DNA of 35,936 nt from Pseudomonadota bacterium (lineage in GTDB: Bacteria; Bdellovibrionota_C; UBA2361; OMIW01): NCBI GenBank assembly GCA_900299205.1, contig OMIW01000088.1, positions 1 through 35,936 of the forward strand, in the 5' to 3' direction. This document shows, piece by piece, positions 1 through 35,936 of this stretch. The first letter of the stretch is position 1; each line of letters begins with the position of its first letter. The notes below the pieces were generated by a model. It ran no database searches. It was given only the letters and a program-made list of their open reading frames with translations, and had not been told where the DNA came from. Both the position numbers and the translations under genes were made by a program.

Positions 1-963
1 CGCTGGTATACCAGCGCGAATAGTCAGAGAGATACCCGATGCAGGGGTACCAAAAAGCTCCCCTCCCCGAACGGATCCCGAGAAGAAGCCGGGGATTTTT
101 TTTATTCCGCTCGGGATGATAGCTATTTGAGGGTCAAGAGGATCTTGCTCAGGGTACGATTCATCGGCATAAAGGAGCGCTTTTCCTCCCACGATGATGT
201 CATCGGCTCGGCGATCTCGAGGTACTTCAAATCCAAATGCCGCCGCCATGGCGACCCGCTCCTCTGGACTGTTATCTCGGTCAAAGACATTTCTGTCGAG
301 TGTATAAGCTCCATCGAGCTCAACGCCAACTCCTCCGATAACATCTCCTGCCTTATAAAGGGGTATTCCCCCTGGATCCGCTGAGAGCCCCAACGGAAGA
401 GGCCGAGGACCGACCGATTGCTTGAGGATGTCTCCACACGGCAACTGAGAAAATTGAACGCCAAAGAGAGGCCCCGCTGGTTGTCGCCGTTCCTGCGGAT
501 AAAAATGTTCCTGAACTATGAGACTCGCTGTTCTCGTTGAGAACGCTTGCCCCTGACTCGAGAGATACGCTCCTGTCCCTGCCTTTGAGATAGCGGCTAA
601 AACCGCGGGTACCTGTGCGCCCTCAAGACCTCCCACCGCTCCTAATTGACCGTCGATTCGGGTATCGGAACGCGCCCCCGGCATCACGTACACTGCCAAT
701 ACATTTCCGACTCGGTCGACAACGGCCAAAGTCGCCTTTAAGCCACTCGCCGAGGCGGCCGAGACTCCCCGCCGAATCACCGAATGAACCTCATCAACAG
801 AGATCGCCTGGTGGGGACACGAGCCATCACACCCCCCATCCTGTCCACCATTAGACGCTCCCCCGCCCCCGCATCCGGATAGAATCGCCGGAACGGGCAA
901 TAGTGGCAGGGTCAGAGCCCAAATAGTCTGGACAAATTTTCGGTATGTAACACTCTCATACAT
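1..963 (-). CDS. GlcG/HbpS-like (DUF336) heme-binding lipoprotein, C-terminus truncated by window edge
   Basis: Own translation of the reverse strand from ATG at 961-963 stays open to position 1: MYESVTYRKFVQTIWALTLPLLPVPAILSGCGGGG (lipobox LSGC) ... ASGLKATLAVVDRVGNVLAVYVMPGARS ... AISKAGTGAYLSSQGQAFSTRTASLIVQEHF. Absent from the ORF track because no stop lies inside the window. Confidence 0.8.
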   Translation of the reverse strand, partial: MYESVTYRKFVQTIWALTLPLLPVPAILSGCGGGGASNGGQDGGCDGSCPHQAISVDEVHSVIRRGVSAASASGLKATLAVVDRVGNVLAVYVMPGARSDTRIDGQLGAVGGLEGAQVPAVLAAISKAGTGAYLSSQGQAFSTRTASLIVQEHFYPQERRQPAGPLFGVQFSQLPCGDILKQSVGPRPLPLGLSADPGGIPLYKAGDVIGGVGVELDGAYTLDRNVFDRDNSPEERVAMAAAFGFEVPRDRRADDIIVGGKALLYADESYPEQDPLDPQIAIIPSGIKKIPGFFSGSVRGGELFGTPASGISLTIRAGIPA

Positions 964-990
964 AAGAAACCTCTCCCCCACATCATCAGC

Positions 991-2292
991 CTACCTCTCT
1001 TGCCCTGGCGAAGGTGTCTCGAACGCTGATTCCTTTCCTTCCCCATCTCCGTGATACCGATGACAACTGATACACGCTGAGCCGAGACCTCCGTGACCCT
1101 TTTCATCTCTCTTGATGCCATGACAATCCTTGCATTCCTTCATGGAGGGAAGCAAAACATCAGTGCTAACCTTCGAGGTCTCAACTCCTTTATGACAGGA
1201 GTCACAAGAGAAGGATTTATGAGGACTATGATCGAAGTTTGCTCGGGTTAGCCACCGCTCAGTAACCTCTGGCTGTTTGACCTCGTAGAATGTTTCAAGA
1301 GGCCCGATAAATTGGGCCGAATCAGCCCCCTTCCCACCTTCAGAATCAATTTCAGAAATATGGTGACAGAGGTCACACCCCGTCTTCGTAAATAGCGTTT
1401 TCTCAGCTTCCCGCGTCCTTTGAATAACAGAGCTCGCTGAACGGCCCGCTATTTCCTGAGTTGCCTGAAAGGCGGCATGTCGGGGGAGCATCCGTTCCCG
1501 ACCTTGGTCTGAATCTGACGAACCCCGCAGGACCTCAGCTCCAAAAAGTTCGTCCTTCGCGTACTCACCAAAAAGAAAATCAACAACCTCTTGAGGGGAA
1601 GCATGGGGAGCTATCGTCTGCGGACGGCCTTCATCAAATGTGAGAGGATGGCACCGAGCACAGTCCCTCTCGTATCGAACTTCCTGAAAAAGTCTCCGAT
1701 CATTTTGCTCATGGTGACAGTTCGAACATTCGAGCTGCTCCTTCCCCTCTGGACCTCGTATCGGTTCCTTCAGATGAACTCGGTGATTAAAAACCAAAGT
1801 TCCCGGGTCAGAGAGTTTTCGTATACCGGGGTGATCTTCAAACGAAGCAACATCTCGCAACTCCGTTCTTTCCCCCTTGCTACTCAGGCTGGCGTGACAA
1901 TCGGTGCAGAGCGAATCTCTGCGAATCTTCAGATTCTCCTCACCGTGATGCTCATGGTGACAAGAGATACATTGGTCTTGATTCTTCCCCGATGCAGGGT
2001 GAAACGAGGGATGATCGCTTAATTGGTGACAAGATTGACAGCTTGCATTTGAGACCCGCTCAAACGGCTCCTTGTGACAACTCTGACAGTCGGAGCCGAG
2101 AAATGTGTGTTGACTAGAGAGATTTCCCACACTCCAAATCTCTTTATTTTTCCCCTTAAGGGGTATGACGAGAAATGCAAAAAAAATAACTGCACAGAGC
2201 AAAGCAGAGAGAGATGCTTTGCACGGCATACACCCACCAACGAGGAGCCGCCTTCCCTGTTGCAATTTTGGATCGTCTCCCCGCCCTGCCAC
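991..2292 (-). CDS. Multiheme cytochrome c (10 CxxCH motifs), N-terminal hydrophobic signal/anchor
   Basis: 433-aa ORF with CQSCH, CQSCH, CISCH, CTDCH, CSNCH, CARCH, CDLCH, CDSCH, CKDCH, CISCH. The GTG start overlaps the TAG stop of the upstream gene; an internal ATG (MPCKASLSALLCAVIFF) is an alternative start. Confidence 0.88.
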   Translation of the reverse strand: MAGRGDDPKLQQGRRLLVGGCMPCKASLSALLCAVIFFAFLVIPLKGKNKEIWSVGNLSSQHTFLGSDCQSCHKEPFERVSNASCQSCHQLSDHPSFHPASGKNQDQCISCHHEHHGEENLKIRRDSLCTDCHASLSSKGERTELRDVASFEDHPGIRKLSDPGTLVFNHRVHLKEPIRGPEGKEQLECSNCHHEQNDRRLFQEVRYERDCARCHPLTFDEGRPQTIAPHASPQEVVDFLFGEYAKDELFGAEVLRGSSDSDQGRERMLPRHAAFQATQEIAGRSASSVIQRTREAEKTLFTKTGCDLCHHISEIDSEGGKGADSAQFIGPLETFYEVKQPEVTERWLTRANFDHSPHKSFSCDSCHKGVETSKVSTDVLLPSMKECKDCHGIKRDEKGHGGLGSACISCHRYHGDGEGKESAFETPSPGQER

Positions 2293-3200
2293 TATATGCC
2301 TCCTGCTCCTTTATCGCCTGCTTCTTGGACACCGTGACAACTCACACAACTGAAAAGATTCAGCAATTCATCACTCACATCTCGATAGTACAAAACGACA
2401 AAAATGTGAATCAAAACTGCTACCACCGTTCCAAATGCTATCGGGATATGAAAATATAGCCAGATCTTCAGAAGTGCCTGTGCACGCATTTCACGCTTGA
2501 GTTTGTGCAATAGCTCAAGTCGCCTGTCAATTAATTCAACAAGCTTGTGACCCGCCTCGACCTCTACTTCTGGCAGCTCTTGAATCGCAGCTGCTGCGTT
2601 GGCTACACTCAAGACAACCTCACGACGCGGTTTCAACAAAACAGCCCAAACTGAGGGAACCGTTCCTGTATTCAATTTCTTAAGTAGCGCTGCCGTTGAA
2701 GGGCTCTTCCCTTGGGCTAATTCCGCAATCTCCCTTCCCACCTGCTCAATCTGGTCAAGTAAAGTCCCGAGCGATGCCCCACCCCGGTTCGAGGGCGTCT
2801 GATATGGTACTATCCGATAATTGGCCGCGCCCCAAATTCCTGATGCAATGGTCACTAGCATCAATCCGTAGGCGAGAGTGTGAACATTTATCCCTATCTG
2901 AAATCCGCTATGAAGGAGAACAAGATAGGCTAGCCCCACCCCTATCCAGACGTGAGCCGATAGCCATCCTTGAAGAGTGGTTATCTTCGAACGGTACGAA
3001 CGCTTCCGTACCCCGAACCACATCAGATACCCGATTAAAATCGCCGAGAGAGCACCCACCGTGTATCCGAAGGTGGTTCCTCCATTCCTCCCACCGAGAG
3101 GTTCTTCCGAGAAATACCATCCAGTGAGCCCCGCTAACACGAGCCCCGTAATCCAAAACCATCGATGGTGCCTGTAGGCGATGAAACTGTCCTGACTCAA
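2292..3200 (-). CDS. Cytochrome-b-like multi-TM membrane protein with C-terminal CxxCH
   Basis: 302 aa with several TM segments and membrane His residues (LSAHVWIGVGLAYLVLLHSGFQIGINVHTLAYGL; YFHIPIAFGTVVAVLIHIFVVLYY) and terminal LFSCVSCHGVQEAG. Confidence 0.75.
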   Translation of the reverse strand: MSQDSFIAYRHHRWFWITGLVLAGLTGWYFSEEPLGGRNGGTTFGYTVGALSAILIGYLMWFGVRKRSYRSKITTLQGWLSAHVWIGVGLAYLVLLHSGFQIGINVHTLAYGLMLVTIASGIWGAANYRIVPYQTPSNRGGASLGTLLDQIEQVGREIAELAQGKSPSTAALLKKLNTGTVPSVWAVLLKPRREVVLSVANAAAAIQELPEVEVEAGHKLVELIDRRLELLHKLKREMRAQALLKIWLYFHIPIAFGTVVAVLIHIFVVLYYRDVSDELLNLFSCVSCHGVQEAGDKGAGGI

Positions 3201-3204
3201 CGAT

Positions 3205-5562
3205 TCAGGCCTCCTTTCCCTTCATGATCGATAAGAAGGCACTCGGATTCACCCGAAGAGCCGCTCCCGTGGGGCATGATCTGACACACGCTGGGCCACC
3301 CTCAAGGTGATGGCACATATCACACTTTGCTGCCTTGGCCGGGCCCTTTTCTTTTGCTCCCTTCCCTCGTAATAACGAAAATAGGGAGAAAAATCCCGCG
3401 CGAGGCCGCTCATATACCATCTGAATGACCCCATAAGGACAATTTCGTGTGCAATTACCGCAACCAATGCACGAATCTCGAATAATCACCTCCCCGTTGG
3501 GCTGACGACTAAGCGCATCTGGTGGACAATCCACCATGCAGAGCGGGTTTTCACAGTGACGACACGATATAGGTATCTGAATCGATGCAAAGCTTTTTCC
3601 GCCCGTCCGATCAAGCCGACTGTACCCCCCATGAGTCGCTGCGCACGCCGCCTCACAATTATCACAGGAGACGCATCGGTCCGAATCGATAACAAGAAAA
3701 TTCTCTGCATCCGTCACTCCCTGTGTGAATAGGAAGTCCAGCAGCTGGCCCTGAGCCGTATTCTGGTTGACGACCGCATTTTCTACTCGACGGGCTCTTG
3801 CCACTCCGATGAATCGCTCGTATTCGCGAGGATTTGCCCTGATGACATGAAGAAAGTCGTCCTTGGAAAGGGTAACAACTTCGCACGGAACCACCGCAGT
3901 TACCGTGGCACTTCGCTGCATCGAGTCTTCGGAGAGCAGAGCCATCTCTCCGAAGTAATTTCCCGCTGCGATGTACGTCTGCACAACGTCTTGCCCCTCC
4001 CTGTTTTTTCTCGATATTTTGACCGAGCCTTTTCTCAGGACGTAGAGCTCATCACCGATATCTCCCTCACGAAAAATGACATCGCCACGCTTGAAACGAC
4101 GGAACTTTATTCGATCGAGGAGTGAAGCTAATAAAGCCGGCTCAGACTCCTGGAAAATTGATGTCTGAAGAGCTCTGAAGAGGAATTCTCGGTCGATCTT
4201 TGCTTTAACCGCATCACTTGAGCTCATCAACTTCAGAATTTGCTTCCGAGGACTCTCAAGAAATAGTCCATCCTCCGCCGCCCGGACCGTTGCAGTTCGT
4301 CGACGGCCCGAAATGAGCCCCATTTCTCCGAAAAATTGCCCCGAATTTACGGACTTTCTTTTCTCCGCTGATATCTCAATATCGACCGATCCAGAGATTA
4401 TGCTAAAAAAAGTATCGGTGTAATCATTCTTCTCGAAGATTACTTCTCCCGCTCTCTTTGAGTGCAGGGTTGATTCAAGGATGAGCTCTCTCAGTTGGGG
4501 TTCACTCAGCTCCTCAAACAGGGGCATCGCCCCGCGGAGAAAACGCAACTTCTCCTCGACAGAGCCTGTCAAAAGCTTAAGGCGCTCCTCCACCATCGGT
4601 TGATCCGCTGGCACAATCGGTGCCCCACGGATATGTTCGATAACCTCATACCCTTGGTTCATCGCTTGCTTTATCAACGGATACCCGATGAGAGCACCGA
4701 TGATGTAGAGTCCCGGCACCGTTGATTCATAAGAATCAGATACCACTGGCGAGGCAGTGGGGCCCGGGTGAGAGAATCCGATACCACACTTCTCGAGAAA
4801 ATCGCGCGGCATGACGCACCCGATTCGTACGATAACCCTATCGCAAGGGATAGTTACATCCTCATGAGGAGTCGCAATCGTTATAGAATCTCCGGTAACC
4901 TGCTCGATTTGAGAATCGTATAAACATCTTATTTTCCGGGCATTTATCGCCTCAAGAATATGCGCCACATTTGCATCTTTTGCACGAGCGAACTCCCCCG
5001 AACGATTGACGAGCGCGACCATGTTTTTTTCACTCAGGGCTAACGCATTCTCGATCGCCGCATCCCCCGCACCAACAACAACGATGTGCTTCCCTTGAAA
5101 GGCATCGGGGTCCGATAGGGTATAGACAACGTGGGGCAGGTTCGCACCTTTGGCCTGAAGGAGGCGAGGAGAACCCTGCATACCTATCGCAAGCACAACC
5201 TTTTCGGCAGTCACTACCCCCTTGTCATAAACTATCTCAAAAATATCCCCTTTTTTTTCGAGCCTTTTTACCTCACCCCTCTCAACATTAATCGAAAGCT
5301 CCTGCGCCTGTTGGTTCCAAACCTCGAGAATCTGCTCGCGTGTCCCAGCCGCGAAATCAATCTCAGACCGGAGGGGGAGCCGCTGAGGCTCAGCCATAAC
5401 ATGCTTGCGGAGCTGATAGTCGAAAATCGTGTTACCTATCTCCCCTTTCTCAAGGAGAATATGCGACAGCCCGAGGCGGGCCGCTCGTGCTGCTGCGCTC
5501 AAGCCTCCTGGGCCAGCGCCCAATACTGCGACGGTGTAGTGGATCGGTGCCGTGTTGCTCAC
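3205..5562 (-). CDS. FAD/NAD(P)-dependent oxidoreductase fused to two cyclic-nucleotide-binding domains and a 4Fe-4S ferredoxin domain
   Basis: 785 aa. Rossmann motifs VAVLGAGPGGLSAAARAARLG and IVVVGAGDAAIENALAL. cNMP-binding signatures GQFFGEMGLISGRRRTATVRA and GNYFGEMALLSEDSMQRSATV. Fe-S motifs CVSCDNCEAAC, CRHCENPLCMVDCP, CIGCGNCTRNCP, CDMCHHLEGGPACVRSCP. Confidence 0.88.
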   Translation of the reverse strand: MSNTAPIHYTVAVLGAGPGGLSAAARAARLGLSHILLEKGEIGNTIFDYQLRKHVMAEPQRLPLRSEIDFAAGTREQILEVWNQQAQELSINVERGEVKRLEKKGDIFEIVYDKGVVTAEKVVLAIGMQGSPRLLQAKGANLPHVVYTLSDPDAFQGKHIVVVGAGDAAIENALALSEKNMVALVNRSGEFARAKDANVAHILEAINARKIRCLYDSQIEQVTGDSITIATPHEDVTIPCDRVIVRIGCVMPRDFLEKCGIGFSHPGPTASPVVSDSYESTVPGLYIIGALIGYPLIKQAMNQGYEVIEHIRGAPIVPADQPMVEERLKLLTGSVEEKLRFLRGAMPLFEELSEPQLRELILESTLHSKRAGEVIFEKNDYTDTFFSIISGSVDIEISAEKRKSVNSGQFFGEMGLISGRRRTATVRAAEDGLFLESPRKQILKLMSSSDAVKAKIDREFLFRALQTSIFQESEPALLASLLDRIKFRRFKRGDVIFREGDIGDELYVLRKGSVKISRKNREGQDVVQTYIAAGNYFGEMALLSEDSMQRSATVTAVVPCEVVTLSKDDFLHVIRANPREYERFIGVARARRVENAVVNQNTAQGQLLDFLFTQGVTDAENFLVIDSDRCVSCDNCEAACAATHGGYSRLDRTGGKSFASIQIPISCRHCENPLCMVDCPPDALSRQPNGEVIIRDSCIGCGNCTRNCPYGVIQMVYERPRAGFFSLFSLLRGKGAKEKGPAKAAKCDMCHHLEGGPACVRSCPTGAALRVNPSAFLSIMKGKEA

Positions 5563-5825
5563 TCCGATTTCTCACATATGAAGGGGGAAAGTACTAAGTC
5601 TCCTCAAAGCCAGCGATGGGAACTTGATGCTTTATACCGAGATGAGGTCTGATTTGTAAATCCTCTCTGACGAGCTGTTATCAACCTTCCAACCGCTCGT
5701 CATGGATATGGCAACTTTTAAAGCTCAGGGCTGGAGATGATTAGCTCTGCCGTGGTAGGGTCGACGTGCACGCATCAATCCGGGCTGCCCCAACGTATAT
5801 CAATAGTTTCTGAAAGCTGGTAACC

Positions 5826-7073
5826 ATGCCCCCTTTCCGAATTCATCACCTCTCTCGACCTGCTATTCAGGCTCTTATATTGGCCGTCCTCGCATGCGCC
5901 ACTACCCCGCCATCTTCAGGGGAGACTCCCTCCTCCCCATCAATTCAATCGACCGCCCCCCGCTATCTCGGGGTAAGCTCCTGTGCATCGTCGAACTGTC
6001 ACGGCTCCTCCCGCCCTCGAGAGACCTCACCCGTCCTCCAGAACGAGTTTTTCTCCTGGTACAAAAAGGATGAACACTCAAAGGCCTACAAGTCCCTCCT
6101 CACACCCGAAGCAAAGCGCATGGCCTTTCATCTCGGGCTCGGTGCTCCCGAGAAGGAGCATCGTTGCCTGAATTGTCACGCGACGAATGCTCCCGCTCAT
6201 CTTCAGGGGGAACGATTTGCCCTTTCGGATGGAGTGGGTTGTGAATCATGTCACGGAGCGGCTGACGGGTGGATTAAGGCCCATGTAGAGAAGGGAGCGA
6301 CGCATCAGAGCAACATCGCCAACGGACTGAGAGATCTCGACTCCCCCGTCGCGAGAGCCTCCCTCTGCATCGATTGTCATGGGGTAACGGGGAAAAATGG
6401 CCTCGACCACACCCTCTACGGAGCTGGTCATCCTCGGATTGAATTTGAACTTGATAGCTATCAGGCCGTTATGCCTCGACACTGGCGCGAGGATGATGAC
6501 TATCGCGCGCGAAAATCAACAGTATCCCGAACGACGGCTTGGCTTCTCGGTCAATACACCCTTGCAAAGAATGTAACAAAGCTCGCCAAGGCCCAGGGTA
6601 ATTCTCCTGATTTCTCCCTTTATCAATGCTACTCATGTCACCACGACTTTTCAGAAAAACAGTTTCTTTGGAAAAATTACCGAGGAACTCCCGGAAAGCC
6701 GCCTCTTAACGATGCCGCCATCGATATTCTCGCAACCACCCTCAACCGTCCTGCTACTCAGTTGGATCATTCCCTCGATACCGTTCGCCGAGAACTTGAG
6801 GAGGATGCCATTTCGGCGAGGCAGAAGGGTGAAATGCTCCGATCTTTATTGATCTCCCTCACCCGACCAGCAGACTTTTCCCTCCAATATGTCGAGCAGG
6901 CGATTATGGGGGTTTCGGTTCTTCTTTCAGAGCTGGATGCCGATCCTGCGATTGCATCGATGACCCCTCAAGAGCGGGCGCTGTACAAGGAGGTCGAATC
7001 CTCCCGCACTGTAAATCCTGACCGGGTCCGAGAGCTTGCGCTCCAAGCCCTAAAAACAATCGGTAAGCGATAA
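5826..7073 (+). CDS. Periplasmic multiheme cytochrome c (cytochrome c554-like)
   Basis: 415 aa with signal peptide; motifs CASSNCH (CX4CH), CLNCH, CESCH, CIDCH, CYSCH. Confidence 0.83.
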   Translation: MPPFRIHHLSRPAIQALILAVLACATTPPSSGETPSSPSIQSTAPRYLGVSSCASSNCHGSSRPRETSPVLQNEFFSWYKKDEHSKAYKSLLTPEAKRMAFHLGLGAPEKEHRCLNCHATNAPAHLQGERFALSDGVGCESCHGAADGWIKAHVEKGATHQSNIANGLRDLDSPVARASLCIDCHGVTGKNGLDHTLYGAGHPRIEFELDSYQAVMPRHWREDDDYRARKSTVSRTTAWLLGQYTLAKNVTKLAKAQGNSPDFSLYQCYSCHHDFSEKQFLWKNYRGTPGKPPLNDAAIDILATTLNRPATQLDHSLDTVRRELEEDAISARQKGEMLRSLLISLTRPADFSLQYVEQAIMGVSVLLSELDADPAIASMTPQERALYKEVESSRTVNPDRVRELALQALKTIGKR

Positions 7074-7102
7074 TTGGCCCAATAGGCTCCAAAATAAGGG
7101 CT

Positions 7103-7747
7103 TTATCCAATTCCCCACTCTGCAGCCCGCGCCTTAACCGCTTCAAGGTTCTGTCTCCAAACATCCTCTCTTCGGGTACGACCAGCAGATGAGTACCATT
7201 TTTTTGACGAAACAAGAGCAAGGAGATTCTGCCAGAAATCTACCTCTGAGGTCACCGGAACCTCCTGCCGCTCCAATCCGACCTTTTCAAAAAAGTCGCT
7301 CCGACCGAGATTTCCAAGGTCAGCATCGAGGAGGTACCCCGCGAGAGGAGAGCTGGGAATCTGGACCAGCATCCCTCGATCTCGAACTAGCTTAGTGTCG
7401 CGAATAAGCCTGCCCACTCGCCCGACCTCTTCATCGTTATAGCCACCATCAGCCCGCATTGCGTGTTCCGCTAACCGTGCTCCGCGCTCTTCGTGATCGA
7501 TACGCCCCTCAAGAAAGCCCGCATCATGATAAGCCGCTGCGACCTGAAGAAGATGAAGGTCACGCTCTGGAAGATTATCTTCGACAGCCAGAAGCGTGGC
7601 ATCTCGAAGAACTTCATACGTATGGGCCGCGGCGTGATAGGTAAGATTTCGAGGGAGCGACTCGGCGAGAGTTTTAAGAATATACTGGACAATCGGAATA
7701 CTCGGGACACACTTGCCATTCTCTTCCTGAGAAGATTCAAGGTTCAT
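7103..7747 (-). CDS. HD-domain metal-dependent phosphohydrolase
   Basis: 214 aa; YHAAAHTYEVLRDA ... VAAAYHDAGFL ... DHEERGARLAEHAM matches the H...HD...H pattern. Confidence 0.75.
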   Translation of the reverse strand: MNLESSQEENGKCVPSIPIVQYILKTLAESLPRNLTYHAAAHTYEVLRDATLLAVEDNLPERDLHLLQVAAAYHDAGFLEGRIDHEERGARLAEHAMRADGGYNDEEVGRVGRLIRDTKLVRDRGMLVQIPSSPLAGYLLDADLGNLGRSDFFEKVGLERQEVPVTSEVDFWQNLLALVSSKKWYSSAGRTRREDVWRQNLEAVKARAAEWGIG

Positions 7748-7759
7748 TCTTTATCTGCC

Positions 7760-10700
7760 CTAAAAATTGAGGTTCACTGCAAGTTTGACCATCGGCTCAC
7801 GCGCAACGATATCTTGGAAGTAGCTCTGCTGATCAAGATTAAGATCCTTTCCGAGGATGTTATCAATCTCAGCGAGGACTACTCCTTGCCGGGTTGGCAA
7901 CCGATAGCCTATTCCAGCCCCGAAGAGCCATCCCCCCGATGAGTCCCCCTCAACAATAAGGCTATTTTCTCTTCCCTGATACCGATAGGTTGACGTCGCC
8001 TGAAAGAAAAATCCATTAGGCAGAAAGTATCGGGAGAATCCCTTCGCTCGATGATCGCGAATAGCCGACCCGTTGAACTCCTGCTCGACTTCCCGGCCAA
8101 ATCGATAATCGACGCCACACACCCACTGAGAACTCAGAATCTGGTACCAGTAGCTATTGAGAAGGTCTTGGTGGATCTCGGTTGATCCAAGTTGATTAAA
8201 TTGAACATCTCTTTCTACCGTGAAGTCATCAAAATTTATCTTCAGGTCATATATTCCCACGCTGTCGGCTCTCTGCAGCCACCGACGAACCCACTCTGCT
8301 CCAATATATCCATTTTTCCACGGCTGAAGATCCGCGCCGGTCCCCAAATTTCGGGAAAAAGTCCCCGGATTATCATTAAATCGTTGCGATATCCCGCCGA
8401 TCAAAGTCGGTTCGATACTCGCAAGGTCGACGTTTACCCCCTTACCGAGCGATTCACCATATCCGATTCGATACATAGCCCTTGTGCTAGGACGAAAGAT
8501 AATCCCCGCTTTCGGATTTACTCGAGAGCGAGTCTCAGTATCCGAGGTAAAGGGTGCCTCATCAAATCCGCTCCACTCGACTCGTTCATAAGAGCCTCCC
8601 AGATTAACAAACAGCGAATCCGACAACGTCACTGTTCCGAGATACGACAGCAACTCACTCCGAAGATTTACGGGTGCAGAACTCTCCAGAGGGATATCAC
8701 TCTGATCGAGTAAGCCAATATTATCCTCTATTATAGTTCGACGATCGATATCATCCCGCTGAGTGGTTGCACTTCTCGCGGTCAAAATCGATGTCAGCTC
8801 ACCCGTTCTTGCAATAAGCTGTCCCTCATTTACCCAGAGCGATGTGTATTGCTTAACATTCGTGTTGACGAGCGCCTCAATATCGACCAATTCCTCATTT
8901 CCGCCTGAGATAAGGGTGTACAGCAAATCATTATCTAAAGAGAACTGATCCAACTTCTCTCGGCCCCGTTCAAACGTACTCTGAAAAATAGCGGTTACGT
9001 CGGGAGCGAATCGATGCAGCCCACCGAAGCTGAATGAACCACCATCGAATTTAGTATTTTCCAGACGATCGCTCCCATCATCAACGATACCTCGTCCCTC
9101 AAGAAAAAACCGATCGCCCCATGTAGGCTGCGCTTGAAGCGAAACCCCGATACGTCCACCAGCAGTTCGCGGGCTCGAATCAAGACCATTCGATACAATT
9201 CCCGACGCAGAGAACCCAGAGACAAGGTTTCCGGATTTATTGGCCGTTATCACCCCCGTCCTTCCCATATCATCGAATGAGTCATACCCACTCGATATTC
9301 CTGTCCTCCAGCCATCCCGCTCAAAAAGCGAGGAATACTCATTAAGGGAAACGCTCGATCCAATCGAATCAATTACATTGATACTGAGAGGGGAGAAGAG
9401 ATCTGCTATTCGACGCTCTGAAAGACTATTATCGGCCGAAAAAACATTTGATTGACTCTCCGAGAGAAGCCTGTGCGCACTCGCATTTCGATAGTCTGAT
9501 ACCATCGCGGATATCGCCTCTATCTTGCCTCGCTCTCCGAATCCAAGCTCCCGGTATGTTCGTGAAAGCGATGCACTCTGAACAGCTGCATCCTCATCCA
9601 GAAGAAATCGAGATCGATAAACCGACCTTTTTTGCGAACGATCACGAGCTTCTTCGATATCACGGAGTGATTCAACGGGCCGATTCTGAGCGAGCTTCAT
9701 AAAGCTCCGATACAGATGTGGCGTGGGGTCGTTGGAATCAAGCTCGATTGCTCGTCGATACTCAGGCTCGGCCGGTTCGTAGGTATCTGCCTCGAAATAG
9801 CTCTTGCCGAGATAACTACGATAAATCGCCCGCGAAGGCTCTAGCACCGTTGCTCGCTCAAAGTGCGCCCGTCCTCCTTCGAGATCCCCTCCATGAACCG
9901 CCAAAAGACCCAGACCAAGGTGTGGTAAGCCAGCCCCCGATTCAGCTTCAGCCGCTCGCTCGAAAGCAACCTTGGCTTGATCGAATGACCGATCCGCCAT
10001 CAGAACGAACCCCAGCACCGTATCGGCGTACCACGAGCGAGAGGATAGCTGCTCAAGAGACGTCCGAGCTTCTGGTACCCGGCCAAACATAAAAAGCAGC
10101 TCAGCCCGCCGGGCGATGATATCGGGATCGCTTGACTTATTGACTTCTCCAAGAACCGCGACCGCCTCTTCAAGGTCGCCCTGCTCCTGAAGAGAAAAAG
10201 AGCGGGCGATCTTTACCGATGGAACCGACGGCGCCAGCACGGCAGCATGCCGCGATATAGCGTTTGCCGCCTCAGCACGCCCCTGCATCAGCCTCACAAC
10301 GGATAACGTAGCAGCACCAATGCCGACCACCTCTGAGGATACTTGAGAGCCTACCTTCTCAGATTCACACGGCACGAGCGCCTGCTCGCCCCGTTCTGCA
10401 TCTCCGAGGGTAACGAGCAATCGACCTCTCAGAACAGCGGCTGCGGAGCATCCCTCCCCCTTCACGGCCTGAAGCTCCTGAAGGGCTCTTGAAAAGTCTC
10501 CCGTTCGAATCGCTTCGACCGCCCGCCGCTCCCGATCCCCACCACGCTCAAGGACAGAGAGATCTTCTTCCCCTCCAATGAGCGGTGCGAAAAGGCTCCA
10601 TTGAACAGTTCGTTCCGAACTCACTATCCCAAAGAGCTGCGGATTTACCCCCTTTTGGAATCGAGCCCCCTGCCCCGATCGGAGCGAGGCCTCACCGTCA

Positions 10701-11188
10701 CTGCTTTTACCCTCAACCGATCCCGAAAGCACCCTCACTGTCGTCCCGTTGCTGTCAATCGCTACCGTGAACTCGGTCCCCCGAATCGCAGCGGTGACAT
10801 GTTCGGTAACAACCGAGGGATGGCGCTCAGAGTGGCTAAAAAAATGCATCGCTCCTGCTAGAAGTCCGAGAGCTCTTTCCTCCTCGGGAAATCGCATCTT
10901 GGCTCCTGAGGGGAGTCGGACATACGAACCATCAGCGAGTTTAAGAGCTACCCGCCCAGGCTCGCCCACTCCAATCTCGTCACCAGCCCTGAGGACCATC
11001 GACTCCGTCGCGGGTATCACATTACCCCCTCGGCTGATGGTCGCCGAGCCCTGGAGAGAGAACACGATCGCCGGGCTTTCGACCTCTGACTGTGCCGCCG
11101 GAGCGAAGCACACCGCGAAAAGAAAAATGGAGACGCATCGCCCCGGAAAACGGAACCACTTCTTTGTTCGCACCGTAAGGCAGACCAT
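7760..11188 (-). CDS. FecR domain, TPR repeats and C-terminal outer-membrane beta-barrel-like protein
   Basis: 1142 aa: signal peptide; FecR-like VVTEHVTAAIRGTEFTVAIDSNGTTVRVLSGSVEG; TPR-like middle (LGLLAVHGGDLEGGRAHFERATVLEPSRAIYRSYLGKSYFEA); barrel-like C-terminus ending MVKLAVNLNF. Confidence 0.78.
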   Translation of the reverse strand: MVCLTVRTKKWFRFPGRCVSIFLFAVCFAPAAQSEVESPAIVFSLQGSATISRGGNVIPATESMVLRAGDEIGVGEPGRVALKLADGSYVRLPSGAKMRFPEEERALGLLAGAMHFFSHSERHPSVVTEHVTAAIRGTEFTVAIDSNGTTVRVLSGSVEGKSSDGEASLRSGQGARFQKGVNPQLFGIVSSERTVQWSLFAPLIGGEEDLSVLERGGDRERRAVEAIRTGDFSRALQELQAVKGEGCSAAAVLRGRLLVTLGDAERGEQALVPCESEKVGSQVSSEVVGIGAATLSVVRLMQGRAEAANAISRHAAVLAPSVPSVKIARSFSLQEQGDLEEAVAVLGEVNKSSDPDIIARRAELLFMFGRVPEARTSLEQLSSRSWYADTVLGFVLMADRSFDQAKVAFERAAEAESGAGLPHLGLGLLAVHGGDLEGGRAHFERATVLEPSRAIYRSYLGKSYFEADTYEPAEPEYRRAIELDSNDPTPHLYRSFMKLAQNRPVESLRDIEEARDRSQKRSVYRSRFLLDEDAAVQSASLSRTYRELGFGERGKIEAISAMVSDYRNASAHRLLSESQSNVFSADNSLSERRIADLFSPLSINVIDSIGSSVSLNEYSSLFERDGWRTGISSGYDSFDDMGRTGVITANKSGNLVSGFSASGIVSNGLDSSPRTAGGRIGVSLQAQPTWGDRFFLEGRGIVDDGSDRLENTKFDGGSFSFGGLHRFAPDVTAIFQSTFERGREKLDQFSLDNDLLYTLISGGNEELVDIEALVNTNVKQYTSLWVNEGQLIARTGELTSILTARSATTQRDDIDRRTIIEDNIGLLDQSDIPLESSAPVNLRSELLSYLGTVTLSDSLFVNLGGSYERVEWSGFDEAPFTSDTETRSRVNPKAGIIFRPSTRAMYRIGYGESLGKGVNVDLASIEPTLIGGISQRFNDNPGTFSRNLGTGADLQPWKNGYIGAEWVRRWLQRADSVGIYDLKINFDDFTVERDVQFNQLGSTEIHQDLLNSYWYQILSSQWVCGVDYRFGREVEQEFNGSAIRDHRAKGFSRYFLPNGFFFQATSTYRYQGRENSLIVEGDSSGGWLFGAGIGYRLPTRQGVVLAEIDNILGKDLNLDQQSYFQDIVAREPMVKLAVNLNF

Positions 11189-11381
11189 ACCAAAGCTCCT
11201 GGCTGAATAATAAATATATGCGGGACCTCGCTAGAACCTCCCGAAAGGGTAACGCAAAAGTATCCTTTTACTCTAGGCGGAATCTGTGCAATTAATCCGA
11301 CTTATTAACACAAGTTCCTCCCACTCTCTATGATTGGGAATCTCGTAACTTAACCAAGACGATCTCCTTTATGGTGCACCC

Positions 11382-13352
11382 ATGAAACTACCCTTGCGCA
11401 TAGCGGTATCAATCGGTGCCGCCGTAATCGGTGCATTTATCGTGAGCACCTCTTTTTTGGAAGATCTCGACATTCGGCTATCGGACCAGATACTGAGGGT
11501 CCGTGGAAAACAAAAGCCTCCCGCTAAAGTCGTTGTCGTTGCGATTGATGAGACGAGTTATCGCGAGCTAAATATTCCCTTCGGCCCCCCATGGCCACGG
11601 GCGCTCCACGCTCAATTGCTCAATCGGTTGAAGGAGTTCGGCGCAAAAAGGGCAGTTTTCGACGTCTTGTTCATGGGTGAAGGTGCTGATAGGGCTGCTG
11701 ATGTCGCGTTAACCGCTGCCCTGAAAGAGTTGCCCACGGTTATTGGTGTTGAAGCTGCCGTTCGCCATGTTTCAAACCAAGCAGGTGGCTACGAACTCGA
11801 AGAGATCGAGCTGCCGTTTGAGCCGTTCCGGAAATCAGCAAAACTCGCTCTCGTCGGACTGCGGGACGTAAGCGGCGTTATCCGCAACTTCCCCGCCGCT
11901 CGCTCCGAACAGGAGTCCCGATATCCCTTTCTCGCAGAGGCGGCTGCTGGACGAGGAAGACAAGACCCTTCACCGAAACCCGGCCCACGGGATTTGATCC
12001 GTTACTACGGCCCAGGGAGAACGGTACCGATAATTTCTTATTGGGAGCTTCTCCAGGATGAACTTCCGATCGATCGCGACCTGTTTGAGGATGCTATCGT
12101 TTTCGTCGGGATACTCCTCCGCTCCGACACCGGCGCTGCGCAGAAGGATTCGTACCAGACCCCGTTTGGTGGTTCTATGATGTACGGTGTTGAGGTGCAC
12201 GCCACGATCGCAAACAACCTCCTCACCGAAAGCTGGATATCACGACCGAGCAAGGCCGTCGAACTCATCGGCCAGGCTCTTCTTATTGGAGCCCTCGCCT
12301 TCCTCGGCACGACAATAACCCCAATAGCCCTCTCTATTGCAACCATCTCATTGATCATTACCTGGCTGGTGTTGGCTTTTTGGGGATTGAGCACCGGATT
12401 CTTTCTGTGCGGAGGAAGCACCGTCCTCATCGTGGCACCGACCATCCTGCTTGCAAGCACCGGCTATTCATATCTAAGTGCCCGACAATCGGAAGAAAGT
12501 CTAAAATCTGCCTTTTCCCTTTACCTCTCCCCTGAAATGCTTCCCGACCTTCAACGGGAGAAAGATGGCCTCAAACTCGGTGGAGAAAAGCTATGGCTAA
12601 CCGCCCTTTTCACCGATATCGCCGATTTTACCTCGATAACCGAGGAGATGCCTGCGGAGAAGACATCTGAGATGTTAAATGCCTACTTCACCGAGGTAAT
12701 GGAGGTTGTTTTTCAAAACCAAGGGACCCTTATCAAATTTATTGGCGATGCCGTTTTTGCTATTTGGGGAGCACCGGTAAAAATAGCAAACCACGCAGAA
12801 ATGGCGGTTAAAACGGGGCTGGCTATTCAAAAAGAGGTGACTAAATTTAATTCAACCCAGAGATTTCCAGCGCTTATCACCCGTATAGGTATCAACACCG
12901 GACCCATGGTTGTCGGCAATCTCGGCTCAAAAAGGCGCTTCGATTACACCGCAATCGGTGACTCCGTTAATCTCGCGGCTCGACTCGAGGGGCTTAATAA
13001 ATATTTCGGTACTACCCTTATTTTCAGCGAGTCTACCAGAAAGGATGCGGGTGGATTTGCAGGCGCTGTCGAGATTGGGAAGGTACGGGTCAAGGGCAAG
13101 AGAGAGGCAGTTCAACTGTTTACCATGTTTGATCCTCCTCTCGCACCCACTGTTCTTGAGTCATGGAACCGAGCGTGCGATGAATTTTCCCAACTTCGGC
13201 TCGAATCTGCTGAAGCCGGTTATCAGAAGGTGAAAAGTGAAGAGCCACGGCTCGGTAAAGCCTGCTCCCTTTACCTCAGTGAGATAAGACGATGGGCCGA
13301 TTCACCCCCTTCCCAGGGGTGGAGTGGGGAATTAGAGTTTGATTCAAAGTAG
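11382..13352 (+). CDS. CHASE2 domain, TM segments and class III adenylate/guanylate cyclase
   Basis: 656 aa: CHASE2-like VVVVAIDETSYRELNIPFGPPWPRALHAQLLNRLKEFGAKRAVFDVLF, three TM helices, cyclase core LWLTALFTDIADFTSITEEMPAEKTSEMLNAYFTEV...GTLIKFIGDAVFAIWGAP...RIGINTGPMVVGNLGSKRRFDYTAIGDSVNLAARLEG. Confidence 0.92.
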   Translation: MKLPLRIAVSIGAAVIGAFIVSTSFLEDLDIRLSDQILRVRGKQKPPAKVVVVAIDETSYRELNIPFGPPWPRALHAQLLNRLKEFGAKRAVFDVLFMGEGADRAADVALTAALKELPTVIGVEAAVRHVSNQAGGYELEEIELPFEPFRKSAKLALVGLRDVSGVIRNFPAARSEQESRYPFLAEAAAGRGRQDPSPKPGPRDLIRYYGPGRTVPIISYWELLQDELPIDRDLFEDAIVFVGILLRSDTGAAQKDSYQTPFGGSMMYGVEVHATIANNLLTESWISRPSKAVELIGQALLIGALAFLGTTITPIALSIATISLIITWLVLAFWGLSTGFFLCGGSTVLIVAPTILLASTGYSYLSARQSEESLKSAFSLYLSPEMLPDLQREKDGLKLGGEKLWLTALFTDIADFTSITEEMPAEKTSEMLNAYFTEVMEVVFQNQGTLIKFIGDAVFAIWGAPVKIANHAEMAVKTGLAIQKEVTKFNSTQRFPALITRIGINTGPMVVGNLGSKRRFDYTAIGDSVNLAARLEGLNKYFGTTLIFSESTRKDAGGFAGAVEIGKVRVKGKREAVQLFTMFDPPLAPTVLESWNRACDEFSQLRLESAEAGYQKVKSEEPRLGKACSLYLSEIRRWADSPPSQGWSGELEFDSK

Positions 13353-13553
13353 GTCATTAATCTTACTCATTAATCGCCAATCACCGCCAAATACGTTGCA
13401 TCCCATTCATAACGTGCGATACTGTTTCGTACGCATACCGCCAGAGGACGGACAGGTCTCTGCTTCAAACAATCTGCTGCGACACTCAACAAAGAAATCG
13501 TCTCCCGCTCACGACCTTAATCGTTCACAGTTTTAACTAAGGACGGATCTCTC

Positions 13554-15638
13554 ATGATGGCGAATAGACCCCGTTACCGGACATCATTGACTGTGCGAAC
13601 TCATTGCATCAACGAGTTCGTCGACACTCCAGCGAAGACGGGGCACCGAGGATGTGGATTGAGACGCCGGATTGTGCCCATTCTATCATCCTCAATCACT
13701 GCGGCATTTCTAACCTCACTCTGCCAAACCCCAATCCGTGCCGAAAACAAAGGCGACCCCAAGCAGTATTCTACGGTTAATAATTCTCCAACCACCCCTC
13801 CGAACGGTAGCAGTGTGGAAGCTGCCCTTCCCCCGAACGGAGATTTCATCGTTTTTCAGTCGTCAGCCTCAAATCTCGTTGAAGGCGATACCAATAACGC
13901 CTCTGATATCTTCCTCAGAAAGATATCCTCCAATGCGGTCACTCGGCTGAGTGTCACATCAGCTGGCGATCAAGCAATCAGTGATTCTCTCGAGATTCCC
14001 GCTGATTCAAATTATCCCGCCGTCAGCCCGATCCTTTCAGATGGAACCTACGGCGTAGCGTTCGCTTCTCGGGCACCAAATTTAGCGACCTCCGACGGAT
14101 TCGCAAACCCAACCGGATTAAGCCAAGTATATCTAAGAATTCCATCCCTCAAAAAAACTGTTCTTATCTCTCGCGGGTTAAATGGGGCCGAGGCAGGAAA
14201 TGGATGGAGCTATGCCCCGTCCCTGACCGCCCTTGAGGGGCCAATAACGCCTCTGATATCTTCCTCAGAAAGATATCCTCCAAGTCGTTTTATCGTCGTC
14301 TTTTTGTCAACTGCGACGAATCTCCTCAGCTCCAACTCCCCCCAAGCGCTCAAAAATGGTGAAGCAAATCGCGCCGAGATTCAGGGGCCGACCGGAATAT
14401 ATGTAGCAGAAGTTAATATATCGAAATCAAAGTCTGTATCAGTAAAGATCGTAGACGGTACCGACGGTATAACCTCAGGTTCATTCTTCGCCGCGGCAAT
14501 CAGCGGTAATGGGCAATACATCGTCTGCAGCTCAGATACCTCAGACTTAACCCCTAATTTTTCATCTAATAGTAGCCGACAGATTATTCGTTTTGATCGG
14601 GAGAAGCGGCTGGCCGAACTGATAAGTCGCAATCCCGCTGGCGAGCCTGGAAACGGAAACAGCAACGTGCCCTCAATATCTTTCAACGGCGATAGAATTG
14701 TGTTCACCACTGAGGCGAATAATCTCGGCATCGACATCCCCGCCCGCGGGGGAGAGCCGATGTTCGTTCTATGGAAAGAGGTCGGCGACTCACTCCATCT
14801 GGTAAACCAAAACCGATTCGGCTCTAAGGGTAACGGTCTATATTCTCAGGATTCTCAGGAAGATCCGTTCGGTCCCCAAGGTAAAATTAGCTCCGATGGT
14901 CGGTTCGCCATCTGGTCGGACAAGGCAGATAACCTAGTCGAGGGCGATACGAATGGTGTCGCGGACATCTTCCTTAAAGATTTCGAAGAAAACACGATTA
15001 GAAGGATAAATATATCGGGTGGCCAGGAGCTTGATGCCCAAAGCACCTTCCCCGTGATTGGGGCGAGAAATTTCAGCCCCAGGGTGGATGACTTTTTGAC
15101 AGCTTTTCAAACCAGAGCAAGCAATGTAGGCACGAATTTCCCGGATCCCTTTTTCGATTCGAGCAATATAGATCGGGTATTCTTGATCACTTCGCCGTTT
15201 TTCCAGGGCCCTTTTGGAGGACCGTCGTTAAATCGGGCAAAGCCTCCGACTGAGGCGCGGACTCTTGAGAACAATGCCTCGCCTTGGACACCGCCCAGCA
15301 TCGAGAATAACGAGAAAAAGCGGGAAATAATCATCAACCTGATTAAGTTTCAACTTCCCAAAAAGAAGAAACTTATCGAGCAGTTTGTTCTTTCAGCGCG
15401 CGCCGTCGAAGGTTCACTAAAAGTCGGAAAGGTTGGCTATGACGTCCAAATTGATCTGGTAAAAGGTAAAAAACGAAAGAACGTCATCAGGCGGCTTGAA
15501 ACTCGAAACCGAGTAACGATTCGCAAACTTCCTCCCGGAACGTATGTCGTCAAGTATCGGGCTATCGGTCGAATTACAGCAAAGAAAACGGTCCAGACGA
15601 AGTTCAGCCCAGAGGCTCGATTCGTCGTAAAGAAGTAG
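13554..15638 (+). CDS. Secreted PD40/TolB-type beta-propeller protein
   Basis: 694 aa with repeated PSIS.nG..IVF.S.A.NL...D.NG..DIFLkD units (e.g. NGDFIVFQSSASNLVEGDTNNASDIFLRKI; DGRFAIWSDKADNLVEGDTNGVADIFLKDF). Confidence 0.75.
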   Translation: MMANRPRYRTSLTVRTHCINEFVDTPAKTGHRGCGLRRRIVPILSSSITAAFLTSLCQTPIRAENKGDPKQYSTVNNSPTTPPNGSSVEAALPPNGDFIVFQSSASNLVEGDTNNASDIFLRKISSNAVTRLSVTSAGDQAISDSLEIPADSNYPAVSPILSDGTYGVAFASRAPNLATSDGFANPTGLSQVYLRIPSLKKTVLISRGLNGAEAGNGWSYAPSLTALEGPITPLISSSERYPPSRFIVVFLSTATNLLSSNSPQALKNGEANRAEIQGPTGIYVAEVNISKSKSVSVKIVDGTDGITSGSFFAAAISGNGQYIVCSSDTSDLTPNFSSNSSRQIIRFDREKRLAELISRNPAGEPGNGNSNVPSISFNGDRIVFTTEANNLGIDIPARGGEPMFVLWKEVGDSLHLVNQNRFGSKGNGLYSQDSQEDPFGPQGKISSDGRFAIWSDKADNLVEGDTNGVADIFLKDFEENTIRRINISGGQELDAQSTFPVIGARNFSPRVDDFLTAFQTRASNVGTNFPDPFFDSSNIDRVFLITSPFFQGPFGGPSLNRAKPPTEARTLENNASPWTPPSIENNEKKREIIINLIKFQLPKKKKLIEQFVLSARAVEGSLKVGKVGYDVQIDLVKGKKRKNVIRRLETRNRVTIRKLPPGTYVVKYRAIGRITAKKTVQTKFSPEARFVVKK
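13891..13933 (+). repeat. 43-bp exact direct repeat, copy 1 (within propeller CDS)
   Basis: ccaataacgcctctgatatcttcctcagaaagatatcctccaa; identical to 14241-14283. Confidence 0.95.
14241..14283 (+). repeat. 43-bp exact direct repeat, copy 2 (read in a different frame)
   Basis: Same 43 nt as 13891-13933, offset 350 bp (not a multiple of 3). Confidence 0.95.
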
Positions 15639-16044
15639 AGGCCAAAGGCTCAATCGGGGGCGGCAAAGTGCTCAAGAGTTACTAAAATTATTTATTCATA
15701 TGCAGATGGGGTATGGTCTCTGTCGAGTTTTGTGTACGGGAGGGTGACATCTCGGGCAAAACGGTGACAGAGATAGTTCAACGGGTGGTTTCTGCTATGA
15801 AGAATCCTCGAGTTGAGGGTCGAACGCTAGATTCGGTTATCGCCCTTCGCACGTTTCTCAACCCTACAATCAGTGCCGGCTCGGTATGATCCTCGCCCCT
15901 TGTGTCAAAGATTTTTATCCTCTCATTTGCCGCAGTTTCCGAACCTTTACATTCTTGCCGAAGTACGACCTCGGTCCTGTTAAAACTTAGACTTACCCCA
16001 ATTAGATTCAAGAGAGCTCCAATTGGAGGATTTAAAAGTAATCC

Positions 16045-17265
16045 ATGTTCCTTCTTTCCCTTTTTCTGCTCGCTATTCTCTCTACTATCCTTGGCCGCCG
16101 ATTATGTGTCGGACGACTGAACACCCGGGCAGATTCTCTGGCACCGGTCCTTGGCTTTGCGCTGATAGCGATGATCGCGATGATCGCGATGATCGCATCG
16201 ACCGCCTTTATTCTAAACATTCCACCAGCAGTCCCAATCGTGATTATAACGGGTGCCGCTTTTTTCTCTTACCGCAGGGTCGCCCAAACGGAGGAATTTT
16301 ATCGATTGCCATATCAGCTTCGATCATTCGTTATCGCCGCTATTATCATCGGTACTCCATACCTCATTCGGAACGGTTTCAACGACGTAGTAACCGGATA
16401 TCACACCTGTAATGATCCTGTTATCCATGCGCTCCTTAGCAAGGGGAATGCTATCGATGGTCAGGTCCATGCAAAGCTCTACCTAAGCGGGAGAATACTA
16501 CCTTACCCAGTGGCCGCACACAGCGTGATAAATCTTATCTCACTTATGCCGGGAACGGATGTAAGAAATCTCGTTTTCGGCATCGCCCTTTTCAGCCTCG
16601 CTTTGTGCGTGTTCCCCCTCAAAATTCTCATTACCGAAAGTCGGGGGGTATCGACCAAATCGATACTCGATGACATTTTCGCGGGATTGGCAGCTTCCAC
16701 ATTCTACAATGCCGCTGTCGCTTATCACGGCTTCTTGCCCCAAGTTACATTTGTACCCTTCGCTCTCACTGCTTTAATACTCTTGAGAACCGAAGCGCAG
16801 GAGTCACCTCAGAAAATTCGTCCTTCTCTGGCCCTATCGGCTCTTTCAGCAGCAGCAGCCGTTGCGTCTTATAGTTTTGCGGCAGCTATTGTGTTAGCCG
16901 TCGGACTCGTTATTTCGCCCTGGGGAATCGGTGTGCGACGACATGTGAAACTAGGAATGACATTCACTGCCCTTGTAATCATTATCATGGGTGCGAATCT
17001 CATTCCTCTATTCGAGCTTGCGAGGCAGGTTATCAGCTATTTTTTCGACGCGAGTAAAACCCCTCCCATACTTCGCGAGAGCAGTTCATTCGGCAACCTG
17101 GTCGGATTTCTCAACCCTCTGATGTGGACCGGCCTCTGGTGGGAGCAGGACTATCGCATGCAGAGTATTAAAGACCCAATCAGTCAAATTGTACTTTTTT
17201 TTAGCGCATCGGCGTTTACCTCTCCGCCCGTGGTATCAGCGACCATTCGCCAGCAGCATCTCTGA
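16045..17265 (+). CDS. Polytopic membrane protein, probable N-terminal part of a frameshifted gene
   Basis: 406 aa with many TM segments (LLSLFLLAILSTILG...; LIAMIAMIAMIASTAFIL...), located next to glycosyltransferase genes. Continues in another frame at 17310..17798. Confidence 0.6.
   Translation: MFLLSLFLLAILSTILGRRLCVGRLNTRADSLAPVLGFALIAMIAMIAMIASTAFILNIPPAVPIVIITGAAFFSYRRVAQTEEFYRLPYQLRSFVIAAIIIGTPYLIRNGFNDVVTGYHTCNDPVIHALLSKGNAIDGQVHAKLYLSGRILPYPVAAHSVINLISLMPGTDVRNLVFGIALFSLALCVFPLKILITESRGVSTKSILDDIFAGLAASTFYNAAVAYHGFLPQVTFVPFALTALILLRTEAQESPQKIRPSLALSALSAAAAVASYSFAAAIVLAVGLVISPWGIGVRRHVKLGMTFTALVIIIMGANLIPLFELARQVISYFFDASKTPPILRESSSFGNLVGFLNPLMWTGLWWEQDYRMQSIKDPISQIVLFFSASAFTSPPVVSATIRQQHL
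16171..16197 (+). repeat. 9-bp tandem repeat (atgatcgcg x3, last copy atgatcgca)
   Basis: Read directly; encodes MIAMIAMIA in a TM helix. Confidence 0.9.
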
Positions 17266-17798
17266 ATGCTCGCCTCTTAACCTGCGGAGCTCTCGCTTAT
17301 CTTGCTATATTGGTCAAAACAGGGAGTCCCTATTCAACGGGCAAAATAGGGTCTTTTGTGGCGCCCGTTATTACCGCGACCATGATTCGAGGGGTTTTCA
17401 CGATCCCATTTTGTCGTATAATAAGATCCGTTGCTCTCTTGTCGCTCGCTAGCCTTCTCCTCGCCTCTAACATTCACCTTCTGCGCTTTATTTCGATTCT
17501 GCCGGCAGAGGTCATTCACGCAAGCACCCAGATTGCCCGCGACTTTTCAGGGAAAAGACTCCTCATTTTCTCCGACAATGATTGGCTCCTTTACACGATT
17601 GACAGCGAAACTGTCGATATTATTGGGCTGCATTATTTGCCGGACAAACTGACAGATACACCGTCCCCCTCCGCCTACGATGCGATTGTCTTTCACCATC
17701 TTGACCCCGTTCGCAGTCGATATACCTGTCTGCAAGAATCAGAATATGGTCCCTTTGTCGTTTGTGTTCAGACACTATCCAAAGAATTCCCATCTTAA
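17205..17798 (+). pseudogene. Downstream fragment of the 16045 membrane protein, in a shifted frame
   Basis: Frame open after TAG at 17202-17204: RIGVYLSARGISDHSPAASLNARLLTCGALAYLAILVKTGSPYSTGKIGSF... continuing into the listed 162-aa ORF 17310..17798. Confidence 0.5.
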
Positions 17799-17980
17799 CC
17801 ATCAATTCCTTAGCGCTTGCGATGCGTCGAGGAGGTCGTTTCCGACCTCATGAGGTAGCTTGTTTAAAAAACGTTTGAGCGGGTGCCGTTGGCAGACAAT
17901 CTTATGTTTAAAAACGGCCAACTTCGTTTGATAAAATCAAATTTAGGAAAAACCGCTGCCAAATAAAAGATAAGGTTGCT

Positions 17981-18778
17981 CTAATTTTCATGAGCCGCTG
18001 GCAGATTCTGAGAAGGTACTCTGCCAACAACAAAGAGATTCGGCTCCTTACAGAGTCCATAGGCGGAGAAGAAAATATCACCTTGCCTCCACGATGGCTT
18101 GCCAAATAAATAGTAGGCTAACCACTGCATTACCTTGTACTGGTAGGGACAAAAGAATGTCCGCAAAAGTAGGGTTATCCATCTATTAGTAAAGAATGGG
18201 TGTGTAAGAAGACCGTTTACTTCATAAACGTCGACGTCATAAATCTGATTGTCATAGAGAGCATGGGCTACACTCCTTTTTGTGGTAGGAAAAGTATGAG
18301 TGTAATCAATATTCCAAAACTCCATGCCGAGCTTCTCCGCATCTGGGACCTGAAATGCGATTATCCCACCCTCAGCGACATGCTTCTTTGCCCAACTCAT
18401 AAACGCAAACTGTGATTCTCCTCCCCCCAAAAGATGCTCGAGCACAAAGGCTGCGTAGATAACATCGAATTTTATCGGTATCGTTGGAAGTTCTGGGACC
18501 TCACCATAGAACTTATTTGTTTCGGGAATGTCACCAAGCAAGTTTAGAATGTTGGGATTTCTGTCGAGCGCAAAGTACTCAATGTTGCCATCCTCAGCAC
18601 AAGCTCGATGAAAGTACCCTTTTCCCGGACCGACCTCCAAGATCTTCAGCGGCCTGCGACGATCTGTATCTCTTAACTGCGACCTCAAAAAAGAGACGAT
18701 ACTTCTATTTAGCCAAACCATGAGTCGACGGATCGCAGGAGGATGCTCTTGTGAAATAAAGATATCGTACAGTGCCAT
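17981..18778 (-). CDS. Class I SAM-dependent methyltransferase
   Basis: 265 aa; LKILEVGPGKGYFHRACAEDGNIEYFALDRNP ... FDVIYAAFVLEHLLGG ... VAEGGIIAFQVPD. Confidence 0.83.
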   Translation of the reverse strand: MALYDIFISQEHPPAIRRLMVWLNRSIVSFLRSQLRDTDRRRPLKILEVGPGKGYFHRACAEDGNIEYFALDRNPNILNLLGDIPETNKFYGEVPELPTIPIKFDVIYAAFVLEHLLGGGESQFAFMSWAKKHVAEGGIIAFQVPDAEKLGMEFWNIDYTHTFPTTKRSVAHALYDNQIYDVDVYEVNGLLTHPFFTNRWITLLLRTFFCPYQYKVMQWLAYYLFGKPSWRQGDIFFSAYGLCKEPNLFVVGRVPSQNLPAAHEN

Positions 18779-18816
18779 AGTGTTCCTCTTACCTTAAGAA
18801 TTCCGCTTAAAAGTCT

Positions 18817-19953
18817 CTAGCTTGGCCTTCGCTCTTTGGAGGGAGACAGTTCATCGTACAATGCCAAGAGTCGAGTCGTGGCTTTTTCCCAAGAAAATTC
18901 GATTTTCGGCCGAAAGTTAAACTCCCCTCTGAATGCGAGGCGGATCTTGTCAGCAAGATCGGTCGAGGAACGACTACGGAAAAAAAGGTGTTCACCCGAA
19001 ACAACCTCCGGTAAAGAACCTGCATCACTCGAGATTATTGGCGTACCGATTGCAGAGGTCTCAGCGGCCGAGAATCCAAATCCCTCGGTAATCGAGGGAC
19101 ATATCACGCTATAGGCCCCCCGCACATACCCCAGTAACTCGGAGCGGCTTACCGAGGGAACGACTTTTACCCGCTCTTTTAGAATGCTTGAAGCGATCTG
19201 CTCCTCGAATCGCTGTCGCTCTCTTTTGGGATGAGCTCCCAAGATGAGACCAAAAATAACATCGGCTGGGATATCCTCAATAATCAGCTTCAGGGCGTCG
19301 AGCAAGACGGGAAGACCTTTTGTCTTACCAGGACGGCCAAAGAAGAGAAAGACTCGCGAGTTTGTGGGTACATCGAATAGCTCAGCTGGATTTCGCATCG
19401 GTGGAGGCGATTGGTACAGAGAGTCATCGATCCCCAAAAGTATTGGGACGATTCCCTTTTGAGGAATACCAGCCGCCGATACGTCATTCGCGGTTGCTTG
19501 AGATATACAATGCCAAGCTTGGAATTTACGTCTAATAACAAACCGCTCGAAAGCAAAAAAACCCGCCGCGATTAAAGGATTCTCTCCGAGTTGAAACCAT
19601 CGCCGGCCGAGGCACTCTTGAACAGTCAGGACACACGGCTTGTTAAACTTTTGTGAAACCGAGAGGGTAACAGGTGCGGCGGTGTAGGTAGTGGTATGGA
19701 CGATATCCGCCCACGCTATGTGTCCAATAAGGTCGGCAGACCTTGGATAGGGATGGCCAAAAAAATCACGCCATGAATGATGCCATACCGCAACTCGATT
19801 GTATTCAGACTGACCACTCACCCCGCCGCTATCACTCGTCACTACCCGAACCTCGCACCCCATCGCGACCAGCCGAGAGGAGAACTCAAAGAATTCGGTT
19901 TCTACTCCACCGACATGAGGAAAAAAATGCTCAAGCACAAAACAAATCTTCAT
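18817..19953 (-). CDS. Family 4-type glycosyltransferase
   Basis: 378 aa; MKICFVLEHFFPHVGGVETEFFEFSSRLVAMGCEVRVVTS ... FFGRPGKTKGLPVLLDAL ... CPSITEGFGFSAAETSAIGTPIISSDAGSLPEVV. Confidence 0.9.
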   Translation of the reverse strand: MKICFVLEHFFPHVGGVETEFFEFSSRLVAMGCEVRVVTSDSGGVSGQSEYNRVAVWHHSWRDFFGHPYPRSADLIGHIAWADIVHTTTYTAAPVTLSVSQKFNKPCVLTVQECLGRRWFQLGENPLIAAGFFAFERFVIRRKFQAWHCISQATANDVSAAGIPQKGIVPILLGIDDSLYQSPPPMRNPAELFDVPTNSRVFLFFGRPGKTKGLPVLLDALKLIIEDIPADVIFGLILGAHPKRERQRFEEQIASSILKERVKVVPSVSRSELLGYVRGAYSVICPSITEGFGFSAAETSAIGTPIISSDAGSLPEVVSGEHLFFRSRSSTDLADKIRLAFRGEFNFRPKIEFSWEKATTRLLALYDELSPSKERRPS

Positions 19954-20128
19954 GCGAATACCACACTTATCAGACGGGATGACAATCGGAGACCCCGAAT
20001 AGAACGAGGACTACCACGCCAGAAAATGTTCGGTATGACGATAGTTTCTTTGGGCGATTAATCTTTGGTGAGCTAACGAAAGTGGAAGCATAAGTCGGAT
20101 TTATTTTTCTTGATTCACCATGTGATCA

Positions 20129-21151
20129 CTACGGGCCTATTCTCAAATATCGCTGCAAGGGCTCCTTGGGTAGGCTTAGTACATCGAGAGCGATAGCTTC
20201 TAGTAACAGTTGAACGCCGATAATTATCGGTAGGACGGCGAGCATGACCGTGCCTGTTGGCGTTGGTGTTCCGAGGACGCTATGCTCGTACCAGTGGTAG
20301 CCACCGAATAAAATGCCGAAAACGACCAACAGCAAGCCCGATACTAATTCAACCGAGCCAACATTGAAATCGCGAAGGAAATAGTTATAGCCTATTCGCT
20401 TCAAGAAACGGGTAAGATGTTTACGAGGAAACTCTCGAAGAACTTTTACTATCCGCAGACTGCTCTGCTCATCCCCATAGACCGCCTTCATCGGGATCTC
20501 TTTCACGACGGCTCGAATGGTATTAAGGCGGAAAAGGATATCAGTTTCAAAAAAATACCCTCTGTCGATTTTATCGAGGGCTAACAGAGAGAGGGCAGAT
20601 TGGTGAATTGCGGTGAAGCCATTGGTCGGATCCATTATAGACCAATAACCACTTGATACTTTCGTAACAAACGAGAGGACCGCATTTCCAAAGAGGCGTA
20701 CCGATGGCATCCCCTCAAGATTCTCGAGGGAAAAGAAACGATTTCCTTTTGTGTAGTCAGCTTCACCGTTGAGGATTGGAGCGATGAGAGCGGGAATGAT
20801 GGCTGGGTTCATCTGCCCGTCGCCGTCAAGTTTTACCACTACCTCGTAGCCATCGTGCAGCGCCTGACGGTAACCCGCCATCGTGGCACCACCAACACCC
20901 AGATTTATTTCGTTGAAAACGACCTGAACCCTGGGGTCCGCACAATTTGCTTGCACGAACTGGCCCGAACCCTCAGGACAGCGATCGTCAACGACATAAA
21001 TCTTCTCAACGATCGATCCTATCCCCGAAAGTACCGAGAGAATGTGCTCCTTGACCCGATAACTCGGTATCACTACGGCGACGGAGCGGTTGACACCTGC
21101 TCGGATACACTCTGAGGATGGCTCACGTTGCTGGACTAACTGCACAATCAC
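20129..21151 (-). CDS. Family 2-type (dolichyl-phosphate-mannose-synthase-like) glycosyltransferase with C-terminal TM segments
   Basis: 340 aa; VAVVIPSYRVKEHILSVL...IYVVDDRCPEGSG...NLGVGGATMAGYRQAL...VVKLDGDGQMNP. Confidence 0.9.
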   Translation of the reverse strand: MIVQLVQQREPSSECIRAGVNRSVAVVIPSYRVKEHILSVLSGIGSIVEKIYVVDDRCPEGSGQFVQANCADPRVQVVFNEINLGVGGATMAGYRQALHDGYEVVVKLDGDGQMNPAIIPALIAPILNGEADYTKGNRFFSLENLEGMPSVRLFGNAVLSFVTKVSSGYWSIMDPTNGFTAIHQSALSLLALDKIDRGYFFETDILFRLNTIRAVVKEIPMKAVYGDEQSSLRIVKVLREFPRKHLTRFLKRIGYNYFLRDFNVGSVELVSGLLLVVFGILFGGYHWYEHSVLGTPTPTGTVMLAVLPIIIGVQLLLEAIALDVLSLPKEPLQRYLRIGP

Positions 21152-21326
21152 CTCTCACCGCTAGAATGGGTGATGACCGAACATCAAATCACCTCTATAA
21201 ACCCTAGGCTCAACTAGGTAGCTCAGCGAGCTTTTATCATTTTTGTCGGACTACCTCCACTCCGAACCACCTATCTGAATGCCACCCCGAAGGTCAATAA
21301 CCGCTCGGCGTGGCATAGCACCCCGT

Positions 21327-22475
21327 CTACCACTGCAGAGAGCCAGCGGTCTGATATTCCGTGACCCGTGTCTCAAAGAAGTTCTTTTCCTTCTGGAGGT
21401 CGATGGTTTCGCTCATCCAGGGGAAGGGGTTCTTTGAGCCGTATTGGGCTTTGAGGCCGATTCTCTCGAGGCGTCGATCAGCGATGTGCTGAACGTACTC
21501 GCGGAACATCGGCGAACTGAGGCCAAGGATGCCGCGTGGGAGGCAGTCAACTGCGTATTGGTACTCGAGCTCTACTGCCTGTCGGACGAGATCCACGATA
21601 TGGTCCTGGAACTGCGGAGTCCACAGATCGGGATTTTCTTCTTTAATCCCATTGATAAGATCGATCCCGAAGTTCAGATGAATCGTCTCGTCTCGCAGGA
21701 TATATTGGAACTGTTCTCCGATCCCGGTCATCCTGTTTTGCCGATGGAATGAGAGGATCATCACAAATCCGCTGTAGAAGAATATCCCCTCCATAATTAC
21801 ATAGTACCCGATCAGATTTTCGAGGAACTTCTGAGCTCCTGCGGTCGTCGCGGTCGAAAAATCAGGCGCCAGAACATCCTGGGTCAGCTGCATCTCAAAC
21901 TGATCTTTCTGGTGAATCGAGTTGATCTCGTTGTACATGTTAAAAACCTCACCCTGGTCGAGTGAAAGGGATTCAACAACATAGTGGAAGGTATGGGTGT
22001 GGACTGCCTCCTCAAATCCCTGTCGAAGAAGATACTGCCGACACTCCGGATTTGTGACGTGCTTGAAAATGGCTAGGATTATGTTATTTCCGACGAGCGA
22101 TTCTGCCGTCGAGAAAAATCCGAGATTTCTCATGATGACAAGCCGCTCGTCCGGGGTGAGTTTGTTTGACTTCCACAGCTCGATATCCTTACCCATCGCT
22201 ACTTCGGTCGGAAGCCAGTTATTTGCACACCCGTTGAGGTAGTGTTCCCATGCCCATTTATATTTCAGAGGCATCAGCTGATTGACATCCACGGCACTGC
22301 AATTAATCAGCCGTTTCTTGGTCACATCAACCCGTTTAGCCCTCTGCTCGGTTACACCTTCCCCACGCCGGTTGCCCTGATCGCCTTCTCCGGTAAAGTC
22401 CAACATAGTTTCTCCTTTTGTTTCTTTGAAGCTTTGGTCTTGTTTTTGACCCTGAGACCCATCCTGAAAAACCAT
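21327..22475 (-). CDS. nrdB: Ribonucleoside-diphosphate reductase beta subunit, class Ic (Chlamydia-like)
   Basis: 382-aa ORF (likely start at internal MLDFTGEG). Motifs [36 protein letters not shown] (Phe at the radical Tyr position), [19 protein letters not shown]. Confidence 0.93.
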
Positions 22476-22501
22476 GGATCGGTTTTCTCAGGACCGGCCT
22501 C

Positions 22502-25500
22502 CTATTGGCAACTCTCGCAGTCACCATCAAGGTTGCACGATTTTGGCATCTCTGGCGCTGACGCCTCGGACTCTCGGACGATCTGTATGTTCGAAGAGGC
22601 CGATTTGTTTTTCATCCATCGAGGTTGTACCCCTCGGCGATTCACATCGGTGGTCGATTTTTCGATCTGGGTTGCGGCTACTGATCGGAGATAGTAGGTC
22701 GTTTTAAGGCCTCGTTTCCACGCTAAGGTATACATCTCATGAAGCTTTCTTCCACTCGGCTCCGCGATGTACAGATTCAGCGATTGACCCATGTCTATCC
22801 ACTTCTGACGTCGGCTTGCACACTCTATCAACCAATCAGCATCAATTTCAAATGCGGTCAGGAACAGATCCTTGAGCTCATCGGGAATCCGCTCTATCTC
22901 GGCGATTGATCCATCGAAATACTTCAGATCGTCGATCATGTCTGCGTCCCAGAGGCCTCGCTTTTTCAGCTCGGCGACGAGGTAATGATTATGAACGATG
23001 AACTCACCCGAGAGGTTACTCTTCGAGTAGAGATGTTTGTACGCCGGCTCTATTGACTGGGTGACCCCCACGATATTCGAAATAGTGGCCGTCGGGGCTA
23101 TCGCCATCGTATTGCTATTCCGCATTCCATGCTTCTTGATGGATTCTCTGACAACCGACCAGTCGAGACGGGCACCACGATGTACTTCCAGATAGTCACT
23201 CCCCCGTTCCTTCGCAAGTAGATCAAGAGAGTCTATCGGCAGAATCCCCCGTTCCCACTGAGAGCCCTGATACGAGCCATAGCTTCCCCGCTCGGCAGCA
23301 AGTTCGCTCGATGCGAGTATCGCATAGTAAGAGACCGCCTCCATCGAACTGTCGGAGAACTCGACTGCTTGGGTGCTGGCGTAGCTGATACCCGCCTCAT
23401 ACAGAGCATCCTGGAATCCCATGATACCGAGACCAATCGGCCGATGGCGAAGATTGGCGTTTTGCGCCTCAACGATTGGATAGAAGTTGATATCAATCAC
23501 ATTGTCGAGCATGCGCACTGCCGTTCGCACCGTTTTGTGGAGCAGCTGATGATCGAGGGCGCCGTCCTTCATGTGAGCAGCGAGGTTAATGGACCCAAGA
23601 TTACAGACCGCCACCTCATCTGCGGAGGTGTTGAGAAGAATCTCGGTGCAGAGGTTCGAACTGTGGACAACCCCCTTGTGCCCTTGCGGTGACCGAATGT
23701 TGGATGGATCCTTGAAGGTGATCCAGGGGTGTCCCGTTTCAAATAACATGCTGAGCATCTTTCGCCACAACGCGAGAGCCTCAACCTTTTTGAAGAGCGT
23801 TATCTGGCCCGATTCTACTAAACTTTCGTAGTGGGCGTATCGCTCGTCAAAGGCCTTCCCGTAAAGGTCATGGAGGTCGGCAACATCACTTGGACTGAAC
23901 AAGGTCCAGCTCCCGTTTTCGACCACTCGCTTCATGAAGAGATCGGGAATCCAGTTGGCGGTATTCATGTCGTGAGTGCGTCGCCGCTCGTCACCGGTGT
24001 TTTTCCTCAGCTCAAGGAAGTCCTCGACATCGAGATGCCACGTCTCTAGGTAGGCACACATCGCCCCCTTCCTCTTACCTCCCTGATTGACCGCAACCGC
24101 TGTATCGTTGGCTACTTTAAGGAAAGGAATAACACCCTGGCTGCGACCATTTGTGCCTTTGATTCGCGCCCCCGTTGCCCGCACATTCGTCCAGTCGTTA
24201 CCCAGTCCGCCGGCCCACTTCGAGAGCTGTGCATCGTCCGAGATACATTTAAAAATGTGGGAAAGATCATCCTGTACCGTTGACAAATAGCAGCTCGACA
24301 TCTGCGAATGAAGGGTGCCTGAGTTAAATAGTGTTGGTGTGCTCGATACGAAGGTGAATTGAGAGAGCACATTATAGAACTCTATCGCCCGAGCCGTTCG
24401 CTGAGATCCCTCGCCCAAGCTCAATCCCATCGCAACCCGCATCCAAAAGAACTGAGGAGTTTCGAAGCGAACATCGGCTTCGTGGAGGAGGTATCGGTCG
24501 TAGAGGGTTTGAAGCCCAAGGTAGTCGAACTTGAGGTCGCGGGAGAGGTCTACCGCCTTTGCAAGCGCTGAAAGGTCGAAATTACGCAACTCCGGATTGA
24601 GCCTCTCGACATCGATTCCCCGTTCAATAAATCGCTGAAAGTAGCCTCGATGAGCCTCTTCAACCTTCGGTGCGTGAGCGGAGATACCAAAGGTCTCCCG
24701 GTAGATAACATCGAGGAGGAGCCGTGCGGCAACGTTTGAATAGGCTGGATCACGCTCTATTCGGCCTCGGGCAGCGAAGATGTTCGAGGAGTCTATCTCG
24801 TCAAGGCGGATACCTTCGTAGAAGTTTTTCAGCGAGTCGCTGAGGATCTCTTCGGAAGATACAAGGTCCCCGAAACCGTGGCACGCAAATTGGATACGCT
24901 CCCGCAGCTCCTGCTCTGACACTAAGACTGTCGAGCCATCTGGTGCCGTCGCACGGAAGACCTCAGGCTCTCGCGTGATTGGCTCTCCACGCACCTCGCC
25001 CGTCACTGCCTCGGCCTGCACCTCAAGCTGTCGTTCCTCTGCCCGCTTTGCCCGATAGATGATGAACGCCTTCGCCTCCTGATAGTGGCCGGCAATCATC
25101 ATTAGCCGCTCGACCTCGTCGAGAATACCCTCTACTGAGAGCGGAGTCGTTCCCTTCCCAAGCTCAACACACCGCTCAACGACCTGATCGGTAATCCGAT
25201 TGACCGACTCCACCATCTCAGCGGGGGTTTGTCCCTCTACCTGATGGGATGCACGGAACGCCTTTTCTATTGAGCCGGCTATCCGCATCGGATTAAAGCG
25301 AACGAGGGTCTTTCCATCCCGCCGGAGCACCTTGAGATTACGAGGTGAGTCAGCTCTGAGCTGCTTGTGCTCATCACGGTACACAATGTAGCCTCGGGCA
25401 ACGTCGTAGTGGCCACACCGCATGAGAGCCACTTCCACCAGATCCTGGATACCCTCAACGGTTACGCTATTCCCCCCATCACCTGGTGCTCGCCGATCGG

Positions 25501-25840
25501 CCACCCGACTAAGAAGGTCAGATACAACCTTATCGGTTACCTCGGCGACCTGGCCAGCAAGCTCACTGCCAAGCGGCTGCACCTTTCCGAGACCCTTCAC
25601 ATCACGGAACGCTCCCTCCACCGCTGCAGCTATCCGATCTCGTCGGAACGGCACGATCCGCCCATCTCGCTTCACCACGGTAATAAGCTGCTCTGTGCGG
25701 AGGGTGATATCTATTGTCCGATCAACCGTCACCCCTTTCGATGGCGTAGCCCACCCTGAGGTCACCTTGCCAGCGATTGTCTCAACTGAAGCTCCCTCAA
25801 CGATTGCCCCGTCCCTTGTTCCTGTTGCTGACTCTTGCAT
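22502..25840 (-). CDS. nrdA: Ribonucleoside-diphosphate reductase alpha subunit with N-terminal ATP-cones
   Basis: 1112 aa; ATP-cones ([49 protein letters not shown]; a degenerate third); [39 protein letters not shown]-terminal DGDCESCQ. Confidence 0.95.
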
Positions 25841-25939
25841 GGTGCTGCGCCCTCGTAAAAACTGCCGTTTGGAATATGGTTTCTTATCCTGTCGAGCCCT
25901 CGTCTCAAAGACCGACTTTTCGACTTACTCGCCTCTTCA

Positions 25940-25955
25940 ACACTACATATAGTAT
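25940..25955 (-). promoter_or_regulatory. NrdR-box-like palindrome 1
   Basis: acactacatatagtat resembles the recalled consensus acaCwATATaTwGtgt; upstream of nrdA. Confidence 0.7.
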
Positions 25956-25969
25956 TTCGACCCCGTCTA

Positions 25970-25985
25970 TTACTATATGTTGTGG
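25970..25985 (-). promoter_or_regulatory. NrdR-box-like palindrome 2
   Basis: ttactatatgttgtgg (rc ccacaacatatagtaa), 30 bp from box 1, about three helical turns. Confidence 0.68.
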
Positions 25986-26328
25986 TCGATTTTTCTCTCG
26001 GTGTCGAGATCTCCGGTCAATTAAGGGAGGTAAAATTTTTGTACCATACCGTAAAGTCTTGAAAGGACTATCAGGTTGCGGGCTGGAATAAATGAGACAG
26101 CTTTTCCTAATGATGGCCCATCGGAAATAAAACCAGGGTTTCCTCCAAGTGCCGAACATTTGGCTCTCTAAAGCTCGACGGCCGCCTGGGATACCTCAAG
26201 GCCGCCGACGATCTGACCGATGAATGAGGTGAGGAACTTTTCTGAAAAACAGCGTACACTACCGCCTCACCTTACCATTTGGTACTTAATTCAGGACCAA
26301 AAACACTACTGCTGAGATCTCATTCTCC

Positions 26329-27330
26329 ATGATCACCGCCCTCGAAAAATCGAAGAACGATCAGGTCGAATCTTTCAAGGTTATCAATCATCTATTGTCA
26401 GGATTCCGCGGATCTCTCGAGTTTCAGAGATTCCTTCAGGGGTTTAGCCATCCATCCTTCGATGCTAACATTGTGGCCCGCATCGAGAAGATCCTCGCCA
26501 AGATCGATAGATGGGCAACCAACCTCCTCGGTGGCGAGGTTCTGATATCTCATTCGTGGAATGAGCCTGAAACCTTCGAAGCCCACGAGGCGATATCTTG
26601 TCTCCAAACCCTGCTGACCGACCTGACCGAAGTTGCCTCCTCAATCGAACAGATCCTTCGGATGAGGACTCACCTAACGGCGCTCAGGGATGCTCAATTC
26701 GTCGCAGCCGCGGTTGCGAAGGCGAGCCATGCGAACTATTTTTTCCTCCTGAATGTGGCCGACGCCGGTCCCTTAATAGGAATACCAGAAGCAGCTCAAA
26801 ACGCCGCAGCAATCCTCGAAGATAGTTATCGAGATGTGGAGATGTCGGTCGGGATGTTCGGTTATCTCTCTGAAGCCGAGACGCTTGATCCAACGCTTGC
26901 CAATCAAATCGCAGAGTTTGCTGCTCCTATTCCCCCCCTCCTGAGAACCCAGGCTCACGAGAGCCTTCTCCTTGCCTCTTATTTTGAACCAATGGCGATT
27001 ACCTACGAGCGGGTGGGTATTGCCGCGCTTGACCAAAGCCGGTGGGAAATCAGTGGTATTCCCCCTCGAGAGGCAGGCTACTGGCATGCGCGGGGCATCT
27101 CCCCCGAGGAGGCAATAGCGTGGAAGCTCGGTGGTATCACAACCGCAGCTTCGGCATTTGAATGGAGCGCTGCCAGATTTACCCCCTCGTCCGCCACTCC
27201 GTGGGCCGAGAAGGGCCTTCGCCCATCAGTAGCCGCTCAGTGGGCGAGGGATGGTTATAAACCTGACATCGCATTGGCCTATATCGACAAAGGAATCGCG
27301 GTGCCAAGCGTCATCCCCGGAAGACGTTAA
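26329..27330 (+). CDS. Uncharacterised protein with C-terminal 13-residue W-x3-G-x2-P-x2-A tandem repeats
   Basis: 333-aa ORF; about eight units from 27004, e.g. WHARGISPEEAIA, WAEKGLRPSVAAQ, WARDGYKPDIALA. Confidence 0.75.
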   Translation: MITALEKSKNDQVESFKVINHLLSGFRGSLEFQRFLQGFSHPSFDANIVARIEKILAKIDRWATNLLGGEVLISHSWNEPETFEAHEAISCLQTLLTDLTEVASSIEQILRMRTHLTALRDAQFVAAAVAKASHANYFFLLNVADAGPLIGIPEAAQNAAAILEDSYRDVEMSVGMFGYLSEAETLDPTLANQIAEFAAPIPPLLRTQAHESLLLASYFEPMAITYERVGIAALDQSRWEISGIPPREAGYWHARGISPEEAIAWKLGGITTAASAFEWSAARFTPSSATPWAEKGLRPSVAAQWARDGYKPDIALAYIDKGIAVPSVIPGRR

Positions 27331-27351
27331 ACGCAGAGCGGGTTCTTGGCT

Positions 27352-28059
27352 CTAACGACCAGTGTAAAGCCCCCGGCGCTTGATGAAATCGATGAGCGTG
27401 GCGGGCATAAGCCCCATCACGCTCCCCCCCTCCTCAAGGACACCTCGCACGATAGAACTCGAGACCATCGAGGAGAACTCGCTCGATACCCATTCAAGTT
27501 GAAATTCCTCCAAACCCTTCGGTGCCACCTTACTGTTGTCACCACCCGCTTGAGGCCGTGGTATAACCACGAAAGAAACCTCTTTGCGCAACGCTTCTGC
27601 ATGCCGCCACCGCGGGAGATCTTTCACCAGATCTGAACCGATAATCGCCCGAAATGTGCATCCCGGATGACGCACGCGTAACACCCGAAAGAGCTCAACT
27701 GTTCCAATTATGTCGGGCTCCTCAACCTCAATAAGTGAGACCTGTACCCGTCGCTCATCTGTCGGGACTCCTGATTCCACCAAGAGGCGCAACAACTCAA
27801 GACGCTCTTCAAGCGAAACGCGATACACTTTATCGGGACGATTACCCGATGGGACCAACCAGACCTCATCTATCGCCCCGCTGTTGAGGGCGATAGATGC
27901 CAACACAAGGTGCCCATAGTGAGGCGGATCAAAGGCTCCACCAGCAATCCCAATCCTGGTGCCGGTCGAAATGTCTTCTCTTTTCCCTCTCATGGTCCTC
28001 CCCAGTGACTCCCCGGCTTTTATCGGCCTCGCCTCGGTCAGACCGCGATAAAAGCACAC
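27352..28059 (-). CDS. nadD: Nicotinate-nucleotide adenylyltransferase
   Basis: 235-aa ORF (likely start at internal MRGKRED); GIAGGAFDPPHYGHLVLASIAL, EVWLVPSGNRPDK, FRAIIGSDLVKDLPRWRHAEAL, VSSSIVRGVLEEGGSV. Confidence 0.9.
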   Translation of the reverse strand: MCFYRGLTEARPIKAGESLGRTMRGKREDISTGTRIGIAGGAFDPPHYGHLVLASIALNSGAIDEVWLVPSGNRPDKVYRVSLEERLELLRLLVESGVPTDERRVQVSLIEVEEPDIIGTVELFRVLRVRHPGCTFRAIIGSDLVKDLPRWRHAEALRKEVSFVVIPRPQAGGDNSKVAPKGLEEFQLEWVSSEFSSMVSSSIVRGVLEEGGSVMGLMPATLIDFIKRRGLYTGR

Positions 28060-28252
28060 GGTTGAATCTCGCTGCTCAACTCAGTAGAATCCCCCGCAGA
28101 GCCCTCGCGGGGGATGCCGTGTGTTCCGCTGTTCGCCTTACGTGCGCCCATCTTACGCCCGATTGCGTGCTATTTTTAAATTCTATGGGAGCTCTTGCCG
28201 CCAAAGCTCTTTGTTGTCAATCACCCTGCAATTTACCAGCGGAGTCTCAACT

Positions 28253-29173
28253 ATGGTGTCATTCGACCTAAAAGGAAAGCGAGTGTTGGTGGCGGGTGTC
28301 GCTGATGATGCAGGTTTTGGCTTTGCGATAGCGAAGGCGTTTGCCGAAGCTGGTGCTTCCGTCTCAGTGGCAACATGGCCCCCGGCGCTCAACATTTTTA
28401 AGGGACTCCTCCAGCGGGGCAAGATAGATGCCGCCCGCGAGCTCTCAGACGGACGCCTCCTTGAGTTCGAGCGGATATACCCCCTTGATGCCGTCTTTGA
28501 TTCTCTCGCTGATGCACCCTCAGAAATCACTGAAAGCCGTCGGTATAAAGAATGTGGTGACTTCTCAATAGCGGGACTCGCAGAGAGCTTGGTGAAGGAC
28601 TTTGGCGACAAACCCCTCGACATAGTCGTTCACTCACTCGCGAATGGTCCCGAGGTAAAAAAACCGCTGATGGAGACCTCTCGACGCGGATACCTTGATG
28701 CCATTAGCGCGAGCAGCTACTCGATGATCTCTTTTGTTCGCCACCTAGCCCCCTTGATGCGAGAAGGTGGGGCCTTTCTCTCCTTAAGCTACCTGGCGGG
28801 GGAGCGGGTCATCCCCGGGTATGGTGGTGGTATGTCATCGGCAAAGGCAGCCCTCGAAAGCGACACCCAGGTGCTCGCATTCGAGGCGGGCCGTCGCTTT
28901 GGTGTACGGGTGAATTGCGTCTCTGCGGGCCCTCTGGCATCGCGGGCCGCCTCAGCAATAGGTTTCATTGATAGGATGGTCGCGTACTGTGCGAAAAACT
29001 CGCCGATTCCCGGGGCAATTTCAGCGACCCAGGTCGCTCATGCTGCCCTCTTTTTGTGCAGCCCATTAGCCTCAGGAATTACCGGCAGCATCGTCCATGT
29101 TGATCACGGCTACCACGCGATGGGTATGAGCGTTTCGGATAATGAGCTCTTTCCGGAAAATTCGGAATCATGA
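28253..29173 (+). CDS. fabI: Enoyl-[acyl-carrier-protein] reductase, plant/Chlamydia-type FabI
   Basis: MVSFDLKGKRVLVAGVADDAGFGFAIAKAFAEAGASV...WPPALNIFKGLLQRGKID...YPLDAVFDSL...SLANGPEVKKPLMETSRRGYLDAISASSYS...GYGGGMSSAKAALESDTQVLAFEAGRR. Confidence 0.93.
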   Translation: MVSFDLKGKRVLVAGVADDAGFGFAIAKAFAEAGASVSVATWPPALNIFKGLLQRGKIDAARELSDGRLLEFERIYPLDAVFDSLADAPSEITESRRYKECGDFSIAGLAESLVKDFGDKPLDIVVHSLANGPEVKKPLMETSRRGYLDAISASSYSMISFVRHLAPLMREGGAFLSLSYLAGERVIPGYGGGMSSAKAALESDTQVLAFEAGRRFGVRVNCVSAGPLASRAASAIGFIDRMVAYCAKNSPIPGAISATQVAHAALFLCSPLASGITGSIVHVDHGYHAMGMSVSDNELFPENSES

Positions 29174-29242
29174 GTTGATAAAAGCCGAGCCTCTGAAAAG
29201 TTCGGCCCTTATGACGGCTCCAGGTACCTATCGCACCAACTC

Positions 29243-29282
29243 CTCACATCGGCCCCGGTTAACTCACATCGGCCCCGGTTAA
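29243..29282 (+). repeat. Two perfect 20-bp tandem units
   Basis: ctcacatcggccccggttaa x2, intergenic between fabI and the trigger-factor-like gene. Confidence 0.95.
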
Positions 29283-29322
29283 ATTGCAAAGGAAGAGTCT
29301 CGACGGCTCGTATACTTTGCCT

Positions 29323-30306
29323 TTAGGTGGCAGTGCCGGTCGGGTGCTGAACCGCGCCCCCCTGGCTCGCGGTGCTGCCATCCTGGAGCGCGATAACCCT
29401 TCGGGCAATCGCAGACAATGCCGCCATAATCTGGAGGTGCTGGCGATAGGTTTCAACCCCTCCTTCCTCAATCAAACCATCGTAGAGGTCATAAAAACTC
29501 ATCCCCTCGGCAGCGGCGACTAGTCCTATTCTATTCTGAATCTCCTCCTCCGATACCTCGATACCAAGCCGCTTAATCACAAAAGCCGCACCAAGATTGC
29601 GACAGACGGCTATGCGCGCGGCCTCTTGCTCCTCCTCGAGATCGCCCTCTCCCCTCTGGTCGAGATATGATTGGGTTGCTATCCGCTGAACATCCTCGGA
29701 GACGTAGGGGGCGATAAGCTGCCCCAGAATGCCACGTAACCACTCTGATGCGCCCTCTTCCCCGTCCAATATCTGACCCTGGGTGCTCGCCTCTCGGGCT
29801 ATTGTCACGCATAAATCATCGATAGTTAGCTCTGGAAGGGACCAACAGGCAAAGGTCGCCTCGACCGTAAATGGCTCTCCCTCTCGCCACGATGGTTCAA
29901 ACGAGAATGTTCCCGGCGCCACGATCTGAAACGAATCGTAGGAGCCGAGAACCTCACCCAAATCTTGCAGGATCCAGTTCTGCATGGTATCCGTTGCTAT
30001 CGGAGTTTTCCGTTTTCGGAGGATCTGTGGGGGCACTTTACCCGGACGAAATCCGGGAACGACGATGGAGGAGTCCTTCACCGTCTTGAGGGCATTCTTA
30101 AACGAGGCCTGCATCCACGCGCTTGAAATCTCGATAACCGCCCTCCCTTGAGGGACTATGGGATTGGCTTTATCAGGGACAGCCTGCCCCGATGTATTCC
30201 CTCGATCAGAACCACCCGCTGATCCCGTCTCGCTAGGGGCATCTATCGAAAGAGAGACGGCCAGATGTTTTTTGAACTCGTTGAGATCTGATTTCGTTGA
30301 ACGCAT
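29323..30306 (-). CDS. Trigger-factor-like chaperone lacking an obvious PPIase domain
   Basis: 327 aa; ribosome-binding signature VVPGFRPGKVPPQIL; trigger-factor-like helical C-terminal region (VIKRLGIEVSEEEIQNRIGLVAAAEGM). Confidence 0.72.
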   Translation of the reverse strand: MRSTKSDLNEFKKHLAVSLSIDAPSETGSAGGSDRGNTSGQAVPDKANPIVPQGRAVIEISSAWMQASFKNALKTVKDSSIVVPGFRPGKVPPQILRKRKTPIATDTMQNWILQDLGEVLGSYDSFQIVAPGTFSFEPSWREGEPFTVEATFACWSLPELTIDDLCVTIAREASTQGQILDGEEGASEWLRGILGQLIAPYVSEDVQRIATQSYLDQRGEGDLEEEQEAARIAVCRNLGAAFVIKRLGIEVSEEEIQNRIGLVAAAEGMSFYDLYDGLIEEGGVETYRQHLQIMAALSAIARRVIALQDGSTASQGGAVQHPTGTAT

Positions 30307-30376
30307 AGTTGATCCGTAACCTTGCTTGATCCGTCACCTCGTTTTTTTATCACCTAGCTCCGCATCCCGACAGCCA

Positions 30377-31614
30377 ATGAAATTCTCAATTTTCACCCCA
30401 ACGCATCGATTTAACCACCTGCCCCGACTCGAGGCAAGTTTGCGACGCCAAACGCTCCAGGACTTCGAGTGGGTCATCGTTCCGAACGGCCCAATGCTCG
30501 GTCAAAAGCCTCCGGTCTCTCTTTCTCAGGCCCGGGTTGTCCCGCCCCGTGATACAACGCGAAACGAGATCGGCTACCTCAAAAAGCACGCCTGCCTCTC
30601 ATGCCGAGGTGAGATTCTCGTTGAGGTCGACCACGATGACGAACTGACCCCTGATGCGCTTGAAGAGCTCGCTGCTGCGTTTGCCGATGGTGCAGACTTT
30701 GCTTACTCGAACTTCTGCAACGTCCAGGAGGATGGCTCAGCATACACCTTCGGCGAGGCGTATGGATGGCGATCACGCCCCTTTGAACTCGATGGAAAGC
30801 AGTATACTGAACAGCTCTCGTTTCCTCCCTCCCCCGCTGCATTTAGTAAAATCTGGTACGCCCCCAATCACGTGCGCGCCTGGCGGCGGGACTTCTACGC
30901 CCGCATCGGGGGGCATAACGAGTCGATGCGAGTGCTTGACGATCAGGAGATTCTCGCTCGAACCTATCTCAATGGGACGATCAAGCATATCGATAAGCCG
31001 CTCTACATTTATCACATGCACCCCGGAAACACCTGCTACGGAGAGGAGAACAAAACCATCCAGGAGCAGACGCTCGAGCTTCACGACAGGTACATCTACC
31101 CTCTCGTCGAGCGGTGGTGCGAGCTCGAAGGGTTACGAAAGATCGACCTCTGCGGAGGACACAGCAAACCAGCCGGTTATGAGAGTATCGACATCCAGAA
31201 CGCCGATATTGTCGCAAATCTCGACGAGACCTGGCCGATAGAATCAGGGTCTGTCGGGGTGTTCCGAGCACACGATGCTCTCGAGCATCTGAGGAATCCG
31301 ATTCATGTGATGAAGGAGGCTTATCGCTGCCTCGCACCAAACGGGTGGTTCCTCATCTTCGTGCCCTCAACCGATGGCCGAGGAGCTTTCCAGGATCCAA
31401 CCCACGTCAGCTTCTGGAATTCAAACTCGTTCTGGTATTACACAAAGGCAGAGACCGCCAAATACATCAATACTCCAGTCAGATTTTCAGCTCAACCGGA
31501 TTAAGAACTACTACCCAACAGAGTGGCATCAGACGCACCACATTCTGTACACCAAGGCGGATCTGGTAAAGCTGGTAGAGGGGGAAAGGCCGCCGGGATT
31601 GGTGGAGATTTGAT
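30377..31614 (+). CDS. Glycosyltransferase (family 2-like) fused to SAM methyltransferase; contains a likely 1-nt frameshift near 31484-31487
   Basis: MKFSIFTPTHRFNHLPRLEASLRRQTLQDFEWVIVPNG...EVDHDDELTPDALEEL, then IDLCGGHSKPAGYESIDIQN...FRAHDALEHLRNPIHVMKEAYRCLAPNGWFLIFVPSTDGRGAFQDPTHVSFWN. The C-terminus continues in the ORF 31374..31613 frame after dropping one T from TTTT. Confidence 0.78.
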
Positions 31615-31680
31615 GGTAGGGCCTGAACATCAAGCTCTGCACGCCCGAACTCCGCACATGTGACCGCCCTTGCGCCAAAA

Positions 31681-33717
31681 TCAGCGGGAATTATCCCCGC
31701 TAGGGAACTTTAATTGCGCCCGTATTGATGCGAGGTTGTTTTGCGCAAGGCGGAAGTTTGGATTCAAATCAACGGAACGACTCGCCAGGCTCTCTGCTTC
31801 AGCCAAACGACCCAATTCTAGGGCGCAAACCGACGCATTGTTCAACAGCACGGAATTATCATTAAATGTTTTAATACCTATTTGCGTCAGCGAAATGCAA
31901 TCAGCAAACTTCTTGGTGGCATACAAGTCGCGACTGGTGTTGATGAAATATGCTGCTGGCTTCAATCGAAGGGGAAATAAAGACAAAAAATGCTTCAGAT
32001 CAGGTTCTTTCGCCATCTTTGAGAATAGCTCGTTGGTGGGAAATCTCTCCTGAGCTGATTGAGCCACGAGTTTTGCTTCACCTATTTTGTTCTGGAGGAG
32101 AAGTACATACAGAAGCATCGACGCGACCGCTTGATTTCGGGGATTAATGTCAAGAACCCGCTCGAACTGAGCCGCTGCCTCTGAAAGCTGTCCCGTTTCA
32201 GCGAGCCAACGCCCATAGAAAAAGTAACTGCTCTCAGCGTGCGGAGCTAGTTTCTGGGCCAAAAGGAAATGGGGTCGCCCTCGCTCTATTTCCCCAATTG
32301 CGGTGAGTGCTACCCCCAAATTGACAAAAAGGGTCGGGTAGTTCGGAGTATACTTGAGGGCCTCTTCAAATTCCAAAATTGCCCGCGAATACTCCCCTTT
32401 TGACATGAAAGACAGACCATAGTTCATGTGTCCACGACCATTCCGCGGACTTTTATTGGTTACATCTCTCCAAAAACTCTCCGCTGAACGCCACACTGTA
32501 TTGCGCTCAAAGGTCGCGTAACCATAACAAGTTAAAGCGAATGGCAATACGAGCCCAAGCCTCCTTAGATAGAGAGGGTTTGAACGGAGAAGAAGGTACA
32601 CACCGTAAAACATGCTGGGCATGAGGCCAATAAGGGGGAGGAATACCCGATGATTATTCCTTACTTCGGTGAGGGGGCTGATGCTTGACGTGGGACCAAG
32701 ACAAATAAAGAACCAAACGATCCCGAAAGAAAGCTTCCGGGTCCTCTGGTCTCGCAGGGAAATTGTTGCGAAGAGGACTAAACTAAGACAAAGAAATAGG
32801 CCGATATAAATATTTGGGTCAGCCAGGTTTGCTACAACTTCCCAATCTGTATCACCGCTCAAATCGATTGGTAGGAATATCGTTCGAATGTAATCTGGAA
32901 TAATAAAGAGCTGGGTCGCCAGATAGTGGAGCGGAGCAGCATTTCCAGACAAGACTTCGTTTTTAGTGGCTTCAGGGATTCGAAGGTACACGAAAAAAAG
33001 GGCAAATCCGAAAAAGAGAAGAAATGAGGGAAAAGATTTTCGGAGAGCAGAATAAATTGTCCTTGCCCCGACCTCTGCTTCGTCCGTTGTCACACAAAGG
33101 TACGCGAAAAGGAGGAAGGGGAAAACGTACGCCGTCTCCTTTGATAGAGCTCCAAGGAGCGGAGGAATGAGGTATAGTTGGTATGAACGGGCTGTGCGAG
33201 AATCACGATAGAGAATAAGCCCTGACAACAAACCAAGCGCAGCGAGGATTTCACCCCTTTGAACAATATAGTTAACACAATCAGCTACAATCGGATGAAC
33301 GGCAAATAAAGCTGTCGCACAAAACGCCAGCTTATCCCCAGGGGCACCATCATCAGAGAGTTCCTTACGGAAGAAAAGAAACATCGCCGAGAGAAGTGCG
33401 AGAAAAAGGCCAAAGCTAGTAATATGAAAAACAACAGGAGAGAACTCGCCCGCAATCCAATAATCTATCGCAAATGTCGTGAGCAGCAGTGGTCGAAATC
33501 CTGGTCTATTCGCCACTCCGGAATTAGTGGAGGGATCGGTAAAAAAAGAGGGAATATTGGATACGCTCGTCACAAAGGGATTGCTGATAATCGCGGGATG
33601 ATCATCAAACTGAAACGCGTTCCAAAAGTGGTTGGAATAGGGGATGAGGGTTAACAGCCAAATCGCCAAAATAACAACAAACGACTTTCGGAGCGAAGAT
33701 TCGTGTGATTCTGACAT
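31681..33717 (-). CDS. TMTC-like polytopic glycosyltransferase (GT-C type) with C-terminal TPR repeats
   Basis: 678 aa; WNAFQFDDHPAIISNPFVT, FRPLLLTTFAIDYWI, about 10 TM segments, then TPRs (AILEFEEALKYTPNYPTLFVNLGVALTAIGEIERG). Confidence 0.78.
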   Translation of the reverse strand: MSESHESSLRKSFVVILAIWLLTLIPYSNHFWNAFQFDDHPAIISNPFVTSVSNIPSFFTDPSTNSGVANRPGFRPLLLTTFAIDYWIAGEFSPVVFHITSFGLFLALLSAMFLFFRKELSDDGAPGDKLAFCATALFAVHPIVADCVNYIVQRGEILAALGLLSGLILYRDSRTARSYQLYLIPPLLGALSKETAYVFPFLLFAYLCVTTDEAEVGARTIYSALRKSFPSFLLFFGFALFFVYLRIPEATKNEVLSGNAAPLHYLATQLFIIPDYIRTIFLPIDLSGDTDWEVVANLADPNIYIGLFLCLSLVLFATISLRDQRTRKLSFGIVWFFICLGPTSSISPLTEVRNNHRVFLPLIGLMPSMFYGVYLLLRSNPLYLRRLGLVLPFALTCYGYATFERNTVWRSAESFWRDVTNKSPRNGRGHMNYGLSFMSKGEYSRAILEFEEALKYTPNYPTLFVNLGVALTAIGEIERGRPHFLLAQKLAPHAESSYFFYGRWLAETGQLSEAAAQFERVLDINPRNQAVASMLLYVLLLQNKIGEAKLVAQSAQERFPTNELFSKMAKEPDLKHFLSLFPLRLKPAAYFINTSRDLYATKKFADCISLTQIGIKTFNDNSVLLNNASVCALELGRLAEAESLASRSVDLNPNFRLAQNNLASIRAQLKFPSGDNSR

Positions 33718-34098
33718 GTTTCCTTGTTACTTTTTGCCGAGAGGGTCTCTGGCAAACGAGACGCGGTCATAAACCTATCGGACGAGCACGAAGGCCCCTC
33801 GGAACTTGAAATCAGGACGTTAAGCGTTTTGATAAGAGGAGTCAATCCGATCAGCCCTAAACATCAGGCCAAAGGAAGGTGGCGAATAGCTTTGAGGGCC
33901 CCTCACAGAGCCAGTCGATGGCATATCGACTTTGATTTCTCTCTGATAGGTGAAGTACCCTAGCACGTTATTAGGGTTCACTACCAAAAACCTATTTTCC
34001 CCGTTTTTAACCTCTTCCAACTAAATCGCAACCGAGGTAAACGGCCCCTCACAGGCCCCAGAGCATCTTTTGAATCTCACAACCACTCAGCCGACGAG

Positions 34099-34130
34099 AC
34101 CTTGAGAGCCTCTTGGAAGGCTCTCAAGGT
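34099..34130 (-). terminator. Perfect 12-bp hairpin downstream of the collagen-like gene
   Basis: accttgagagcc-tcttggaa-ggctctcaaggt; no clear T-tract follows, so the terminator role is tentative. Confidence 0.5.
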
Positions 34131-34141
34131 TAACGGTTCAA

Positions 34142-35389
34142 CTAATCGCAGGTGAAACTAAAGGACAACTGCGCATCTGCTGGGGCGGTACCGTTCGTCG
34201 AAGATTTTAGACTCACGGTATCGGTTGATGTCAATGCTGCATTCGTGGTTGATTCGCAAGATGTGTCTCCGGCCGCGATGGTACAGCTTACACCGGAACC
34301 CACCGCACCATCCATGATCTCGAATGTTCTGGTTGCACTGCTAGATGGTGCGGTAGAGATGACCGCTCTCAAGTTCGCAGCATCACAATCATGGAGCACA
34401 GGCACTTCCACAGAGGTTTGAGACGTCGTGAGTGCAGAAGACTGCGTCACGCCTTGAGGATAAATATATCGCGTTCCAGTCGTGATTCCGAGCGAGTTCA
34501 CCACCCCGAGGTAGACGCGACCGCCAAATGTGCCCGTTGCACCAGTTGCGCCCTGTGAACCTGTGGCACCTACGGTGCCTTGGGCCCCTGTGGCACCCAC
34601 GGCTCCCTGCGCTCCCGTGGCACCCACGGCCCCCTGAGCCCCAGTTGCACCTGTTGCTCCGGTCGAACCCGTCGCACCAGTGGAACCGGTATCACCTTGT
34701 GCACCAGTTACACCCTGATCACCGGTTGCACCCTGCGCACCAGTTACTCCCTGGCCTCCCGTCGATCCCGTATCGCCCTGAGCACCAGTCGCACCAGTCG
34801 CACCAGTCGCACCAGTCGCACCAGTCGCACCAGTCGCACCAGTGACACCCTGTGAACCGACCGGCCCCTGAAAACCCGTAGCTCCAAAAGCTCCCTGAGC
34901 TCCCGTTGCACCCTGAGCACCGGTGGCACCTTGTGCACCTGCGCCCGTTGCTCCAACAGCACCCTGTGCACCCGTTGCTCCATCAGCTCCTGCTGCACCC
35001 GTTGCTCCAACAGCACCAGTTGCGCCCGTTGCTCCAACAGCACCCTGTGCACCCGTTGCTCCATCAGCCCCAACAGCACCCGTAGCACCCTGGGCTCCGT
35101 CTGCACCAACCGCTCCGGCTAAACCTTGCGCCCCAGCGCTACCCTGCGCCCCTTTCGCGCCCTCAGCACCAGCCTTACCCTGAGCTCCTTGTGGCCCCAC
35201 CAGGTTGCGTCTCGTGACTAATCGCTCGTTCTGCTTACAAAACTTGTCCCGCTCTGCTACTTGGAGCGTTGTGTTGTCCTGGCAAAGGATACGGGTTCTT
35301 GTTTGAGCAACCGCATGGGTCGAAGAAAACGTAGCAAGCGAAACGACGGCGAACCCGCCGGCGATGAGGGGTTTCGTTATTTTTTTCAT
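34142..35389 (-). CDS. Secreted collagen-like protein (Gly-X-Y repeat)
   Basis: 415 aa: signal peptide [29 protein letters not shown], Cys-containing N-terminal segment, long [14 protein letters not shown] region, C-terminal Cys-containing beta-rich domain ending SFTCD. Confidence 0.9.
34782..34844 (+). repeat. 9-bp tandem repeat: gcaccagtc x6 plus one variant
   Basis: Read directly; encodes consecutive Gly-Ala-Thr triplets on the minus strand. Confidence 0.93.
34940..35068 (+). repeat. 48-bp direct repeat pair with 81-bp period
   Basis: tgcgcccgttgctccaacagcaccctgtgcacccgttgctccatcagc at 34940-34987 and 35021-35068. Confidence 0.9.
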
Positions 35390-35936
35390 TCCTGAATCCT
35401 GATGTGAAGATTGGATTGATGCCTGATTATTTTTGTCTGGGGCCGATGGCCGAACTCTCGAGGCCGCCCTCAGCTAAACAAAAAAGCACAAGTAGGTCAA
35501 CCGTAACTTTTTAACGGCAGAGCTATCGGTTAATGACCTGCTGAGCATGAGGGTTACCTCGGTCCCCCTTACGATGCAACGCGCTGACGGTTGATTCGTG
35601 GATTCAAATGATCCTATTTTCCCATAAAATGTCCGAATGAAAGACATTTTTAGAGTAAAATCTGACCTTAATCGGTCCCTTACTCGATTAAACCGTCAAG
35701 GCACTCATCTCATTTTGGCGATCACATAAGGGCTTAAAAGTCGTCCTGCCACGTAAGTTTTCGTATAACGGCTTTCTATATCCGAGCTCACGCGGTTTTC
35801 TTAGTAACAGATTCTTCAAGCAACTGCTCCGCGATACGATCACCCTTACGATTCGTCCGTCGTTGATGACACGGGCAAAAGAGAGGAAATTCACGATGAG
35901 TCATCTTCATCTATCCATCGTCCGGGTTGGCGCTGC

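Follow-up and report, generated by a model that had tools for sequence, protein, structure and literature searches.

Of the electron-transfer systems described so far, those closest to the gene cluster analysed here are the porin-cytochrome conduits (MtrCAB, MtoAB/PioAB, Geobacter Pcc, PCC3 and Uet), which resemble it in encoding together an inner-membrane entry point, a periplasmic multiheme cytochrome, a barrel and an exported multiheme cytochrome. Electrons enter those conduits by quinol oxidation, whereas the entry point of our cluster is a cytoplasmic flavoprotein of the NAD(P)H type; cyclic-nucleotide (cNMP) and FHA domains, together with an LVIVD propeller on the exported multiheme protein, also distinguish the cluster from them. 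To our knowledge, bacterial electron export is controlled by transcription, by the quinone pool or by the supply of acceptor. No cyclic-nucleotide domain is mentioned in the Mtr, Tenderia and iron-oxidizer papers that were compared, and no published description of the cluster was found in the open-licence literature, while subscription papers may exist. Uet of Tenderia and Gallionella was considered as a possible identity and rejected, its components being different (11-heme and triheme proteins, PPIase, NHL repeats). The cluster is a real and conserved electron-transfer unit that has apparently not been described before.

Layout of the locus

The stretch of DNA that was analysed, henceforth the window, is 35,936 nucleotides long and comes from a 2.45-Mb draft genome in 206 contigs. 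It carries the following genes of interest.

Gene D, 1-981, minus strand: HbpS-like lipoprotein (PF03928, 4.2e-06), first ~327 aa, with the lipobox LSGC; the contig end cuts the gene
Gene C, 991-2292, minus strand: membrane-anchored periplasmic decaheme cytochrome c (cytochrome c3/c7 Pfam), 433 aa, GTG start, from the ORF call
Gene B, 2292-3200, minus strand: predicted diheme b-type membrane cytochrome with ~5 TM helices and a large cytoplasmic insert, 302 aa, TTG start, from the ORF call
Gene A, 3205-5562, minus strand: 785 aa, GTG start, from the ORF call; by Pfam/NCBIfam, NAD(P)H-type flavoprotein (residues ~1-320), cNMP domains (~350-470 and ~474-595) and four-cluster [4Fe-4S] ferredoxin (~620-775)
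Gene E, 5826-7073, plus strand: exported four-CxxCH c554-like cytochrome (PF13435, 3e-12), divergent from A
FecR + TPR protein, 7760-11188, minus strand: beside the cyclase (PF04773, 3e-12)
CHASE2 + class III cyclase, 11382-13352, plus strand: candidate nucleotide source (PF05226, 1.6e-38; PF00211, 8.9e-22)

The original prediction had singled out A, B and C as three tightly packed minus-strand genes for electron transfer across the membrane under the control of a cyclic nucleotide. What it observed is confirmed: the open reading frames lie exactly at the coordinates given above, with a gap of 4 nt between A and B (3201-3204) and a 1-nt overlap in which base 2292 is common to the TAG of B and the GTG of C. 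Its interpretation as a whole is partly supported, since the relay of cofactors, the intact cNMP pockets and the synteny stand, whereas direct gating by a second messenger is a proposal and the three genes are not the whole unit, which in the window runs on into D and is larger still in relatives. We consider it reasonably probable, judging from sequence comparison, that A-B-C form the inner-membrane half of an electron conduit that spans the envelope and has a cAMP-controlled entry enzyme.

The proteins of the three-gene unit

Protein A had been described as a fusion of a flavin oxidoreductase with two cNMP-binding domains and a ferredoxin, and the Pfam matches agree: Pyr_redox_3 (6.8e-34), PF00027 cNMP_binding in two stretches (1.1e-43) and several Fer4. 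Its flavoprotein part has the YpdA/TrxR fold without the CxxC redox pair; the AlphaFold model (pLDDT 81) has its best PDB match in YpdA/Bdr (7a7b, TMt 0.86), and the nearest solved folds to the flavoprotein are YpdA/Bdr and TrxR/FNR. Across 82 A sequences the FAD motif GxGPxG and the NAD(P) motif GxGDxxIEN are essentially invariant, while N186-R187, together with R193, which is nearly invariant, are reminiscent of the NADP loop in thioredoxin reductase. The ferredoxin, for which HycB is the nearest PDB match, retains all 16 Fe-S cysteines in 82/82 sequences.

Two groups of known flavoproteins have to be compared with this architecture. The bacillithiol disulfide reductase YpdA/Bdr and the TrxR-like ferredoxin-NADP reductases share the fold and the FAD/NAD(P) motifs with the first 320 residues of A; unlike these, the flavoprotein of A is fused to cNMP domains and a ferredoxin, and A scores 148.6 bits with the YpdA model of NCBIfam, below its cut-off of 339.9. 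AegA/YgfT similarly combine a pyridine-nucleotide flavoprotein with a HydN-like ferredoxin in a single chain (AegA 1.4e-25, ferredoxin part), but A differs from them in its YpdA/TrxR-like flavoprotein, in the inserted tandem cNMP domains and in having membrane partners; its match to the AegA equivalog of NCBIfam is confined to residues 621-779 and reaches 89.5 bits against a cut-off of 1003.

With two cNMP domains in succession, each having an intact phosphate-binding cassette, A is comparable to the tandem of the PKA regulatory subunit and PKG, as well as to CRP, even if its effector is a redox enzyme and theirs a kinase or DNA-binding domain. The best PDB matches of the tandem pair are indeed PKG and PKA-R. 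The cassette residues G412, E413, R420 and R422 of the first domain and G538, E539 and R550 of the second are invariant in 82/82 A sequences, and in most of these a Ser/Thr comes after the cassette Arg, as in CRP and PKG. The nucleotide-sensing part of the original prediction is strengthened by these results, for Gly-Glu and Arg are kept in both domains of all 82 relatives; an intact cassette predicts nucleotide binding, not gating. No DNA-binding or HTH family is present among the Pfam matches of A, and it is the ferredoxin that comes after the cNMP domains; a transcription factor of CRP/FNR type was rejected, given that A has no C-terminal HTH in the Pfam search.

For B, the claim of a cytochrome-b-like membrane protein is supported by five histidines (His83, 97, 107, 251 and 265) that are invariant in 64/64 sequences. 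The pairs His83/97 and His251/265 are both 14 residues apart, a spacing known from diheme cytochromes b. The claim needs refining as to the C-terminal CxxCH: the tail that carries this single motif, on the predicted periplasmic side, belongs to the window only and is missing in 63/64 sequences. The topology of B was assigned by visual inspection, on the basis of its hydrophobic stretches and of residues that follow the positive-inside rule. Known cytochrome b families (cyt b, b561, NarI) were rejected as the identity of B, which has no Pfam, NCBIfam or PDB profile match; its AlphaFold model is fairly confident (pLDDT 84.7), and no similar fold turned up when the PDB was searched with it at E<=0.001. 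We count this lack of a solved-fold match against the conduit reading. The relay envisaged from flavin through Fe-S clusters to b and c hemes has good support in cofactor residues that are invariant over 82 sequences of A and 64 of B.

The ten CxxCH predicted for C are present and kept in 62-63/63 sequences, and nine further histidines are conserved among the same 63, which fits bis-His ligation. In most relatives C opens with a cytoplasmic N-terminal FHA domain (PF00498), which the window C does not have; it is also missing from C of one other genome (G007, locus L112) and, by tblastn match, of Limnobacter. MtrA/DmsE was rejected as an identity for C, which attains 24.7 bits with the DmsE-family model against a cut-off of 192.2.

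A protein similar to the C of relatives, with FHA and ten CxxCH, may already have been encountered in iron oxidizers: a 10-heme 'Forkhead-associated protein' (cluster 403) occurs in 27/87 Gallionellaceae genomes, and the parts of the article considered here give it merely as a cytochrome cluster, with no discussion, operon, cNMP protein or function (PMC10734462). Its annotation, not an alignment, suggests identity with C. Could electrons then move inward, the outer cytochromes oxidising an extracellular donor such as Fe(II) and A producing reduced pyridine nucleotide or ferredoxin under cAMP gating? The Gallionellaceae protein speaks for this direction, as does the possible reversibility of multiheme Mto/Mtr conduits, for which evidence is cited in the same article (PMC10734462). 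We nonetheless regard inward flow as distinctly improbable, because making NAD(P)H from donors at the level of Fe(II) would be uphill, A and B appear to have no module resembling an energy-coupling one, and many of the carriers found belong to heterotrophic genera.

Distribution and the larger unit in relatives

By tblastn we scanned 84,980 species genomes and kept the best 80 of 575 matching stretches, some of the matches beyond these 80 being possibly other cNMP proteins. Nearly all of the best 80 of 575 loci encode a full-length A (44-59% identity), and in most of them B, C and D follow A in this order by tblastn. Within the order and class of the window, a match to A at E<=1e-30 is present in 16/38 genomes, the window's included. 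B and C are near universal neighbours of A, which is the synteny that the original prediction called for, and the A-B-C unit is no chance arrangement: bacteria of the Alpha-, Beta-, Gamma- and delta-types retain it, with identities of 44-60%. Betaproteobacterial A genes seemingly lacking B/C proved to be an artefact of the 8-kb flank: in the genomes where B and C were unseen beside A, B is encoded in 13/13, and three fetched betaproteobacterial regions read B-C-D-BAR-MHC-E-A, with B ~11 kb upstream in the same cluster.

Clustering of ORFs defines the full unit of relatives as A-B-C-D-BAR-MHC; E lies between MHC and A or is divergent from A. In the order-level relatives (L106-L114 and L116) the contigs, to the extent that they cover the unit, keep the succession E, A, B, C, D, BAR, MHC; the D homologue is syntenic, downstream of C in relatives, and E adjoins A both in Betaproteobacteria and in those order-level relatives that were inspected. 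The median spacing of the co-directional genes is short (A to B 10 nt, B to C 7, D to BAR -20, BAR to MHC 6, MHC to E -11, E to A 2.5). MHC begins with a signal-like sequence and carries ten CxxCH as well as LVIVD repeats (propeller). BAR has an aromatic C-terminal residue (Tyr, Phe or Trp) in 56/56 sequences, which fits an outer-membrane barrel and leads us to consider it a putative one. Neither BAR nor MHC matches any of the Mtr/DmsE/OmcA models, and C and E remain far below the cut-offs of these. A putative barrel and a multiheme protein in one operon, the characteristic arrangement of porin-cytochrome systems, are found in relatives only; the window contig stops inside D, and BAR and MHC were not found in the window's MAG, which is ~90% complete, a result that weighs against the conduit reading although the two genes may lie past the contig end.

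The composition of the larger unit also bears on the chemistry it may serve. Instead of true extracellular electron transfer, the unit might sustain redox reactions in the periplasm or at the outer membrane, such as the reduction of heme or of a metal at D/E, a reading that the HbpS-like (heme-related) nature of D, the absence of CxxCH or any other heme motif from BAR and a distant version of the cluster would all favour. In this distant version (G009), A' is 28% identical to A and the genes read A'-B'-FHA-decaheme C', with no recognisable D, BAR or MHC alongside, indicating that A-B-C is a separable inner module. We rate such a local role as somewhat unlikely, in view of the close packing of BAR and an exported 10-heme LVIVD protein with D at most of the loci inspected, as in porin-cytochrome conduits. 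The carriers include Limnobacter, Solimonas, Lysobacter, Duganella and Sphingobium, culturable Proteobacteria in which the cluster is consequently testable. Many carriers are, as far as we know, aerobic heterotrophs without a reputation for extracellular respiration, and this we count against the conduit reading.

Cyclic-nucleotide enzymes and the proposed mechanism

The window cyclase lies 5.8 kb from A; only one further cyclase was found in the genome. Its FTD, IKFIGD and DYTAIGDSVNLAAR segments contain the two metal Asp, the Lys/Thr substrate pair and the Asn/Arg transition-state pair, and adenylate-type Lys/Thr residues are found in 13/15 cluster-linked cyclases. Among the best 80 of 575 loci, 14 carry a class III cyclase within the flank that was fetched, whereas the density of cyclases in 36 of the best-80 genomes would lead one to expect ~1.9 (Poisson p 1.5e-8, kinship ignored). 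A class III cyclase is present in 36/36 A-bearing genomes tested; within the order and class of the window, it is found in 15/16 A-bearing versus 10/22 A-lacking genomes (Fisher p 0.002, kinship again ignored).

The arrangements vary. In Gammaproteobacteria the cyclase is upstream of the A cluster and co-directional with it, together with a TPR gene and a FecR gene; in Limnobacter-type loci it is convergent, with a further FecR-type gene behind; in Solimonas the cyclase is another one and lacks CHASE2. The window is alone among order-level relatives in having a cyclase nearby, that of G016 being ~19 kb away, and the cyclase label needs six state changes on a quick tree of A. In Sphingobium herbicidovorans the gene directly after C encodes a metallophosphoesterase most similar to SpdA/CpdA phosphodiesterases of cyclic nucleotides, below their cut-offs. 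We take the linkage of cyclases in several lineages, with the neighbouring candidate phosphodiesterase, as genomic support for gating.

This evidence needs to be weighed against another possibility, in which the conduit is real while its cNMP domains have a structural role or respond to a constitutive ligand. Regulation would then take place at the level of transcription, and cyclases would be linked to the cluster through a control common to envelope genes, not through gating of A. Most of the best 80 of 575 loci (66/80) indeed have no cyclase in the fetched flank, and A' of G009 has one recognised cNMP domain, not two. We find this possibility unlikely, for a merely structural domain needs no ligand-contact cassette, yet that cassette is invariant in both domains of 82 sequences, and the cyclase arrangements are several and separate.

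The conduit with a cAMP-controlled entry enzyme would operate as follows. The FAD of A would oxidise NAD(P)H, the donor that we infer, and electrons would pass along the four [4Fe-4S] clusters to reach, on its cytoplasmic side, protein B, whose two b hemes would take them across the inner membrane to the periplasmic decaheme C. The half formed by D, BAR and MHC (with E) would then carry electrons outward, onto or through the outer membrane to a presumed extracellular or outer-membrane acceptor; in the window organism this half is presumably encoded past the end of the contig. Placed between flavin and ferredoxin, the two CRP/PKA-type cNMP domains would bind cAMP, the likely ligand, as supplied by the CHASE2 adenylate cyclase, and would regulate electron transfer from flavin to ferredoxin; we infer this gating and its sign, by which the second messenger would set electron flow post-translationally. 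The FHA domain on C in most relatives might be a second cytoplasmic control point.

We suggest, tentatively and at slightly less than even chance, that cAMP switches NAD(P)H-driven electron export directly, at the post-translational level, via a widespread, hitherto undescribed seven-gene conduit, the cluster constituting a cyclic-nucleotide-gated electron channel instead of an ion channel or transcription switch. If true, cAMP would act as a rapid valve for respiratory or extracellular current, and a new conduit family could be included when lakes and soils are searched for extracellular electron transfer.

A FecR protein also accompanies cyclase and A at loci of Gamma- and Betaproteobacteria, in one of which (L066) it lies between the two; it is possibly an associated sensor or assembly part.

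Tail of B and FHA domain of C

Window 2292-2380 (-): C-terminal tail at the end of the membrane cytochrome B, 30 residues with CxxCH
Window 991-2292: decaheme cytochrome C without FHA domain
L112 10081-11307 (genome G007): C without FHA domain
L121 1852-3255 (Limnobacter): C, FHA domain apparently missing

The CxxCH-bearing tail, predicted to be periplasmic, is confined to the window's B and absent from the other 63 of the 64 B sequences compared; its motif possibly represents an additional c heme acquired in this lineage. In the remaining members of the C cluster the N-terminus lies some 110 residues further out than in the FHA-less forms. A phospho-peptide reader has probably been lost in separate lineages, apparently including Limnobacter.

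Relatives in G009 and Sphingobium

L115 2760-7258 (G009): distant A'-B'-FHA-decaheme C' operon
L103 23158-24006 (Sphingobium herbicidovorans pMSHV): CpdA/SpdA-like metallophosphoesterase

A single cNMP domain is recognised in the G009 operon, whose C' combines FHA and decaheme parts. This operon has no outer-membrane half next to it in L115 and may be the ancestral inner module. In Sphingobium, the metallophosphoesterase gene lies immediately 3' of C, possibly as the system's matched phosphodiesterase.

Other genes of the window

Window 28121-29173 (+): enoyl-ACP reductase exceeding the NCBIfam PRK06300 cut-off, the usual FabI models being clearly set apart from this match
Window 30326-31504 (+): glycosyltransferase family 2 and methyltransferase domains in a single protein
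Window 34142-35389 (-): protein of 415 residues carrying repeats of the collagen triple-helix type (match to PF01391 at 2.4e-32)
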